Below, piece after piece: positions 1-64,000 of a stretch of 64,000 nt of DNA. Made by a program: the position numbers and the translations under genes. A model generated the notes under the pieces. It was not told where the DNA came from and searched no databases. It saw only the letters and a list, made by a program, of their open reading frames with translations. Numbering within the stretch: position 1 is the first letter of the stretch; each line of letters opens with the position of its first letter. The stretch comes from Pyrinomonadaceae bacterium (lineage in GTDB: Bacteria; Acidobacteriota; Blastocatellia; Pyrinomonadales; Pyrinomonadaceae), in NCBI GenBank assembly GCA_014380365.1, contig JACMJZ010000029.1, forward strand, positions 124,001 to 188,000, given 5' to 3'.

Positions 1-416
1 GCCACGGTCAACACCTGCAGCATCATCTTAAACTTCCCCATCTTCGACGCAGCAATCACGACCCCGTCAGTCGCCGCTATTGAACGCAATCCTGTCACCG
101 CAAACTCGCGGCCAATAATGATCACCACGGCCCACGCCGGCGCTAATTGGTTTTCTACAAGTGAAATCAAGGCGGCGGAAATCAGCAGTTTGTCTGCAAT
201 TGGATCGAGGAGTTGGCCCAGGCGCGTCACCTGTCCGCGGCTGCGTGCGAAGTGTCCATCAAGATAATCAGTGAGCGCAGCCCCGAGAAAAAGTGCAACG
301 CCGAAAATGTGGCGCGGCAGTCCAAACCAGTCTTCGGAAAACGGCGTGAGCAGAACCACCACGAGAAGCGGAACGATGAAGATACGCAGCAGCGTTAAAG
401 CATTCGGAAGGTTCAA
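1..416 (-). CDS. pgsA: CDP-diacylglycerol--glycerol-3-phosphate 3-phosphatidyltransferase (partial, C-terminus missing)
   Basis: Integral membrane enzyme that makes phosphatidylglycerophosphate from CDP-diacylglycerol, the first committed step to phosphatidylglycerol. Read on the minus strand, the protein starts NLPNALTLLRIFIVPLL, a first membrane helix, and then carries the CDP-alcohol phosphatidyltransferase signature DYLDGHFARSRGQVTRLGQ followed by LDPIADKLL, with the D-G-x2-A-R-x8-G-x3-D-x3-D spacing. The start is a TTG at 416; there is no in-frame ATG between it and the upstream stop. The 3' end lies beyond base 1. It is divergent from uvrA. Confidence 0.85.
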   Translation of the reverse strand, partial: MNLPNALTLLRIFIVPLLVVVLLTPFSEDWFGLPRHIFGVALFLGAALTDYLDGHFARSRGQVTRLGQLLDPIADKLLISAALISLVENQLAPAWAVVIIIGREFAVTGLRSIAATDGVVIAASKMGKFKMMLQVLTV

Positions 417-592
417 TGTTGGCACCGCCTCAGAGCAACCCGGAGCGCAGAGTTCTGTCAATCAGAAGCTGAGCGCGTAAACATCGCGGGCTCGAAGTCT
501 AGGAGTTGCCTTCAATTAGGTCAAGACACTCTGTTGCTTTTGTGCTTTTGTGCCCTCGGTTCTTTGTGGCGGTGATTCTGCCATCTCATCCG

Positions 593-643
593 CCACGAAA
601 CCTCACGAACGAACACGAAGCCTTTGTTTGTGAGATTTCGTGG
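593..643. repeat. Inverted repeat, CCACGAAA family, in the pgsA-uvrA gap
   Basis: Arms 593-606 (CCACGAAACCTCAC) and 630-643 (GTGAGATTTCGTGG) match at 13 of 14 positions around a 23-nt loop. A related element lies at 11934-12005. The rest of the 329-base gap between pgsA and uvrA (417-745) shows no further gene, and I see no convincing promoter for either divergent gene. Confidence 0.6.
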
Positions 644-745
644 ATATTCCTTACGGTTTGCCCATCGTATTTCGCTGGGTTAAGATAACTGGTTCGCTAC
701 TCTCCCATATTCGCTTCTGTAGCGCTCTATTTCGTTTTTTGCCCC

Positions 746-3607
746 ATGACCATTGATCGCATTACAGTTCGTGGTGCTCGCCAGCATAATCTCAAGGACA
801 TCAACGTCGAGATACCGCGTGAGCGTTTTACCGTAATCACCGGCCTCTCAGGCTCAGGAAAATCCTCCCTTGCATTTGACACCATTTATGCCGAGGGCCA
901 GCGACGTTACGTTGAGTCCCTGTCCGCATATGCCCGCCAGTTCTTGGATCAACTTGAAAAGCCAGACGTCGATTCTATTGACGGTCTGTCACCGGCAATC
1001 TCGATTGAACAAAAAACTGTCTCGCGCAGCCCGCGTTCAACCGTCGGCACTGTGACAGAAATCTACGACTACATGCGCCTGCTTTTCTCCTCAATCGGGC
1101 AGCCGCACTGTCACGTTTGCGGTGCGGCAATCACTCGCCAAAGCGTCGATCAAATCGTGCAGAATGTGCTCGGCCTGCCTGAAGGCGAGCGGGTAATGAT
1201 CCTGGCGCCGATAGTGCGCGGACGAAAAGGCGAATTCAAGAGTGAACTCGAGAAACTCGCGAAGGACGGATTCCTGCGCGCCCGCGTAGACGGTGAACTC
1301 CTGTCGCTCGACGAGGAGATTCGGCTCGACAAGCGTCGCAATCACACCATCGAAGCCGTCGTCGATCGACTCTTAATTAAGCCCGGGATCAACGAGCGCC
1401 TGGCGGAGTCGGTTCGCACTGCGCTCAAATTAACTAACGGCGCCGTGCTCGTCTCGATAGTTGATGGCGAAGAGAAGCTGTATTCGGAAAAAATGGCGTG
1501 CGTTATTTGCGGCATCAACGTCCCGCCGCTTGAGCCGCGTTCGTTTTCTTTCAACTCAGCTTACGGCGCCTGCAAGCGTTGTCATGGACTCGGGACAGTG
1601 CTCGAGGTCAATCCGGCCAAACTTATTCCTGATGCAACCATCGCGGCCGACAAACTCGAATTTATGGGGCCGGCGGACAAACAGGGATCGGCATATCTGA
1701 GAAGCGCTCTGCTCGCTGTTATCAAACACTTCAATGCCAACGCGAAGCTTCCGTTCGCAGAGCTATCAAAGGAAGTCGCCGATGGGTTCTTCCACGGCGT
1801 AAGCGGTCAGATCGCTTTTCGCCAGGGTCTTTACTCCTATCAGAGTCCGTGGAAGGGCGCGCTGCTTTGGCTTCGTGATCGGCTTAATGAAGCGCCGACC
1901 GAAAAAGCCAGCGCGGCTTTGGGAGAACTGGTTTCCCCCACGCGCTGTCCGGATTGCAAGGGGAAACGCCTGCGGTCTGATTCGCTCTCAGTGCGCCTGG
2001 GTGGTAGGGGAATTGCCGACTACACAGCTCTGCCGATTGAAAACACGGTGGCAGCGTTTGATGGAATCGAGTTGAACAAACGCGAGGAACAAATCGCTGG
2101 ACAGATACTCCGAGAGATCAAAGATCGTTTGCGTTTTCTCAATAGCGTGGGGCTGGGATACCTGACGCTGGACCGGTCGTCGGCAACTCTCTCGGGTGGA
2201 GAAGGCCAACGCATTCGTTTGGCTACTCAGATTGGTTCGCAGCTACGCGGCGTTCTATATGTTCTCGACGAACCATCGATTGGGTTGCACCCGCGCGACA
2301 ATCAAAAATTGCTCGACACCTTGACGGCGCTGCGCGATCTGGGCAACACGGTGCTCGTCGTGGAGCACGACGAAGAAACTATTCGGCGTGCTGATTATGT
2401 ACTGGACTTAGGGCCAGGCGCTGGCGCGCATGGCGGCGAGGTAGTGGCTTGCGGAACTCCCGCGGATGTAGCGAGTAATCCTAATTCCATCACCGGGCTT
2501 TACATCAGCGGTCAAAAGAAGATTGAAGTGCCGGCCGAACGGCGGTTGGCAAACGGAAAGTATTTGACTGTCGAGGGCGCTCACGCAAACAATTTAAAAG
2601 ACATTGATGTTTCCTTTCCTCTCGGTCTGTTAACCGTAATCACCGGAGTTTCGGGTTCCGGCAAATCAACGCTCATCGGCGACATCCTTTATCCAGCTCT
2701 GGCGCGCCACCTTTACGGCTCGCTCGCTGAACCGGGCGCGTGCAGGTCCATTAACGGATTGGAACATGTCGATAAAGTAATCGAGATAGATCAGTCGCCC
2801 ATTGGGCGCACGCCGCGTTCCAACCCAGCGACCTATACCGGCCTGTTCACTCCCATCCGCGAGCTGTATGCCATGCTTCCTGAGTCTCGTGAGCGTGGAT
2901 ACAAGCCGGGTCGCTTTTCATTCAATGTTAAGGGTGGCCGTTGTGAAGGTTGCGAGGGCGACGGCATGAAGCGCATCGAAATGAACTTCCTGCCTGACGT
3001 TTATGTCCTCTGCGATGTCTGCCGGGGCGCGCGTTACAACCGCGAAACCCTGGCGGTGAGGTACAAGGGGAAGTCGATCGCGGAGCTGCTCGACACAACC
3101 GTTGAAGAAGCGTTGCCGCTGCTCGAGAACGTTCCGCAGATTCAGCAAAAACTACAAACGATTCTCGATGTAGGTCTGGGTTACCTCAAACTCGGACAGT
3201 CGGCCACCACGCTCTCGGGCGGCGAAGCGCAGCGCATCAAGCTCGCCAAGGAGCTATCAAAACGCGCCACCGGGCGAACAGTCTACTTACTCGACGAACC
3301 CACCACCGGCCTTCACTTTGCCGACGTTCACAAGCTGCTCGACGTGCTGCAGCGGCTCGTCTCTTTGGGAAACACAATAATCGTAATCGAACATAACCTC
3401 GACGTTATCAAGTCTGCCGACTACATCATCGACCTTGGACCAGAAGGTGGCGAACACGGTGGGCGCGTGGTGGTCGCGGGCACTCCGGAAGAAGTCGCCC
3501 GCTCCCGCCGCTCTCATACAGGACACGTCCTGCGCCCGTTGCTCAATGGACATCTAGCGAAAAACGGCCACGGCAATGGCCGCCGCGAAAACAAGAAGGG
3601 CGTGTGA
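746..3607 (+). CDS. uvrA: Excinuclease ABC subunit A
   Basis: DNA damage recognition ATPase of nucleotide excision repair, which loads UvrB onto lesions. The 953-residue length is normal. Two ABC modules are visible. The first has Walker [14 protein letters not shown] near residue 33, signature [12 protein letters not shown] near 483 and a Walker B ending [10 protein letters not shown]. The second has [11 protein letters not shown] near 632, [12 protein letters not shown] near 824 and [11 protein letters not shown]. Zinc sites are CVICG/CKRCHG near 251-278 and [16 protein letters not shown] near 732-763. The ATG at 746 gives the canonical N-terminus ([12 protein letters not shown]). The short C-terminal tail rich in Gly, Asn and Lys is not conserved in the family. 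I see no SOS-type operator upstream. Confidence 0.98.
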
Positions 3608-3711
3608 TATCTTCGTGGCACTCAAAAGTCGGACAGCCAAACTAGGAACGACAGATATGTATGATTCTTGTCGCGTTACAAGCGGAAACGGTCTTGGTAA
3701 AATGATCCAAC

Positions 3712-3900
3712 ATGAAAAAGACTATTCAGGTGTTTAGCTCTTTTGCGGAGGCTGAGGAAGCCGATAAAAAATACTATCGTTCTCTGTCACCCAACCAGAG
3801 ACTTGCGCTCCTGTTAATCTTGAGAGATCGGTACCGCCCATACTCCAATGAGCTTACAGAAGGATTTAAGAGAGTTTATCGAATTATTAAGCGTACATGA
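3712..3900 (+). CDS. Small protein, partner of the downstream nucleotidyltransferase (possible antitoxin)
   Basis: A 62-residue soluble charged protein (MKKTIQVFSSFAEAEEADKK...). It has no signal peptide or membrane segment. Its stop overlaps the start of the next gene by 53 bases, which implies translational coupling. From memory, small proteins of this shape (F-x-E-A-E-x-A-D-x2-Y-Y near the N-terminus) often sit directly ahead of DUF6036-type nucleotidyltransferases. The pair therefore resembles a two-gene toxin-antitoxin-like module. That role is inferred from arrangement only. Confidence 0.6.
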   Translation: MKKTIQVFSSFAEAEEADKKYYRSLSPNQRLALLLILRDRYRPYSNELTEGFKRVYRIIKRT

Positions 3901-4285
3901 GGTGCGCTTCGTGATAGTCGGCGCCTTTGCGGTGGCTTACCACGGCTATTTTCGCTACACGTCAGATATTGATCTGTTTATCGATTCCTCACTGGAGAAC
4001 GGCCAGCGCATCTTTCAAGCAGTGGAACAATTTGGCTTTGCAGATTTGCATTTAACGGTTGAAGACTTCATTCAGGAGGATCAGGTGATTCAGCTTGGTG
4101 TTTCGCCAAACCGCATTGACGTGATGACGTTTCTCTCTGGCGTCGGCTTCAACGAAGCTTGGAACTCTCGCGAGCAAGGCGAGCTAGACGGATTAAGTGT
4201 TCCCTTTATCTCGAAAGACATGCTGAAGCGAAACAAACTAGCTTGCGGCAGGCTTCAGGATCTAGCAGACTTGGAATACTTGTAA
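3848..4285 (+). CDS. Nucleotidyltransferase, DUF6036/MNT-like
   Basis: A 145-residue protein of the polymerase-beta-type nucleotidyltransferase superfamily. The core starts VRFVIVGAFAVAYHGYFRYT and continues SDIDLFID, which gives the G-[AG]-x9-D-x-D arrangement expected for the metal-binding aspartates near residues 38-42. A third acidic position may be the aspartate in NRIDVMTF near residue 88. It lacks the C-terminal domains of tRNA or antibiotic nucleotidyltransferases. Proteins of this size act as minimal nucleotidyltransferases in toxin-antitoxin or defence modules; whether this one does is unknown. It overlaps the 62-residue gene ahead of it. Confidence 0.7.
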   Translation: MSLQKDLREFIELLSVHEVRFVIVGAFAVAYHGYFRYTSDIDLFIDSSLENGQRIFQAVEQFGFADLHLTVEDFIQEDQVIQLGVSPNRIDVMTFLSGVGFNEAWNSREQGELDGLSVPFISKDMLKRNKLACGRLQDLADLEYL

Positions 4286-4287
4286 AG

Positions 4288-5271
4288 TTGGACGGTGAAT
4301 CATTGCCCTCAATCTATGACAGCGACGCCCTGAGCCTAAAAGAGGTAAAGACCTACCCGCTTGCGTCGCGTCCCAGCAAAGTTTCACTTGACGACTTCGC
4401 GCGCCCTATCCCATCAGATTCATCGCTCAGCGACTTTCTCGGAAGTTTACCCAACATTCTTGCCGTTCAAAGTCTGAAGGAAGTTGCCGCGCGCATTCAT
4501 CGAGCTCGGAAGCTTCAGAAACCGATCATCTGGGGAATCGGCGGCCACGTGGTTAAGACTGGTCTTGCTCCGCTGATCATCGATCTGATGAAGCGAGGCT
4601 TAGTCACAGCCATTGCAGCGAACGGTTCCGTGCTGGTCCACGATTCCGAGATCGCGATGGTTGGATCCACTTCAGAAGACGTCGACGCCACTCTTGGCGA
4701 AGGCGCTTTTGGCGGGGCCGATGAAACCGGGAGACTCTTGAACCGAGCAGCGCAGGAAGGCGCAAAGGAAGGTCTCGGCTTGGGCGAAGCCACCGGGCGT
4801 GCACTTCTGACACTTGAGCCAAAGAACGCCGCCTATTCACTCCTCTGTGCAGCCTACCAAGCTCGGATGCCCTTTACGGCGCACCTGACCATCGGCGGCG
4901 ACATTGGTCACTTTCATCCGCAAGCAGACGGCGCCGCGCTCGGCGCCACCACCCACACCGACTTTCGATTACTGGCCGAGTTGGTGCGCCGCATGGACGG
5001 TGGCGGTGTTTATCTAAATATTGGTTCTGCAGTCACACTGCCGGAAGTTTTCTTGAAAGCCGTTACGCTGGTTCGCAATCTGGGACACCAGTTGACCGAC
5101 ATCACAACTGCGAATTTTGATTTCATCCAATCCTATCGCCCACTCACCAACGTCGTGCGCCGGCCTACCGCCGACGGTGCGGGGCGCGGCTTCTCCATCA
5201 CCGGCCATCATGAACTGACCATCCCGCTCCTGGCTGCCGAACTCATCTGCACTGACAAAGACTCTCGTTGA
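4288..5271 (+). CDS. Deoxyhypusine synthase-like family protein
   Basis: About 327 residues, soluble. The motif pattern fits the bacterial deoxyhypusine-synthase-like (NAD-binding) family: IIWGIGGHVVKTGLAPLIIDL, then AANGSVLVHDSEIAMVGST, SEDVDATLGEGAFG, and GGDIGHFHPQADGAALG. True deoxyhypusine synthase modifies a lysine of eIF5A, which bacteria lack, so the substrate here is unknown. The reading frame is open upstream to an ATG at 4159 inside the nucleotidyltransferase gene, but the family-like part begins at a TTG at 4288, two bases after that gene's stop, so I use 4288. It lies in the same direction as the upstream pair, possibly cotranscribed. The family call rests on motif recognition. 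Confidence 0.55.
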   Translation: MDGESLPSIYDSDALSLKEVKTYPLASRPSKVSLDDFARPIPSDSSLSDFLGSLPNILAVQSLKEVAARIHRARKLQKPIIWGIGGHVVKTGLAPLIIDLMKRGLVTAIAANGSVLVHDSEIAMVGSTSEDVDATLGEGAFGGADETGRLLNRAAQEGAKEGLGLGEATGRALLTLEPKNAAYSLLCAAYQARMPFTAHLTIGGDIGHFHPQADGAALGATTHTDFRLLAELVRRMDGGGVYLNIGSAVTLPEVFLKAVTLVRNLGHQLTDITTANFDFIQSYRPLTNVVRRPTADGAGRGFSITGHHELTIPLLAAELICTDKDSR

Positions 5272-5287
5272 TTCCCGTTTCGAGAAC

Positions 5288-5341
5288 TTGACAAGTCCAA
5301 CGGCAGAGTCTAACTTGGACGAAATTGAAAATCATTTTCAA
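5288..5341 (+). promoter_or_regulatory. Promoter with Fur box for the TonB-dependent receptor
   Basis: A -35 TTGACA (5288-5293) is followed after 17 bases by a weak -10 TAACTT (5311-5316). A perfect 17-base inverted repeat then spans 5325-5341 (TTGAAAAT-C-ATTTTCAA). Its core TGAAAATCATTTTCA matches the 7-1-7 Fur consensus TGATAATNATTATCA at 12 of 14 fixed positions. The box would cover the start of transcription and ends 6 bases before the ATG at 5348. This fits iron-dependent repression of the receptor. Confidence 0.65.
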
Positions 5342-5347
5342 AACGAT

Positions 5348-7750
5348 ATGATTCTGGATACTCGGTTGCGTTGTTATCTTGCGGCTTGCGCACTGTGGTT
5401 GATGCTGCCTCTTGGCGTATACGCACAGTCAACAGCCGCCTCTGTTTCCGGGCGGGTGGCGGACGAAAATTCCGCCGCCATTAAAGGGGCGACAGTTAGT
5501 CTGCGGCGATCGAACGCGCCCTCTGAGCAAACTGTCACCACGGACGAGGCAGGCAGGTTCCGCTTCGATGGCCTTTCGCCCGCTGAGTACCATTTAGTAG
5601 CCACGCAAGCTGGATTCAATCCCCTTGAGAAGATGGTCATGTTAACCGGCAAGGGAGTCGCCTCAGTTGAAATGGTGCTTCTTCCGGCTCTGATTGCTGA
5701 GTCTGTCATGATTACAAGCAGCCATCTCGCTGCCACTCCGGAAACAGCCGAGAAAACTCCCGGATCGGTGGGACTTATCGACGCGCAAACGCTGGAACAT
5801 AGCCGCGCCTTCTCCTCCACTGAGGTCTTGCGGAAAGTTGCGGGCATTAACGTCCGCGATGAAGAAGGCCTTGGCCTGCGTCCAAACATCGGTATACGCG
5901 GGTTGAATCCGACGCGCTCCACCAAAGTCTTGTTACTCGAAGACGGCATACCGCTGACCTATGCGCCGTATGGTGATAATGCCTCCTACTACCATCCACC
6001 AATCGATCGCTTTGAAAGCGTTGAAGTGCTCAAGGGTTCAGGCCAGATATTGTATGGCCCGCAGACCATTGGCGGCGTCGTTAACTACATCACGCCCGCG
6101 CCACCGTCACAACGGAAAGGGTCAATCGCCATCACTGGCGGCAATCATCACTACTTCAATGGTCACCTGAGCTACGGCGATACTTTGGGGAACACAGGAA
6201 TACTTTTCGGTTTCACTCGCAAACAGGGGAAAGGTGCGCGCGATAGTATTCGCACGGGGATGAACGATTTCAATTTCAAGTCGGTAACCACCTTCTCCTA
6301 CCGACAGGCTCTGACCTTCAAGTTTAATTACTATGGCGAGGATTCAAACGTGGCTTACTCGGGCCTCCGCGAAGACGAGTTCACGTCCAATCCGCGCCAG
6401 AATCCCTTTCGCAACGATTTCTTTTACGGCGATCGGCTGGGTGCTTCAGTTACACACACGTTCGTGTTCCATCCCGATATTGCCCTCACTACAAATCTCT
6501 ACGGCTCATACTTCCGGCGACACTGGTGGCGACAGTCGTCCAACTCTAACGAGCGACCCAACGACGCTTCAGATCCACTCTGCGGTGGCATGGGGAACCT
6601 GAACACGACTTGCGGCAATCAGGGAAGATTGCGCCGATACATTTTTGCGGGCGTCGAACCGCGCGTTCTGGTAACAAAACGCATCTTTGGCAGGCGCAAC
6701 GAACTCGACATGGGATTGCGTGCCCATTTTGAAGATCAGGAGCGGCGACAGAAGAATGGCGACCGCCCCACTTCCCGCGACGGCGTGGTAGTGGAAAACA
6801 ACGAGCGCCGGAACCAGGCATATTCAGGGTTTGTCCAGAATCGTTTTTTCCTCGGGAAGCTCACGATCACACCGGGCTTGAGGATAGAACATGTCAAATA
6901 CCAGCGAACCAACCGTCTGGTAAACGTGGATGGTGAAACCAGCCTGACGCAGATGGTTCCAGGTCTCGGCGTTTCCTATGCGCCGAGTGAAAAACTCACC
7001 TTGTTCGCAGGCGTACACCGGGGTTTCGCTCCGCCTCGTACTGAAGACATCATCAATAATTCGACTGGAGGCAGTATTGATCTCGCCTCCGAGTTGAGCT
7101 GGAACTACGAAGTTGGACTCCGCGCTAATCCACATCCCGCGCTCAGAGTGGAAGCCACATTCTTTCGGATGGATTATGAGAATCAGATCGTGCCGGCGTC
7201 TTTGGCTGGGGGCGTTGGTTCAACTTTCACGAATGGCGGCCAGACGATGCACCAGGGCATCGAACTGTCTGGAGGATTTGACACCGCGCCGGTACTCAAG
7301 CGGCGATACAACATTTACCTGCGCGCCGCTTACACGTTTCTACCTGTGGCTGATTTAACAGGTATCCGCTTTAGCAGCGTGCCGGGTTTTAGCACCACGA
7401 GCGTGACAGGCAACCGTCTTCCGTATGCGCCAGAGCAGTTGTTGAACGCAAGCGTTGGCTATTCCCACTCAGCTGGCCTGGATACTTTTCTTGAAGCGGT
7501 ACATGTGAGTGCACAATTCGGGGAGGACTTGAACCGGATCGACCCGCTTAGCCTCAACGGGCAGACCGGCTTACTTCCCAGCTACACAATCTGGAACGCG
7601 ACGGCTAACTATCACGTCGAAAAGCTGCGGACAACTTTCTTCGTGACTGCAAAGAATTTGTTTGACCGCCTTTACGTCGCGGATCGCGCCCGAGGATTGC
7701 TGCCGGGTCCTTCGCGCGGAGTGCAGGTCGGAGTCAAGTACAAATTTTGA
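5348..7750 (+). CDS. TonB-dependent receptor, FecA-like, with N-terminal carboxypeptidase-regulatory-like domain
   Basis: Outer membrane receptor of about 800 residues, probably for a ferric chelate. It has a signal peptide (MILDTRLRCYLAACALWLML, cleavage after VYAQ), then a carboxypeptidase-regulatory-like beta domain (VSGRVADENSAAIKGATV, residues about 30-110), then the plug. The plug is very close to that of ferric citrate receptor FecA: LRPNIGIRGLNPTRSTKVLL, LEDGIPLTYAPYGDNASYYH, EVLKGSGQILYGPQTIGG. The beta-barrel follows and ends GVQVGVKYKF with the usual terminal Phe. There is no FecA-type signalling domain and no FecI/FecR beside it. The start at 5348 is chosen because the signal peptide begins there; a longer frame from the TTG at 5288 adds 20 unlikely residues. 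A Fur box lies just upstream. Confidence 0.93.
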   Translation: MILDTRLRCYLAACALWLMLPLGVYAQSTAASVSGRVADENSAAIKGATVSLRRSNAPSEQTVTTDEAGRFRFDGLSPAEYHLVATQAGFNPLEKMVMLTGKGVASVEMVLLPALIAESVMITSSHLAATPETAEKTPGSVGLIDAQTLEHSRAFSSTEVLRKVAGINVRDEEGLGLRPNIGIRGLNPTRSTKVLLLEDGIPLTYAPYGDNASYYHPPIDRFESVEVLKGSGQILYGPQTIGGVVNYITPAPPSQRKGSIAITGGNHHYFNGHLSYGDTLGNTGILFGFTRKQGKGARDSIRTGMNDFNFKSVTTFSYRQALTFKFNYYGEDSNVAYSGLREDEFTSNPRQNPFRNDFFYGDRLGASVTHTFVFHPDIALTTNLYGSYFRRHWWRQSSNSNERPNDASDPLCGGMGNLNTTCGNQGRLRRYIFAGVEPRVLVTKRIFGRRNELDMGLRAHFEDQERRQKNGDRPTSRDGVVVENNERRNQAYSGFVQNRFFLGKLTITPGLRIEHVKYQRTNRLVNVDGETSLTQMVPGLGVSYAPSEKLTLFAGVHRGFAPPRTEDIINNSTGGSIDLASELSWNYEVGLRANPHPALRVEATFFRMDYENQIVPASLAGGVGSTFTNGGQTMHQGIELSGGFDTAPVLKRRYNIYLRAAYTFLPVADLTGIRFSSVPGFSTTSVTGNRLPYAPEQLLNASVGYSHSAGLDTFLEAVHVSAQFGEDLNRIDPLSLNGQTGLLPSYTIWNATANYHVEKLRTTFFVTAKNLFDRLYVADRARGLLPGPSRGVQVGVKYKF

Positions 7751-7870
7751 CTTGCGCCGTGAAGGTCGGCCGTCTCGCCCCGGGAGTCATGCACCAGATA
7801 CCCGTGCCGCAATTAAACTAATCCCACGCGCTTCACCCATGGCCGATAACGCATGTTCGTGGCCGTGGGT

Positions 7871-7876
7871 TATAAT
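7871..7876 (+). promoter_or_regulatory. Candidate -10 element for the DksA-type gene
   Basis: TATAAT at 7871-7876 matches the -10 consensus in full, 65 bases ahead of the ATG at 7942. No good -35 sits 16-18 bases before it. The gap 7751-7941 otherwise holds no gene. Confidence 0.35.
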
Positions 7877-7941
7877 CCTCCCTTCCAAATTAGAACCGGT
7901 GTAGATCAAGGAAACAGAGCAAGCGAGGGAACATACATTTG

Positions 7942-8316
7942 ATGGATGAAAGCAGACTGGAACATTTCCGCAGCCTTCTAATCGCCCAACTGCGCCAGAG
8001 CACCGAGCACATTCGCGAGGATCAGGCTGCGGCACTCGATTTCTCTGACAACGATGTCAAAGACACGGTCGACCTCTCCGTAATGGACGTCAATAAGGAA
8101 CTCGCGTTACGTTTGGGCGAACGCGAATCCAAGATGGTTGCTGACATTGATCAGGCGCTGTTGCGAATCAAAGAGGGAGCCTATGGCGTGTGTGCTCGCT
8201 GCGGCCAGCAGATTGATGAACGGCGACTTGAAGCAGTGCCTACCGCGCGCTACGACGCAGCTTGTCAGACCATCATTGAAGCGGCCAATGGCGACGACGA
8301 GCACTCATCACTCTAG
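7942..8316 (+). CDS. DksA/TraR-type zinc finger regulator with an incomplete cysteine set
   Basis: A 124-residue DksA/TraR family protein; relatives bind the RNA polymerase secondary channel and tune initiation with ppGpp. It has an N-terminal coiled coil (about 1-35), a DNDVKDTVDLS stretch at the coiled-coil turn, a second helix, and a C-terminal zinc finger. The first cysteine pair is present (CARCGQQID). At the second pair the sequence is ARYDAACQT, so Asp replaces the first Cys of the usual C-x2-C, leaving a C3D site. ATG 7942 follows a GAGGGA at 7925-7930; a TTG codon directly precedes it. The gene is convergent with xerC and separated from it only by a hairpin. Confidence 0.85.
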   Translation: MDESRLEHFRSLLIAQLRQSTEHIREDQAAALDFSDNDVKDTVDLSVMDVNKELALRLGERESKMVADIDQALLRIKEGAYGVCARCGQQIDERRLEAVPTARYDAACQTIIEAANGDDEHSSL

Positions 8317-8317
8317 T

Positions 8318-8376
8318 GTCCAAAGTCCAAGGTCCAAAGTCTCCAATGTCCGGCAAAGTGACCTTGGACTTTGGAC
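8318..8376. terminator. Perfect 17-bp inverted repeat filling the gap between two convergent stop codons
   Basis: Arms 8318-8334 (GTCCAAAGTCCAAGGTC) and 8360-8376 are exact reverse complements around a 25-nt loop. The left arm starts one base after the stop of the DksA-type gene, and the right arm ends in the first base of the xerC stop codon. There is no T-run on either strand. It may be a bidirectional terminator, an mRNA end-stabiliser or a mobile palindrome. Confidence 0.65.
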
Positions 8377-9296
8377 TATGCCTTAGGGTGCGCCTTATCG
8401 TAAACGGCAATCAGTTTTTCCATGGACACGTGAGTGTAGATTTGCGTCGTCGACAGACGGGCGTGGCCGAGCAGCTCCTGTATATCGCGCAAGTCGGCGC
8501 CCGAATCCAAAAGATGAGTTGCGAAGGAATGGCGCAAGGCGTGCGGGCTAATGTCGTATCTTCCGGCGCAGATGCGTATGTACTTTTCAACCATCCGGCC
8601 AACCGAACGCGTAGTGATTCGCGTCCCCTGATAATTCAGGAAAAGGACTTCGGGCTCACGTTCTGAAACTGGAGCAGCGTTGAGCAGACCGTCGCGAACG
8701 TCCAGATAAACTCTCAAAGCTTCCAGCGCCGGCTCGCCAAAGGGCACGATGCGTTCTTTGCGCCGCTTCCCGGTTACGCGAATCAATCTATTCCGGAAAT
8801 CAATGTGGCCAAGGTCCAGTTTGGTTAACTCAGCCACGCGCACACCTGTCGCATACATTAACTCGAGCATTGCTCGGTCACGTTTTCCCAGATCCGTCGC
8901 GACGTCTGGCGTTTCGATAAACGCGACCGCTTCCTCAATTGACAGATGCACGGGCAGTTTCTTTTCCAGCCGAGGTGTCGACACGAGTTTGGCTGGATTC
9001 AACTCAACAATTCCCTCACGCACCAGAAACTGAAAAAAGGTACGCAGGGCAGCGAGTTTGCGTGCGATTGAAGTCTTCTTCTTCTCCGCCGAGTGGAGCG
9101 TCGCCAGCCATTCGCGAATCGTAATGTGATCTATCGCCGCGATGTCCGGCTCACTTCTCTTCACTGTTCTGGGATCGCACGGAGCAAGATAACTGAAAAA
9201 CTGTTCGAGGTCGCTCGCGTAGTTGCGTAGGGTGTGTTCGCTGAGGTTGCGCTCGTAACGCAGGTGTTCGAGAAACTGGGTTAACAGCTGCTCCAT
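8376..9296 (-). CDS. xerC: Tyrosine recombinase XerC/XerD
   Basis: Site-specific recombinase of 306 residues that would resolve chromosome dimers at dif. The N-terminal SAM-like core-binding domain (1-100) includes [19 protein letters not shown]. The catalytic domain has the Arg in [13 protein letters not shown], a Lys in [14 protein letters not shown]-x2-R in [11 protein letters not shown], the second His in [11 protein letters not shown], and the nucleophile Tyr in [16 protein letters not shown] lies 6 bases before the ATG at 9296. Length and motifs are those of housekeeping Xer proteins, not phage integrases. No dif site is recognised here. It is downstream of the VWA gene on the same strand with a repeat between. 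Confidence 0.9.
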
Positions 9297-9312
9297 GAAT
9301 TCCCTCTGTCTC

Positions 9313-9390
9313 AGACAGGATTAACGGGATTTACAAGATAGCTCTCAGTGAGTGGTATATCTACTCCTGTGAATCGTGTAAATCCTGTCT
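9313..9390. repeat. Inverted repeat between the VWA gene and xerC
   Basis: The left part 9313-9335 (AGACAGGATTAACGGGATTTACA) and the right part 9376-9390 (GTGTAAATCCTGTCT) are complementary over AGACAGGAT and ATTTACA with a short insertion. This kind of GACAGGATTTACA palindrome is often scattered through acidobacterial and related genomes. Confidence 0.5.
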
Positions 9391-9404
9391 GTTCATGTCT
9401 CTTG

Positions 9405-10517
9405 CTAACGGCTACTCACCGCGACGCTCGCGGCCTTCGGGGAATAATACCCCTTGCGCGCCCGCACGCGTACATCCTTGCGTGCTCTGACGCGCAAATC
9501 AATCAGGTGGAACCGCCCGTCGCGACGTTCCTCGGCAGGGTAATAACTAAGCACATATTGCTGGGCCAGGTCCGCCGCGATTTGCTCAAACGCCTTGTCC
9601 ACATCGTAGTACGTTTTAGGAATGTAAACGGCGCCACCGGTTTGACTCGCAAACTCTTCCATCCGTCGTTCGGCTGCGAGAGCATGCAGGTTGGCGCTGT
9701 CGTGCAAACCAGTCTGAACTACGAAGATCTGGCAGTCGTTGGCTACGGCCTCTTTCAGGGTTAACTCGAAATCGCCCTCCCGCATGGTTTCTATTCCGTC
9801 GGAAACAATTACGAGTACGCGCCGGCCACTGTAGGGACGCAGATACTTGCTGGCATCGATGATCGCGTCGAAGAGCGATGTTGCCCCTTCAGGATTTCCG
9901 AAACCAGCGATCGTCGCCTGCAGGAGACCCACGTTTCTTGTCAAAGGTTGCGCGAGATAGCTCTCGGTCTCCACAGAGTAGATCGCCGCTTCGTCCGTGG
10001 GCCGCATAACTGTGCGAAAAAACTGCATCGCGGCCCGTTTTTCAAACTCGCGAGCATGATGCAAACTGCCACTGTTATCGAAAAGCATGACCAGACGCAC
10101 GCTCGTTTCTGTTCGAGTCAGCTCGCTGATTGCCTTGAGCTGACCATCAATCCTTAGCTCGAAGTCTTCCAGGCGTAGCCCGGTGATGGCGATGCCCCTG
10201 GCGTCAACTACCGACGCCGGAATAGGAACCAAGTTGGAACTCACCCGCACGGTGTCCGTTTCATCCACCTCGTCGCTGGAGACTTTGGCCGGCACATCTT
10301 TCGAGGGAGATTGTGCGTCAGAGCTGGGGGAAGGGGGCGATGGAACTGGAACCGCGATCGGACCCGGGCGCGTTCCTGGTTTACCCGAGGCGCCCTGAGA
10401 AGGGGTCGGTTTCTTTTCCTGGTTCCTCCCTGATTGAGCGAAGGCCGAAGCCAAACAGCTCTGACAAATCATCAGGATGACAACCAGCATGGCACGAAGG
10501 CGCCGTCTGGATGCCAT
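9405..10517 (-). CDS. Secreted VWFA-related (acidobacterial type) protein
   Basis: About 370 residues with a signal peptide (MASRRRLRAMLVVILMICQS, cleavage near AFAQ), a Pro/Ser-rich linker and a von Willebrand A domain. The metal-ion-dependent adhesion site DNSGS is near residue 148, and IVSDGIET lies further on. The linker-to-domain sequence VRVSSNLVPIPASVVDARG is typical of the VWFA-related Acidobacterial family (TIGR03436 from memory). The function is unknown; it probably binds a ligand outside the inner membrane. A longer frame starts at 10580, but the signal peptide begins at the ATG 10517, two bases after the trmFO stop, so the two genes are probably one transcript. Confidence 0.85.
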   Translation of the reverse strand: MASRRRLRAMLVVILMICQSCLASAFAQSGRNQEKKPTPSQGASGKPGTRPGPIAVPVPSPPSPSSDAQSPSKDVPAKVSSDEVDETDTVRVSSNLVPIPASVVDARGIAITGLRLEDFELRIDGQLKAISELTRTETSVRLVMLFDNSGSLHHAREFEKRAAMQFFRTVMRPTDEAAIYSVETESYLAQPLTRNVGLLQATIAGFGNPEGATSLFDAIIDASKYLRPYSGRRVLVIVSDGIETMREGDFELTLKEAVANDCQIFVVQTGLHDSANLHALAAERRMEEFASQTGGAVYIPKTYYDVDKAFEQIAADLAQQYVLSYYPAEERRDGRFHLIDLRVRARKDVRVRARKGYYSPKAASVAVSSR

Positions 10518-10519
10518 GC

Positions 10520-11869
10520 TTACGCGTAAGCCTGCAAAGTGGGTTGCGGGTCGCGAATTTTCTGGAGCCAAGTGTTCCATTCTTTCAATGCGAGTTCGAC
10601 CTGGAGCAGGTGCCGGTCTCGTTTCCTCCGCACGCGCTTTCGTTCGTGTTCCGGCAGCGGCTCGAGCAGGGCAAATGTAATATTCACCGGTTGAAAGTTT
10701 TTCGTTTGCGCGTTTGCGACGTAGCGGGCCAGCGCCCCGGTCGCGCTCAAAGGCGGGGCTTCAATCAGCGCTTGTCGCATCGCTAACCGCGCGGCGTTGA
10801 CCCCGGCAATCCAACCCATCGCTACCGATTCGACGTAACCTTCGACCCCGGTGATCTGACCTGCGAAAAAGACGTTGGGCCGCTCGCGCATTTGCATCGT
10901 CGCCGACAGCACCCGCGGCGAGCAGATGTAAGTGTTACGGTGGATCTGGCCAAACTGCAAGAACTCGGCGTTCTCCATTCCGGGTATCAACCGCAGCACT
11001 CTCGCTTGTTCGCCGTAACGTAGATGATTCTGAAAGCCAACCAGGCTGTACGCGTCGGCCATTAAATTTTCCTGCCGCAATTGCACCGCCGCATAAGGCT
11101 CACGCCCGGTGCGCGGATCGATCAGGCCCACCGGCTTCATCGGCCCGAAACGCGGAGTATCAACCCCACGCCGCGCCAACTCTTCGATGGGTAGACACGA
11201 CTCGAACCAACGCGTTTCCTCAAATCGCTGGAGGGGGACGCTCCTGGCGTTGATCAGCGCGTCGTAAAAGCGCGCATACTGTTTCCGATCAAACGGGCAG
11301 TTCAAATAGTCGTCACCGCCTTTGCCGTAGCGGGCAGCGGCAAAAGCTATGGAACGATCGATAGAATCAGCAGCGACAATCGGTGCGATAGCGTCGTAGA
11401 AGTAGAGCTGGTCACTACCTGTAAGTTTCATGATCTCGGTCGTCAACGCATCCGACGAAAGCGGGCCGGTGGCGATGATCGAGATTTCGCTCTCATCAAT
11501 TTGCCTCACCTCTTCGCGGACCAGTTCGATGTTTGGATTACTTTCAATCCGCTCGGTAATCAGCTCTGCAAATTTCTGGCGATCCACAGCAAGCGCTGCT
11601 CCGGCCGGAACCCGTGTCTTCGCCGCAACCTCCATCACCAGGGAACCCGCGCGTCGCAACTCTTCTTTAAGTAAATACGGCGCGCTACCGACTTCGTCAG
11701 ACTTTAGTGAATTTGAACATACGATCTCAGCCAACTTGTCTGTGCGGTGAGCGGGGGTTTCTTTTACTGGGCGCATCTCGAAGAGCCGAACCTGTGCACC
11801 CGCAAGGGCCGCCTGCCACGCGGCTTCAACACCCGCGAATCCGCCACCAATTACATTTACCTTATTCAT
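10520..11869 (-). CDS. trmFO: Methylenetetrahydrofolate--tRNA-(uracil-54-C5)-methyltransferase
   Basis: FAD- and folate-dependent enzyme that makes ribothymidine at position 54 of tRNA. The 449-residue length is normal. Visible features are the FAD-binding VIGGGFAGVEAAWQAA at the N-terminus, family motifs FEMRPVKETPAH and EIVCSNSLKSDE, SNPNIELVREEV, and the C-terminal GQITGVEGYVESVAMGW with INAAR-type FAD contacts. A palindromic repeat unit begins two bases upstream of the start codon, so the ribosome binding region is inside that repeat. The next gene starts two bases after its stop. Confidence 0.96.
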   Translation of the reverse strand: MNKVNVIGGGFAGVEAAWQAALAGAQVRLFEMRPVKETPAHRTDKLAEIVCSNSLKSDEVGSAPYLLKEELRRAGSLVMEVAAKTRVPAGAALAVDRQKFAELITERIESNPNIELVREEVRQIDESEISIIATGPLSSDALTTEIMKLTGSDQLYFYDAIAPIVAADSIDRSIAFAAARYGKGGDDYLNCPFDRKQYARFYDALINARSVPLQRFEETRWFESCLPIEELARRGVDTPRFGPMKPVGLIDPRTGREPYAAVQLRQENLMADAYSLVGFQNHLRYGEQARVLRLIPGMENAEFLQFGQIHRNTYICSPRVLSATMQMRERPNVFFAGQITGVEGYVESVAMGWIAGVNAARLAMRQALIEAPPLSATGALARYVANAQTKNFQPVNITFALLEPLPEHERKRVRRKRDRHLLQVELALKEWNTWLQKIRDPQPTLQAYA

Positions 11870-11871
11870 AT

Positions 11872-11897
11872 GCTGGGAGCGCAGGCATCCTGCCTGC
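11872..11897 (+). repeat. GCTGGGAGCGCAGGCATCC repeat unit (copy 1)
   Basis: The 26-base unit at 11872-11897 recurs exactly at 19107-19132 and inverted with one mismatch at 19201-19226. Each unit contains the small palindrome GCAGGCATCCTGCCTGC. This copy abuts the trmFO start codon. Confidence 0.75.
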
Positions 11898-11933
11898 TCT
11901 TCGTCCCTCGAATGCTGCTGAAGAATAAAGAAG

Positions 11934-12005
11934 ATCCACGAACTACACCAAACCTCACGAAAATGGATAACCTAAGTCGGGTTACTTCGTGTAATTTCGT
12001 GGATC
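11934..12005. repeat. Inverted repeat, CCACGAAA family, between trmFO and the LolA-like gene
   Basis: GATCCACGAACTACAC near 11934 pairs with GTGTAATTTCGTGGATC near 11988 apart from a single-base insertion. It is related to the element at 593-643. The trmFO and 12048-13679 genes are in tandem on the minus strand, so this lies after the upstream gene's stop. Confidence 0.55.
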
Positions 12006-12047
12006 GTCTTACGGCGTTTGATGCTGGTCGCCACTTTCTGTCATCTT

Positions 12048-13679
12048 CTACGGCGACGTTTTCGGAGGCTCGAGTTTGAAATCCTTTACGTCGCCGGCGA
12101 AATGCCTATAGTCGCTCCACTCGATCGTCTTATTGAAATCCCCACCGCCAAACAATAGCACCTTCACGGAAAGGTTAATCTGCGCCAGGCGTGGAAGCCA
12201 GACACCCTCTGCCATACGCGTCTGCTCCATCATAAACGCCGCGCCGGGCCGCAGGTTAACCAGCAGACCTCCGGCCATTTTGAACCCTTCCGCCAGCTTG
12301 GCTTCCAGCCTCATCACTTGCTTGTCGGCAGGATCAATCCAAGCCACGCCGACAAGTTTTGAAATCAGATCCTCTTCACGGTTACCCGGCTTGAAACCCT
12401 GCCGCACCCGAAAATCAAAAACTACGGCGTCGCGATCACGGAAGCGTTCGACTCGAGGCGAGACAAATTCATGGACTTTCAAAAACTGGGAAATGTCCAC
12501 GTCGTCGTCGCTGTCTGCGTTTTCTTTGGTGCGAGCTTTCTTTCTCTGCCGCTCGGCGCGGTTCTTCTCCGCACGCTGTTGATTCTTATCTTTATCGCGT
12601 TCAACTTTTTCGAATTCTTCATCAACCCGCTTAGTCTCTTTGGCAAGTCTTTCGCCTGCCAGGGACACGCCGTTCTCGCTTATCAACTTCATTACCGGCG
12701 CGCGATGCGGCACCGGAAACACTTCGAAAACCTTGATCGTCTCCTTCTTCAGTTCCCCTTTGCTATTGATCTCTCGATCAGTCTCTTTCTGCAAAAACGA
12801 ATATTCAGTAAATCGCTTCTCAAGTTCGTCCTGATTTCGCGCCACCTCGCGCAGGAGCTTAACGACGTCTACGGTTTCAGCAGCACGCGGTGGATCGAAG
12901 GCAGAGATTGAAAGGCCCTGGTTGTAGATGGCTCGTTCGAGCAGGAAGGTCATCGCGCCCGTGTTCCCGGCGCCGGTAACGACGAGACGGTGCGGCTCCA
13001 GCACATTTGCCATGGCGGGTAGTGGACGATAGTCACCCAAACGAGTGCTGGTCTGGCGGGTTTCGTCTTCGATCTTTACGAGCAACCTACTGTTAACGCT
13101 AAACGAGTAGCGCAAACGGGCGCCATTGCGCGTTGAGAACTCGACAATGTAAATGGGTTCGGAGTCCATCTCGCCGGCGGATAAGGTACGCGCGAGCACA
13201 TTCAGTTTTTTGTAGTCAACCAGGTGACTTGCATCCAGGAGCGCCTGCAACTTTGCGACTTTTGCTTCTTCTCCCGTGAGCGTGCGCAGGCTCCCATCAA
13301 TACCTCGTGACCAGGCCGAGCCGGCGTTTGCGGCGGAGAAGACTTGTCCGTTTCCAACCGTGATTTCCGAACGGAAAGATCCGGGCGACCTAATCTGGGT
13401 CCTGGCTATTCCCACCGGTCGCTCTGCAAGAGCGATGTTCCATTCGTAATTGGCATCGCGGATAGCCGCCACGCGCTTTTTCCCGCCGATTGCCTTGAGA
13501 TAAGCCTCAACTACTTTGTCGGCCGACGGAAGCTTAACGGGCTTAGTCGACGGTTTCGTCTGCGTCTGGATTGTCGGAACCCCGACGCGTCGGGGTAGCG
13601 ACCGGGCCCAAACCTGCGGATAGATTGAAGTCAGAAGTATTAGAATCAGAAGCGCGGCACGAAAAGAAGTCCATCGCAT
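12048..13679 (-). CDS. Secreted protein of unknown function, LolA-like outer-membrane-lipoprotein-sorting fold suspected
   Basis: About 543 residues. The signal peptide starts at the ATG 13679 (MRWTSFRAALLILILLTSIY, cleavage after VWA). The N-terminal part (DKVVEAYLKAIGGKKRVAAI, then beta-rich sequence) resembles LolA/LolB-type lipoprotein-carrier folds common in Acidobacteriota. A charged coiled-coil-like Lys/Arg/Glu segment (about 350-410) follows, then a second beta-rich half with WIDPADKQVMRLEAKL. No catalytic motif is seen. A longer frame from 13730 adds 17 residues with no signal character. It is divergent from the tRNA-Thr gene. The fold assignment is tentative. Confidence 0.6.
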   Translation of the reverse strand: MRWTSFRAALLILILLTSIYPQVWARSLPRRVGVPTIQTQTKPSTKPVKLPSADKVVEAYLKAIGGKKRVAAIRDANYEWNIALAERPVGIARTQIRSPGSFRSEITVGNGQVFSAANAGSAWSRGIDGSLRTLTGEEAKVAKLQALLDASHLVDYKKLNVLARTLSAGEMDSEPIYIVEFSTRNGARLRYSFSVNSRLLVKIEDETRQTSTRLGDYRPLPAMANVLEPHRLVVTGAGNTGAMTFLLERAIYNQGLSISAFDPPRAAETVDVVKLLREVARNQDELEKRFTEYSFLQKETDREINSKGELKKETIKVFEVFPVPHRAPVMKLISENGVSLAGERLAKETKRVDEEFEKVERDKDKNQQRAEKNRAERQRKKARTKENADSDDDVDISQFLKVHEFVSPRVERFRDRDAVVFDFRVRQGFKPGNREEDLISKLVGVAWIDPADKQVMRLEAKLAEGFKMAGGLLVNLRPGAAFMMEQTRMAEGVWLPRLAQINLSVKVLLFGGGDFNKTIEWSDYRHFAGDVKDFKLEPPKTSP

Positions 13680-13709
13680 GCGCGATGCTTCCCTCTTCGG
13701 CACGGCTGC

Positions 13710-13739
13710 TTGACACTGCAAAGTAGGCATTCGTATAGT
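13710..13739 (+). promoter_or_regulatory. Promoter of tRNA-Thr
   Basis: A -35 TTGACA (13710-13715, exact) and a -10 TATAGT (13734-13739, 5 of 6) are separated by 18 bases. The -10 ends 30 bases before the mature tRNA. Confidence 0.7.
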
Positions 13740-13769
13740 GAAATCTCAGTTCGAGCGAAGGTTCAATTA

Positions 13770-13845
13770 GCCGGCTTAGCTCAGTTGGTAGAGCGTCTGA
13801 TTCGTAATTAGAAGGTCGCCGGTTCAACTCCGGCAGCCGGCTCCA
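13770..13845 (+). tRNA. tRNA-Thr (anticodon CGU)
   Basis: The 76-nt cloverleaf folds completely: acceptor GCCGGCT/AGCCGGC, D-arm GCTC..GAGC, anticodon stem TCTGA/TTAGA (one G-U pair) with loop TTCGTAA giving anticodon CGT (reads ACG), and T-arm GCCGG TTCAACT CCGGC. The 3' CCA is encoded (13843-13845). It has its own consensus-like promoter. Confidence 0.97.
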
Positions 13846-13921
13846 GCAATTCAATACTTCCCAAACAGTATAGGTATCAAAACGTAGGCCAGCAAAGCCT
13901 CGTTCCCTTGAGGAGTTTAGG

Positions 13922-13971
13922 GTACAAACTTCAGTTTGCGTTTTGGAAACTCAGCAAACTAAAGTTTGTAC
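13922..13971. repeat. Inverted repeat, ACAAACTTCAGTTTG family
   Basis: Arms 13922-13939 (GTACAAACTTCAGTTTGC) and 13954-13971 are complementary at 17 of 18 positions around a 14-nt loop. The same motif forms an inverted repeat at 44956-45015. Confidence 0.7.
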
Positions 13972-14016
13972 TCTGAACTGCTTGACGCGCCGGGCTGCGA
14001 ATTGCTACGACTGAAA

Positions 14017-14877
14017 ATGTTAACCTCCGCTAAGATGCGACTTACTTCTGAACAGGTTACTAAATACGATCGCGATGGCTTCCTCGTTCTTGAGAGTTTT
14101 GCCGAAAAATCTGCGTGTGATCGCTTGCGCGAGCGCGCTGAGCAGTTGGTACTTGAGTTTGATCCCGCAGGACTCGTCTCAGTGTTTTCTACTCAGGAGC
14201 AGAGCCATCTCCGCGACGATTATTTCCTGGGCTCCGGAGATAAGATTCGTTTCTTCTTTGAAGAAGATGCCTTTCTGCCTGATGGCAATCTTAAGCAAAG
14301 CAAAGAACGTTCAATAAACAAGATCGGGCATGCGCTTCACGAGCTCGATCCAGTCTTTAGTGAGTTTTCGAAGACGACGGCGATAAAGCAGTTGGTTGCC
14401 GACCTGGGTATCGAAAACCCTTTACTGGTGCAGTCGATGTATATCTTTAAGCAGCCGAGGATCGGCGGCGAAGTTACCTGCCATCAGGACAGCGCGTTTC
14501 TTTACACCGATCCGATTGACATCGCCGGCTTATGGTTTGCGCTTGAAGACGCGACTACCGAGAACGGCTGCCTGTGGGCGATTCCTGGGGGACACAAGGA
14601 AGGACTGAAGTCACGCTGGCGACGGGATTCGGATGGCAGGATGGGCTTCGAAGTTTTTGATCCAGCACCCTTCCCGGATGAGCGGCTTGTGCCGCTGGAG
14701 GTTTCGCAGGGCACCCTGATCGTGTTGCATGGCTTATTGCCGCATAGGAGCCTGGCCAACCGGTCGCCGAAATCGCGTCATGCCTACACGCTCCATGCAG
14801 TCGGCGGAAATTCGCATTACCCTGAAGACAATTGGCTACAGCGTCCAGCCGAAATGCCATTTCGGGGATTCGATTAG
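14017..14877 (+). CDS. Phytanoyl-CoA dioxygenase (PhyH) family protein
   Basis: Fe(II)/2-oxoglutarate-dependent oxygenase of about 286 residues, cytoplasmic. The facial triad is visible as H-x-D in TCHQDSAFLYTD and the distal His in LLPHRSLANRSP; an Arg in that segment would bind 2-oxoglutarate. The N-terminus is typical of the family (YDRDGFLVLESFA), as are ENGCLWAIPGGHKEG and LIVLHGLLPH. The substrate cannot be read from sequence. ATG 14017 is the first good start; ATG 14035 is an alternative, and the frame also opens at a TTG (13966) inside the upstream repeat, which I reject. Confidence 0.85.
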   Translation: MLTSAKMRLTSEQVTKYDRDGFLVLESFAEKSACDRLRERAEQLVLEFDPAGLVSVFSTQEQSHLRDDYFLGSGDKIRFFFEEDAFLPDGNLKQSKERSINKIGHALHELDPVFSEFSKTTAIKQLVADLGIENPLLVQSMYIFKQPRIGGEVTCHQDSAFLYTDPIDIAGLWFALEDATTENGCLWAIPGGHKEGLKSRWRRDSDGRMGFEVFDPAPFPDERLVPLEVSQGTLIVLHGLLPHRSLANRSPKSRHAYTLHAVGGNSHYPEDNWLQRPAEMPFRGFD

Positions 14878-14898
14878 GTTTGATTAAGACGGATTTGC

Positions 14899-15570
14899 TT
14901 AGTGGGAAGAACGAATCAGGCCGCGGAATATACCCTGGATACGGACCTGGCCGGCAGGTATTCGGAGCGCTACATGATCCGAATTCGCGGGTCGCAACTC
15001 GATTTCCGCGCCACGGCGATAGAGCCGCTTTAGCGTAGCGTGAGTTTCATCAATCAAAGCCACTACGATCTCGCCGTCGTGGGCTTCGGTGCGCTGCTCG
15101 ATCAGGGCAATGTCCCCATCGCAAATATGATCGTCGATCATGGAGTCGCCGACGATTTTCAGCGCGTAAGCTTTCTCAGGTCGCAGGTTTCCCAACATGA
15201 AGCGCGGCATAGCGATAGTCATGTCGTCTTCGACGACTTCGATCGGCTGGCCCGCGGCAATTCTTCCCTCGTATCTAACTTCGCAGAGCAACTCGGGGAA
15301 AGGGAGAACTGGTACTGCGATTGGCGCTACTTCTGGTTCAGAGTCTGCCATGACCGTGATCCGGAACATTCCGTTCTCGTCACGGATCGAAATCAGTTTG
15401 AGCCGGACCAACGCCTTGATGTGTTTATGGACTGTCGCTCGCGACTTAACGCCCAGGTGATTTGCGATTTGTGCGTAGGAAGGAGTGTAACCGCGACGCT
15501 CGAGAAAGCGGATGATGTAATCGAGAACTTGTTTCTGTCGTTGCGTGCGTGGGGCGGCCATAAGTTCCAA
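14899..15570 (-). CDS. lexA: LexA repressor
   Basis: SOS regulator of 223 residues. The N-terminal winged helix (TQRQKQVLDYIIRFLERRGY, then GVKSRATVHKHIKALVR) binds DNA. The C-terminal S24 self-cleavage domain has the Ala-Gly scissile bond in GRIAAGQPI near residue 105, the Ser nucleophile in VGDSMIDDHI, and the Lys in THATLKRLYRRG. The start may be 15570 or the Met codon three codons later (15561). A well-formed promoter with a flanking inverted repeat lies 58-102 bases upstream and suggests autoregulation. Confidence 0.95.
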   Translation of the reverse strand: MELMAAPRTQRQKQVLDYIIRFLERRGYTPSYAQIANHLGVKSRATVHKHIKALVRLKLISIRDENGMFRITVMADSEPEVAPIAVPVLPFPELLCEVRYEGRIAAGQPIEVVEDDMTIAMPRFMLGNLRPEKAYALKIVGDSMIDDHICDGDIALIEQRTEAHDGEIVVALIDETHATLKRLYRRGAEIELRPANSDHVALRIPAGQVRIQGIFRGLIRSSH

Positions 15571-15627
15571 TCAAATCCAGAGCGTTAGGTAGTCATTAAT
15601 GCAAACACCCCTTGAGACAACGTCGGC

Positions 15628-15672
15628 ATTCTATTGCGCGTTAACAATCACGTCAAGTGAATGTTAACGCGC
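15628..15672 (-). promoter_or_regulatory. lexA promoter with a candidate LexA operator (11-bp inverted repeat)
   Basis: On the minus strand, TTGACG (plus 15651-15656) and TAGAAT (plus 15628-15633) are 17 bases apart, each 5 of 6 to consensus. The perfect 11-base inverted repeat GCGCGTTAACA/TGTTAACGCGC (15636-15646 and 15662-15672) puts one GTTAAC palindrome inside the promoter spacer and the other just upstream of the -35. This placement fits a repressor operator. It also lies downstream of the SYLF gene, so an alternative role as a terminator hairpin is possible, but there is no T-run. Confidence 0.6.
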
Positions 15673-15686
15673 CCTGTAGTATGAAG

Positions 15687-16406
15687 TTAGTTTTGCAGGT
15701 GCGAGTAGCGCGCCAGAGTGCGTGGGAAGATGCGAACGCCCGCCGGCATCTCAGACAAAGTAATTGATTTGCCAGTTAACACCTCGGTTGCTTTCGCGCG
15801 ATAAATAGCCTGGTTGAGGTCATTGTCCGGACTGATCACTACACCCTTAAGTGCTGCTCCAATGAAAGCGCCCTTGCTTCGAGAGTAGGAAAGTATGCCG
15901 GCATCCAGTGTGGTGTTGGTCGAAGCCGCAGCTTCGCGTCCTACTGGACCAGCAACAATACCGGCCTCGCCGCCCATTTCAAATTTATCTTCCAGCAAGC
16001 CCTTCACGCCGTCTTCATTCATGATCAAAAATACGTAATCGTTTTTCTGCGCGCCGATCTGTACGCCGAAGCTGCCGCCGCTCAAATTGAAAAATGCCGG
16101 TGGGCTCCAGCCGTTGCGGGTACGAGTGCTGATGACACCCTGGCCGCCACGTCCGCCAATGATAAATGCAGCCTTGATTACGCCTGGAAACACCGCTATT
16201 GCCTCAGCCTTATCAAGCATTTCCTTGGGAATTGCCTTGTCCTTGACGTTCATTATCTCCGTAAAAACTTTCGCCGCCGCGCTTGAATGTCGCGCAGCAT
16301 CATGCGTCCTGGATTTCTTTTGTGCCGAAACCAGGTTGGCCGAAAGCGCCGCTAACAAGACCGCACTCATCGCATAAATCACCATGCGTCGCATCGAAAA
16401 CTTCAT
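15687..16406 (-). CDS. Secreted lipid-binding SYLF (Ysc84-like) domain protein
   Basis: About 239 residues with a signal peptide (MKFSMRRMVIYAMSAVLLAA, cleavage after VSAQ). The SYLF domain is recognised from AKVFTEIMNVKDKAIPKEML, AEAIAVFPGVIKAAFIIGG, RGGQGVISTRT, WSPPAFFNLSGGSFGVQIG, and EAGIVAGPVGREAAAST. SYLF proteins bind phosphoinositides or other lipids in eukaryotes; the bacterial secreted versions are uncharacterised. The start at 16406 is set by an AAGGAG nine bases upstream and by the signal peptide. Confidence 0.88.
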   Translation of the reverse strand: MKFSMRRMVIYAMSAVLLAALSANLVSAQKKSRTHDAARHSSAAAKVFTEIMNVKDKAIPKEMLDKAEAIAVFPGVIKAAFIIGGRGGQGVISTRTRNGWSPPAFFNLSGGSFGVQIGAQKNDYVFLIMNEDGVKGLLEDKFEMGGEAGIVAGPVGREAAASTNTTLDAGILSYSRSKGAFIGAALKGVVISPDNDLNQAIYRAKATEVLTGKSITLSEMPAGVRIFPRTLARYSHLQN

Positions 16407-16561
16407 TTTCACTTTCTCCTTGCAATAGATGTTGGTGGAAAAGCAAAGGGGGGAAGGAGTTCTCAACATTTGTTCGAAAACTTTTGCCGTTCGGTGTGAC
16501 TCAGATACTACACCGTAAGCGCGGCAGAGTGGTAGGACTCAGGAGAAGCGCTCGTAAATCG

Positions 16562-19054
16562 TCAAATCGAAATACGCCGCAAACGCAGGGAGTTGCCGAT
16601 CACAGACACGGAACTGAAACTCATCGCGGCGGCGGCAATCATCGGACTCAGCAGGATTCCAAAAAATGGATAGAGCGCGCCGGCGGCGAGAGGTATGCCC
16701 ATCGCGTTGTAGAGAAAGGCAAAGAAAAGATTCTGCTTGATGTTCTTCATCGTCGCCCGACTTAAACGTATCGCACGCACGATCCCTCGCAAATCTCCTT
16801 TGACGAGCGTTATCGACGCACTCTCAATCGCAACGTCAGTGCCGGTGCCCATCGCGATGCCCACCTCGGCCTGAGCCAACGCAGGCGCATCGTTTATTCC
16901 GTCGCCGGCCATGGCGACCTTGCGGCCTTCAGCTTGAAAGCGTTTCACAATCTCCGCTTTCTGACCAGGGAAGACTCCAGCAATCACTTCGTCGATATCG
17001 AGCTGGCTGGCGACGGCGCGAGCGGTCGTTTGGCTATCGCCGGTGAGCATTACAATTCTGAGACCTTCGTTATGAAGCTGCCGGATCGCTTCGACCGTGG
17101 TTGTTTTGATTGAATCTGCCACGCCAATTAACCCGACCGTCCGTTCATCAACCATCACGTACATTACTGTCTGACCCTGCGCGCGCAGAGCTTCAGCTTG
17201 CTCGCGGGGGTCGCCGTGGTCGCCACTCTGTTCACCCGCATCCTTGGAAATGTGCGCTTGATTTCCGAGACTCACCTTGTGGCCGTCGACTTCCCCTTTG
17301 ACGCCCTGGCCAGTGATCGACTCAAAAGACTGCGCCTCCGACATCTCAATACCCCGCTCCTCCGCACCGGCGACGATTGCCGCAGCCAGGGGGTGTTCAC
17401 TGCCGCGCTCGAGGCTCGCCGCCAGATGCAATAGCATTCGCTCGTCGAGCCCCGCTCCCTCAAGGACGATCAGCGAAACGAGCTTCGGCCGCCCTTCAGT
17501 CAACGTGCCTGTCTTATCAACGACAAGGGTGTCGATGTCTCGCAGAATTTCGATAGCTTCGGCATTCTTGAAGAGTATTCCACTCTGGGCCGCCTTTCCG
17601 GTTGCCACCATGATCGACATCGGCGTGGCGAGCCCAAGCGCGCAGGGGCAGGCAATGATCAAAACCGCCACCGCATTTACTAATCCATGCGCCATGCGTG
17701 GCTCAGGCCCCCAAATGCTCCAGACAAGAAACGTAATCACAGCTACCGCAATTACAGCCGGAACGAAATGCGCGGAGACGAGATCAGCAAGCTTTTGAAT
17801 TGGGGCCCGGCTGCGTTGCGCCTCAGCCACCATCCGCACAATTTGGGACAGCAAAGTTTCTGAGCCAACGCGTTCAGCCTGCATTACGAAAGACCCGGTG
17901 CCGTTTATGGTAGCGCCAATCACCGAGTCGCCCGGACCCTTCTCGATTGGGACCGCTTCACCGGTAACCATTGATTCATCAACCGCGCTGGAACCTTCCC
18001 GGACCATTCCGTCAACCGGAATTTTCTCGCCAGGCCGCACGCGCAGCCTATCGCCATGCTTCACCTCGTCGAGCGAAATATCTTCGTCAGTACGGTCTTC
18101 GCGGACGCGTCGGGCAAGCTTTGGGGCGAGATTCAGTAACGCTTTGAGTGCTGAACTAGTTTGGCTGCGGGCTTTGAGCTCCAACACCTGGCCCAGCAAA
18201 ACGAGCGTAGTAATCACCGCCGCAGCTTCAAAGTAAACAGGAACGCTGCCTCCGTGATCCCGAAATGAATGGGGAAATATCTCCGGGAAGAGGGTGGCAA
18301 CCACGCTGAAGATGTAGGAAACTCCGACGCCGATGGCGATCAGGGTGAACATATTCAGACTGCGATTCACGATCGACTGCCAACCGCGCACGAAAAATGG
18401 CCAGGCGCACCAAAGCACAACAGGCGTTGCCAGCGCTAGTTCGATCCATCCCCACGTCTGCATCGATAAGAGCCGATCAAGGCCTGCGTCGGGCATCATT
18501 TCAGCCATTCCGATCAGGAACAGCGGGAGTGTCAGGACTGTGCTCACCCAAAAGCGCCGAGACATTTTGGCCAGCTCAGGGTTGGCTTCTTCTTCGAGGG
18601 AGATTGTTCTCGGCTCAAGCGCCATTCCGCAGAGGGGACAAACGCCTGGCGCGTCGCGAACGATTTCCGGATGCATCGGGCAGGTATATTCGATTTTCGT
18701 TTGGGTCGCTGCGATGGTCTCTGGTTCCAGATCCATCCCACACTTCGGGCAAAATCCCGGATTCTCCTGACGCACCTCCGGATGCATCGGGCAAATGTGA
18801 ACCACGCCGTGCTGATGAGCGTCCGCGGCGCTTCGCCGCGGGCGACTTATGTTGACCGGCTGCAGAGCGGATAACTTGTCAGAACTACTAAGAAAGCTTT
18901 CGGGCGCCTCTCGAAACTTCTTCAGACAATGCGTGCTGCAGAAGTAATAGTCTTTGCCCGCATAGTCGAACGAGCCAGCCGCCGTTTCAGGACTAACCGT
19001 CATCCCGCAGACCGGATCTATTGCCGGCGCTTTAGTTTTTGTCTCTATAGTCAT
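16562..19054 (-). CDS. copA: Copper-exporting P1B-type ATPase with YHS and heavy-metal-binding N-terminus
   Basis: Inner membrane Cu+ (or Ag+) efflux pump of 830 residues. The N-terminus has a YHS domain (DPVCGMTV...[12 protein letters not shown], about 14-55) and two heavy-metal-binding motifs (ICPMHPEV...[10 protein letters not shown] near 90-115 and TCPMHPEI...[10 protein letters not shown] near 126-150) in place of the usual HMA domains. The core has the transmembrane metal site [11 protein letters not shown] (about 470), phosphorylation site DKTGTLTEG (about 513), and [10 protein letters not shown] and [20 protein letters not shown] (about 720). Late helices carry [13 protein letters not shown] and [17 protein letters not shown], the Asn and Met/Ser positions expected for Cu+ selectivity. 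Confidence 0.93.
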
Positions 19055-19106
19055 GTTCGTACAGGCGCTTGGTTGCAGGCTTCGCTACTGCATCGTTCAG
19101 CGCGGC

Positions 19107-19226
19107 GCTGGGAGCGCAGGCATCCTGCCTGCATCCAGCAACGACTGCATTCAACGCACGGCTGAACATTGCCCCCCCACCAATCTGAAATTCCAAAACA
19201 GCAGGCAGGATGCCTGAGCTCCCAGC
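19107..19226. repeat. Inverted pair of GCTGGGAGCGCAGGCATCC units (copies 2 and 3)
   Basis: Copy 2 at 19107-19132 is identical to 11872-11897; copy 3 at 19201-19226 is the inverse with one mismatch. Together they form a 26-bp inverted repeat around 68 bases with no open frame of note, lying in the gap 19055-19330. Confidence 0.75.
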
Positions 19227-19330
19227 GAGGGGCACTCCCAGCCAACCATACTCGCATTTGTTAGTGACAAAAAAAAGCGGGCCCCGAAGGACCCGCTCGC
19301 GGTGCTTGCCATTGTTGGAAGACCCGGTGT

Positions 19331-19771
19331 TTAGTAACCGTTGTAGCCGTCGTTAAAGCCGTTCTCGTATCCAGCGCGGAAGTATCTCTGGTAGAGCGCC
19401 TTATTTCCAAGCCTCGAACTATAGTCTTTCGAAGCATTGCGATATGCGCTGTTGTTTCGGAAATTCTCAAAGCGACGATTCCGAGACTTGCGGCCTTCCT
19501 TAATGCCTTCGTTGTAACCGGCATTCAGCGCAGTTTGACGAAGCTGGAATGAACCTCCGTAATTGTCATAACGATCCCAGTTGCGTCCGCGCCGGTCTTC
19601 GCGCCGCTCCTCGCGTCGATCCTGCCGGTCTTCACGGCGATCTTCGCGTCTGTCCTGCCGGTCATCACGTCGATCACGTCTTGACTGTGCTTGCACGGCA
19701 GTTCCCGAAATGAACGACACGCCGAGTAACAAGGCGATTGCCACCTTTTGAAGTCTTGCGAATATTTTCAT
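19331..19771 (-). CDS. Secreted Arg/Asp-rich low-complexity protein
   Basis: A 146-residue protein with a signal peptide (MKIFARLQKVAIALLLGVSF, cleavage near AVQAQ). A run of RDDRQDRREDR-type units (about 31-65) is followed by a Tyr/Asn/Gly-rich domain containing LNAGYNEGIKEGRKSRNRRF and FRAGYENGFNDGYNGY, two copies of a G-Y-x-x-G-x-x-x-G pattern. Such proteins are frequent in Acidobacteriota; no function is known. It starts 26 bases after the stop of the ECF sigma gene on the same strand, so cotranscription is likely. Confidence 0.75.
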   Translation of the reverse strand: MKIFARLQKVAIALLLGVSFISGTAVQAQSRRDRRDDRQDRREDRREDRQDRREERREDRRGRNWDRYDNYGGSFQLRQTALNAGYNEGIKEGRKSRNRRFENFRNNSAYRNASKDYSSRLGNKALYQRYFRAGYENGFNDGYNGY

Positions 19772-19797
19772 CTGTTTTGTCCTTTCAAACCTTAACT

Positions 19798-20409
19798 TCA
19801 GTTAGAGTTGCTCTTTAGTAACCGGCGCAACTTCATCCGGGCTTTGTGAAGCTGGGACTTTGAAGTACCCACCGCCACACCCAGCATCCTGGAGATATCT
19901 TCGTGTTCATGACCCTCGACGTCGTGCAGAAGAAAAACTGAGCGGTAACCCGGCGGCAACTTCGCAATAGCACGATCGAGACTTATCCGGTCCAGCACTG
20001 GCATCTTGTTTGGATTCTCCGATCCGTGAACAATCTGTACCGGCGTTTCTCCTTCTTCCGTGGTGCGCTCGAGCTTCACACTCCTCTTTCGAAAGTGCAT
20101 CAATACCTGATTAACCGTCAACCGGTGGAGCCAGGTTGTGAAAGCCGAGTCTCCGCGGAAGCTACCAATCTTTCGAAAGAGCTGGATGAAAGCCTCCTGG
20201 GTTAGATCTTCAGCTTCAGATACGTTGTGGGTCATGCGCAGGCATACAGAGTAGACTCGACGATTATGACGCTGATACAACTCTTCGAAAGCTGTCATAT
20301 CGCCTTCACCGGCCGCGCGGGCCAATGCGTGATCCGAAAGTGGGGCAATCGCCGTTTCCGTTTCGCGCGTCTTACTCTGCCAAAGGGGATAGAATTCGGT
20401 GTTTGTCAT
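19798..20409 (-). CDS. ECF RNA polymerase sigma factor (RpoE-like)
   Basis: A 203-residue extracytoplasmic-function sigma factor. Region 2 is visible as [20 protein letters not shown], then [20 protein letters not shown], then [19 protein letters not shown]. Region 4 is [20 protein letters not shown] followed by [20 protein letters not shown]. No anti-sigma factor gene follows; the next gene codes a secreted Arg/Asp-rich protein. The target genes are unknown. The N-terminus is about 25 residues longer than the family core. Confidence 0.92.
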
Positions 20410-20853
20410 GGCTCTTCAGTTTTAGCAACTTGAGGGCCACGCGATCCACGGCCGATACTTCGATAACCTGGGCGTCTTTTTCTTAAGATCCGGCGATTTC
20501 CGAACCATACAGGGTCGTTGTAGCCGAAAGCGTGTGGTAGTTTTGGGGGACAGTTTCTAGCTCAGCAGACGGGCTAAGGAACCGCATTATGACAAGGGTC
20601 TCCGTCCGAAAATAACGCAATCATTCCATGACCCTGAAATCCAACCAAGGTCCCAAACAGGCTGAGCGAACGGAGCAGCGCATGCCAGAGTGATATTTCA
20701 GGGAGTTAGGCCGCCTGTTCCGGCCCCCCGAAATCCTACTTCAAAATCTCTGGAACCCCGGCCCGATTCATTCTCTTAACCATCTGTACAGTCAATTTTC
20801 ACACACATAGACTTCCAGTTACCACGGGGCGGCTGAAAGTCTGGAGAGTTACC
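20410..20853. other. Gene-free stretch between the divergent ECF sigma and PEP-CTERM genes
   Basis: 444 bases with no convincing coding frame on either strand. It must hold divergent promoters; I do not see a consensus pair for either. A GGAG lies 9 bases before the PEP-CTERM start. Confidence 0.5.
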
Positions 20854-21495
20854 ATGACACGACTTCTTCTTGTCCCTTGCTTATTTGCGTTGATTCTCGT
20901 TGGCGCGGCCTCCTCCGCCAGGGCCGATTCGGTGACGCTGGTCTCGATAGGCACGAATACATTTCAGGGCACGAGTGCAGGACCCTATAGCGGGCTCCTG
21001 AACAGCGAACCCATCTCAATGATCTGCCTGAGTTTCAATCGTCATGTCGCGGTCGGACAAACCTGGAACGTTGCCGTAAATCTGCTCGACGCGTCTGGCG
21101 TGGCCAACGCACTTTACGGCGGCCAGGCAGACGCGCTGCTGAAGTATCAGCGTGCGGCATGGCTTTACGATCAACTGACCGCCGCGCCAAATCAGGCAAG
21201 TGCGATTCAGGGCGCCATCTGGAATATCTTCCATTCCCGCACACCCGATACGGCGGCTTCCATTCAATGGTTCTCTGCGGCCATGAATGCGAATCTGACG
21301 GGTTACGACTTCAGTCGATTCCGCATCCTGACACCGACGGACACGAGCAAACACGGCCCCCAGGAAATGATGACTGCGGTGCCGGAGCCGATGACTATGC
21401 TTCTGCTCGGCAGCGGTTTGTTAGGTGTGGCAGCGAAGGTTAGGAAACACCGGAGACGCAACAACGCCGGCGTGCCTGAACCGACCGAAGTGTAA
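20854..21495 (+). CDS. PEP-CTERM sorting domain protein
   Basis: A 213-residue exported protein. It has a signal peptide (MTRLLLVPCLFALILVGAAS, cleavage after ARAD), a beta-rich body with NTFQGTSAGPYSG and paired Cys, and a C-terminal PEP-CTERM tripartite signal: VPEP, hydrophobic MTMLLLGSGLLGVAA, then a basic cluster KVRKHRRR. Such proteins are cut and sorted by exosortase A and are usually encoded in genomes with an exopolysaccharide locus like the one at 42-62 kb here. The C-terminal tail after the basic cluster (about 12 residues) is longer than usual. A terminator follows. Confidence 0.88.
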   Translation: MTRLLLVPCLFALILVGAASSARADSVTLVSIGTNTFQGTSAGPYSGLLNSEPISMICLSFNRHVAVGQTWNVAVNLLDASGVANALYGGQADALLKYQRAAWLYDQLTAAPNQASAIQGAIWNIFHSRTPDTAASIQWFSAAMNANLTGYDFSRFRILTPTDTSKHGPQEMMTAVPEPMTMLLLGSGLLGVAAKVRKHRRRNNAGVPEPTEV

Positions 21496-21530
21496 GCTCG
21501 CTCCGTTATCTGCTCACTTAAAACCGAATC

Positions 21531-21570
21531 AAAGGGTGTTGCCGTCTTTCGGGCGGCGACACCCTTTTGT
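21531..21570 (+). terminator. Intrinsic terminator after the PEP-CTERM gene
   Basis: Stem AAAGGGTGTTGCCG (21531-21544) pairs with CGGCGACACCCTTT (21554-21567) with one G-U pair and a 9-nt loop, followed by a short T-rich end. Confidence 0.75.
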
Positions 21571-21591
21571 CTTCGGTGCTGGTGCAGTTTG

Positions 21592-21686
21592 CTTTGCGAC
21601 CCTTTGCGTCTTACTTTGCGACCTTTGCGGTAAAACCCTCAAGAAGACCGCAAAGTTCGCAAAGTAAGACGCAAAGGGCCGCAAAG
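21592..21686. repeat. 40-bp inverted repeat, CTTTGCG family (copy 1)
   Basis: Arms 21592-21631 and 21647-21686 are complementary at 38 of 40 positions, built of repeated CTTTGCG units (for example CTTTGCGTCTTACTTTGCG). Loop 15 nt. A second copy is at 30394-30476. Confidence 0.85.
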
Positions 21687-21791
21687 AGAATGGAGTCAAA
21701 GTTCAAACTGTCCAGCACCTGTCGTTCCTGCTACTTTGATCCTCCCGTGCAATTAGCGATAATCAGCAGAACGATTCTTCGGTTCCAGTAC

Positions 21792-22160
21792 ATGAGTTTA
21801 GTAGTCAATCAAACTACAACTAAGAACTGCTCAAAATGCGGCGCTGCCTTCGGCTGCGGAATAACGTCCACCAACGCGAACTGCTGGTGCATGGACTTAC
21901 CAAACGTGGGGCCGGTTGCAACTTCCGATCAGGACTGCCTCTGTCCAAACTGCCTCGCTGAAGCAATCGCGGGATTGTCTTTGGCTGATAACCAGGCGAC
22001 CGAAGCGCCAACATCTGCAACATACCTGGAAGGTCCTCTGGTTGAGGGCGAAGATTATTATCTTGAAGGAGCGGCGATGGTGTTCACCGCGCACTTCCTG
22101 CTGCGCCGCGGTTACTGTTGCGAGAGCGGCTGCCGCCATTGTCCATTTGATTCTATATGA
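21792..22160 (+). CDS. CWC-type cysteine-rich domain fused to DUF5522
   Basis: A 122-residue soluble protein. The N-terminal half is a Cysteine-rich CWC domain: NCSKCGAAFGCG, ANCWCMDLP, and CLCPNCLAEAI. The C-terminal half (about 80-122) matches DUF5522: EGEDYYLEGAAMVFTAHFLL, then RRGYCCESGCRHCPF. Both are likely metal-binding; no function is known. The open frame extends back to 21567 through the inverted repeat, but the ATG at 21792 is the first start outside it and gives the conserved domain. The next gene starts inside its stop codon (ATGA overlap), so they are translationally coupled. Confidence 0.8.
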   Translation: MSLVVNQTTTKNCSKCGAAFGCGITSTNANCWCMDLPNVGPVATSDQDCLCPNCLAEAIAGLSLADNQATEAPTSATYLEGPLVEGEDYYLEGAAMVFTAHFLLRRGYCCESGCRHCPFDSI

Positions 22161-23458
22161 GGTGCTGCGTGTCTCAACACTTTCGGATGACGCTTCTGTG
22201 CTTTCTGGCAGTCGCAGTCGTCTTCGCCTCCGGGTGCAATCCGGGCTCTTCCTCGACTGGGCGGGCGCCGAAATCTTCTGCCGAAAACGATCCTCCACTC
22301 ACAATCCGCGCTCGCGAATCCCCTGCCGGCGTAGACAGCCGCGAGCCGGAACTCACCGCAACCTCCGACGGTCGGATCATCCTGAGTTGGGTGGAAAAGG
22401 TAACGGACAAGCGTTATGCGCTACGTTTCGCAGTGCGCGACGCAGAGAGATGGTCTGCCGCCAGCACCGTCGCGGAAGGTGAAAACTGGTTCGTCAACTG
22501 GGCGGACTTCCCTTCTGTCATCGCGCTCGCCGACGGTTCTCTCGCGGCACACTGGCTGGTGAAAAGTGGGACCGGGACGTATGCCTACGACGTGAACATC
22601 GCGCGTTCCAAAGATGGTGGCAAGACCTGGGGCAAACCCATCGTGCCCCACACTGACAAGACGCAGACCGAGCACGGCTTCGTTTCCCTGCTGCCGCTTC
22701 CCGACGGACGGGTAGGCGCGGTTTGGGTTGACGGTCGAAATCTCAAGAACGTTAAAGAGTCACACGATGAGGAAGCGCCCTTGCCGGTTAGCATGACTTT
22801 GCGCTATGCGGCGATTGATGCGGACGGCGGTCTCAGCGATGAGGTCCAGCTCGATGAGCGTGTGTGCGAGTGTTGCCAAACCTCAGCCGCGCTCACTTCA
22901 GAAGGCGCAATCGCAGTCTATCGCGATCGCTCCGACAAGGAAGTGCGCGACATCTATTCAGTAAGCCGCCAACAGGGAAACTGGTCCTCGCCGCGTCCGG
23001 TGCATGCAGACAACTGGGAAATTACCGGCTGCCCCGTGAACGGCCCATCCATCGCTGCCGACGACCGGCGCGTGGCTGTAGCCTGGTACACCGAAGCAGG
23101 CGCCTCGCCTCGGGTGAAAATAGTTTTCTCCAACGACGCGGGCGCGACGTTCGGCGGCCCCGTCGAAGTTGACGATGGTCAAGCTCTCGGGCGGGTGGAT
23201 GTCTTGCTGCTGCCGGATGGATCGGCGCTCGTCTGCTGGATGTCCGGAACGGCGGAAGGCGGGGCGATCAAAGTTCGGCGCGTGCGGCCCGACGGGTCGT
23301 TCGGCCCGCCATCTGTAGTCGCCGAAACCAGTATTTCGCGCTCGAGCGGTTTCCCGCGCATGGCTCGCCTGGGCGATGAAGTGCATTTTGCCTGGACGGA
23401 ATTCGGCAAACCCTCAAACGTGCGCACCGCCACCGCAAACATCAACGCTTACAAATAG
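22157..23458 (+). CDS. BNR-repeat (sialidase-fold) lipoprotein
   Basis: A 433-residue exported lipoprotein; the lipobox is VFASGC near residue 27. The body is a predicted six-bladed beta-propeller of the sialidase superfamily with Asp-box motifs ARSKDGGKTWGKP and FSNDAGATFGGP. It also has an unusual CECC (about 235) and a GCPVNGP further on, which could bind metal or form disulfides. Catalytic Tyr/Glu/Arg-triad residues of true sialidases cannot be confirmed by eye, so enzymatic activity is uncertain. It is coupled to the CWC-DUF5522 gene and convergent with the His/Met-rich outer membrane protein gene. Confidence 0.75.
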   Translation: MRCCVSQHFRMTLLCFLAVAVVFASGCNPGSSSTGRAPKSSAENDPPLTIRARESPAGVDSREPELTATSDGRIILSWVEKVTDKRYALRFAVRDAERWSAASTVAEGENWFVNWADFPSVIALADGSLAAHWLVKSGTGTYAYDVNIARSKDGGKTWGKPIVPHTDKTQTEHGFVSLLPLPDGRVGAVWVDGRNLKNVKESHDEEAPLPVSMTLRYAAIDADGGLSDEVQLDERVCECCQTSAALTSEGAIAVYRDRSDKEVRDIYSVSRQQGNWSSPRPVHADNWEITGCPVNGPSIAADDRRVAVAWYTEAGASPRVKIVFSNDAGATFGGPVEVDDGQALGRVDVLLLPDGSALVCWMSGTAEGGAIKVRRVRPDGSFGPPSVVAETSISRSSGFPRMARLGDEVHFAWTEFGKPSNVRTATANINAYK

Positions 23459-23509
23459 CGGCACGCGCATCTTGCGCGTGATAATCACGGGCGGGACGCC
23501 CGTGCCACT
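23459..23509. repeat. GGCACGCGCATCTTGCGCGTG double-hairpin repeat (copy 1)
   Basis: Two adjacent hairpins, CACGCGCATCTTGCGCGTG and CACGGGCGGGACGCCCGTG, start directly after the stop codon of the BNR lipoprotein gene. Related copies are at 40408-40456 and, inverted, at 43747-43796. Confidence 0.75.
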
Positions 23510-23544
23510 TCAGTGTTTCATTCCCTGGTGTGAATCACCAGGTC

Positions 23545-25344
23545 CTACATGGACATCTTGCCGGAGCGAAAGCGAAGAAAGAAACGATACGATACGGGGT
23601 TGTTGCCGTATATCGGATCGAGTTGCGCAGGCTTTGAATAAAACGTGACGTCGCTACCGAGCGCTACGGAAATCTTTTCCGATCCCCAAATGTCGCGTGC
23701 GCCGCCGAAAGTGTACGCGCCGATGCGAAAAGACGGATGATGATCGGTGATGGCGAGCAGCAGCCGGTCCGTATCTCGCAAGAGCGCGTTCTTATCGACC
23801 AGCTCCAGCCGCGTGTATAAGTAGTTCTTGTCCAGAAAGTTCACTGTCGACTCAGCCACGTAACCGTTGAGATTGAAAATCTCGCCCCCGTGGTTTTCAT
23901 GGTTGCGTCCCCAGATCAGGCTGCTCGCCCAGTTACCGCGATCAAATGGCCGGTTGTAACTGATGGACGCTGTCGTGCGCCGCACGTCACCGGGTTCGAG
24001 TGCTTCCGGGTTTTTTAGCAAACCGTGACTGACCTGCATCGACCAGTGGGTGTTAGGAGCGAATGACAACCGGGCCGAGCGTGACGACCATGGATGAGCC
24101 TCGAAGTCGTACCGATTCTCGTCCGGTTCGCGGCCATTGAAAACAGAACCTTCGAGCTTGAACCAACGATAGGTGAACCCGGTAGTCAACACGCCGAAGC
24201 TGATGTGCGATGAATCCTGTAAATGATGCGACAGCGCCGCCGAAGGGTTCTCCGAAGCAGAAGCCCGGTGCATGAAGGCTGTTGGACCCAACGCCGGCTC
24301 GCCAGGATACCCAAAATAGGCGAACCAGGTTCCGCGTTCACCCAAAGGATGGGTGTATTGCGCTGACAACTCCATGAACAGATCGTGTGGATGCTGTGCG
24401 TCGATGATCGGGCGACCCTTGTAAGTTTCGCCCGTCTGGAAAAGCAGTGGCGAACCTCCCTGGGGAAACGTAAACGGCTCAAAGCTGAACATGCCGCGCA
24501 GTTGGAGCGTGCCCTTGCCCAACTTACGGAAGGCCATCGGCATGATCCAGTTTGCCGACTCAAACTTCGTCACTCCGCGAGGGCCGCCCTGTGAATTCAC
24601 GCCGACGATCACGTTGTAGTGCAGCATCATGAGCCAGTCTCCGGACTGCTTGTGGATCATGTGCATTGGGGTGGTCGCTGGAGTCCAGCTGGTACCTGAA
24701 CCCATCTGACCCATCGGCAGCAAGTTTGTCTCGCTTGAGCCGACGCGGACGCTCATGTCGTCGCCGGACATAACCATCAGCGGCCCCATCGCATGCGCTC
24801 CAGTATGTTCCACCCCTGCCGGGGGAGTCGCAGCATTCTTGTCAGGCTGCGCCTCGGTCATCTTCGAGTGATCCATCGCATCATGCGCCGGCTGCGCTGG
24901 ATTGGGCGAGGGATGGGGCGACGGATGGGACGAGGGCGTATGCACGTCATGCTGCGGTGTCTGCGGCACGCCGCTTGACGCCGGAGACGCTGTGGGCGCG
25001 GGCATCACCATCCCGGGCGTATGTTCATGGCCCGCCGGCACTGGGGCCGCTGGCGACGCTGTGGGCGCGGGCATCACCATCCCGGGCGTATGCTTATGGC
25101 CTGCGGGCGCAGGAGTGCCGGTTGATTTGTTGACCTGCGGTCGTTTGGCGGACGCCCGTCGCCGGATCTTCCGTTTTGGCTTTCGCCTGGCAGCGGACTT
25201 TGGCTTTGGTTTACTCACTCCGGGCATCACGTGGCCTTCGTGTTGCGCAATGACGCTCTGGTTAAAGGAAACCTGTATTGAAAACGAAAGAATTACGGCC
25301 GCGGACAAAAACATGCGCTTGTATGATTGAAATGGTCTTTTCAT
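23545..25344 (-). CDS. Outer membrane beta-barrel-like protein with a His/Met-rich N-terminal region, copper-associated
   Basis: A 599-residue exported protein. The signal peptide (FLSAAVILSFSIQVSFNQSV, cleavage after IAQ) is followed by a basic Lys/Arg-rich stretch, then a Pro/His/Met-rich region (about 65-185) with two copies of AGHxHTPGMVMPAPTASPA. The C-terminal 400 residues alternate aromatic and polar residues as in outer membrane barrels, with many Met/His near the front (MHMIHKQSGDWLMMLHYNV). I recall such proteins beside copper-export genes; copper binding is inferred from composition. Start is supported by AGGGAA five bases upstream. It is probably cotranscribed with the two small genes upstream. 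Confidence 0.65.
   Translation of the reverse strand: MKRPFQSYKRMFLSAAVILSFSIQVSFNQSVIAQHEGHVMPGVSKPKPKSAARRKPKRKIRRRASAKRPQVNKSTGTPAPAGHKHTPGMVMPAPTASPAAPVPAGHEHTPGMVMPAPTASPASSGVPQTPQHDVHTPSSHPSPHPSPNPAQPAHDAMDHSKMTEAQPDKNAATPPAGVEHTGAHAMGPLMVMSGDDMSVRVGSSETNLLPMGQMGSGTSWTPATTPMHMIHKQSGDWLMMLHYNVIVGVNSQGGPRGVTKFESANWIMPMAFRKLGKGTLQLRGMFSFEPFTFPQGGSPLLFQTGETYKGRPIIDAQHPHDLFMELSAQYTHPLGERGTWFAYFGYPGEPALGPTAFMHRASASENPSAALSHHLQDSSHISFGVLTTGFTYRWFKLEGSVFNGREPDENRYDFEAHPWSSRSARLSFAPNTHWSMQVSHGLLKNPEALEPGDVRRTTASISYNRPFDRGNWASSLIWGRNHENHGGEIFNLNGYVAESTVNFLDKNYLYTRLELVDKNALLRDTDRLLLAITDHHPSFRIGAYTFGGARDIWGSEKISVALGSDVTFYSKPAQLDPIYGNNPVSYRFFLRFRSGKMSM
24986..25123. repeat. Tandem 69-bp duplication inside the His/Met-rich gene
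   Basis: The sequence beginning GACGCTGTGGGCGCGGGCAT at 24986 recurs at 25055, a period of 69 bases (23 codons). It encodes the duplicated GH-x-HTPGMVMP unit and preserves the frame. Confidence 0.8.
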
Positions 25345-25431
25345 GATTCCCTACTCTCGATTAATGGCGCGGGCGCTTCTCGCTATTAGAAGCAAACTCT
25401 ACATAACGGGAAGCGCCACGCCTCTTTACTA

Positions 25432-25719
25432 CTAATTACCCTTCTTGTCCTTCATCTCCATCTTGCAGGAGTCGCCTTTGCAGCAACAGCAAGATCCGCC
25501 CTTGGAGGTATGTTCCTTCGAGTGATCCTTCTTCGCGTGGTCTTTCTTCGCGTGGTCTTTCATTGAACACGAATCACCCTTGCAACAGGCCATCGCGCAA
25601 CACGATGCGCCGTCCTTCTTCTGATCGGATTGCGTTGCGTTCTGTGCCAAAGCGACGCCCGAAAGCGCCAGGCCGATTGACAGCACCAGGCCGCCAGTAA
25701 GTCTTTTGATATTTTTCAT
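25432..25719 (-). CDS. Secreted Cys/Lys/His-rich small protein, probable metal binder
   Basis: A 95-residue protein with a signal peptide (MKNIKRLTGGLVLSIGLALS, cleavage after ALAQ). The mature part has ten cysteines in two modules, CCAMACCKGDSC and CCCCKGDSC, joined by a DHAKKDHAKKDHSKEH linker. The duplicated CCKGDSC and the His-rich linker are typical of periplasmic copper or zinc sequestration, but the metal is not shown by sequence. Start 25719 has an AGGAG about 7 bases upstream and begins the signal peptide; the frame opens earlier (25809) without one. It lies between the small lipoprotein gene and the His/Met-rich outer membrane gene. Confidence 0.75.
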   Translation of the reverse strand: MKNIKRLTGGLVLSIGLALSGVALAQNATQSDQKKDGASCCAMACCKGDSCSMKDHAKKDHAKKDHSKEHTSKGGSCCCCKGDSCKMEMKDKKGN

Positions 25720-25810
25720 TTTCTTCTCCTGTCTAGGATCATTGCCCGAAGTATCAGTGCGGTTTCCTGCGAGAAATCCCGCTGGGGTTCCAGGCACACG
25801 GATACTCAAT

Positions 25811-25867
25811 AAGACAGACGTTTGAATCTGTCGTGCATATGGGGACAGACCGGAATGTCTGTCCTAT
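25811..25867. repeat. GACAGAC...GTCTGTCCTA palindrome (copy 1)
   Basis: Two short palindromes, GACAGACGTTTGAATCTGTC and GGACAGACCGGAATGTCTGT, fill the gap between two small exported-protein genes. The second closely matches the end of the element inside the gene at 43512-43584. Confidence 0.6.
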
Positions 25868-25874
25868 GAGATCT

Positions 25875-26432
25875 CTAGATCAGGAAGACACAACAGCGGA
25901 GGTAGGTGTGGCCACGGTTGGGTAATCGTGGCGGAGCAGCAAGAGCAGTTATTTGTTCGAGACTATGGACTGGAGGTTGATTTACGTTCGTGAGCGCGAA
26001 CCCAACGTTAGCGTTATCCGATCCGGCTCTTGATAGCGCCGCAGTCGCGTTCACCGCCAGGGGACAGTCCATCATCGATGACCGACCCGCTTCAAAGGCA
26101 AAAGTCAGAGTGTCGGCGGCCAATCGCTTCGTGGTTGTAGACCTGGAGGTGGACTCTGCGCTCGGCAAAGTTGATACATGCTTCGTATTTGATCGAGGCT
26201 GCGCGTTCGATCCATGCTTCGCCTTTGAGACATGCTTCGCGTTCGTGCGATGGTTCGCGCAAGTCTCCCCAGTTACCACCAATGCCAAATTCTTTCCCGA
26301 TTGATCTACGGCAGTTGAGGCGGCAGCGACGTTCTTCTCGCAACCAAGCAGGCAGCCAGCTCCGGCCATCCAAAGCGCGACGGCCAGGGCGAGTGTGGCC
26401 CTAACGATCCTGAATGAAGTCAACAGTCTCAT
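25875..26432 (-). CDS. Small exported (lipo)protein of unknown function in the copper gene set
   Basis: About 185 residues. The ATG at 26432 starts a membrane-targeting segment ending ALWMAGAGCLLGC; the Cys of GAGC could be a lipobox cysteine. The mature part has short Lys/His/Ser repeats (AKHVSKAKHGSN, then TKHVS) and ends PPRLPNRGHTYLRCCVFLI. From memory this C-terminal ending is shared by short proteins next to copper-efflux genes, but I cannot name the family. The frame opens at 26537 without a signal. It is first in a likely leftward transcript with the Cys-rich and His/Met-rich genes. Confidence 0.55.
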   Translation of the reverse strand: MRLLTSFRIVRATLALAVALWMAGAGCLLGCEKNVAAASTAVDQSGKNLALVVTGETCANHRTNAKHVSKAKHGSNAQPRSNTKHVSTLPSAESTSRSTTTKRLAADTLTFAFEAGRSSMMDCPLAVNATAALSRAGSDNANVGFALTNVNQPPVHSLEQITALAAPPRLPNRGHTYLRCCVFLI

Positions 26433-26521
26433 CAAAACGAGTGTAGCCCTTGATCGCAGGCTTGTCGAGCAACTGCGCTCGCCAGCAGCGGGCGAGTTTG
26501 GAATTTCATTCGCACCGCACT

Positions 26522-26585
26522 TCAGTGCGGTGACCACTTGGCTACCATCGCGCCCTGTGTCACCTGGCTAAAGCCAGGTGTTAAT
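26522..26585. repeat. Two short hairpins upstream of the small lipoprotein gene
   Basis: CCGCACTTCAGTGCGG and CACCTGGCTAAAGCCAGGTG are simple palindromes; the second type recurs loosely near 23523 (CCTGGTGTGAATCACCAGG). Confidence 0.45.
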
Positions 26586-26694
26586 GAGACCGCTTAGTTC
26601 AAACTGACACACAGCTCGCGCTGTCAATTCTGAAAACTCTCCGAAGCTATAGTAAGATTGGTACTTCAATTACAACAGTCGAGGGGAGAGCAGA

Positions 26695-26916
26695 ATGGAG
26701 ATCGACAAAGACCACATCGTGACTCAGGAGGAAACAGGCGAACCCGCGCCGATAGATCAGGTGGAAGATCGCGTGGAAGCGGAAATGAAGAAACTCGAAG
26801 GCGAAGCGAAGAAATTCGTAGCCGATGGCCTACAGGACCCGGAGTTGGCACGCGAAGGCGAGCGACTTAAGGAAGAGGGCGAGAAAGAATTGCGGGAGGC
26901 TAAAGATTCTGTGTGA
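26695..26916 (+). CDS. Small charged helical protein of unknown function
   Basis: A 73-residue acidic/basic protein with heptad-like Glu/Lys pattern (VEDRVEAEMKKLEGEAKKF) and no signal peptide. It has a strong GAGGGGAGAG ahead of the ATG. It resembles small stress-type coiled-coil proteins but I cannot place it in a family. It stands alone on the plus strand between two leftward genes. Confidence 0.6.
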   Translation: MEIDKDHIVTQEETGEPAPIDQVEDRVEAEMKKLEGEAKKFVADGLQDPELAREGERLKEEGEKELREAKDSV

Positions 26917-26942
26917 GACTCCATTTAGGATTCTAGTCAGAA

Positions 26943-27617
26943 TCAGTCCGCGGCTTTTTGGGCCAGCGCTTGCTCAATCGCCTCCCTGATCTGCGGTGGC
27001 GTAGTGGTTGGATTGAAGCCGACGAACCGTTTCAGCACGTGGCCGTCGCGGGAGATTACGAAACTCTGGGGTATGGAATCTCTTCCCTGCATTAACCCCA
27101 GCGCCACCTCGTTGGTGGCCCAGCCCACGCGATAACTTATTTCGAAATCGGCTACGAACTGCCGCACTTTTCCCTCCGAGATCTCCGGATCCTCCGTAGA
27201 AAGCCCTACAACCTCCAAGCCCTTCGAACGAAACTCTTTGTGTAGTTTGACCAGTTCTGGAATTTCCGCGCGACAGGGACCGCACCAGGTGGCCCAAAGA
27301 TTCACGACCAAAACTTTGCCGGCGTAGCTTGAAAGTTTTATCGGCTTGCCCGTCACCGCGATCAGTTCGGCGTCAGCAATACTTGCAGGCAACGTAGTCA
27401 GCGGCGCCGGCGCGGCCGGTCGGGGAGCTGGTGCATTTCTTACCAGGGGCGCGCTGTTTGGCGCGCTTGACGCGGGCGGAGTTGGCCGACTTTCGTCGCC
27501 CGAACTGCAACTGGCAATACCAAAAGCAGCCACCAGAAAAAGTACGACGACGGTGAGGGCCAGGCGTGCTGGCGTCCACAACGGCCTAACAGTTTCAGTT
27601 TTCTTGCTGGCTTTCAT
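26943..27617 (-). CDS. TlpA/ResA-like membrane-anchored thioredoxin
   Basis: A 224-residue thiol-disulfide oxidoreductase that acts outside the inner membrane. An N-terminal membrane segment (LALTVVVLFLVAAFGIASC) ends in a possible lipobox Cys, followed by a Pro/Ala-rich linker and a TlpA-like domain starting near residue 85. The active site is WATWCGPCRAEIPEL, and the cis-Pro region is DSIPQSFVISRDG. Relatives reduce cytochrome c maturation or copper-site cysteines. An AAGGAAAT precedes the ATG. It lies beside the copper-related set but separated by a gene on the other strand. Confidence 0.88.
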   Translation of the reverse strand: MKASKKTETVRPLWTPARLALTVVVLFLVAAFGIASCSSGDESRPTPPASSAPNSAPLVRNAPAPRPAAPAPLTTLPASIADAELIAVTGKPIKLSSYAGKVLVVNLWATWCGPCRAEIPELVKLHKEFRSKGLEVVGLSTEDPEISEGKVRQFVADFEISYRVGWATNEVALGLMQGRDSIPQSFVISRDGHVLKRFVGFNPTTTPPQIREAIEQALAQKAAD

Positions 27618-27713
27618 ATTTCCTTACTGACTGATCAAGCTCTACCGATAACTCCTCCGGCATAACACCTTGAATAGCGGCCCGCTCGGAACGACCTCAG
27701 CCAGGCAACCGTT

Positions 27714-28913
27714 CTACGACTTCTTGCCAAAGCGAAAGGATTCGAGGATGAGGGGCATTTCACCTTTCTCGCCTACATCATCGACTCCCGACAATTCGGG
27801 CGCCAGCGACGTTGCAAGCATGATCAAGGTCGCGCCGGTTTGATCACCCGAAACTCCAGTCGGTAAAAACACAACGCGGCCCCAAAGTTGGATGTCGCCC
27901 TTTTCGGTTCCCGTTGACACGCTCACAAATCGAAACTCATAGCCGTCCAGGTCGTTTATTTTGGTCGGCCCTTCCGACACCTTCCGATAACCGGGAAAGC
28001 CCTTCGCCAAATTCGCGCCCATAAGCTCGACTAACTGAGGATATGTTGGACTGTCGTCGGCCACCGTTCCTTTGCTTGTGTACCAGCCAACCGCGAAGTT
28101 TTCTTGCGTAAAGTTCTTCGGCAACATTCGTTCGACCTTGGCAAAGTTGCTGGCGCCCGCTACTCCAGCTTTGGGATCCACGGTCCAGTGCTGCGGGTAA
28201 TAGAACGAGAAGTCGAGGTAATGATCGGCCAGCTTCCCATCAAGGTTACTTTGCGAGTTTTCAAAGCGCAGCGCGCCGGCGGGCGGCGTAAACTCAGCTT
28301 CGGTTGTCGTCGCAGGGGTGTCCGCTGGAGTGGTGTTGCTGTTGGTGTTCAGGTTTTCGTCAACAGTAGCGGGGCGCGTCCTGGTAACCACCGGGCCGTC
28401 GGGTTGCGCCTGGTCAAGCCGCGGTTTTATCACGAGGAAGAAGAGGGCGACGAGGGCGCCTGCGCCCAAAACCAATAACACGGCGACGATCCCGAGGATC
28501 AGTGGAAGTTTGGATTTCTTTTTCACCGGCGCAACTGCCGTGGACGGCAACGGAGCGCTGTGTTGTTGCGGCACGGGTGGCGGAGGTGGCAGCGAAGCTT
28601 GTCCAGCTTGAGAAGTTTGTGGCGGCAGCGGCGCAGAACCCTGATGAACAAAGGTAGGGGAACCCGTCGGCCCGGTATTCCTGGGAAGGACCGCAGTCTC
28701 CGCTGTCGATGAGGTGGCGATCGTGGCGTTCAAATCGACCGGCGGGTCTTGAGCCGGCGGCGCCACGGGGAAACCCATGTTAGCCGCAGTGCTCTGAATT
28801 GTAGCGTTCGGATCAAAAGCCTGATCGGCGTTAATCAGCAGGCCGCCATCGGTTGTACAAAACTTCTGATTATCGTCTGGGTAGGTTCGATTACACTTCT
28901 GGCAACGCTTCAT
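27714..28913 (-). CDS. Zinc-ribbon membrane protein of unknown function
   Basis: About 399 residues. The N-terminal zinc ribbon (MKRCQKCNRTYPDDNQKFC, then TTDG) is followed by a Pro/Ala/Gln-rich low-complexity linker, one transmembrane helix (LILGIVAVLLVLGAGALVAL, about 140-165), an acidic/Thr-rich spacer, and a C-terminal extracytoplasmic domain containing LDFSFYYPQHWTVDP, resembling PsbP/LpqN-type folds. The same style of N-terminal ribbon starts the kinase at 30496-32877. The start at 28913 begins the ribbon; the frame opens at 28967. Function unknown. Confidence 0.65.
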   Translation of the reverse strand: MKRCQKCNRTYPDDNQKFCTTDGGLLINADQAFDPNATIQSTAANMGFPVAPPAQDPPVDLNATIATSSTAETAVLPRNTGPTGSPTFVHQGSAPLPPQTSQAGQASLPPPPPVPQQHSAPLPSTAVAPVKKKSKLPLILGIVAVLLVLGAGALVALFFLVIKPRLDQAQPDGPVVTRTRPATVDENLNTNSNTTPADTPATTTEAEFTPPAGALRFENSQSNLDGKLADHYLDFSFYYPQHWTVDPKAGVAGASNFAKVERMLPKNFTQENFAVGWYTSKGTVADDSPTYPQLVELMGANLAKGFPGYRKVSEGPTKINDLDGYEFRFVSVSTGTEKGDIQLWGRVVFLPTGVSGDQTGATLIMLATSLAPELSGVDDVGEKGEMPLILESFRFGKKS

Positions 28914-28990
28914 GAGAGAGGGCCGCTCCTTTATCGATTCTGCTTGAACTAAAACTGAATTCCTCAAACACGTTTCCCAAACCGGGCGGG

Positions 28991-30202
28991 CTACCGCGCG
29001 TCTGAAAGCTTCCGTTCTAATCGTTTATTTCCCGGATCCAACTCCAATGCTCTTCGGTAGGCACGCGCCGCGCTGGGTTTCTTCTTTGCTTCTAAATAAC
29101 CGTCACCGACGCCTTCCAAACCATAAGCGCCCGCGAGTTGTCTTCGATCGCCGGGCGACGCAAACCCGAGCGCGCGTTCGTAAGTCTCCTCTGCTTCTTC
29201 ATAACGCTCCAGCGCCAGGTAGGCACTCCCGAGAAGATGGTGCGGCTCAAACGCGCGGGGACTTACTTCTATAGCGAGTTTGAGATGAGGTTCTGCTTCC
29301 TGATAACGCTTAAAGACCGACAGCACGCGGCCCATGAGCAGCAGTGCGGTAGGATTGCGGGCTTCAAGTTCCAGCGCACGCTTCAACACCGGCTCCGAAT
29401 TTTCCCACTGTTGCTCCGCTTGCAGCGATTCGGCGATTAGATTCAAGGTCGCCGGATCTTTAGCCAGTTGGCCGGCCTGTTCGTATAACGGTGCGGCATC
29501 CGCACGTCGCCCCATTTTATTCAACACGCGCGCCAGATGCGCGTAAGCGACCGCAAACTGCGGGTCGAGTTCCACCGCCCGGCGGTAAGCCTGCTCGGTC
29601 TCATTACTCCAAACGCCACGGGACTGAAGGGCGACTCCCAAACGATCCCAGGCGACTGCATTCTTTGGAGCAATCGTGACCGCTCGACGGGCGAACCCTT
29701 CAGCTTCGGCGAACCGTTTCGCATTGCCCGCCCCAGCTCGCGGTTGCACCAGCACCACGCTCAAGGCCACCAATCCGTCCACCTCAGTCGGGCTCCACAG
29801 CACGGCATCGCGGTAAGAGCTTTCCGCTTCGTCCCAGCGTTGCTGATCGAAATAGATGTTCCCGAGACCATAAGCCGCGCGACCATCCCTGGGCTTAATC
29901 TTGAGGATACCCCGATATGACGCTTCCGCCTCGGCAAAGCGGCGTGCATCGCGAAACTCATTTCCTTTGCCTAACAGGTCTTCGACACGATCTTCCAAAG
30001 CAGCATTGGAAGCCGCTGGAGTTCGCGGACCGCGCTTGGGAGCCGGCCTGGTGCGCTTTCGTGCTTCAGGATTTTTGGCCCTGAAGATTCCGATGCTTGC
30101 ATCCCCGCCGACGTCCTGACCAACCACGCAGACGACGGGCAGCGACAAGCACAGCATCATACCGAACACAATACCAGCGCGATTAAACCAAGGGGCTCTC
30201 AT
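28991..30202 (-). CDS. Secreted tetratricopeptide repeat protein
   Basis: About 403 residues with a signal peptide (GIVFGMMLCLSLPVVCVVGQ) and at least nine TPR units from about residue 75 to the end, such as AEASYRGILKIKPRDGRAAY, WDEAESSYRDAVLWSPTEVD, and ARAYRRALELDPGNKRLE. TPRs are protein-interaction scaffolds; the partner is not evident. A GGAG lies 10 bases before the ATG at 30202, which also starts the signal peptide, so the longer frame from 30259 is rejected. Confidence 0.85.
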   Translation of the reverse strand: MRAPWFNRAGIVFGMMLCLSLPVVCVVGQDVGGDASIGIFRAKNPEARKRTRPAPKRGPRTPAASNAALEDRVEDLLGKGNEFRDARRFAEAEASYRGILKIKPRDGRAAYGLGNIYFDQQRWDEAESSYRDAVLWSPTEVDGLVALSVVLVQPRAGAGNAKRFAEAEGFARRAVTIAPKNAVAWDRLGVALQSRGVWSNETEQAYRRAVELDPQFAVAYAHLARVLNKMGRRADAAPLYEQAGQLAKDPATLNLIAESLQAEQQWENSEPVLKRALELEARNPTALLLMGRVLSVFKRYQEAEPHLKLAIEVSPRAFEPHHLLGSAYLALERYEEAEETYERALGFASPGDRRQLAGAYGLEGVGDGYLEAKKKPSAARAYRRALELDPGNKRLERKLSDAR

Positions 30203-30393
30203 GAATTTTCTCCGGGGTGGATGCTTAGTTGCAGTTGCGATCATCTCCAGATCACACACGCCGTTGAGTCTATCTATTTAGACTTCCGTATTGCAGGCTT
30301 ATTAAACTCGCGCGGATTGTAGCTTAGTTTGCGAGCGATTTCTAATTCCTGCGGAACGCGGTAGTGGTGCAGTTTGGAATTGGACTAAATTCT

Positions 30394-30476
30394 CTTTGCG
30401 TAACTTTGCGTCTTACTTCGCGGCCTTTGCGGTCTTCTTGCACGTTTACCGCAAAGGCCGCAAAGGGTTCGCAAAG
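30394..30476. repeat. Inverted repeat, CTTTGCG family (copy 2)
   Basis: Left arm CTTTGCGTAACTTTGCG with CGCGGCCTTTGCGGT and right arm ACCGCAAAGGCCGC followed by TTCGCAAAG form an imperfect inverted repeat. Composition and units match 21592-21686. It lies after the stop of the kinase gene. Confidence 0.75.
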
Positions 30477-30495
30477 GAATATCGGTTGATAAGTT

Positions 30496-32877
30496 CTAGC
30501 CTGATCGCACCAGGCGGAATCCGTGGTTCGCATGCCTCATCGTAGGCGCATACCAATCCCGATAGGTCGCCGAGATGGGCAACTCCCGATCTTCAGGATC
30601 GCTGGCGTAGGAGCCGCCTCGCGCGACAACCCAGTCCCGGTTTCCTTCCGGGATCTCCGCCGCGTTCATATAAACCGAGGCCTTGGAAGACGTCCACTCC
30701 CAGACGTTACCGACCAGGTCTACTACTCCCCATTGATTCTTACCTTCCGGGTAAGTGCCAACGGCGCGCGGCGTAGCCTCTCTCACAACTGCACGATTGT
30801 CTTCCCATCGATCTCCCCAGGGGTACAACTTAACGGCGCCGCCGTTGCGGGCGGCAAACTCCCATTCTTCTTCAGTGGGCAAACGATAAGTCACGCCATC
30901 TCTTTTTGAGCGCCAGCCGGCGAACGCTTCGGCGTCTCTCGGAGAAACGTTTACTACCGGCCATTTCTCCTGGCCAGGCAAGGGCTTTCCTTTGACCCAA
31001 TGGCTGGGAGCTTCATAATTCATGGCCGTGACAAAGTCAGCGTACTCTGCGTTCGTCACTTCGGTCCGGTCCATAAAAAACTTACCTACGGTGACCGGAT
31101 GTTGCGGCCGCTCCTGAGGGGGCCCATCGTTGCGGCCCATCTGAAACGTTCCGCCCGGAATCTCCACCAGGTCAGCTTTAACCGTTTCGGCTTTTCCGCC
31201 GTTCGTTACCTGATTGATGTTTGGGTCGCCGCCTCCAACGGGCGGCGAAGGTTTCGACCGCAATAAGAAGTATGCGCCAATCACGCCGCCAGTCAGCAGT
31301 ACCACCAAAACCGCTGCTCCAACCATCATCATCGGATTCACAGTTTTTGGCGCGGAGTCTGCGGCTCTTGCCGGTGGAATGGTATCCGGGAGCGCCGCTG
31401 CACCGGCAAAACTGTTATTGCCGACGTCGCCTACCCTAAAGTTTTGGTGTACCTGCGTCGCTTCGGGATCGACAAGGGTCGTGTCAGGCACAGAGCCGTG
31501 GGGGACAATGCTGGTTGCCAGGCGGGCCAGTCGCTCTTCGAGTTCTTTTGCCTGCCGCTCGACGCGTTCCATCTGTTCGCGTTGCTGGCGTTCACGTTCG
31601 TCGCGTTCGTGTTTTTCTTTGGTTAGCCGTTCCTCAAGTTCCTTCTGCTTGCGCTGCTTCTCGTCCTCCGCATGGCGGCGGGCCGCAGCCTCGCGCGCCA
31701 ATTCCTCCTGAGCGACGCGATTTCTTTCCTGCTGTTCGCGGTCATAGGCCTCACGCGACGCAGCGATCCGGCGTTGTTCTTCCGGGCTCAGAGTAGGAGC
31801 ACTGACTTTTGCCACCGGATCGAAAACTGTTTCGGAAGTGACCTGATGCTCAGCCTTCGCGGTGTCTGACGCGGGAGAGAAGATTGTTTCGTTAGGATCG
31901 CCAGTCAGGATCTCTCGCGGTATTCGCGCCGAAGGGCCGGCGGCACTAACTGCTTCTCTGAGCTCCGCAACGAATGCCTCGACTGAAGGCGTACGCGCCG
32001 ATACTTCCTTCTCCAGGGCGTGACGCACAACCGCCTCGATCTGCGGCGCCACGTCAACTCCCATTGAATTGAAACTTGGCACCGGCAGAGTCAGATGCTT
32101 CTTCATGATCGATGGAATCGAGGAGCCTTTGAAGGGCACGTCTCCACCCAGCATCTGGTAGAGAATTATTCCGAGACTGTAGATGTCAGCGCGCGCATCG
32201 GGCTCATCGTCAGACCATTGTTCAGGCGCCATATAAAAAGGCGAACCCATCAACCCGCTGGTCTTGGCCTGAATAAACGATCCCAGCAGCTCGCCAGACT
32301 TGATCTTGGCTAAACCGAAGTCGAGTATCTTCAACCCCTCGGCTACCGGCTGGCCGGCCTGCGTCATGATATTCAGCGGCTTCAAATCACGGTGCACAAT
32401 ATTCTGCCGGTGCGCCGCAGCCACGCCCGCTCCGATGGCGCAAGCAAACTCCAACGCGCGCTCCGCCGTCATGACTTTCTCTTCTGCCAGAATTTCCTGA
32501 AGTGATTTGCCGCTGACAAACTCCATTACTAAAAAAGGCATCGTGCCTCGCACGACGCCAAAGTCTGTGACGGAAATGATGTTCTGATGGCGGATGGCCG
32601 CCGCGGCGAGCGCCTCCTGACGAAAACGCGTCACCAGCATCGGATCGTTGCCAACCAGATCGGGCAAGATTACTTTGATGGCGTGAGAAGTTTTGAGAAA
32701 GATGTGACGCGCCTGAAAGACGACGCCCATGCCGCCCTGGCCCAGCCGGCGCTCCAGTTGATAGCGAGCATCGAGTATGGGCTCGCCCTGGAGCGACTGC
32801 GTAGTCGCATCGCCGTCCTGCGGACAGTGGTTGATTTCGTCAGAAAAACAGCGCCTGCAGGTTGGACATTCTTTCAT
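30496..32877 (-). CDS. Zinc-ribbon Ser/Thr protein kinase fused to an FGE/SUMF1-like domain
   Basis: A 793-residue membrane-spanning Hanks-type kinase. Order: N-terminal zinc ribbon (CPTCRRCFSDEINHC), kinase domain about 38-300 with GQGGMGVVFQA, the Lys in HAIKVILPD, HRDLKPLNIMT (about 160), DFGLAKI (about 188) and APEQW (about 219), so it looks catalytically competent. A Glu/Arg/Lys coiled coil follows (about 375-455), then a transmembrane helix (AAVLVVLLTGGVIGAYFLL) and an extracytoplasmic formylglycine-generating-enzyme-like domain (IPGGTFQMGRNDGPPQERPQ to GFRLVRSG). The catalytic Cys pair of true FGE is absent (ARGGSYASDPEDRELP), so that domain is probably a sensor or binding module. Confidence 0.9.
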   Translation of the reverse strand: MKECPTCRRCFSDEINHCPQDGDATTQSLQGEPILDARYQLERRLGQGGMGVVFQARHIFLKTSHAIKVILPDLVGNDPMLVTRFRQEALAAAAIRHQNIISVTDFGVVRGTMPFLVMEFVSGKSLQEILAEEKVMTAERALEFACAIGAGVAAAHRQNIVHRDLKPLNIMTQAGQPVAEGLKILDFGLAKIKSGELLGSFIQAKTSGLMGSPFYMAPEQWSDDEPDARADIYSLGIILYQMLGGDVPFKGSSIPSIMKKHLTLPVPSFNSMGVDVAPQIEAVVRHALEKEVSARTPSVEAFVAELREAVSAAGPSARIPREILTGDPNETIFSPASDTAKAEHQVTSETVFDPVAKVSAPTLSPEEQRRIAASREAYDREQQERNRVAQEELAREAAARRHAEDEKQRKQKELEERLTKEKHERDERERQQREQMERVERQAKELEERLARLATSIVPHGSVPDTTLVDPEATQVHQNFRVGDVGNNSFAGAAALPDTIPPARAADSAPKTVNPMMMVGAAVLVVLLTGGVIGAYFLLRSKPSPPVGGGDPNINQVTNGGKAETVKADLVEIPGGTFQMGRNDGPPQERPQHPVTVGKFFMDRTEVTNAEYADFVTAMNYEAPSHWVKGKPLPGQEKWPVVNVSPRDAEAFAGWRSKRDGVTYRLPTEEEWEFAARNGGAVKLYPWGDRWEDNRAVVREATPRAVGTYPEGKNQWGVVDLVGNVWEWTSSKASVYMNAAEIPEGNRDWVVARGGSYASDPEDRELPISATYRDWYAPTMRHANHGFRLVRSG

Positions 32878-33054
32878 TTAATGAAAAGGTTGGAGTCAAC
32901 GCCGACTTTGGCCAAGTCTGCAGTTTGCGAGCCGCATCGAACCCTAAATCTAGCATAAGCCAAGTTTTGCGTCTAACCATTGATGCTGTAGGCGAGATCC
33001 AATGTGCTTTGCGTTCTCAGTCTGCTTGTCATCCCCAACCAGGAAAAAAATCTC

Positions 33055-33082
33055 TTGACATCAGCTTAGTGCGAACTATAAT
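33055..33082 (+). promoter_or_regulatory. Perfect consensus sigma-70-type promoter of the RNA gene
   Basis: TTGACA (33055-33060) and TATAAT (33077-33082) match consensus at 12 of 12 positions with a 16-base spacer. Transcription would begin near 33089. Confidence 0.85.
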
Positions 33083-33088
33083 CCGTTC

Positions 33089-33323
33089 GCTTGGAAACCG
33101 CTCCCATTCACGAGCACCCTCTCAGGCTTTTCCGGGGCGCTCACGTTCCCATTCCAGGCAATTCCGGAATTTTACCCTTTACCTAACGCGAGCCTCAATG
33201 CGTTCACAGCTATCAAAAATACGTAAGGCGCCAAGAGTCTGCTGTGCCTGTGAACACGTGCCGCTGAACTTCCGTGCATAGTTCGGCCCCGCTATCACTC
33301 GAGAGGTGACGGCGGGGCCTTTT
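33089..33323 (+). ncRNA. Candidate 6S-like regulatory RNA
   Basis: A transcript of about 230 nt is bounded by a consensus promoter and a strong terminator. It has no credible gene: a frame runs through from 32862 but has no family character or ribosome site. The ends pair in strict nested order: 33093-33096 with 33270-33273 (GGAA/TTCC), 33107-33111 with 33250-33254 (TTCAC/GTGAA), 33114-33117 with 33244-33247 (GCAC/GTGC), and 33136-33140 with 33228-33232 (GGCGC/GCGCC). A large asymmetric interior loop lies at about 33118-33135 and 33233-33243, and the apical part can form small hairpins. A long rod with a central bubble is the 6S RNA plan, but I cannot confirm conserved 6S positions. It could instead be an mRNA leader with attenuation. 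Confidence 0.5.
33285..33323 (+). terminator. Intrinsic terminator of the RNA gene
   Basis: GGCCCCGC (33285-33292) pairs with GCGGGGCC (33312-33319), with an inner TCAC/GTGA stem, followed by TTTT at 33320-33323. Confidence 0.9.
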
Positions 33324-33422
33324 AATCAACACGACCTTTACTGGTACTTCGCGCAAAGGTGTATCGACCAGGAATATCTTACCGCGTAGCGCCGGAGGGT
33401 CTCAACCAAAAGGAGCCCTGAT

Positions 33423-34277
33423 ATGAAACTTTTTCTAATCTTGCTGGCTTGTCTAGTCGCCGCTGCTATTGTCCCGACAGGTTTAGTCCAATCGCCACGC
33501 GCCGCCGCGATTACGAACTTCCAAGGGCCAGGTCTCGACCGTTTCACGCAGAAGACTCTTCAGGGTCCTGAGGTTGTAGCTCGAATTAAGAAACTCCGTA
33601 CCAAAAACAAAGGTGTTAAGCGTGCCATGCGCGACCTCGAAAACAGGGGACTACGTCCAGCCTTAGAGCAAAGTGTGAGCCTTCTCGAGTTCAGAAGAAC
33701 TGCTGTAAGTCGGGATGGCACGAATCGTTTCCTCAAAGCGTCGTTTCAGTCTGAGACTTTCTCAGAGGACGGTTATGAAATGACCTTCATGTCTTATGAC
33801 GACGGCGATCCCAACACCTGGGAGGGCGTAATCTACGAGCACGACCCCGAAGGGCACGAGTATAGCTACACCGTATCCTTCGACATCTCAGGTGAACCAG
33901 AAACTTGGGAAAGGATTGAAGAGACATACTACCCTTGGGACGGAAGTGAGCCCGTTTCAAACACCGATCCCAACTACTACAACCCAGGCCAATATCCCAT
34001 CGACCCCGAGCAACCACCCGTGTCGAAAAACAAGTCGAGCGATGGACGCAGTTCATATATGGCGAAAGCAAGTTTCACCACGAATGCCCAAGGGCATTGT
34101 ATTCGAAACTGCATCCCACCTCATTGGCAAGACCGCGGTCGACGCTGGTTGCAATGCGCAGGTGGAAGTTGCCTCGGTGCTTCCTACGGTTGTCTCAGGA
34201 GCGGACCTGGCTGGGTAGTGTGCTTCAAAGGGTGGTGTGGTGGTATGGCGGCTGGGTGCGTCATCATCTCTTGGTAA
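33423..34277 (+). CDS. Secreted precursor-like protein with C-terminal eight-cysteine glycine-rich domain (bacteriocin-like)
   Basis: A 284-residue exported protein, start supported by AAGGAG eight bases upstream. Signal peptide MKLFLILLACLVAAAIVPTG, cleavage probably after RAAA. Residues about 30-220 are cysteine-free, charged and Tyr/Glu/Asp-rich (TYYPWDGSEPVSNTDPNYY). The last 60 residues hold all eight mature cysteines: CIRNCIPPHW, LQCAGGSCLGASYGC, GWVVCFKGWCGGMAAGCVI, ending ISW. A long leader-like region with a compact hydrophobic Gly/Cys C-terminus recalls precursors of secreted cysteine-rich antimicrobial peptides (halocin C8 or fulvocin C type). This is inference from architecture; I recognise no family. 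The next gene is 12 bases downstream. Confidence 0.65.
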   Translation: MKLFLILLACLVAAAIVPTGLVQSPRAAAITNFQGPGLDRFTQKTLQGPEVVARIKKLRTKNKGVKRAMRDLENRGLRPALEQSVSLLEFRRTAVSRDGTNRFLKASFQSETFSEDGYEMTFMSYDDGDPNTWEGVIYEHDPEGHEYSYTVSFDISGEPETWERIEETYYPWDGSEPVSNTDPNYYNPGQYPIDPEQPPVSKNKSSDGRSSYMAKASFTTNAQGHCIRNCIPPHWQDRGRRWLQCAGGSCLGASYGCLRSGPGWVVCFKGWCGGMAAGCVIISW

Positions 34278-34289
34278 AAGGAGGTTGAT

Positions 34290-34553
34290 ATGGGTGCGAA
34301 GGAAATCCTATCTTACGTTGGCGGCATCGTGACCTTCGTGCTGGTCGGCTTGGCGCTGCGGCGACGAGTGCCTGAGGAGCTCGCCCTTGGAATTGGCTGG
34401 CTGGCAGCGTTTCTAATCGGCTTTCCGTTCACCCGATCCCTTTCCGCTAAGGCAGGCAAGCGACTAATGTTCGGAGAGTGGGCGGTCTTCAGTACGCTCG
34501 GAGCGTTGGCAGGCATAGCGGTAGTATTTCTTATGAAACGTTTCGGGCTCTGA
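34290..34553 (+). CDS. Small three-helix membrane protein, partner of the Cys-rich protein (possible immunity)
   Basis: An 87-residue integral membrane protein with three predicted helices: YVGGIVTFVLVGLAL, LALGIGWLAAFLIGFPF, and AVFSTLGALAGIAVVFLM. An excellent AAAAGGAGG precedes the ATG. It follows the Cys-rich secreted protein gene by 12 bases in the same direction, so they are one operon. Small membrane proteins in this position commonly give immunity to a bacteriocin; that role is inferred only. Confidence 0.65.
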   Translation: MGAKEILSYVGGIVTFVLVGLALRRRVPEELALGIGWLAAFLIGFPFTRSLSAKAGKRLMFGEWAVFSTLGALAGIAVVFLMKRFGL

Positions 34554-34563
34554 CCGCTCAAAT

Positions 34564-34606
34564 ACTGGCGAAGGGCCGCGCCTGAGAACGCGGCCTGCTC
34601 GCCAGT
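34564..34606. terminator. Bidirectional hairpin between convergent genes
   Basis: ACTGGCGA..GGCCGCG (34564-34580) pairs with CGCGGCC..TCGCCAGT (34589-34606), a near-perfect long stem just before the leuS stop at 34608. It probably ends both the bacteriocin-like operon and leuS transcripts. Confidence 0.75.
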
Positions 34607-34607
34607 G

Positions 34608-37160
34608 TTATTTCATCACGACGTTCACTAGGCGCTGGGGCACAACGATCACCTTGATCACCTCGTGGCCAGCAACCAACTCCTTAACTTTCTCGTCGTT
34701 AAGAGCTGCGGCGCGCAGTTCGTCTTCGGTCACTTCGGGCGAAGTCAAAAGCCGCGAACGCAACTTCCCATTTACCTGAATCGGAATCTCCAGCTCTTCA
34801 CGCCGTGCCAACTCCGCATCAGCTTGCGGCCAACGTCCGGAACCGAGCAGCCCGCCCTGATGGCCCAACGATTCCCACATCTCCTCAGCTACGTGCGGCG
34901 AAAAAGGCGCCAGCATGGTCACTAACGACTCCAACGCTTCACGCACTGCAAAAATGTCTGCCGAAGAAGCCCCGGCCGGATCCGCGTTGAAGTCACTTAA
35001 CTCATTGAATAACTCCATCAGCGCCGCGACGATGGTGTTCAGATGCAACCCTTCAAAGTCGCTGGTGACCTTCGCTATCGTCTGATGTGTCTTGCGTCGC
35101 AAAGCTCGCGCAGCTGGACTAAACTCTTCCGCTCCGTCCGTATCAGCAGCGCCGGCAGACAGCCGCTCATGCCAGCGACCGACCATCGTGTAAACGCGCC
35201 GGATGAATCTCACCGCGCCTTCAATGCCCGACTCCAACCAGCGCAACTCGTTCTCGACTGGCGCGGCAAACAGAATGAACAGCCGCGCAGCATCCGCACC
35301 AAACGCCGCAATCATCTCGTCGGGATCGACGCCGTTGCCGAGACTCTTCGACATCGCCTTCCAGTCGTCAGTTCCTTCGACGCGATTCGTAACCATTCCC
35401 TGCGTCAGCAACCTCTTCACGGGCTCGTCAAATGAAACAAGACCGAGGTCGCGCATAAACTTCGTCCAGAAACGCGTGTAAATCAGGTGCATCACGGCGT
35501 GGGAATCGCCGCCGATGTACTGGTCGACCGGCGTCCACTGCGCGGCGATCTCCGGATCGAATGGCATGTCCTCATTGCGCGGATCGCAGTAGCGGAAAAA
35601 GTACCAGGATGAATCAACGAACGTGTCCATCGTGTCCGTTTCGCGTTTCGCCGCGCCGCCGCACTTCGGGCAGGTCGTGTTAACAAAGTCCGCCACGCCG
35701 GCGAGCGGCGCTCCCGTCCCGGTGAATGCCGCGGACTCCGGCAACACCACCGGCAGTTGATCGTAAGGAACAGGAACCATGCCGCACTTTTCGCAGTAGA
35801 TCATTGGCACCGGCGCACCCCAGAAGCGCTGCCGCGACACGCCCCAATCGCGAATGCGATAAGTGACAGCGGCTTCACCAAAGCCATGTTTATGAGCGTG
35901 CTTCGCCATTTCCTTCATTGCGTCGCCGGAAAGTTTCCCGCTCCAGTCGCCGGAGTTAACCAGGATGCCGTAGTCGGTAAACGCATGCGGCATCGCGATG
36001 GACTGGTCCGCGCTCAACGAGTCGTGCACGATCGACTCCTGGCTGTGCGAGATGCGTTCAATTACGCGATGGATGGGCAACGAATACTTTTGCGCAAACT
36101 CAAAATCGCGTTCGTCGTGCGCCGGCACGCTCATCACAGCGCCTGTGCCGTATTCCATCATGACGTAGTTGGCAACCCAAACCGGAACCGTCTCGCCGCT
36201 GAAAGGATTGATAGCCAAGACCCCAGTGTTGATTCCCTCCTTCGGCGCCTCTTCTTCGCGCGCGCGACTGGCCGTTTCCGCCCTCACCTTCCGGGCAAAC
36301 GCCTCGACGTCGTTCTTCAACGAGGATCCTTCGAGCAACTCATCAAGCAGCGGATGCTCAGCTGAGATCGCGATCGCAGTCGCCCCATAGATCGTGTCGA
36401 TGCGGGTCGTGAACACACGGATTTTCTTTTTGCTGTCCTTAACCGCGAAGTCGACATAGGCGCCTTCGCTGCGCCCGACCCAATCGCGCTGCCGCTTCAA
36501 CACTTTCTCCGGCCAGGCGCTTTCAATTTGCTTGATGTCCGCAACGAGTTGCTCAGCGTATTCCGTGATGCGCAGAAACCACTGCTCCAGATCTCGTTTT
36601 TCCACGGCCGCGCCACAACGCCAACAGATGCCGCCCGCCGATTGTTCATTGGAGAGCACAGTGCCTTCCTTTGGACACCAGTTAACCGGCGACAGTTTTT
36701 TGTAGGCGAGGTTACGCTCATGCATTTTCAGGAAGAACCACTGGTCCCATTTGTAGAACTCGGGACGATGCGCCGCAATTTCGCGCGACCAGTCGTAGCT
36801 AATCCCCAGCCGCTGCATCTGTCCGCGCATGTGGGCAATGTTTTCTTCAGTCCAATCACGAGGGTTAACGCCCCGTTTGATGGCCGCCTGTTCAGCGGGC
36901 TGCCCAAAACTGTCCCAACCGATCGGATGCATCACGTTGAATCCCTGCAAGCGCTTGTACCAGGCGAGGGCATCGCCGATTGAGTAGTTGCGCACGTGGC
37001 CCATGTGCAGAAAGCCTGACGGGTAAGGAAGCATCTCGAGGCAGTAAAACTTCGGACGCGGATCGTCCGTCCGCGCCTCAAATGCCTGCGACTCTTGCCA
37101 ATGCCGTTGCCACTTCTTTTCGATATGTTCTGGAAAATATTTTTCGTCCATGTGCTTCAC
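34608..37160 (-). CDS. leuS: Leucyl-tRNA synthetase
   Basis: Charges tRNA-Leu; cytoplasmic. The 850-residue length is normal for the bacterial enzyme. The HIGH motif reads HMGH in PYPSGFLHMGHVRNYSIGD (about 46-64), and KMSKS reads KAMSKS near residue 604. The editing domain is present (GINTGVLAINPFSGETVPVW and the GTGAVMSVPAHDERD motif). Zinc cysteines are visible in CPKEGTVL..CWRCG and YCEKCG..CPKCGG. No leucine T-box or attenuator is recognisable in the 273 bases upstream. Confidence 0.97.
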   Translation of the reverse strand: MKHMDEKYFPEHIEKKWQRHWQESQAFEARTDDPRPKFYCLEMLPYPSGFLHMGHVRNYSIGDALAWYKRLQGFNVMHPIGWDSFGQPAEQAAIKRGVNPRDWTEENIAHMRGQMQRLGISYDWSREIAAHRPEFYKWDQWFFLKMHERNLAYKKLSPVNWCPKEGTVLSNEQSAGGICWRCGAAVEKRDLEQWFLRITEYAEQLVADIKQIESAWPEKVLKRQRDWVGRSEGAYVDFAVKDSKKKIRVFTTRIDTIYGATAIAISAEHPLLDELLEGSSLKNDVEAFARKVRAETASRAREEEAPKEGINTGVLAINPFSGETVPVWVANYVMMEYGTGAVMSVPAHDERDFEFAQKYSLPIHRVIERISHSQESIVHDSLSADQSIAMPHAFTDYGILVNSGDWSGKLSGDAMKEMAKHAHKHGFGEAAVTYRIRDWGVSRQRFWGAPVPMIYCEKCGMVPVPYDQLPVVLPESAAFTGTGAPLAGVADFVNTTCPKCGGAAKRETDTMDTFVDSSWYFFRYCDPRNEDMPFDPEIAAQWTPVDQYIGGDSHAVMHLIYTRFWTKFMRDLGLVSFDEPVKRLLTQGMVTNRVEGTDDWKAMSKSLGNGVDPDEMIAAFGADAARLFILFAAPVENELRWLESGIEGAVRFIRRVYTMVGRWHERLSAGAADTDGAEEFSPAARALRRKTHQTIAKVTSDFEGLHLNTIVAALMELFNELSDFNADPAGASSADIFAVREALESLVTMLAPFSPHVAEEMWESLGHQGGLLGSGRWPQADAELARREELEIPIQVNGKLRSRLLTSPEVTEDELRAAALNDEKVKELVAGHEVIKVIVVPQRLVNVVMK

Positions 37161-37434
37161 CTGATATAACTCTACCTCAACCCGGCACTCTCGTGCCCCA
37201 CAAAGCTGCGACCCAAGTAAGAGCCGCGGCCATTACAATATTAACTTGTGCAGTAGATTTCGCCGCTTCGCCAAGCCGCGCGTCAGAGTGCGCCGCGGCG
37301 CTGAAGCGGCACCGTTAGGAGGAGTTTGTTAAGTGGGTTCTGTCGAGCTACGGTCATGGAGGTATTCTAGTAAACATGATGAATGCTGTCTAGCATTCAC
37401 TTGATCCGTCTTATGGCAAGTTTCGCCGTGCCGC

Positions 37435-37731
37435 TCATGGAGTGCTCCGCTGATGCTCTTTCATGTACGCGCGCAAGAGAGAGTTTATTCTTGTCTGGTA
37501 TCCCGGACCCTGCTTCTTGTACCAATCAACAACGTCGCTATCCACCCGCAGCGTTAGCTGCTTCTTGCGTGGTATCGGCTTGAAGTTTCGTCGCAAGACC
37601 GCACGCGAAAACATTTCCGGTGTCGCTTCCGGTATGTCGGAGAAATCTATGTCCTTGTCGGTCATCGCATCTATGCGTTTCCAATCAGTCTGATCAGTCT
37701 CTGCTTTCTTTGTAGTAGACCTCTTCTTCAT
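37435..37731 (-). CDS. brnA: BrnA family antitoxin
   Basis: A 98-residue antitoxin and likely repressor of a type II module. The N-terminal half is charged and probably wraps the toxin; the C-terminal part (KKQLTLRVDSDVVDWYKKQG, then YQTRINSLLRAYMKEH) is a ribbon-helix-helix DNA-binding domain as in BrnA. It overlaps the brnT 3' end by 38 bases (37694-37731), giving the usual toxin-first order of BrnT/BrnA. Confidence 0.9.
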   Translation of the reverse strand: MKKRSTTKKAETDQTDWKRIDAMTDKDIDFSDIPEATPEMFSRAVLRRNFKPIPRKKQLTLRVDSDVVDWYKKQGPGYQTRINSLLRAYMKEHQRSTP

Positions 37732-37969
37732 CCTTCGATGCCTTTCTGACCGATATTATTCTGGTAACTTCGTCAGTCTCCGTATGGGAAATTGCCACAA
37801 CCCTTCCGTCGAGCAGGCCAACCGTGAGGAAACGAATCTCACCATACTCGAACCTATCATCCAGAAGAGTAAGTGCGTCACTAGCGAAAATCTCCTCGAC
37901 CCTCAGAAAGTCGATCCCGTGGCGCCGGAGATTGCGATGCCGTTTGGCTTCGTCCCACTCAAATCGCAT
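37694..37969 (-). CDS. brnT: BrnT family ribonuclease toxin
   Basis: A 91-residue toxin of the BrnT (RelE-fold) family that cleaves RNA and arrests growth. Family motifs are FEWDEAKRHRNLRRHGIDF at the N-terminus, EIRFLTVGLLDGRVVAISHT in the middle, and TRIISVRKASKDEEEVYYK at the end, with the conserved Arg and Lys/His positions. The start ATG is at 37969, only a few bases after a probable promoter, so the message may be almost leaderless. Confidence 0.92.
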   Translation of the reverse strand: MRFEWDEAKRHRNLRRHGIDFLRVEEIFASDALTLLDDRFEYGEIRFLTVGLLDGRVVAISHTETDEVTRIISVRKASKDEEEVYYKESRD

Positions 37970-37973
37970 ATTA

Positions 37974-38003
37974 AGTGTAGTTACAGGCTGTAGTGACAGT
38001 CAA
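37974..38003 (-). promoter_or_regulatory. Candidate brnTA promoter with palindromic operator
   Basis: Minus-strand TTGACT (plus 37998-38003) and TACACT (plus 37974-37979) are 18 bases apart. The spacer carries the perfect 11-base palindrome TACAGGCTGTA (37982-37992), a natural site for autoregulation by BrnA. Confidence 0.5.
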
Positions 38004-38185
38004 ATACGAGCTTATCGTCCACGGATCAAAGATTCATTTACGGCCTCTGGCTGCTGGCGTCAATACTCGTCATTGCACACGCGAGGGAGATGCGTTACAA
38101 AACTTCATTCATCTGACTTTACGAGTCTGTCCTTAATGTCGAGTCAATGCTCCGCTTTATTGAGGACTGAATAAAGGAGAATTAA

Positions 38186-39100
38186 ATGAAACAATTGCTT
38201 TCATCGGCGCTAGTGGCAGTGATGTTGACGCTCGGACTCCAGGCGCAGACGGCGACGGACTCTGCTGAGCTTACGAATCTGCTGAAAGAATTCCTGGCCG
38301 GAGCGTCGCGTAACGACGCGAGCGTGCACGATCGCTTCTGGGCAGAGGATTTGATCTACACCGGCTCGGGTGGGCGGCGACGCGGCAAGGCCGAGATCAT
38401 GCGCGATGTGCGCTCAGCACCCGCTCCTAAACCTACTGATCCAAAAACCACTTATTCGGCGGAAGACATTCGCATCCAGCAATATGGGAACACCGCGATC
38501 GTCGCCTTCCGTCTGGTTGGCACAACCGAACAGAACGGGAAGGCCGAGGTCATGAGTTTCCTGAACAGCGGAACTCTTCTCAAGCGAAACGGGAAATGGC
38601 AGGTTGTCAGTTGGCAAGCGACCAAAATTCCCGCCCCGGAAGCTGACGTCAAAACCGAGGACAAAGCAGCAGTTTCCAGTGCAACCCAAAAGGAGACAGC
38701 GGTGACCAAACACGCAAGCGGAGCGTTTGACGTAAAGATGAATCCTCAGGTGGATGAAAAGGGAGAACCAACCGTGGGCAGGATGTCACTCGACAAACAG
38801 TTTCATGGTGACCTGGAAGCTGTCAGCAAAGGACAAATGCTGGCCGTGATGACAGAGGTCAACGGCTCGGCCGGTTACGTCGCGATGGAACGGGTAAACG
38901 GAAGGCTTCACGGCCGCAGCGGCACCTTCGCGCTGCAGCACAGTGGCACCATGACGCGTGGCACGCCGCAACTCGTTATCACAGTTGTAACAGATTCCGG
39001 CACCGGTGAGCTGGCTGGATTAACCGGCAAGATGACAATCAACATCGTCGATGGAAAACACTTCTACGAGTTTAACTACACGCTCGCCAAATCGAATTGA
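38186..39100 (+). CDS. Secreted protein: SnoaL/DUF4440 domain plus DUF3224 domain
   Basis: A 304-residue exported protein. The signal peptide MKQLLSSALVAVMLTLGLQA is followed by an NTF2-like DUF4440 domain (LTNLLKEFLAGASRNDASVH, then FWAEDLIYTGSGGRRRGKAE and WQVVSWQATK, about 25-150) and a DUF3224 domain (about 165-304: ASGAFDVKMNP, GRMSLDKQFHGDLEA, TFALQHSGTMTRG, ELAGLTGKMTI). Both folds are small ligand-binding barrels; no substrate is known. The fusion of the two is unusual to me. AAAGGAGAA precedes the ATG. Confidence 0.85.
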   Translation: MKQLLSSALVAVMLTLGLQAQTATDSAELTNLLKEFLAGASRNDASVHDRFWAEDLIYTGSGGRRRGKAEIMRDVRSAPAPKPTDPKTTYSAEDIRIQQYGNTAIVAFRLVGTTEQNGKAEVMSFLNSGTLLKRNGKWQVVSWQATKIPAPEADVKTEDKAAVSSATQKETAVTKHASGAFDVKMNPQVDEKGEPTVGRMSLDKQFHGDLEAVSKGQMLAVMTEVNGSAGYVAMERVNGRLHGRSGTFALQHSGTMTRGTPQLVITVVTDSGTGELAGLTGKMTINIVDGKHFYEFNYTLAKSN

Positions 39101-39132
39101 AACGGAAGCTAGCTTAATCATATGCAGAACCG

Positions 39133-39224
39133 CGAGCGGTAGCGAGCGGATGCAGCCTTCAACTTGGGAGACATTAGGAACAATACTTACTGTCAGGTTG
39201 GACATTAATCCTCGCTACCGCTCG
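39133..39224. repeat. 14-bp inverted repeat, CGAGCGGTAGCGAG family
   Basis: Arms 39133-39146 (CGAGCGGTAGCGAG) and 39211-39224 are exact complements, 64 bases apart, in the gap after the DUF3224 gene. Confidence 0.65.
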
Positions 39225-39295
39225 GCCAAACCCGTGACACTTGGATAATATGATCCGGCAGAAAACCTTCCGACGAACTCCGACGCAGTAAACGG

Positions 39296-39673
39296 ATGAG
39301 CAAAATCCTTTCAACCCTTGTATCGCCAACCGGGTTGCTCTACATCTTCGTTGCTCTCACCCAGGTGGCCCAGGGAGTCTATTTGGCAAGCGACTTTGAG
39401 CCGAACCCTGCTTTGACTCTCCTATACACCTTCGGCTTTATTTGGATTATCGGCTGGTGGCTGATGACTGACAGCCGAAAGCGCGAGGTCAAATGGGTCT
39501 TCGACATGGGCCTTTTCCTTTACCTCGCCTGGCCCTTTGTCATGCCCTACTATTTGATCAAGACGCGAGGCGCGAGAGGATTGTTGGTGATCCTGGGTTT
39601 CGTTGGGGCTTACGTCGGTTCGCTAATCTTGGGGGCGACACTCTACGTGCTCCTTGTTCCAACGGTTGCCTGA
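39296..39673 (+). CDS. Small membrane protein of unknown function
   Basis: A 125-residue protein with four predicted membrane helices (GLLYIFVALTQVAQGVY, LLYTFGFIWIIGWWLM, GLFLYLAWPFVMPYYLI, LLVILGFVGAYVGSLIL). I do not recognise the family. It is followed after 44 bases by a methyltransferase-like membrane protein in the same direction. Confidence 0.65.
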   Translation: MSKILSTLVSPTGLLYIFVALTQVAQGVYLASDFEPNPALTLLYTFGFIWIIGWWLMTDSRKREVKWVFDMGLFLYLAWPFVMPYYLIKTRGARGLLVILGFVGAYVGSLILGATLYVLLVPTVA

Positions 39674-39717
39674 CCAGGTGATGCAGAGATCGCAGTAGCC
39701 CAACCGTAAGGGAGGGC

Positions 39718-40356
39718 GTGCGTAACTTCGGACGAACAATGCAAGACTTCTTCGACTACTTTCAGATCGCCAGCGTAATCATCTTTCTGCTGATTCTTGT
39801 GGGAAGGGCGACGTACCTGCGACTCAGACGAAACATCAATCCCATCGCGATTGGAGGAGGCAAGAAGGGACTCGTGCTGGCGGTGGAGTTGATCAGCTTC
39901 TCCGGCTTGGTCGTGTGGATGGTTGAGATCTTCTTGTACGCGTTTCATTGCGACTCTCGCATTTTCCCTTCGCCGCTGGATACGCAGTTGATTAATTCAT
40001 CGCCGGCAAAGCTCATCGGCGTTGCGCTGGTCACTTTCGGCCTGATCATCTTCGTATTGGCGTTTGTCTCTTTCGGAGACTCCTGGCGCGTGGGCTTCGA
40101 CGTGAAAACGCCGGGCGCGCTGGTCACCACCGGACTCTTCGCAGTTACCCGCAATCCGATTTATGTCTTCCTCGACCTCTGGTTCCTCGGCATCTTTCTA
40201 ATCAATGGCACGCTGATATTTCTAATCTTCGCTGCGTTGGCCTTCGCCGCAATCCATTGGCAGATACTTCAGGAAGAACGCTTCCTAACGAAGCTCTATG
40301 GTCAACCATATCAGGATTACTGCGAGCGGGCCGGAAGATATTTTTCCCTGCAGTGA
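39718..40356 (+). CDS. Isoprenylcysteine/phospholipid methyltransferase-like membrane protein (ICMT/PEMT)
   Basis: A 212-residue integral membrane protein with about five helices. The C-terminal ICMT/PEMT signature is VTTGLFAVTRNPIYVFLDLW followed by the late motif LQEERFLTKLYGQPYQDYCE, which forms the SAM and substrate site in this superfamily. Bacterial members methylate unknown lipids or small molecules. The start is uncertain: GTG 39718 is only 2 bases after a GGAGG, and ATG 39739 is an alternative. Confidence 0.8.
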   Translation: MRNFGRTMQDFFDYFQIASVIIFLLILVGRATYLRLRRNINPIAIGGGKKGLVLAVELISFSGLVVWMVEIFLYAFHCDSRIFPSPLDTQLINSSPAKLIGVALVTFGLIIFVLAFVSFGDSWRVGFDVKTPGALVTTGLFAVTRNPIYVFLDLWFLGIFLINGTLIFLIFAALAFAAIHWQILQEERFLTKLYGQPYQDYCERAGRYFSLQ

Positions 40357-40407
40357 GCTTTGCTTCCCTGCGCTGGCGAACGAGTGACACGCGCATCTTG
40401 CGAGAAA

Positions 40408-40456
40408 GTGGCACGCGCATCCTGCGCGTGATTCACGGGCGTGACGCCCGTGCACT
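40408..40456. repeat. GGCACGCGCATCTTGCGCGTG double-hairpin repeat (copy 2)
   Basis: CACGCGCATCCTGCGCGTG followed by CACGGGCGTGACGCCCGTG, as at 23459-23509; a partial extra unit precedes it at 40384. Confidence 0.75.
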
Positions 40457-40499
40457 TCTTCAAACTGCACCAGTCCCGAATTCGGCCTGCCGGAGCGTG

Positions 40500-40592
40500 G
40501 TAACGCAAACTGTTAGTTTGCGATGGTTGGTCGGCACTCGGTAGCGGGCTTTAATAACGCTCGCTAGGACACAGACTAACAGTTTGCGTTAC
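40500..40592. repeat. 20-bp inverted repeat GTAACGCAAACTGTTAGTTT
   Basis: The arm at 40500-40519 pairs with the arm at 40573-40592 apart from the last one or two bases. The spacer has a smaller TAGCG..CGCTA palindrome. Together with the element at 40408-40456 it occupies the 359-base gap 40357-40715. Confidence 0.7.
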
Positions 40593-40715
40593 ACGCGTCT
40601 TAGATTCGCCGCGCGTGCGTTCCCGCCAGAACGCTGTACTGATTTCAAAGAGGTAGATATACTCACTCGCACACTCAGACCCACGGTTAGTGATTCCCAT
40701 ATACAGGAGGCGAAT

Positions 40716-41102
40716 ATGAGTAGCAACGAGTTACCGAGAGTTCGTGCCACCGTCTATAAGGTAATAGTAAATCACGAGGGGCAGTATTCAATCTGGCCGG
40801 CAGACAGGGAGAATGCGCTCGGATGGAACGATGTTGGGAAGAAAGGAACCAGGGCCGAATGCCTGGCCTACATAAAAGAGGTCTGGACCGACATGAGGCC
40901 ATTGAGTGCGCGAAAAGAGATGGATGAACTGGGCCAGACCCACGACAACACAAAGTATGAGCTGGTCGTTGAGGAGGGTGAGGTGTTTTCAATCTGGCCC
41001 GCGGATCGAGAGAATGCAAGAAGGACAGGCCAAACCGGGTCGGCCGCAGACTGCCTCGAATACCTGAGCAAGGCCCTTGGGGAGCGAGGCCCGGTTAAGT
41101 AG
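40716..41102 (+). CDS. Tandem MbtH-like protein
   Basis: A 128-residue soluble protein. The first half (about 10-68) is a clear MbtH domain: [20 protein letters not shown], then [26 protein letters not shown]. MbtH proteins bind and activate NRPS adenylation domains. The second half (about 78-125) is a degenerate copy: [20 protein letters not shown], then [13 protein letters not shown], lacking the Trp-containing GW and WTDMRP motifs. SIWPADREN is identical in both copies. No NRPS gene lies in this window. The ATG 40716 has an ideal AGGAGG upstream; the longer frame from 40584 is rejected. Confidence 0.85.
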
Positions 41103-41417
41103 TCATCGTGGGCGCGCCCTCGAGAGCCATTGGGCGCTTGCCCGGATGCGGCCGGCGCCGTTGTCATGCATGAGTTATCGCACTTCACGATACGCTCAAG
41201 CCCGCCAGGATCGAGGGAGGGATGGTTGACAAATACAGTGACAACAATCCACTTCCAAACACCGTTCGGCTAGGCAAAATGCAAATAAGCCCCGACTGGG
41301 TCGGATGTTCGGTTATAGATGACTTGCATGAATCATCGTGGGCCACCTGCAAAGTGCTAATTGAAGGTTGTCGTTGATTTTCGAAACTGACGCGGAAGGG
41401 CATGGCTAACTAAGAGC
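41103..41417. other. Gene-free stretch after the MbtH-like gene
   Basis: 315 bases without a convincing gene. A 72-codon frame on the minus strand (41185-41403) has no ribosome site or family character. No long palindrome is seen here, unlike most neighbouring gaps. Confidence 0.4.
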
Positions 41418-41762
41418 ATGGATAAAACTGGGTTGACGGTTGAGTCTCTCAAGCTGCTGCAGGATTGGAGCAAGTGGCTCGTCACGCTCGAGACGGCTAT
41501 CTGCGCAGCGCTATGGCCGAAGCTGACCGGCGGCGGCGAGCCGCCAGCTTCTCTTTACCTAGGCTGGATGATGTTTTGGGCTTCGATTGTTACTGCCGCC
41601 ATTCTGCTGATCTCCATCTCCGTCTACGTGCGTCGGGTGGATACGTCAGGCGAGAGTGATTTTAGGAAGGTCCGGGTTTTAGTTGGGATTGAGTACGCAT
41701 TTTTTCTAGGCGGATTGTTCTGCTTCGCCTGGCGGCTGGCGCAGGTGTGGCTAAGCTCGTAA
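41418..41762 (+). CDS. Small membrane protein of unknown function
   Basis: A 114-residue protein with about three membrane segments (LVTLETAICAALWPKL is amphipathic; WMMFWASIVTAAILLISISV and VGIEYAFFLGGLFCFAW are clear helices). No family is recognised. It stands alone, convergent with the large secreted protein gene at 41872. Confidence 0.55.
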   Translation: MDKTGLTVESLKLLQDWSKWLVTLETAICAALWPKLTGGGEPPASLYLGWMMFWASIVTAAILLISISVYVRRVDTSGESDFRKVRVLVGIEYAFFLGGLFCFAWRLAQVWLSS

Positions 41763-41871
41763 CGGATCAAGAGCAGCCGAACGATCCACGAATTACACGA
41801 GATGACTCGAACTAGCGATCGCAACTTCGTGTCGCTGGTGCAGGTTCGCGTTTACTTTTTCCGACAGTCGG

Positions 41872-43653
41872 CTAGGGCGAATTGTTGAACCGGGGTGCTG
41901 ACTCACCTGGTTGGCGCGCGGCGAGACGCCACACCAAATAGCGGCCGGAAGCGCGGTAGTTCATGTCGTAGTCCTTAGCCTTACCTGACGCTGCCAGGCA
42001 ATGGATACCGTCCACGCGATCACCGTAAGACGCTTCAAACACATCGTCACCCATCTCCTTGAAAGTCTTGTCGCCGGTTACGTAATAAGCGTAACCGAAA
42101 GCGTGGTGCACCGTAGACTGAAAGTGACGAGCGGCCGCGACGGATTCACGATCTCCGTTAGCGGTCGTATTGGGCGGAGGTGGACTGAATTTCCTCGGGT
42201 TAGCTACCGAGCCGCCACCCCAAAAATAGAACATGCTGCGCCAGCGATGTGGGGGAAGGTCAGTAACCCGGTTGTTACGCTGGAACGCGTCGCGGTAAAG
42301 GTGATGCACCGACCGTGTCAACTGTTTCGCCAGGTTTGCCTTGACTGCTGGGTTTCGCGTCAGTTGGTGCAGCAAGACTACCGACTCCAAATACAAACCA
42401 ACCATGAACGGCTGCTCAATGTCGCGTAGCTGGTCATCGGGTTTACTCCCGTTCTCGTTCCAACGCCAGGACCCGTCCGCCCATTGTAGCCGTCCAAAGA
42501 AGTTCACCGCTGTGTCTTCCGTTTGGGAAAGATAAGTGGCGCGTTTGGCAGCGCCGTTTGTGGCCGTGCCGGTCCGGGCCCCGAGCGTTCCATTAGCGTA
42601 AAGCGGATAAGCATCGGGCAGCACCTTTGCCATGATCACCGCGTAGAGCTGCGCGTAGCCGTCATCGCGGATGTCGTAGTAGAGACCGGGATCGTTCTTG
42701 CGCCGGTAGACCCAGTCGTCAAATGCCGCGCGCACTTCCCGCTCGAGGTAGTCCCACATCTCTGGCCGGCCATCGAGCGCCCGGAGCATCAGTCCGGCAA
42801 ACGCCATGGAGCGCGGCGGCAGATGATTGTCACCTCCGACCACGGTGCCGTCGCCTATGAACTGCGAATGCCATAACGCGTCGGCCGTCTTGCGGGCGTA
42901 GTCCAAAAATCGAGTGTCGCCCGTGCGGTAGTAGTTTATGTATTGGACCAGCGCGGTATCGTAGTAGTTAGCGAGGTAATAGTGATCGGTGTTCTTGCCC
43001 AAATCGGGCTCGTGGTAGAAAGTGTCGGCCACAGTGTCGCTGACTGACACGTGTGGCCATGGGTTGGCCAGCACCAGGCGTGTGTCAGATTCGACGGAGC
43101 GCACCTTCACAATGCGCTCGATGCCGGATGCATCGCGAATTCTAAAGTGGCCGTTGTAACCGGGCGCTGGCCACGCGAGATCGAGGTCGCGAGTGAAGCG
43201 GGTGCCTTTTCCAGTAACTACGGTTCCGCGCGCAACTGCGGAAACTCTACCCGAGATAGTATTTCGCCAGACGTTCTTGGCCAAAAACATTGCGCCGAAA
43301 GGTGCTATGCGCGGAGCTTTCTCACCATGGGCAATGCCCTGAGCGCGTGCCGTCGTGTCGAACCACGGAAATGGATTTAGTGTGCTGCCGGCTTTCAACT
43401 GCGGGCCACAGATAAACGCGACCTCAGCGCTGGGATAGCGCACGATCTGATCTGCCTGGCTGGCCGGTAATCCCCAAGTGTTACCCGGGTCTTTTGCAAG
43501 AGGCTGCGCCGGTAGGACAGGCATTCCTGCCTGTCCATGCACAGGCATCGAGGACTTCTGGACAGACTGGAAAGTCTGTCCTACGACCGGCACGATGAGA
43601 CAACCGGCGACGACTAGCTTGAGAAAAGTTTTGGTTTTCAGCAACTGCATCAT
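41872..43653 (-). CDS. Large exported protein of unknown function at the edge of the polysaccharide locus
   Basis: A 593-residue exported protein (signal MMQLLKTKTFLKLVVAGCLI, cleavage after VVGQ). The body is helix-rich with Trp/Tyr/His motifs (YYLANYYDTALVQYINYYRT, RKTADALWHSQFIGDG, LQWADGSWRWNENGSKP, DIEQPFMVGLYLESVVLLHQ), reminiscent of alpha/alpha toroid glycan-active proteins such as polysaccharide lyases or glucuronyl epimerases. No catalytic signature is certain. Residues about 24-48 are encoded by an inserted palindromic repeat (43512-43584). It lies just downstream of the glycosyltransferase genes, so a role on the exported polysaccharide is plausible. Confidence 0.55.
   Translation of the reverse strand: MMQLLKTKTFLKLVVAGCLIVPVVGQTFQSVQKSSMPVHGQAGMPVLPAQPLAKDPGNTWGLPASQADQIVRYPSAEVAFICGPQLKAGSTLNPFPWFDTTARAQGIAHGEKAPRIAPFGAMFLAKNVWRNTISGRVSAVARGTVVTGKGTRFTRDLDLAWPAPGYNGHFRIRDASGIERIVKVRSVESDTRLVLANPWPHVSVSDTVADTFYHEPDLGKNTDHYYLANYYDTALVQYINYYRTGDTRFLDYARKTADALWHSQFIGDGTVVGGDNHLPPRSMAFAGLMLRALDGRPEMWDYLEREVRAAFDDWVYRRKNDPGLYYDIRDDGYAQLYAVIMAKVLPDAYPLYANGTLGARTGTATNGAAKRATYLSQTEDTAVNFFGRLQWADGSWRWNENGSKPDDQLRDIEQPFMVGLYLESVVLLHQLTRNPAVKANLAKQLTRSVHHLYRDAFQRNNRVTDLPPHRWRSMFYFWGGGSVANPRKFSPPPPNTTANGDRESVAAARHFQSTVHHAFGYAYYVTGDKTFKEMGDDVFEASYGDRVDGIHCLAASGKAKDYDMNYRASGRYLVWRLAARQPGESAPRFNNSP
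43512..43584. repeat. Palindromic element inside a coding region (GTAGGACAG...CTGTCCTAC)
   Basis: Outer arms GTAGGACAG (43512-43520) and CTGTCCTAC (43576-43584) flank inner palindromes GACAGGCATTCCTGCCTGTC and GACAGACTGGAAAGTCTGTC. The related intergenic copy is 25811-25867. Here the element is translated in frame just after the signal peptide. Confidence 0.75.
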
Positions 43654-43746
43654 CGTTCAACGTTGGTAGTTTTTGAGCCCTCCCTAACCGTCCCACCCCG
43701 CGCGGGCTGACCGAGCGGGGACCCCGGGGTCGGGCTTCTGACAGGA

Positions 43747-43796
43747 AGTGGCACGGGCGTTCCGCCCGTTAACCACGCGCAAGATGCGCGTGCCAC
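43747..43796. repeat. GGCACGCGCATCTTGCGCGTG double-hairpin repeat (copy 3, inverted)
   Basis: AGTGGCACGGGCGTTCCGCC followed by CACGCGCAAGATGCGCGTG is the inverse orientation of 23459-23509. It lies just after the stop of the GT4 gene at 43802. Confidence 0.75.
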
Positions 43797-43801
43797 GATG
43801 A

Positions 43802-44938
43802 CTATGAAATGCCGTAGGAACGGATTAGCTGCGCCACGTTCTTTCGCAGGTCAAACTTTGCCGACACTGTCTCGCGTCCCGCCTCCCCCATTCGGGTTCG
43901 CAACGCTGGATCGGCGAGCAGTGCCAGCAACCGTTCACTCATTGCCTGTGTATCGCCGCGTTCCACGAGATGACCCGTAACCCCATCCGTGATTAATTCA
44001 GGTATGCCACCCACACGCGTCGCAACTACTGGCTTCCCATGGGCCATTCCTTCGGCGATCATCCAACCAAAAACTTCCTCCCAACGCGAGAACTGGCAGA
44101 CCACATTAGCCGCGGCAAACACTCCTTCGCCAAATGGATCCTTTACCATGCCCGTCCAGGTTACGCGGTCCTCAATTCCCATCGCCGCGGCGTCTTTTAT
44201 GTACTGCTCGCGATATGCGCCGTCTCCCACCAGAACAAACTGCACGTTGCGATTCTGCTGAGTGACCAGCCGGGCAGTCTCCAGGAAATCGGTGATTCCC
44301 TTCTCGGGAATTATCCAACTTACCTGGGTGACGATGGCGCGCTCGGCGGGAATTGAGTATCGCCGACGAAAGTCGAGGGCGAGCTGCGGGTCGGCTTTGA
44401 CCCGCGTCAGGTCCACGCCGTTATAGATCATTTCAAAACGGCTGCGCGGCAGCAGGTCGAATGCGGTCATGCAGTCGTAGCCATATCTGCTGACGGAGAT
44501 CACTTTCGTGAGCGGACCGTTGATGAAACGGGCGGCGGCGCGTTTCCACAAAGGCGCGCGACCGGGGACGTAGCCAGCTGAACGCGAATGATGGTCGGTG
44601 AAAAACACTTGCTTCACGGATTGCAGACGTGCGATCCAGGAGTAGCAACTAAGAAATCCGGTAAAGTGAAGATGCAGAATCTCCGGGCGGTGACCGCGTG
44701 TGATCCCGGCGAGGTTCCTGCCCGTTTTCATGCTGCCGTCATTAGCGCTGGCGTAAACGCCAAGGGAAATATTCGGCAGATCCAGGAAGCGCCGCACCTC
44801 GTCAGTTGGTTCCGACAAAAAGCAGAGCACGCTTTTCCACCCGCGGGCGCCGAGTTGAAGCGACAGCTCGCGCGCGAAGGTCTCAGTGCCTCCGATGCGG
44901 CGTGGCTCAACTCCGAATACTGAAACTAATGTCGGCAT
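43802..44938 (-). CDS. Glycosyltransferase family 4
   Basis: A 378-residue GT-B fold retaining transferase, cytoplasmic or membrane-peripheral, building the exported polysaccharide. The N-terminal acceptor-domain loop is RRIGGTETFARELSLQLGAR; the donor domain has VTQVSWIIPEKGITDFLETA, the E-x7-E motif EEVFGWMIAEGMAHGKPVVA and VGGIPELITDGVTGHLV. The sugar specificity cannot be read. It is last in the leftward half of the locus and is separated from the PhyH gene by a repeat. Confidence 0.9.
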   Translation of the reverse strand: MPTLVSVFGVEPRRIGGTETFARELSLQLGARGWKSVLCFLSEPTDEVRRFLDLPNISLGVYASANDGSMKTGRNLAGITRGHRPEILHLHFTGFLSCYSWIARLQSVKQVFFTDHHSRSAGYVPGRAPLWKRAAARFINGPLTKVISVSRYGYDCMTAFDLLPRSRFEMIYNGVDLTRVKADPQLALDFRRRYSIPAERAIVTQVSWIIPEKGITDFLETARLVTQQNRNVQFVLVGDGAYREQYIKDAAAMGIEDRVTWTGMVKDPFGEGVFAAANVVCQFSRWEEVFGWMIAEGMAHGKPVVATRVGGIPELITDGVTGHLVERGDTQAMSERLLALLADPALRTRMGEAGRETVSAKFDLRKNVAQLIRSYGIS

Positions 44939-44955
44939 ATGCTGGATGTTCGAAA

Positions 44956-45015
44956 AACTTCAGTTTGTCGCGATGCTGGAAGCGGTAACTTCCGAACGAA
45001 CGACAAACTAAAGTT
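44956..45015. repeat. Inverted repeat, ACAAACTTCAGTTTG family (copy 2)
   Basis: AACTTCAGTTTGTCG (44956-44970) pairs with CGACAAACTAAAGTT (45001-45015) at 14 of 15 positions. The right arm supplies the last codons and stop of the PhyH gene. Confidence 0.7.
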
Positions 45016-45976
45016 TGTCGGACAGGTGGAACGTTTGTCTCAATCCTCTTGCGATTCTATGGCGCAACTGACGAAGGCGAAGCTGGGCATCAAACGCAGA
45101 TTGAAGGACGTGGAAACCAACTGGCGTCGACGCCTGTCGCTCAAAGGCTGGTTGAAAGTTGGTCTTGTTGCCAAAACCCAGGATGCGCTGGTCTTCGGAG
45201 GAAAGACCTCCGAGAAAAGCCGCGTTAAGCAGAAGGGGATGATAGCGATAGTAGTCCACATCTTCCTGCTGCAAACGAACCTGCGGATCGTGGTAGTTGT
45301 AAAAGACCGCCTGGCGCGGTTCGAGCATGGGAACGCCCTGGCGGTGAATGCCCGAAGTGTCAAACAGGAAGGCTGTCCCTGCGGGGCCTGCCAGTTCAAC
45401 GATCCGCGAAGCGTCGTAATTCTCGATCTCTTGTTTCTTTAGTTGACGGGGATGCTGTTTCTGGTGAGTGCCCTTGATGAAATTAAACGCCCCCGTGCGC
45501 ACATCAGTGAGATAAAGAGCGAGCTTAACTTCCCGCTGAATTTCCGGCGCATTTGTTTGATCGTACCAGGCATCGCCGTGCCAGCCATGAAAATCGCGTT
45601 TAGTCGGCAACGACTTCCATCCCTTCGCCTCCGTCAGCTCGTAGTTCGTGCCGAGGTATCTCGTCAAGATTTGTTTCACTAGAGGATGCAGAGCCAGATC
45701 TACGAACCCCTGGTCGAGCTGTAATACATCTTCGACCATGTGACGATAGCGCTCGGTTTTTTGATAGCCCTCGAGGTTGTTCCAGCGCATCCGGCCCAGA
45801 CGCGTCGCAAAGGCGTGCTGCATGGCGCGCAATTGATCAGGACTGAGGATGTTGGGCAACACAACGATGCCCTCGGTTTCGAGCTCCGACACTAAACCCT
45901 CGACCTGTTCACCGCGCCAGAAAGGCGACGGCGAAGATGATTTCGAGTTCAGCGGTATTTGCTTGACGTTTCTCAT
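45008..45976 (-). CDS. Phytanoyl-CoA dioxygenase (PhyH) family protein in the polysaccharide locus
   Basis: About 322 residues; Fe(II)/2-oxoglutarate oxygenase. The N-terminal ELETEGIVVLPNILSPDQLR is typical. The metal ligands are H-x-D in FHGWHGDAWYDQT and the distal His in TSGIHRQGVPMLEPRQAV, whose Arg would hold 2-oxoglutarate. Its place among glycosyltransferases suggests it modifies a sugar or lipid precursor. Start 45976 is the first Met with family character; the frame opens at 46066 inside the upstream gene. The C-terminal SDKL and stop lie within a palindromic repeat. Confidence 0.8.
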   Translation of the reverse strand: MRNVKQIPLNSKSSSPSPFWRGEQVEGLVSELETEGIVVLPNILSPDQLRAMQHAFATRLGRMRWNNLEGYQKTERYRHMVEDVLQLDQGFVDLALHPLVKQILTRYLGTNYELTEAKGWKSLPTKRDFHGWHGDAWYDQTNAPEIQREVKLALYLTDVRTGAFNFIKGTHQKQHPRQLKKQEIENYDASRIVELAGPAGTAFLFDTSGIHRQGVPMLEPRQAVFYNYHDPQVRLQQEDVDYYRYHPLLLNAAFLGGLSSEDQRILGFGNKTNFQPAFERQASTPVGFHVLQSAFDAQLRLRQLRHRIARGLRQTFHLSDKL

Positions 45977-46016
45977 TACTGACTCTTTGCCTTCGTTAAC
46001 GCCGGCGAGCCTGCGC

Positions 46017-47438
46017 TTAGTCAACCGGCAACAAAAAGTCGCACAGCCGCTCGTACTCCTCTTCAAATTCCTGATAGACCCCTAATTCCACATATCGCAG
46101 ATTGGGCGCATTCTTCTTCGCAACAATGTCTCGGGTCCAGGGCAGGCCGCGATGGTGCGCCAGTTCAGCGAGGGCCGCGTTGATTTTCCTGGTGCCGTTG
46201 GGATAGCCGGCGTTCTCCATCGCCCAACCCCGCGGATCGAAAGCTTCAGGGTGATCCAACACATGGGAGATCGCATCAGCCAACTCGTCGTCATCGGCGA
46301 GCATTCCGGTGTGCGCATTGACATGATCGAGGTTTACGCCGCATTGATGTCGATAGACGATGACCGGCGTCCCGCAAAACATACTTTCGTAGATGGCTTT
46401 GTTCGCGCCTTCGCGTTGCGAGAGCAGCAGAGACATCTTCGAATCGGCAACAATGCGCGCGACTTCCTCGTGCGGAATGTCCTCGTGCAAAGTGCAATCG
46501 CTTTCGAGCTCGTACTGCCGCAACAGACGCTCAATCGGCTCTCGAGTCCAGCCCATGTCGTAGCCGATGAGCGCGAACCGAAGCGGGCGTCCGCGCGCTC
46601 GCTTGAGCTGAGCAGCCGCACGGAAGAAAGGCTCGTGACGCTTTAGGGGATCCCACGCCGCCACCATTACTACGTCGTATGCTGCTTCCTTCCCAGCCTC
46701 GCGTGGGCGAAAGACGGCCGCGTCGCCCCACTCGCCAGCCCCGACTCTTACCGGGACCAGGTTCGTTTTGAGATCGGCAACAAACTCAAAATCAGCCTCA
46801 CGCGGCGACTGAATCAGCACATCCAGATCGGATCCGAGATACAAAAGAAAACGCGGATCCTGATATCCCCACCAGCTTGGCTCAAGGACAAACATGTATC
46901 GCGAGGCCAGCGCGCTCAGATCAAAAACCGCCGGCATTGCCAAAATGGACTCGCTGTACTTAATCATCAAAACGCCACGCTCGCCCGTCGCCGGATCGTA
47001 AGGCTTGAGGATCATCAAGTCGCCCTGGCGCTCAGGGTCGTCATCGTTTGGAAAACGCAAGCGCACCCGATGCTCAGGCGCAAACGCGCCGTAAGTTCTG
47101 CGGAACTCCTTCGCTTTCGGCGAGCAAACAAATTCCTGGCGCAATTGATTCTCAGTGGCGGTTAGCAACTCGTCACCGCGATAACAGTTCTCGCGCAGGA
47201 GTTTCATAAACCGGGCCGTACGCCCTCTACCGAAGCGTTGCGTTCCCAGTTGCTTCCACATGTGAAGCAATCTGCTCGTCGCTTCGTAGGGTTGACCGCG
47301 AAAGGCCGCAGCCTTCGACTGGAAGTCCATCCATGATGCATAGGGGTACTGCAGAGCGCTCGACTCGTAGAAGTGATTCTTGAGCCATTCTGATACTTGC
47401 AGGACCGATGGCAGGGTTTGGGGCAATTTCGCGCTCAA
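46017..47438 (-). CDS. Glycosyltransferase (GT4-like) of the polysaccharide locus
   Basis: A 473-residue protein whose C-terminal half is a GT-B donor domain: RFALIGYDMGWTREPIERLL, LHEDIPHEEVARIVADSKMS, LLLSQREGANKAIYESMFCG, TPVIVYRHQCGVNLDH. In place of E-x7-E it has EGANKAIYE, which conserves the two Glu. The N-terminal 200 residues are less typical. It follows the deacetylase gene with a 4-base ATGA overlap, so they are translationally coupled. Confidence 0.8.
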   Translation of the reverse strand: MSAKLPQTLPSVLQVSEWLKNHFYESSALQYPYASWMDFQSKAAAFRGQPYEATSRLLHMWKQLGTQRFGRGRTARFMKLLRENCYRGDELLTATENQLRQEFVCSPKAKEFRRTYGAFAPEHRVRLRFPNDDDPERQGDLMILKPYDPATGERGVLMIKYSESILAMPAVFDLSALASRYMFVLEPSWWGYQDPRFLLYLGSDLDVLIQSPREADFEFVADLKTNLVPVRVGAGEWGDAAVFRPREAGKEAAYDVVMVAAWDPLKRHEPFFRAAAQLKRARGRPLRFALIGYDMGWTREPIERLLRQYELESDCTLHEDIPHEEVARIVADSKMSLLLSQREGANKAIYESMFCGTPVIVYRHQCGVNLDHVNAHTGMLADDDELADAISHVLDHPEAFDPRGWAMENAGYPNGTRKINAALAELAHHRGLPWTRDIVAKKNAPNLRYVELGVYQEFEEEYERLCDFLLPVD

Positions 47439-48490
47439 GCGGCTATCTCCTTTGGCTTGCGCGGCCGGCGCGGTAGTGCGGCCGAAACTCCGGTCAACCA
47501 GCTTTCAAATTCGATCGAAGAAAGCTGCATATTGTCGAGAACTCTCGGCAGGAGCAGCGGATTCGAGCCAGGCGAAGCGAACCCTGTTTCGCACGTCGTG
47601 GCTGAGACAACGCCCGATTCTTTCAACCAGGGAAGAAATGCCAAATCGTAAACGCCGGACGGATAACAGAAGTGAATCGCAGTTTTGCCAGTCATCTCTT
47701 GAATGCTCGTGCGGTTGTCTTCAATTTCGCGCAAAAAGAGTTGGCGATCCAGCGGTGTTCGATGACGATGCGTGTGCAACTGCACATCGATCCCCGCGGC
47801 GGACAGGGCTTTGACTTCGTCTGGCGTCACGTTGTGCGTGATGCGCTGTTCGTTGAGTGCGGCGTAATCCACCTTTAGCTGCGCGGCCAACGAAATAAGC
47901 AGCGCGTCCTTCTCTTCAGCGGACAACTTCCGCGCGCGAGCAAGAGTTGTTATCTCTCCCAATGCTTTCCGCTGTGAGGCCTCATCGCGCAAGTCTATTC
48001 TTGATTCTTTTCCGGCCAGGCCGTGCAAATCCAATACCTCGTGGCGTCCCTTCCAAAGAAGGTACGCCAACATCAGATCGAACACTGGTCGCCGGTAGTG
48101 GGTGTAGAACGTCGTCAAATAGAGCGTCACCGGAAACCCAAACTCCTGGATCAAGGGAAAGGCCTTGCGATAAAAATCGGAAGTGCCGTCATCAAAAGTT
48201 ATGGCCACGGCACGGTCGGGCAGGTCATTCGCGTACATTCGCTTTACGGCTTCATCGAGGGGCAGCACGGCGCACTTCGCCTTCTTCAGCAACTCAAATC
48301 TCGTGCGCAGGACATCAGCGGGCATGTACTGCGAACTGTTCCAGAGATGTTCGTCATTTATCGAGATGCCGTGATAAGCAAGAATCAAGAGCCGCTGCTG
48401 GCGCCAACGACTATTGCGAACCAGTGTTGAGACGCCGGCCGTCTTCAGCGATTTCAGAGTAAGTTGCTTGAATTTTTTTAGCATCTTCAT
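47435..48490 (-). CDS. Polysaccharide deacetylase (NodB homology)
   Basis: A 351-residue NodB-domain protein. Motif 1 is VAITFDDGTSDFYRKAFPLI; the metal-binding H-x3-H is in QLHTHRHRTPLD; a late motif is HFCYPSGVYDLAFLPWLKES. It would remove N-acetyl groups from a polysaccharide. There is no obvious signal peptide. Deacetylases of this length are a regular component of exosortase-type exopolysaccharide loci. It is coupled by ATGA overlap to the downstream glycosyltransferase and starts 14 bases after the flippase gene's stop. Confidence 0.88.
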   Translation of the reverse strand: MKMLKKFKQLTLKSLKTAGVSTLVRNSRWRQQRLLILAYHGISINDEHLWNSSQYMPADVLRTRFELLKKAKCAVLPLDEAVKRMYANDLPDRAVAITFDDGTSDFYRKAFPLIQEFGFPVTLYLTTFYTHYRRPVFDLMLAYLLWKGRHEVLDLHGLAGKESRIDLRDEASQRKALGEITTLARARKLSAEEKDALLISLAAQLKVDYAALNEQRITHNVTPDEVKALSAAGIDVQLHTHRHRTPLDRQLFLREIEDNRTSIQEMTGKTAIHFCYPSGVYDLAFLPWLKESGVVSATTCETGFASPGSNPLLLPRVLDNMQLSSIEFESWLTGVSAALPRRPRKPKEIAA

Positions 48491-48504
48491 TTAGACGACG
48501 ACTC

Positions 48505-50100
48505 TCAAGCGACCGATTGTCGCGGTCGTTTCAACATCAGCAGTAACATTTCTTTGAAGTTGCGCAATGCCAACCTGCCCGCCGGAAGCACCGCCAAAAC
48601 CAGGAACGAAACCGCGACGCTGATGACGAGCGCGAAGACCAAACGTATTCCCGGCGATGCCAGGAGTTTCAGCCATGGACGACAGATAATCAGCACTGCC
48701 AGTGAGCTAACTGCCGCGCAGGCAGGAGGCGCGATTGTCCAGTAGATATCACTGGCGCGAACCGGGCCGCGACGACCGACGTACCAAAACAGCAAAGGTG
48801 TCGCGATCAAGAGATCTGCGGCCCCGTAGGAAGCCGCCACTCCCGTTGCTCCCCATGGCAATCCAATCACAATCGAGATCGTGGCAATCGCACCGCCCAT
48901 CAGACCCCACTTGAGCTTCTCTCGTGCTCGTCCTTGTGTAACAAACAACCACGCGCAGGTCCCGGTAACGGGTTGAATCATTGCCGTCATACCCAGGAGC
49001 ATGAAGATCCGTGCTGAGTCGTGCCACTGAGCGCCCAAAAGAAACACTACCAACCAGTCAGCGGTCGCGACCATGAACACGATTCCCGGCATCGTGATCA
49101 TTGCGATCTTTTGCAGAATTTTGAGGTATGCGGCGCGATAACGTTCGGGTGAATCCGCCAAACGACTCAGCGCGGGAACTGCAACCGTCGCGAGCGGAGT
49201 ATTAAGATTGCTGAGAGGCATGAGCAGCATTTGATAGGCTCGCGAATAGATACCCAGTTGGTGCGCGCCCCAGAACCGGCCAATCAGTGCATTGTCCAGG
49301 TTCCGGGAGAGAAAGGTCATCAAGTCGTAGCCCGTCAGATTTCCGCCATAAGAAAGCATTGAACGTACGCCCGTACCTCGCGCCGGGAGTCCTGGCCGCC
49401 ATCCGCACGCGACCCACATTCCAACTAACGTCACTAACGCCATCACCAGTTGATTCAAAACAAGGGCCCAGTAACCTGCGCCGAACCATGCGGCCCAAAC
49501 AGCGGCAGCCAGACCGATGGCCATGGAAGCGATTTCGACGATCGCAATTACCACGAAGCGCATCTGTCTTATCAGAATCGCCGCGTGTTGAATGTAAAGC
49601 CCCGTCAAGAGAAGTGAGAAGGCGTAACCTACTGTGATCCAGACGAGCCGTGGCTCCTGATAAAACCAGGCGAGCAGCGGCCCGCTGGCAACGGTCACCA
49701 GACTCACCGCCGCGCTCAACGCCACATTTATCCAGAAGAGAGTACTGACCTGCTGATGGTTAAGCTTCGACCACTTGATCGTAGCCGTAGACAGACCCAG
49801 GTACTGAAACATGCCGATAAAGTTCACCAGAATCGCTACCATGCCGATCAGGCCGTAGTCCTGTGGCGTCAGCAATCGGGCCACCACAACCATCGCGGTG
49901 GTGCTGATCAGTAACTTCACAGCCTGAGCAGCCGCGGTCACTCCGCCGCCACGGGTGGAACGTCCGCCCAGATCGTCGTCTAAGTGATCGGTACGGAAGT
50001 GACGATTCTCGTCATTGCAGGCAAACTGCGGCTGTTTCGAAGGTTCAGTCGGCAACATCCAGGAAACTGTCTCGGGTGTGGGATCGTGCGGCGGGCCCAT
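48505..50100 (-). CDS. Polysaccharide flippase (MOP superfamily, Wzx/WzxC-like)
   Basis: A 531-residue integral membrane protein with about twelve to fourteen helices. The family is seen in AVKLLISTTAMVVVARLLTP, DYGLIGMVAILVNFIGMFQY, LGLSTATIKWSKLNHQQVS and MLSYGGNLTGYDLMTFLSRN. It would flip lipid-linked repeat units across the inner membrane. The first 50 residues are hydrophilic and not conserved, so translation may start later (a Met at residue 15 is in frame). It heads the leftward set deacetylase, GT, PhyH, GT4 and is divergent from the GT4 gene at 50371. Confidence 0.9.
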   Translation of the reverse strand: MGPPHDPTPETVSWMLPTEPSKQPQFACNDENRHFRTDHLDDDLGGRSTRGGGVTAAAQAVKLLISTTAMVVVARLLTPQDYGLIGMVAILVNFIGMFQYLGLSTATIKWSKLNHQQVSTLFWINVALSAAVSLVTVASGPLLAWFYQEPRLVWITVGYAFSLLLTGLYIQHAAILIRQMRFVVIAIVEIASMAIGLAAAVWAAWFGAGYWALVLNQLVMALVTLVGMWVACGWRPGLPARGTGVRSMLSYGGNLTGYDLMTFLSRNLDNALIGRFWGAHQLGIYSRAYQMLLMPLSNLNTPLATVAVPALSRLADSPERYRAAYLKILQKIAMITMPGIVFMVATADWLVVFLLGAQWHDSARIFMLLGMTAMIQPVTGTCAWLFVTQGRAREKLKWGLMGGAIATISIVIGLPWGATGVAASYGAADLLIATPLLFWYVGRRGPVRASDIYWTIAPPACAAVSSLAVLIICRPWLKLLASPGIRLVFALVISVAVSFLVLAVLPAGRLALRNFKEMLLLMLKRPRQSVA

Positions 50101-50370
50101 CAGCGGGCGGCCAGGAAGGCGGCGAAAGGGCCGTCAACAGTATACACGAACAAGACCGTCTGGAATCCAGCAATTTCGGGCAGAATGTGGTGAAGTTTCG
50201 CTTGCAGGGCCGCTTTAGGGAATAGTTTTTCGGAATTAGGGGAATTAACCGTTAGACTAGCACCCCAGCGGGCTGAACTCCGGGAACCTGTAGCATCCCT
50301 CCTCGGATTGTTCACTCGCGGAGCAACCGGCGCGCGTAGGAGACTTGTCCTGAAACCAAATGAATCGAAG

Positions 50371-51639
50371 ATGCGGGTGTTGCAGATGGCACCCCGGGTC
50401 TGCTGGCCGCTCGATACCGGGGCGAAACTCCGAAACTATCACCTGGCGCGAGTCCTGTCAGAGAAAGCGAATGTAACTCTTCTCGCCTTCGCTGATTCAG
50501 ATGCGCCACCCGTGAATCCTGAAAATCATTATGAACGGGTAGTTACTGTCAAACGCGATCCCGGCTATACGCCGGCGAAGATTCTTCGCGGCGCTTTAGG
50601 GCGCACACCAATCTCCGTACTTAACTACACGACCGATGCCATGAAACGGGCGCTGGCACGGATGCTCAGCGAGCAGGACTTCGACGTTGTGCAGATCGAG
50701 AGCATTCATCTGATGGGTTATCTATCGATCATTCGCTCGACCAGCTCGCGGCCGCTCGTCGTTTGCGACTGGCACAACATCGAGTCAGAGTTAATGACGC
50801 GTTACAGCGAACGCGAACCGAATTTTCTGCGCCGCATTTACGCGCGAAAGACCGCTCACCAATTGCGCGCCCTGGAGCAACAATCCACCCGGGACTTCGA
50901 TGCCCACGTCGTAGTCAGCGATCGCGACCGGAATCAGCTCCTTCAACTCAACTCTGCAAGTTTCGTTTCGGTGATTGAAAATGGAGTGGACAGCGCTTAC
51001 TACTCCGACCAGGAAATCGAAAAGGCATATGCTGCCTGGCGTGTACAACGCGCTGCGGTAAGTGGGCTCAGCCAGTCGCCGATCGGTGCAAATAGGATTG
51101 TCTTCGTGGGTTCGATGGATTATCACGCGAACATTCATGCCGTCGCCGATTTCGCTCGCGACGTGTGGCCAGTGGTCCTTGAGCGGCATCCTGAATTGGT
51201 TTTCACCATTGTAGGGCGTGATCCCGGCGAGGAAGTTCGGCAGCTTGCGTCAATTCCCGGGATCGAGGTCACCGGCACAGTTGGTGATGTCCGTCCATAC
51301 TATCGCGAGGCTGTCGCCTCGATCGTCCCACTCAAAGTCGGAGGTGGTAGCCGTCTAAAAATTCTCGAATCAATGGCCGCCGGTGTCCCGGTTGTTTCAA
51401 CTACGCTTGGAGCGGAAGGTCTGGAAGTGCGCCACGGAGCTGACATTGTCATCGGGGATACAAAGGAGCAACTCGTCGAAGCAATTACGCGACTCTTGCA
51501 GGATGAGGAGCTGCGCAGACAGCTCTCCGAAGCTGGACGTGATCTCGTTTCGCGCCGCTATGAATGGGAAATAGCCGGCGAGTCGCTCTTTAGGATCTAC
51601 GAAGATCTGGTTACTGATCGGACGCGCGGAAAAAACTAG
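50371..51639 (+). CDS. Glycosyltransferase family 4 (PEP-CTERM/EpsH1-associated sugar transferase type)
   Basis: About 422 residues. The N-terminus MRVLQMAPRVCWPLDTGAKL followed by RNYHLARVL resembles sugar transferases associated with exosortase A loci. The donor domain has RIVFVGSMDYHANIHAVADF, VTGTVGDVRPYYREAVASIV, PLKVGGGSRLKILESMAAGV and STTLGAEGLEV. Start 50371 is chosen because the conserved N-terminus begins there; the frame opens at 50308. A repeat follows its stop. Confidence 0.85.
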   Translation: MRVLQMAPRVCWPLDTGAKLRNYHLARVLSEKANVTLLAFADSDAPPVNPENHYERVVTVKRDPGYTPAKILRGALGRTPISVLNYTTDAMKRALARMLSEQDFDVVQIESIHLMGYLSIIRSTSSRPLVVCDWHNIESELMTRYSEREPNFLRRIYARKTAHQLRALEQQSTRDFDAHVVVSDRDRNQLLQLNSASFVSVIENGVDSAYYSDQEIEKAYAAWRVQRAAVSGLSQSPIGANRIVFVGSMDYHANIHAVADFARDVWPVVLERHPELVFTIVGRDPGEEVRQLASIPGIEVTGTVGDVRPYYREAVASIVPLKVGGGSRLKILESMAAGVPVVSTTLGAEGLEVRHGADIVIGDTKEQLVEAITRLLQDEELRRQLSEAGRDLVSRRYEWEIAGESLFRIYEDLVTDRTRGKN

Positions 51640-51643
51640 CTAT

Positions 51644-51745
51644 CCGCAGATTACGCCGATTGCTTTCTCGGTGAAGACGCTCAAGTCCTGCCGTTTTATC
51701 CGGTCGAACCGTCTAATCTGTGTAATCTGCGAAATCTGCGAATAG
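51644..51745. repeat. Inverted repeat, CGCAGATTACGC family
   Basis: CCGCAGATTACGCCGATT (51644-51661) is complementary, with two mismatches, to AATCTGTGTAATCTGCG (51715-51731), and a further AATCTGCG unit follows. It fills the gap between two GT4 genes and starts 4 bases after the first gene's stop. Confidence 0.6.
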
Positions 51746-51749
51746 TGAT

Positions 51750-52979
51750 TTGAGAGCAAGAACTTTAGTGGCCACTAAGCAACAGACCATCAAGATCCTG
51801 TCGATCGTCGAAGCGACCACGATCAATGCGGTCGCGAAGAACGTGCTGGAGTTTCATCGCGCCGCGCGAGAGCTCGCCGAACAGTCGGCCGACTTTCAGG
51901 ATATCGAAGAGTGCATCGTTACCTTTGAAAGAACACGCGAGGCTACTCAAACACCAAACGACTTTGTGAATGCGGCGCGCAAACAGGGATGGGAGGTTGA
52001 GATCATCACCGAGCGCAGACGTCTCGACCTGAGCGCTATCGCTTCGCTCAAGAACGTCGTCGAGCGCCAACGACCTGACATCGTTGTGACTCATTCGGTC
52101 AAATCACATTTTCTTCTCTGGCGTTCCCAGGTCTGGCGTGATTATCCGTGGGTGGCGTTTCATCATGGCTACACGACCACCGATCTGAAGATGCGCGTTT
52201 ACAATTGGCTTGATCGCTGGTCGTTGCCACACGCCAGCAGGGTCCTGACTGTGTGTCATGCTTTCGCTCGAGAACTCGCTGCCAAGACCGGCGTCCCCCT
52301 GCAACAGATAATTGTGCAGCATAATGCGGTTCGACCGGCGCCACAGCCCGCCGTTGCCGATGTCCAGTCGTTAAGAACTCAGCTCGGCATCGCGAAGGAT
52401 GAACGTACGGTGCTGACGGTCGGCCGGTTGTCGCGAGAAAAGGGACACATCGATCTGCTGGCGGCGTTCAAACATTTGCTGGAGGCGCATCCTGACATCT
52501 CCGCCAAATTGATCATTGTGGGAGACGGACCGGAGCGCGGGAGGTTGGGAGCTGCTGCTCGGGCTGATCGTCTTGCCGGGCGCGTTGTTTTTACGGGACA
52601 GATTAGCGGCGATATCCAGCCTTACTATGCGGCGGCGGACGTCTTCGCACTTCCATCACATAGCGAAGGCTCACCAAACGTATTGTTGGAAGCGATGGCC
52701 GCAAATCTCCCGATCGTGGCTACGGCGGTTGGAGGCGTGCCGGAGATGGTTGAGGATAACGAAAGCGCCCTCCTCGTTCCGGCGGGCGATATGCGGGCGA
52801 TGGCAGCAGCCATCAAGCGTGTGCTCGATGACGAACAGCTCGCGCTTCGACTCACAGCCAATGCTTCACGCCTGGCGGCTGAGCGTTACCCTCCGTTAGC
52901 CTATGCTCGCTCTCTCATCGAGATCTATAGTTCAGTTTCCAGCAAACGAGCGTCGCTTCCTGGTTCTGCGAGTGAGTGA
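51750..52979 (+). CDS. Glycosyltransferase family 4
   Basis: A 409-residue GT-B transferase. N-terminal TIKILSIVEATTINAVAKNV; donor domain VLTVGRLSREKGHIDLLAAF, VFTGQISGDIQPYYAAADVF, the E-x7-E-like EGSPNVLLEAMAANLPIVAT and VGGVPEMVEDNESALLV. Only TTG (51750) or GTG (51768) starts are available; neither has a good ribosome site. It ends 2 bases from the convergent methyltransferase gene. Confidence 0.9.
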   Translation: MRARTLVATKQQTIKILSIVEATTINAVAKNVLEFHRAARELAEQSADFQDIEECIVTFERTREATQTPNDFVNAARKQGWEVEIITERRRLDLSAIASLKNVVERQRPDIVVTHSVKSHFLLWRSQVWRDYPWVAFHHGYTTTDLKMRVYNWLDRWSLPHASRVLTVCHAFARELAAKTGVPLQQIIVQHNAVRPAPQPAVADVQSLRTQLGIAKDERTVLTVGRLSREKGHIDLLAAFKHLLEAHPDISAKLIIVGDGPERGRLGAAARADRLAGRVVFTGQISGDIQPYYAAADVFALPSHSEGSPNVLLEAMAANLPIVATAVGGVPEMVEDNESALLVPAGDMRAMAAAIKRVLDDEQLALRLTANASRLAAERYPPLAYARSLIEIYSSVSSKRASLPGSASE

Positions 52980-52981
52980 GA

Positions 52982-53794
52982 TTACAGGGGCTTCCGTAAG
53001 AAAATGATATTGCCAAAGGCCGGTGCGGGCCACTTCACCCGGCGAAACCAGAACTTGTTGAAGCCGTGAATCAGTCTCTTAAACGGCTCGGCCGAGATCC
53101 TCGTGTAGCTTTCAGAGAACTGTCCGGCAACGCGCTTCATGAGCGTCAGGCCATGCTCCTCGAATCTGGTTATTAGCCATGAGATATTGGCTTCGCGCGT
53201 AACCAGAGCGTCGGCGCCGCTATCAACCCAATACTCGACGCCCTCCGGCGTTTCTTTTATGTCCGCCTTCGCCTTGCGGAGGAGTCGCTTCAGATTGCGG
53301 GCCCCGGCGGCTTCGAGCGAAGACTTGTTTGCCTCACTGATGACGAGTGCGCCACCCGGCTTAATTAGGCGTGCTAGTTCTGCTACCGCAAGTTCAACCT
53401 GGGGAATGTGCATCAGCACGCCCCAACAAAGGATGTAGTCGAAGCTCGCGTCCGGGAATGAAAAGGCAAGCAGGCTCTCGCGTCCCAGCGTGATTTTCTC
53501 CTCGAGTCCTTTGGCCTTGATGTTTTCGCGCGCCATGCCGAGCGCACTCTCGGAAAAGTCTACAGCTTGAACTTTAAAGCCGCGTCGCGCCAGCCGCACT
53601 GAGTGTGCGCAACTGCCGCATCCGGCATCGAGGATCGTCGCGCCGGCAGGAGGCTTGAGCACATCCACGAGGTAGTCAAAAGCTTGCTCGTAAAAACTCT
53701 CGTTATCCGTGGTCCGGTAGTCGTGCTCCCACTGCAAGTGCATCTTTGGCCGTGCCAGGAGATTTTCCACCATCATTGAGCTTGGATTGGTCAT
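52982..53794 (-). CDS. SAM-dependent class I methyltransferase
   Basis: A 270-residue Rossmann-fold methyltransferase. Motif I is ATILDAGCGSCAHSVRLARR, motif II ends FKVQAVDFSESALGMAR, and motif IV region is FDYILCWGVLMHIPQVELAV followed by LARLIKPGGALVISE. It probably methylates a sugar or lipid intermediate of the locus; the substrate is unknown. The first Met is one of three close in frame (residues 1, 7, 8). Confidence 0.88.
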   Translation of the reverse strand: MTNPSSMMVENLLARPKMHLQWEHDYRTTDNESFYEQAFDYLVDVLKPPAGATILDAGCGSCAHSVRLARRGFKVQAVDFSESALGMARENIKAKGLEEKITLGRESLLAFSFPDASFDYILCWGVLMHIPQVELAVAELARLIKPGGALVISEANKSSLEAAGARNLKRLLRKAKADIKETPEGVEYWVDSGADALVTREANISWLITRFEEHGLTLMKRVAGQFSESYTRISAEPFKRLIHGFNKFWFRRVKWPAPAFGNIIFLRKPL

Positions 53795-53889
53795 CGCGTC
53801 GTCCTTCCGAAAGATCAGACAATTCTGTCCACCTTAGACTAAAGCAAAGATTGAATGCTGTTAGTGTTCCGAAAGATTTCAGGCTTTTC

Positions 53890-54603
53890 TCAATGAGCCA
53901 GTCTGTAATAGGCCAGCTTCGGGTACTCACCGGCGACCACGTGCCATCCGCGCTTCCGTAACCACCAAAACATGGGCGACGGGGTCTGCCAACCCGGAGG
54001 TGGCCCGTCTATGCCGAGCTCGATGCCGCTGCTTTCGCTGGCGCGGCGCATAGACCAGAGAGCACGCCGGGAATGATAAGCGGAAGTGACAATCAGGAGT
54101 CGCTTGAGGTTGTGACTGGCCGCATACTCGCGAACGTTCAAGCTCTCGTTATAGGTTCCCCGAGCCGGCGCAGAGATCACTCGTATTCTTTCGGCGGGCA
54201 CGCCTCGCTTTTGTAACTCTTTCGCCGCCAGTTCATAAAAATAGGGGTTGCGCTCTTCAGCTCCATTCCATCCGCTGATCAGTTTGTCGTCCGTTAGGAT
54301 CACTAGCGGCGCGCGTCCTTCGCGAAAAAGCCTGGCCGCCCAATCCGCCCGCTCGACGTACGTCGAAGAACCGCTCAGGACGACGATCGCATCGGCAGCT
54401 GCCAGATCAGACTTGACGATTAGTAACTGCGCTGCGGCCCAAGCCAGGAATGGCCACGTCGCCATGCAAAGCAGTCCGACAACTAGAAGGCGCAGAACGC
54501 GCCATCGAAACACTGTTCTCTTCTTCGCCGGCCCTCGCACAGCGCTGTTGGCAGATCGAGAGGTCGTCCCGTTTGATAGTGTGATTATTCGCTCAGTCGC
54601 CAT
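53890..54603 (-). CDS. YdcF/ElyC-like DUF218 membrane protein
   Basis: A 237-residue protein with one membrane helix (VLRLLVVGLLCMATWPFLAW) and an extracytoplasmic DUF218 domain: AADAIVVLSGSSTYVERADW, RAPLVILTDDK, ERIRVISAPARGTYNESLNV, RLLIVTSAYHSRRALWSMRR. DUF218 proteins such as ElyC and SanA affect envelope polysaccharide or lipid-carrier metabolism. Its 5' end overlaps the preceding GT4 gene by 19 bases. Confidence 0.88.
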   Translation of the reverse strand: MATERIITLSNGTTSRSANSAVRGPAKKRTVFRWRVLRLLVVGLLCMATWPFLAWAAAQLLIVKSDLAAADAIVVLSGSSTYVERADWAARLFREGRAPLVILTDDKLISGWNGAEERNPYFYELAAKELQKRGVPAERIRVISAPARGTYNESLNVREYAASHNLKRLLIVTSAYHSRRALWSMRRASESSGIELGIDGPPPGWQTPSPMFWWLRKRGWHVVAGEYPKLAYYRLAH

Positions 54604-55760
54604 TCCTGGCCGATCCGGTTTGGGGCGCGCCTGGGTGCAGACAGCAACTCATCATAAAGCTCCAGGGTATTGCGGAGGTGATGCTCCGATGAAAACTTCT
54701 CGGCGAGCGCCTTCCCACGTTCGCCCATCGAACGCGCTCGCGCCGGGTCGTTGAAAATTCGGATGATTCGTTCAGCCATCATCTCGTCGTCGACGGAGGA
54801 AACGATATAACCCGTTTCGCCTTCGACGATCGCTTCACGAACGCCGCCAACATCTGTCGCGACGACTGGAAGGCCCGCGGCCATGTATTCGAGAATCGCG
54901 TTCGAAAAACCTTCTGCCTTCGAACTCAGAACGCCGATGTCCGAAGCGAAAAGAAGTTTGCCTACATCTTCACAACGACCTGTGAAGAAAACGTCTTCTT
55001 GAATGCCCAGTTGCGCGGCAAGTTTGCGATGGTCGTCCATCAAACCACCTTCGCCGGCAATGACAAACGCAGCGTCGGGCACAGCCTTGCGCACACGCGC
55101 CGCGGCGCGAAGAAACATCGGATGATCCTTCACCGGGTTGTGCAGGTTGGCGACGATGGTGACGAACCGGCGGCAATCGGGCAAACCAAATACGGCGCGC
55201 GCATCTTCACGTTCTAGCCCCGGCTGAACCTTCATGCGTGGCAGGTCAAGGCCGTTGTAGTGTTGGATAATCCTGTCTGGACTGACACCTTCACGAATCA
55301 ACTGGTTCTGAACGACCAGGCAGTTGGCAATCACTCGATGCGCCAGCCGAAACGACATTCGTTCGGCACGCTTCTGCATCGGCGTTCGGAAGCCTTCTGT
55401 CTCACCTTTTGAAGTAATGCGCGCTGGCACACCCGAAAGAAATGCGCCAGTCATTCCGAACATACCCGTGTAGAAACAATGCGTGTGCACGACGTCGATC
55501 TCGTTCGCTTTTATGTAACGCCTAAGACGGCCCAGCTGTTTGACGAAGTTGAGATCATAGAAACTCGTCAGCTGGTATTCGACAATCTCTCCAATGTCCA
55601 TCGCTTCTGCATCCGCGCGCAACGATCCGCGATCCTGTAACACCGCCAGATGCACATTGCACTTTCCGCTCTCGTGCAGCTGACGCAATAATTGCAGCGC
55701 CTGGCGTTCGCTGCCGCCTTGCTCGAAACTATCGACGATGAACAATACGTTTGGTTTCAT
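54585..55760 (-). CDS. Glycosyltransferase family 4
   Basis: A 391-residue GT-B transferase. N-terminal KPNVLFIVDSFEQGGSERQA with the Gly-rich acceptor loop; donor domain FVTIVANLHNPVKDHPMFLR, VFFTGRCEDVGKLLFASDIG, E-x7-E in EGFSNAILEYMAAGLPVVAT, and VGGVREAIVEGETGYIV. It starts 6 bases after the stop of the preceding GT gene and overlaps the DUF218 gene, so it is within one leftward operon. Confidence 0.93.
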   Translation of the reverse strand: MKPNVLFIVDSFEQGGSERQALQLLRQLHESGKCNVHLAVLQDRGSLRADAEAMDIGEIVEYQLTSFYDLNFVKQLGRLRRYIKANEIDVVHTHCFYTGMFGMTGAFLSGVPARITSKGETEGFRTPMQKRAERMSFRLAHRVIANCLVVQNQLIREGVSPDRIIQHYNGLDLPRMKVQPGLEREDARAVFGLPDCRRFVTIVANLHNPVKDHPMFLRAAARVRKAVPDAAFVIAGEGGLMDDHRKLAAQLGIQEDVFFTGRCEDVGKLLFASDIGVLSSKAEGFSNAILEYMAAGLPVVATDVGGVREAIVEGETGYIVSSVDDEMMAERIIRIFNDPARARSMGERGKALAEKFSSEHHLRNTLELYDELLSAPRRAPNRIGQEWRLSE

Positions 55761-55766
55761 CTGGTT

Positions 55767-57194
55767 TCATCCCTCTAGCGGATGGGGCTCCTTACGCACG
55801 TAGCTCTGGTCGCCCAGAGACTTGCCAGAATCCACACTGCTGGCGACTTCCTGTTGAAAGTGATTCAGCCCCCGCTTCGAGGGTCCTGTTAACCGCAAGC
55901 CACCGGCGATCTCGGATAATTGGCTCGCCCCTTTCTCCCAGGTGAGTTCTTCGGCAACGATTCTCTTCAGCGTTTCCAGGTTGGCCGCGAACTTTTGCGG
56001 ATCTTGCAGGTAAGACACTATCGCGGCAGCCATCTCTGGCGCTGTGTCAGCGACGAGCAAATGCTTTCGCGTCTCCGGACTTAAGAACTCCACCGCCATG
56101 CTGGTGCCCACGACAAACGTTCCGCTGGCGATGGCTTCCACCACCTTGTTTTTGAATCCGCCACCGCATATCAACGGGGCGACGTAGAGTTCGCTTCGCG
56201 CAATCTCTTCGCGCAAATTCTCAACGTACCCGGTAATCTGGATACCGTCACCGGCCCTTGCAAGTAACTCCTCAACGGGGTTCGCACCGGCGATAACTAG
56301 GTTGATATCGCTATGGCGCCGCAGCAAGGGGAAGACATGATCAATGAACCAGATGGCTGACTCGTAGTTGGGAGAAAAGTCCATGGTACCCGTAAAGATA
56401 ATTTGGTTCTTTACCTTCGCCGTCGCCTCTACCTCTTGCGCCTCCACCCCGTTCATCAGGACATGATTCTTATGTGGTACTCCATTCGCCAAGTCCAGGT
56501 ATCTCTTGTCAACCGGCGAAACCGCCAGATTGGCGCCACACAGCCTGCCGTAGTGGCGTTCCTGCATAACCGCCTCAGCCAGAAACCGCAATGACTTGAG
56601 AGCCGGAACAAGGCGATATTCCTTAAGATCGAGACGGGCGCCCCGCCAGTGGTAAAGAAAAAGAGAATCCACCCAGTCAACGATCGTCGTCACGTCTTTC
56701 TTAATCGCCGGTAGCACGAACAACAGATCCCGGGAAGTGAAGATGCAGAGATTGATCTGTTTGCTAACGATGATTTCATTTATGGCATCGGCGGCCGGCG
56801 CCTGTTGCTGACGCAGCAGCAGCTTACTTAGTGCCGGGTGAAAAAGTAGACGTCCCAGTTTCCCGCGCAGTTTCGGGTGGTGGTACTCAAGTTCAAAATA
56901 ATCGGTGATCACCTCTTGCCGTCGTAGCTCATCCAAACACCCCGTCCTGGCCGCCGTATCGTCCGTCGCTCTTTGCCTAACGACGAAATACACCTCGTGA
57001 CCGGAGGAGACGAGTTGTTTGGCGTAATTGATCAGCCTCAGATTACCTCCGTGAGCGTTTCCAGACTGGTAGTCCAGGGACGCCAGCCACAATATCTTCA
57101 GCTTGGGTTCAGAGTTCTTTGGCCCAGCGGCTTCAGCGTCAGTGGCGCTTTCAACATTGGGCGGAACGGGGGGCCGTAGTACGTCCTGCATCAT
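55767..57194 (-). CDS. Glycosyltransferase (GT4-like)
   Basis: About 475 residues. KILWLASLDYQSGNAHGGNL then RLINYAKQLVSSGHEVYFVV is the acceptor domain start; the donor domain has QIIFTGTMDFSPNYESAIWF, GIQITGYVENLREEIARSEL, and APLICGGGFKNKVVEAIASG. The GGGxKNKVVEA pattern is like sugar transferases of exosortase-type loci. The start is the ATG at 57194, which overlaps the stop of the GT2 gene (ATGATGA) and follows GAGGGAGGGG; the frame opens at 57392 inside that gene and is rejected. Confidence 0.85.
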   Translation of the reverse strand: MMQDVLRPPVPPNVESATDAEAAGPKNSEPKLKILWLASLDYQSGNAHGGNLRLINYAKQLVSSGHEVYFVVRQRATDDTAARTGCLDELRRQEVITDYFELEYHHPKLRGKLGRLLFHPALSKLLLRQQQAPAADAINEIIVSKQINLCIFTSRDLLFVLPAIKKDVTTIVDWVDSLFLYHWRGARLDLKEYRLVPALKSLRFLAEAVMQERHYGRLCGANLAVSPVDKRYLDLANGVPHKNHVLMNGVEAQEVEATAKVKNQIIFTGTMDFSPNYESAIWFIDHVFPLLRRHSDINLVIAGANPVEELLARAGDGIQITGYVENLREEIARSELYVAPLICGGGFKNKVVEAIASGTFVVGTSMAVEFLSPETRKHLLVADTAPEMAAAIVSYLQDPQKFAANLETLKRIVAEELTWEKGASQLSEIAGGLRLTGPSKRGLNHFQQEVASSVDSGKSLGDQSYVRKEPHPLEG

Positions 57195-58402
57195 CGTCCC
57201 CTCCCTCTCGGTATCGTGGTCGCCATCGCCGAAACTTGTACGTTCACTGGATCGCGGTTCGGCTCCCAATGCGCATAGCGCTCGCCGCGGAGGAACTGGT
57301 ACAAGGCGAGGAGCGACGCGACATTCGCGAGGACAAAATATTGGGGCAGCGCCAGCAACCTGCTGCGTATCCCTACCGCGTCGAGCATCCACGCCAGCGC
57401 AGCGCAGGCGTAACAGGCGAGCTGCGCGACGAAGAACACTCGATAAACATTAGAATCGATCAGGGTTGCTGAGGCGGCAAAAATTGCGATCAGGAAGAAC
57501 GGCACGAGGTAGCGCATGACCTTGTGCGAAAGGAGTTGGATAGCGTAGAAGCCGCTCCTCAATGGATTCATCATTCCTGCGTGCCGCCATAGATCGGTGA
57601 ATGTCTGGGCAATGATCCGCACGCGCATCTTCATTTCCTTGTCACTCTGACGATTCGTTTCCTCAGTGCAGACCGCGTCTGGTTCATAGATCGCGCGCAA
57701 CCCCTGCTCGACCATCTTGGTGGCGATGATGAAATCGCTGCATGCTTCGTGGTAGAGGGGCACATAAGCCGAGCGGCGTACCGCGTAAAGGCAGCCGGAT
57801 GCACCAATCAAGGAGCAGGCGCGGCTTTCGTGTTTCTTCAGAAAAGTTTCGTAGCTCCAGTACGAGCGTGCCCCGCGACCGGTAGGTGACTGCGCGGGAT
57901 CGACATAAATTAGCCGCCCGGCAACACAGCCGACCGTGGGGTCGGCAAAACTCGGCATCACAGCTTTCACAGCGCCCGGCTGGTAAAGACTGGTGGCGTC
58001 AGAAAAAAGGATAATCTCGCCCGACGCTTTTTCCACCGCAGCGTTCTGCGCCGCAGTTTTACCCAATCGCTTCGCTTGGCGATGAAGGCGCACACCTCGG
58101 CCGGCGAAGTCGCGAGCAATCTCGTCCGTGCGATCGGTCGAGCAATCCGAGGCTACAATTATTTCGAGTTTCTCAGCAGGATAATCCAGCGCGAGCGTGT
58201 TCTCGAGTTTCGCTCGCAGGTCGCGTTCTTCGTTGTAAGCAGTAATGATGACGCTTACGGTTGATTCGAATTCTCCTTGCCTTACTCGCTTGGGTCGGAT
58301 CGTACTGACCAAAGCAAGCAGCATGGGATAACCGACATAGGTGTAGAAGAGCGCCGCGGCACTCAACCAGAAAACCACCTCAGCCGTGAATCTTAAGGTC
58401 AT
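57191..58402 (-). CDS. Glycosyltransferase family 2, membrane-bound
   Basis: A 403-residue processive-type GT2. N-terminal helix (VVFWLSAAALFYTYVGYPML), GT-A core STVSVIITAYNEERDLRAKL, LEIIVASDCSTDRTDEIA, GEIILFSDATSLYQPGAVKA, and QSDKEMKMRVRI in place of Q-x2-RW, then about three C-terminal helices. It could elongate or initiate the glycan chain. It overlaps the O-antigen ligase gene by 4 bases and the downstream GT by 4, showing tight coupling. Confidence 0.9.
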   Translation of the reverse strand: MTLRFTAEVVFWLSAAALFYTYVGYPMLLALVSTIRPKRVRQGEFESTVSVIITAYNEERDLRAKLENTLALDYPAEKLEIIVASDCSTDRTDEIARDFAGRGVRLHRQAKRLGKTAAQNAAVEKASGEIILFSDATSLYQPGAVKAVMPSFADPTVGCVAGRLIYVDPAQSPTGRGARSYWSYETFLKKHESRACSLIGASGCLYAVRRSAYVPLYHEACSDFIIATKMVEQGLRAIYEPDAVCTEETNRQSDKEMKMRVRIIAQTFTDLWRHAGMMNPLRSGFYAIQLLSHKVMRYLVPFFLIAIFAASATLIDSNVYRVFFVAQLACYACAALAWMLDAVGIRSRLLALPQYFVLANVASLLALYQFLRGERYAHWEPNRDPVNVQVSAMATTIPRGRGR

Positions 58403-59952
58403 GTTCTTGCCATTCGGGGTTCATTGACGAGCGGAGCGTTCTCCATTTTCTTTCGCTCTTTTTGCTTCCGTTCTTTACGCGTCTCTACTACCACCGCTTT
58501 GCCCGTTTCCGCTTCATAGAGCCGGCGCAGGCAAACGGCGAAGCCAACGAGGTAATAGATGTACCAGGCATAAGCGACTGACAGGAAAAATGTCGAAACC
58601 ATGTAACCGAGCAGCGATGCCTGCAAGCCGACCGCTAAGTAGTAATAGTTCGAACTGAGGCGTGGTTTGAGAGTTTCGCGTGCTATCTGCCCGAGTTTAC
58701 GAAGCGGCTTCACGATGAACAACGTGTAGCAAACCAGCGCGGCGGCGCCCATTTCTGCAGCGACCTGGGTGTAAGAGTTATGAGTAACCAACCCTTTGTA
58801 CGACATCTCGTTCTGGTAATTCCCCATTCCTATTCCCAGCAGCGGATGGCGCAAGGCGACGTAAAGCGACCTGAAGAGTTCTCCGCGCCGAGCGTCGGCA
58901 GACTCGCCGGGGTCGAGGCTGGGCATGATTGAGAGCAGACGACCGACGTAGTTCCCCGGTGCCAACAGAAGCCCCGCTACGGCAAGCCCCAGTATGGCGA
59001 GACTGATTCCAACGCGGTGGCGGCGACCCAACTTCATTGTCAGAAAAATGAGCACAACGATCAGGCCAAGAAAGGCCCCGCGCGAGTAAGAGAGGACGAT
59101 GGCCGCGAGCATCACAGCGGCGCAGGCGGCAAAGAGAAGTTTTCGAAGCGTGTTGCGCGTGGCGAACAGTAGCGCGATCGGGATTGGAAATAAGGTGACT
59201 ACATGGAGCGCCATGTCGTTCGTGTTACCGAAGATGCCACTTCCCCTGCCGCCCGCACGATAACCATCGACTGTGGCCAGACCCAGGCGAAAATCGTTAA
59301 TTGCCTCGACGCTTAACCAGACGCCGGACGCCAGGGCGATAAAGAGCAAGCCTTTCAGGCGCGACTTGGTCCGCACCGAGTTGACGATGACGATGAACAT
59401 TACGATGCAGCGGATAAAGGTGCCGCTGAATTCCTGCCAGGCTGTTAGTCGATTAATAGCCAGCGGAACCGAAAGCAAGCCGGCCAGGCAAAATAGTAGA
59501 ACAAGATTTACTTCAGAAGGGCGCGCCGTAAGTGTGCCTTCCAATGAAAGCTGAGTGGGAATGAAAAACGCCAGCGTTGCGAGCGCGATGATGAGCGCTA
59601 GAGACGCGGTCAACGGCGACGGATAGAATTCTGCGGGGCGTGTATAAAGCACTATCGTGAAGAGACAAAGCGCTGCGTAAGTAACTCCGTGACCACGTTT
59701 CAGTCTCCAGTTGCCCTCGGTCGACCGCTGAGGCGTTGGCGATTCGGATTGTTCGCCATGGGAACCGGCAATGCTTGCATTCGAGGCGATTGTTGAAGCC
59801 CTTGCCGCGGGTTTACCTTTATCGACTTCAACTGCTTGCCGGGAAGGCTTCACGGGTTCGTAATCAGATCGGATCGGGAAACGCACACCCAGATTTCCCG
59901 GCCGCACCGGTTCGATATCTGATTGTTCGTTAGCTGATCTCACTTTTATCAT
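58399..59952 (-). CDS. O-antigen ligase/polymerase family protein (Wzy/WaaL-like)
   Basis: A 517-residue membrane protein with about ten to twelve helices. The Wzy_C signature region is near residue 330-400: LYVALRHPLLGIGMGNYQNE then MSYKGLVTHNSYTQVAAEMG, with the H-N-x-Y/F motif, and the preceding VLSYSRGAFLGLIVVLIFLT. It has an unusual hydrophilic N-terminal extension of about 85 residues. It would polymerise or ligate repeat units on the outer face of the inner membrane. It is 8 bases from the amidotransferase gene and overlaps the GT2 gene. Confidence 0.9.
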   Translation of the reverse strand: MIKVRSANEQSDIEPVRPGNLGVRFPIRSDYEPVKPSRQAVEVDKGKPAARASTIASNASIAGSHGEQSESPTPQRSTEGNWRLKRGHGVTYAALCLFTIVLYTRPAEFYPSPLTASLALIIALATLAFFIPTQLSLEGTLTARPSEVNLVLLFCLAGLLSVPLAINRLTAWQEFSGTFIRCIVMFIVIVNSVRTKSRLKGLLFIALASGVWLSVEAINDFRLGLATVDGYRAGGRGSGIFGNTNDMALHVVTLFPIPIALLFATRNTLRKLLFAACAAVMLAAIVLSYSRGAFLGLIVVLIFLTMKLGRRHRVGISLAILGLAVAGLLLAPGNYVGRLLSIMPSLDPGESADARRGELFRSLYVALRHPLLGIGMGNYQNEMSYKGLVTHNSYTQVAAEMGAAALVCYTLFIVKPLRKLGQIARETLKPRLSSNYYYLAVGLQASLLGYMVSTFFLSVAYAWYIYYLVGFAVCLRRLYEAETGKAVVVETRKERKQKERKKMENAPLVNEPRMART

Positions 59953-59960
59953 TTGCGATC

Positions 59961-61871
59961 CTAGGCTGCTTCGACACCCGAGGTAACCAGAACACGTTCC
60001 ATCTCATTCGACCCCATGGCCGTCTTCCGCTCATTTTTGAGCCATGACTCGAGCACGAACAAGTACCAAAGTTGTTTGGGTGCCCAGCCGGTTTGCGCCG
60101 ATTCTTCGAGCCACTTCAGTGCCGGCCGAGTTCGTATCCAGCCTTCTTTTTCAAGAACCGAATCGCGGAAGGCAGCCTCAACTTCCCCACGCCACCGTCC
60201 CGTGATCCATCGCTGCACGGGAATAGTGAATCCTCGTTTTTCCCCACTTGCCACTCGTTCCCGGATCTTGCGGCGCGCCAACTCGCGTAGCACTGCTTTC
60301 AACCGTCCCTGCCGCAGACGAACATGGAAAGGAAGCGCCGCCGCAAATTCCCACAACTCCTGGTCCAGGAATGGCGAGCGCGCTTCGAGACCATAGTGCA
60401 TAGTCGCGCCGTCCACTTTAGTGAGGAATTCAGAGACAAAGCGTGTGTGCCGATCGTAGTCGAGGTAATCGCTCAGTACACTTTGTGCGGAATCACGGGA
60501 CCAGGGGATGTTTCGTTGATCAACTGTGCAATCCCTTAGTCGTTCTCCGAGCACACCTGCCCGCTGGTAAGAAGGCAGTCCATCGTGCGCGCTTGTCACT
60601 GCCCCCAGCCCTCCGGTTGCGTAGTCAAGAAGCGAAGCCAGTCGGCGAAAATGACCATAGCGCGGAAACTTTTCTCGCGATCGCTGCCAAAGGTCGGCAG
60701 CAATTCGGGGTGAAGATCGTGCCAGCCGTTCTGCAAACCAAAGGTGCCGGTGCTCCGGATATCCGAGAAAAACATCATCACCGCCATCACCCGTCAACAG
60801 CACCTTCGCCTCCCGCCCCACCGCTCGCGAAACCCGCAACATTCCCAGCGCCGAAGCACAAGCGAATGGCTCCGCATAGGCCGTCACCAATTCTGCGATG
60901 CCGGAATCGTCTTCGGCGGGAGATATATCCAGCGTCTGATGCCGAATGCCGAGTTGCATCGCGGTTGCCCGCGCCTCCGCAGTTTCATCCGCAGGGTCGA
61001 GCGGAGTACCAACTGTGTAGGCCGTGATGTCTGCCCCTAATTTTGAGAGCGCCCAGCAAACTAAGCTCGAATCGACGCCCCCGCTCAGAAGAGATCCGAC
61101 AGGCACATCCGCGTGAAGACGTCTTTCGACTGCCTTCAGAAACAGTCTCTCGGTTTCCTCAACAGCTTCGTCAAATTTCAATGGCGATGAGGTTGCGAAT
61201 GGAGGTTGCCAGTATCGTGTGACCTTGGTTCCCTGCGCTGACCATTCCAGAATGGAGGCTGCCGGGACTTTCTCGGCGTTTGCGTAGATCGTGCGGTCTT
61301 CAGTTACAAAACCAAATTCAAGGTAATCGGCGACTGCCCGGGCGTCGATTTCATTAGCAAACCCCGCCGCGCGAAGGGCGCGAACGGTGGATGCAAAGGC
61401 AAGCTGCTGACCTCGAACTGCGAAGACGAGTGGCTTGACGCCCAGCCGATCACGAACCAGGAACAACTTACGCGCGCGATCATCCCAGAGTCCAAAAGCA
61501 AACATGCCCCTAATTTTCGATGTCAGCCCATGAATTCCCCATTCCCGATAACCGTGAACCAGCACTTCCGTATCTGTGTGGCTTTGGAACTGATATCCCA
61601 ACCGCTCAAGATCCATCCGGAGATCCCGAAAGTTGTAGACAGCTCCGTTAAAGACGATTCCAACTGAACTATCGCGCGAAAGCATTGGCTGCCGTCCGGC
61701 GGAGCTGAGATCGAAGATAGCAAGTCGCCGGTGACCCAACGCCATCCCGTTCCAAACTTCCATTCCGTCGCCATCCGGACCGCGGCGAGCCAGAGTGCCG
61801 ATCATTCTGCCCACCGCGTGGGCGGCCGCAGTGTGTTCGGGTTCTCCAGCGATTCCGGCAATACCACACAT
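59961..61871 (-). CDS. asnB: Asparagine synthase-type glutamine amidotransferase
   Basis: A 636-residue class II amidotransferase. The N-terminal glutaminase has Cys2 (MCGIAGIAGEPEHTAAAHAV), RRGPDGDGMEV, GHRRLAIFDLSSAGRQPM, and GIVFNGAVYNFRDLR. The C-terminal synthetase domain has the ATP loop LLSGGVDSSLVCWAL and AKVLLTGDGGDDVFLGYPE. In polysaccharide loci this protein type amidates sugar acids, and exosortase loci have a dedicated amidotransferase; free asparagine synthesis is the alternative. It is first in the leftward operon with the O-antigen ligase and GTs. Confidence 0.9.
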   Translation of the reverse strand: MCGIAGIAGEPEHTAAAHAVGRMIGTLARRGPDGDGMEVWNGMALGHRRLAIFDLSSAGRQPMLSRDSSVGIVFNGAVYNFRDLRMDLERLGYQFQSHTDTEVLVHGYREWGIHGLTSKIRGMFAFGLWDDRARKLFLVRDRLGVKPLVFAVRGQQLAFASTVRALRAAGFANEIDARAVADYLEFGFVTEDRTIYANAEKVPAASILEWSAQGTKVTRYWQPPFATSSPLKFDEAVEETERLFLKAVERRLHADVPVGSLLSGGVDSSLVCWALSKLGADITAYTVGTPLDPADETAEARATAMQLGIRHQTLDISPAEDDSGIAELVTAYAEPFACASALGMLRVSRAVGREAKVLLTGDGGDDVFLGYPEHRHLWFAERLARSSPRIAADLWQRSREKFPRYGHFRRLASLLDYATGGLGAVTSAHDGLPSYQRAGVLGERLRDCTVDQRNIPWSRDSAQSVLSDYLDYDRHTRFVSEFLTKVDGATMHYGLEARSPFLDQELWEFAAALPFHVRLRQGRLKAVLRELARRKIRERVASGEKRGFTIPVQRWITGRWRGEVEAAFRDSVLEKEGWIRTRPALKWLEESAQTGWAPKQLWYLFVLESWLKNERKTAMGSNEMERVLVTSGVEAA

Positions 61872-62027
61872 ACCCTAAACCTCAAGAGCGTGACGCGCAC
61901 TGAGTGCGTTTTGAGAAAGCGTTTTTCCGACAGTCCTTGCCTCAATAGCAAAAGAAGCCACTGCGCTAAACGCGCCGCAGCCTCGAATTTCAGTTTGGAC
62001 GAAGGCTTTGAATGAGCCCACCCGGAT

Positions 62028-63218
62028 TTAAACTGCTACCTCGTTTGGTTCGCCAACTACGACGAGTTCGCGAACGCGCTCGCGCAAGGCGCCTTCGAAT
62101 CGACGTGCCTCCTCTACCTCCGAGAACGAAAGGGCGCGTAACTCCTGTTCGATGCGCCGTCGATAATCAGAGACCAGCGAGTCTGACACTCCTAAAACCG
62201 CGGCAACTTCAAGTTGCGTTGATTGCTCCTGGCTCAAGTAGCAGTGCCACAAGACACCTAGTATGCGGTTGTATTGCTTGAGTTTTCCCCGCACCGTCTC
62301 TTGCAAGCTGCTGAGAAAGTGGTCCACGAATCCTGCCGCTTCGTTTTCCGATTCACGTCGCATCAGGCCTTGTTCCGGATTCTCCTGCCGGTCTACAGGC
62401 TCAAAATGATTACCGTCGTCGTTGTCGTCGCCATCGAGCGGGACGAGGTAGATGTCCATTACGGGCAGCCGCGACATGACCAGACTGCGCAGAGTCCTGA
62501 CGTCAACGGGCGAATCGACTGCGTCCAACACGGAGACAATCAAGTCTTCAAGATCTGAATTGCTGATCACCACCTGGGAGTCGCCAGTGCATCCGACCAT
62601 GCGCGTATCACGCGGGCGGACGGGAATAATGTGGACGCGCTGCTCAACGTCGTGCGAGTCGCGACGGCGTTTTCCGTCGGCCCACTCGCTGAGTCCATAC
62701 ATTCGATCCGCCAGACGTCGATGGGGTTCATCTCCGCTTCCGCTCGTATCAAACCGACGGAAGTTTGAGCTTGACTGAATCAAGGTGGAAATACGACGCG
62801 CCAATCGGTAGCTTTCCGGGTGTCGCTTCCTCAGTTCGGCGGTGAGAAGATTTGTGAGCTCGATCTGGCCAATCTCGCATTCGATTTCGTAGTCAGTCAT
62901 CTCGGTATCGAGATAATGCTCGAAACGATTCTTGCTCAATAGTTGAACGAAGAGCTCCTGAGTCAGGTCTGTGTGGGCACTACCTGCACCCTCTTCAACC
63001 AAGAGACCAGCGCTCCGCGATGCCCTCACCAAAGGATGATGTGAAACAATGCGGTGCAATTCCGACCATAGGCGATTGACGTCTGAACTGCGAAGGCTTT
63101 CAATCCATTTGCCGCTCTTCGCGATCCGCTCTGCAGTGCGTTTCGCGCGGGCTGGTTGAAGTCCTCCACCTATGGCTCTTGGCTCAGCTTCTTTTGCTAC
63201 TTGGTTTAGGGATTTCAC
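62028..63218 (-). CDS. Atypical sigma-70-like protein
   Basis: A 396-residue soluble protein. An N-terminal region 2-like segment (AGSAHTDLTQELFVQLLSKN, then a helix-rich 100 residues) is followed by a long charged middle (about 170-290) and a C-terminal helix-turn-helix (QLEVAAVLGVSDSLVSDYRR, then IEQELRAL) preceded by YNRILGVLWHCYLSQEQS, resembling sigma region 4. The 120-residue acidic insertion between them is unlike standard sigma factors. It may control the polysaccharide operon that follows it on the same strand, or the divergent small gene. Function inferred. Confidence 0.6.
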   Translation of the reverse strand: MKSLNQVAKEAEPRAIGGGLQPARAKRTAERIAKSGKWIESLRSSDVNRLWSELHRIVSHHPLVRASRSAGLLVEEGAGSAHTDLTQELFVQLLSKNRFEHYLDTEMTDYEIECEIGQIELTNLLTAELRKRHPESYRLARRISTLIQSSSNFRRFDTSGSGDEPHRRLADRMYGLSEWADGKRRRDSHDVEQRVHIIPVRPRDTRMVGCTGDSQVVISNSDLEDLIVSVLDAVDSPVDVRTLRSLVMSRLPVMDIYLVPLDGDDNDDGNHFEPVDRQENPEQGLMRRESENEAAGFVDHFLSSLQETVRGKLKQYNRILGVLWHCYLSQEQSTQLEVAAVLGVSDSLVSDYRRRIEQELRALSFSEVEEARRFEGALRERVRELVVVGEPNEVAV

Positions 63219-63768
63219 AGGAATTATTTGGGGGTAGGCGGTTTAGATGAAATTCAGTTTCGGTGGGCACTTCACAAGGTATGTCTGGCACCTTAGAGTG
63301 AAGCAGGTTCAAGAAGATCTACTGCTCAATGAAAGCGAGACGCCTGAGGTAAGGCAACGGATGGGGGTTTTTCCGAAGCAGCGGGCTCTGATTGCCCTTG
63401 ACCTATCAATGGGTAATCGCTGATTTAGTCATTTTGGAGGTGCCCGGTCTATCCTGCGGAAACAGGTGGGCTGCCCTGGAACGAGCGTCAAAGAGCAGGA
63501 GCTCTCTGACTTGACGCAGGCATCTTAGCAACATTCCCCGGAATGAGCAACATGTTTTTACAATTCCGGCAAGTTATTGATTCCAGACTACAAAAGACGG
63601 CTAGGAAGTAAGAAAGTTATGGAACTGGTAAACAATTAACTCTATTAAGTTGATGAACAAGTCGGATAACTGTGCTGGTTCTGGATTTGCAGATAACAAG
63701 CAAACTTGCCCCCTTGCTGTTTCTCATTTCTCCTGGCAGGACTGTACTCAAAGAAACTACTCGAGAAG
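63219..63768. other. Gene-free stretch between the sigma-like gene and the partial small gene
   Basis: About 550 bases with no convincing gene on either strand. Sequence is relatively A/T-rich towards 63540-63720. A frame on the minus strand (63617-63832) overlaps the next gene and has no family character. It should hold the divergent promoters, which I cannot identify with confidence. Confidence 0.45.
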
Positions 63769-63793
63769 CCTGGTGGCCCGCGCCACCAGGGGG
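63769..63793 (+). promoter_or_regulatory. Hairpin overlapping the ribosome binding site of the last gene
   Basis: CCTGGTGGC (63769-63777) and GCCACCAGG (63782-63790) form a perfect 9-bp stem with a 4-base loop. The AGGGGG ribosome site (63788-63793) begins inside the right arm, so the stem could limit ribosome access to the ATG at 63801. Confidence 0.55.
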
Positions 63794-63800
63794 CAAATAG

Positions 63801-64000
63801 ATGAAAGCATCGAGCGCAAAATCGTTTAGCAAAAAACTGTCCTGCCCGTCTTCAACCCTCCTGCTCTCCTTTCGCCTCCAAGTGCTGGCCCCTGAAATCA
63901 GTTTCCTGGTGAAGCACCATCTGGGAGGATGTGATTTTTGTTATTGCGAGCTTTCTTTGTTGGCTTTGTACACGACGCCGCTCAAGGGTGAGTGTCGTAC
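63801..64000 (+). CDS. Small Cys-containing protein, zinc-finger type (partial, runs off the right edge)
   Basis: Open from the ATG at 63801 to the end of the window, 66 complete codons. AGGGGG lies 7 bases upstream. The protein begins MKASSAKSFSKKLSCPSSTL and contains LAPEISFLVKHHLGGCDFCY then CELSLLALYTTPL. The H-x4-C-x2-C spacing with preceding His resembles the zinc-binding start of anti-sigma-type (zf-HC2) proteins. Divergent placement against a sigma-like gene supports a regulatory link, but the C-terminus is missing and the call is tentative. Confidence 0.5.
   Translation, partial: MKASSAKSFSKKLSCPSSTLLLSFRLQVLAPEISFLVKHHLGGCDFCYCELSLLALYTTPLKGECR

What the first reader, a model, noticed from the sequence alone, without database searches (positions are those of the whole stretch)
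33423..34553. Two-gene unit: secreted precursor with an eight-cysteine Gly-rich C-terminus plus a small membrane protein
Seen: signal peptide, about 190 cysteine-free residues, then a 60-residue C-terminus with eight cysteines and a hydrophobic Gly-rich end; 12 bases later, an 87-residue three-helix membrane protein with a strong ribosome site. Known: halocin C8 and fulvocin C types are secreted cysteine-rich antimicrobials, the former made from a long precursor. Inference: this could be an undescribed acidobacterial bacteriocin with membrane immunity. No dedicated ABC transporter or modification enzyme is adjacent.
Basis: partly seen in the sequence, partly recalled or inferred. Interest (0 to 1): 0.72.

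Follow-up and report, generated by a model that had tools for sequence, protein, structure and literature searches.

The report
Secreted toxin-like peptide with membrane partner
This soil acidobacterium carries a small mobile two-gene cassette that looks like a secreted, disulfide-rich, probably antibacterial peptide made inside a larger precursor plus a three-helix membrane protein that probably protects the producer; relatives carry the same precursor with different peptide endings, which would make it an undescribed bacteriocin-like family.

Summary
In detail: 33423-34277 encodes a 284-residue secreted precursor whose last 59 residues hold eight cysteines; 12 bases later 34290-34553 encodes an 87-residue three-helix membrane protein. 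No Pfam, NCBIfam or PDB family matches the precursor. It belongs to a small family in class Blastocatellia (Acidobacteriota) with a conserved pro-domain and a variable cysteine-rich end. Cores and pro-domains are shuffled: the window's core recurs (43% identity, 0 of 2000 cysteine-fixed shuffles as good) on an unalignable pro-domain in a distant genome, beside a TlpA-like redoxin, ABC-2 transporter genes and two three-helix genes. A second core type from this genome recurs in a sister species at the same leuS-kinase site, again with a three-helix gene. That site is empty in most sister species. Five of ten loci with a readable core have the three-helix neighbour; two three-helix genes are orphans. 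Best explanation (about 0.55): a bacteriocin-like toxin precursor with exchangeable, SdpC/YitM-like cores and a membrane immunity protein. Antimicrobial activity, processing and immunity are inferred, not shown. Membership in the halocin C8, SDP or fulvocin families is not supported.

The parts
33055..33082 (+). Sigma-70 promoter-like site, TTGACA-16-TATAAT, 12 of 12 matches
   Evidence: Consensus scan; the only full match. A terminator-like hairpin lies between it and the precursor, so it is not certain that it drives the unit.
33284..33319 (+). GC-rich hairpin followed by TTTT: terminator or attenuator in the 5' region
   Evidence: Folded (65-nt stretch, -29.8 kcal/mol); an 89% identical hairpin occurs between other genes in G006, so it is probably a generic terminator type.
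33423..33506 (+). Signal peptide of the precursor (residues 1 to about 28)
   Evidence: Read from the sequence: MK, hydrophobic stretch, AAA near the probable cleavage site; no twin-arginine motif. Helix 2-16 in the model.
33507..34097 (+). Pro-region (residues 29-225), acidic, conserved in Blastocatellia relatives
   Evidence: 31-38% identity to relatives, shuffle z 15-28; residues 42-90 are the best modelled part, two helices then strands.
34098..34274 (+). Cysteine-rich core, residues 226-284, 8 Cys; the recurring six-Cys module is residues 245-284
   Evidence: 41-43% identical to the core of an otherwise unalignable precursor in G066.
33423..34277 (+). Whole precursor gene, 284 aa
34290..34553 (+). 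87-aa three-helix membrane protein, proposed immunity protein, with [FY]P at the end of TM2
34564..34608 (.). Strong hairpin between the unit and the convergent leuS gene, probably a shared terminator
   Evidence: Folded (87-nt stretch, -37.0 kcal/mol).

Best explanation
The unit is a bacteriocin-like toxin and immunity cassette. The precursor is exported by the Sec pathway (inferred from the signal peptide). Its conserved, acidic pro-domain keeps the C-terminal peptide soluble and inactive and perhaps presents it for maturation (inferred). Outside the cytoplasm the cysteines form disulfides and a protease, not encoded here, releases a 40-60 residue, basic (+5), Gly-rich, partly hydrophobic peptide that acts on the membranes of related bacteria (inferred). 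The probably co-transcribed three-helix membrane protein protects the producer (inferred). Cores, some of them with their neighbouring three-helix genes, are exchanged between loci and species, as in SdpC/YitM-type and polymorphic toxins (the exchange is supported by sequence; the function is not shown).
For: Family with a conserved pro-domain and divergent cysteine-rich hydrophobic C-terminus. Core I shared by P0001 and a G066 precursor (score 96, 19/44 identical, 0 of 2000 cysteine-fixed shuffles as high) although their pro-domains do not align (z 1.5). Core II shared by the own-genome paralogue and G012 (25/51 identical, z 11.1), each directly followed by the most similar pair of three-helix genes (z 15.2). 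Three-helix genes lie directly 3' of the core in 5 of 10 loci with readable cores, and both families are rare: 6 of 162 and about 8 of 162 class genomes. The leuS-kinase gap is empty in most sister species, holds this unit in the own genome, another core plus three-helix gene in G012, and an unrelated cassette in G004. G+C is 51-53% over the precursor against 55-60% in most of the flanks. Relatives stand beside a ResA/MauD-like redoxin and ABC-2 genes whose ATPase is closest to the PSM exporter PmtA and also resembles lantibiotic-protection ABC ATPases.
Against: No activity or processing evidence. No protease, exporter or disulfide enzyme at the window locus. Five loci with cores lack the three-helix neighbour (G004, G056, G086 twice, G095). 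Two three-helix genes, in G022 and G029, sit near a pyrophosphatase-like gene with no precursor, so the family is not exclusive to this system. For core I the three-helix proteins do not track the cores: P0002 is closer to the orphan L053 and to L052 than to the L054 copies. Several relatives look broken (frameshifts, truncation, an IS), and they are mostly metagenome assemblies. The core could not be modelled (pLDDT below 50).
Confidence: 0.55

Rival explanations
1. The precursor is a secreted surface or envelope protein whose Cys-rich Gly-rich end is a membrane-inserted anchor; the three-helix protein helps insert or hold it. Nothing is released.
For: Hydrophobic cores (GRAVY up to 2.1 in L050); about 200-residue partly folded ectodomain; half the loci have no immunity-like neighbour.
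Against: An anchor would be expected to vary less than the ectodomain; here the end is exchanged between unalignable ectodomains and varies in cysteine number from 4 to 8. No C-terminal basic cluster of a sorting signal (sequence).
Confidence: 0.17
2. Toxin reading is right for the precursor but the three-helix protein is not an immunity protein: it is a maturation or export helper, and the pro-domain gives immunity, as in halocin C8.
For: Loci G004, G056, G086 and G095 have cores without the three-helix gene; HalI, the N-terminal part of the halocin C8 precursor, is the immunity peptide (PMC11509114).
Against: Core II is found next to the matching three-helix gene even where most of the pro-domain is missing (G012); orphan three-helix genes exist without a precursor, as expected for immunity genes.
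Confidence: 0.13
3. The core is a secreted signalling peptide (pheromone) and the three-helix protein is its receptor or exporter.
For: Secreted precursor with variable C-terminal peptide and paired membrane protein; Crp-type regulator genes lie upstream of three relatives.
Against: No histidine kinase or sensor partner in the unit; the three-helix protein has almost no extramembrane part; patchy presence and apparent gene decay fit toxins better than signalling.
Confidence: 0.1
4. The two genes are unrelated in function and merely adjacent.
For: Orphan three-helix genes at another locus in two genera.
Against: Two rare families adjacent in five loci, in genomes of two families of the class, is not chance; 12-base spacing here suggests co-transcription.
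Confidence: 0.05

Closest known systems
SdpC/SDP and YitM/YIT toxins of Bacillus subtilis (PMC6818787)
   Same: Signal peptide, conserved N-terminal three quarters, unrelated hydrophobic C-terminal toxin parts in paralogues, dedicated anti-toxin protein, patchy distribution.
   Different: No SdpA/SdpB next to the unit, no SDP-family model match, no sequence similarity detected, 4-8 cysteines in the core; the membrane partner is a separate three-helix family.
Halocin C8 (PMC11509114, PMC12893001)
   Same: Precursor of nearly identical length (283 against 284 aa) that releases a C-terminal peptide; halocin C8 is cysteine-rich (from memory).
   Different: Halocin C8 is exported by Tat and its N-terminal part is the immunity protein; here the signal is Sec-type and a separate membrane gene follows.
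Polymorphic toxin systems (PMC3482391)
   Same: Exchangeable C-terminal cassettes, probable immunity gene directly 3', cassettes that differ between strains at one site.
   Different: Much smaller: a Sec-secreted peptide precursor with a disulfide-rich hydrophobic core rather than an enzymatic toxin domain on a large delivery protein.
Fulvocin C of Myxococcus fulvus (from memory)
   Same: Eight cysteines in a short secreted peptide.
   Different: Fulvocin C is not known to be Gly-rich and hydrophobic like this; no sequence comparison was run.

Membership tests
SDP/YIT toxin family | Sequence match to SdpC or SdpI family models | tested here: not met
   No SDP-family match for precursor or small protein in Pfam or NCBIfam at E up to 10; it was not checked that an SdpC model is present in the libraries.
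SDP/YIT toxin family | Adjacent sdpA and sdpB maturation genes | tested here: not met
   Neighbours are a protein kinase gene and leuS.
SDP/YIT toxin family | Conserved pro-part with different hydrophobic C-terminal toxin in paralogues | tested here: met
   A shared way of working, not kinship.
Halocin C8 family | Sequence similarity of the cysteine-rich peptide | not testable with these tools
   No library match to P0001; the halocin sequence itself was not available.
Halocin C8 family | Twin-arginine signal peptide | tested here: not met
   N-terminus MKLFLILLACLVAAAIV has no RR motif.
Halocin C8 family | Immunity provided by the N-terminal part of the same precursor | not testable with these tools
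   Needs an experiment.
Polymorphic toxin systems | C-terminal cassettes exchanged between N-terminal parts | tested here: met
   Core I on two unalignable pro-domains; core II at two loci.
Polymorphic toxin systems | Cognate immunity gene directly 3' of each toxin end | tested here: inconclusive
   5 of 10 core loci have a three-helix gene 3'; pairing tracks core type for core II but not for core I.
Polymorphic toxin systems | Known delivery route and toxin domain family | tested here: not met
   Plain signal peptide; no toxin domain found in Pfam, NCBIfam or PDB.
Fulvocin C | Sequence similarity to the mature peptide | not tested
   Sequence not available in the tools used.
Bacteriocins in general | Ribosomally made secreted peptide that inhibits related bacteria | not testable with these tools
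   Activity not testable; secretion inferred from the signal peptide.

The most novel reading that the evidence does not exclude
An undescribed family of bacteriocins in Blastocatellia (Acidobacteriota) that works as a miniature polymorphic toxin system: one Sec-secreted pro-domain carries exchangeable disulfide-rich membrane-active cores, each with a matching three-helix immunity gene, moving as cassettes through preferred chromosomal sites.
Probability: 0.42. Interest if true: 0.68.

Novelty: new variant of a known kind. Interest (0 to 1): 0.55.

Why it matters
Little is known of peptide antagonism in Acidobacteriota, which are abundant in soil; the paper searches run here turned up no description of bacteriocins of this kind in them. 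If right, this is a genetically compact toxin family whose modular cores, pro-domain and partner gene can be tested directly, and the pattern (pro-domain plus swapped Cys-rich end plus [FY]P three-helix gene) gives a way to find more members.

Tried and rejected
Known-family membership: Pfam and NCBIfam scans of the precursor and four relatives gave only chance-level hits; P0002 matches YwiC (PF14256) at E 1.3e-4, below its cut-off, not followed. PDB profile search: one hit at E 0.3, rejected. Foldseek against PDB and viral models: nothing below E 0.25, and the model is poor (mean pLDDT 44.8), so no conclusion. Viral contigs, plasmids with P0001 and with the G095 precursor: none. Family outside the class: three hits at E 0.001-0.007 in the phylum search were not inspected. 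Core I searched in 396 phylum genomes and core I and II in the class: strong matches only at the seeding loci; seven weak hits were opened and none is a secreted cysteine-rich precursor. RNA: Rfam found nothing in 32800-34700. In one search locus L050 was scanned from a slightly wrong end coordinate (3370 instead of 3232), so ORFs ending between 3232 and 3270 could have been missed there.

Full report
What is there. The window encodes, on the + strand at 33423-34277, a 284-residue protein with a Sec-type signal peptide, about 197 cysteine-free residues and a 59-residue end with eight cysteines; 12 bases later, at 34290-34553, an 87-residue hydrophobic protein. AlphaFold gives the small protein three helices (mean pLDDT 70.7, single sequence). 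The unit stands between a protein-kinase gene (minus strand, its start at 32877) and leuS (minus strand, 34608-37160). A perfect sigma-70 consensus lies at 33055-33082, but a terminator-like hairpin at 33284-33319 separates it from the gene, so the transcription start is not settled.

Family. Neither protein passes a Pfam or NCBIfam cut-off. In whole genomes the single precursor sequence finds relatives at E 1.3e-18 to 3.9e-6 in five other genomes and a paralogue in the same genome. With a profile of seven sequences, 6 of 162 genomes of the class have members; in 396 genomes of the phylum nothing convincing appears outside the class; members that are rows of the profile match it by construction. 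Named relatives are Pyrinomonadaceae bacterium BP_18, an uncultured Pyrinomonas and Blastocatellia bacterium AA13, which places the window in class Blastocatellia of the Acidobacteriota.

Modularity. The alignment shows a conserved N-terminal part and a divergent C-terminal part. P0001 and its relatives L044, L045, L046 share the pro-domain (31-38% identity, z 25-28), but P0001's core is not related to the L044 and L045 cores beyond cysteine content (240 and 804 of 2000 cysteine-fixed shuffles reach the score); L046 was not among the pairs tested that way and did not pass z 3 in the plain test. Conversely P0001's core matches the end of a precursor in G066, a different family of the class, at 19/44 identities, with 0 of 2000 cysteine-fixed shuffles as good, while the pro-domains do not align (z 1.5). 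The shared pattern is C-x4-C-x5/6-C-x9-C-x4-C-G-G-x3-G-C. A second core type is shared by the own-genome paralogue (L047) and G012 (25/51, z 11.1). Searches with these core profiles found strong matches only at the loci that seeded them, so each core type is known from two loci.

Membrane partner. P0002 belongs to a family of 81-89 residue three-helix proteins with a [FY]P motif ending helix 2. Such a gene directly follows the core in the window, in the paralogue L047 (one frameshifted copy, then an intact one), in L048 (G036), in L054 (G066, two copies, the second running into a transposase gene) and in G012. It does not follow the cores of G004, G056, G086 (two loci) and G095. Of three-helix genes with readable upstream DNA, five have a core; G022 and G029 are orphans near a pyrophosphatase-like gene, and G074 is preceded by other genes with its upstream contig end close by. 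The core II pair has the most similar three-helix pair (z 15.2); the core I pair does not (P0002 against the L054 copies z 4.4 and 7.2, against the orphan L053 10.8). The immunity reading is therefore supported but not settled.

Neighbourhood in relatives. In G066 the order on one strand is a 586-aa protein, a ResA/MauD-like redoxin, the precursor, a three-helix gene, an ABC-2 permease, an ABC ATPase, and a second three-helix gene. The ATPase's best NCBIfam model is PmtA, exporter of phenol-soluble modulins (E 5.6e-55, below its cut-off), with the lantibiotic-protection ATPase model also matching. G095 has a precursor with another eight-Cys end followed by a similar permease and ATPase. Crp-type regulator genes lie upstream in G004, G066 and G085. 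Exporter and redox genes next to cysteine-rich secreted peptides are what a bacteriocin locus would be expected to have.

Mobility. In sister species of the genus the kinase and leuS genes are close neighbours with about 70-370 bases between them and no unit; DNA matches run on both sides up to the gap. The own genome has this unit in the gap; G012 has the end of a precursor with core II and its three-helix gene beside leuS, with the 5' part of the precursor missing and the contig ending just beyond; G004 has a 740-base gap with other coding stretches, an aspartic-protease-like one by reading. A 44-base stretch beside the kinase in the window (32944-32987) lies beside leuS in G004. G+C falls to 51-53% over the precursor. 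The site thus looks like a preferred place for small cassettes.

Mechanism. Supported by sequence: two genes, family, core exchange, site occupancy. Inferred: Sec export, disulfide formation, proteolytic release of a 40-60 residue peptide, membrane action, and protection by the three-helix protein. Precedents that work this way: SdpC and YitM share the N-terminal three quarters but have unrelated hydrophobic ends, and YitQ is a separate anti-toxin protein (PMC6818787); halocin C8 is the 76-residue mature peptide of a 283-residue precursor (PMC11509114) and is a C-terminal fragment released by an unidentified protease (PMC12893001); polymorphic toxins exchange C-terminal cassettes (PMC3482391). 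The unit is not filed as a member of any of these, because defining features that could be tested were not met.

Limits. Most relatives are metagenome-assembled, and frameshifts in L047 and L048 and truncations in L049, L090 and G012 may be real decay or assembly error. The structure model of the precursor is too poor to use for the core. No sequence of halocin C8 or fulvocin C could be compared. No close relative of the unit was found, so selection on it could not be measured.

Noticed in passing
window 37435-37969, - strand: BrnT toxin (E 8e-24) and BrnA antitoxin (E 8e-19) type II toxin-antitoxin pair just 5' of leuS.
   Followed up: partly
window 33055-33320, + strand: A 12/12 sigma-70 consensus followed about 200 bases later by a strong terminator-like hairpin, with no Rfam match and no conservation in 59 relatives apart from the hairpin: possibly an unrelated short transcript or an attenuated leader.
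   Followed up: partly
L044:9030-11486 and L046:9063-10520: Core-bearing precursors without a three-helix gene are followed by a beta-lactamase-family serine hydrolase with DUF3471, directly in L046 and after another gene (VWA-like by reading, no Pfam hit) in L044.
   Followed up: partly
L099 758-1497 (G004, leuS site): The same leuS-kinase gap in G004 holds other coding stretches, a small antitoxin-like protein and a retropepsin-like aspartic protease by reading.
   Followed up: no
L055:6475-6735 and L053:6174-6431: Orphan three-helix genes upstream of and divergent from an inorganic-pyrophosphatase-like gene in two genera, with no precursor.
   Followed up: partly
L106 (G012), positions 100-640 in the orientation with leuS on the minus strand: The 5' part of the core II precursor is missing and a different small gene runs into it, like an orphan toxin-end cassette.
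   Followed up: partly
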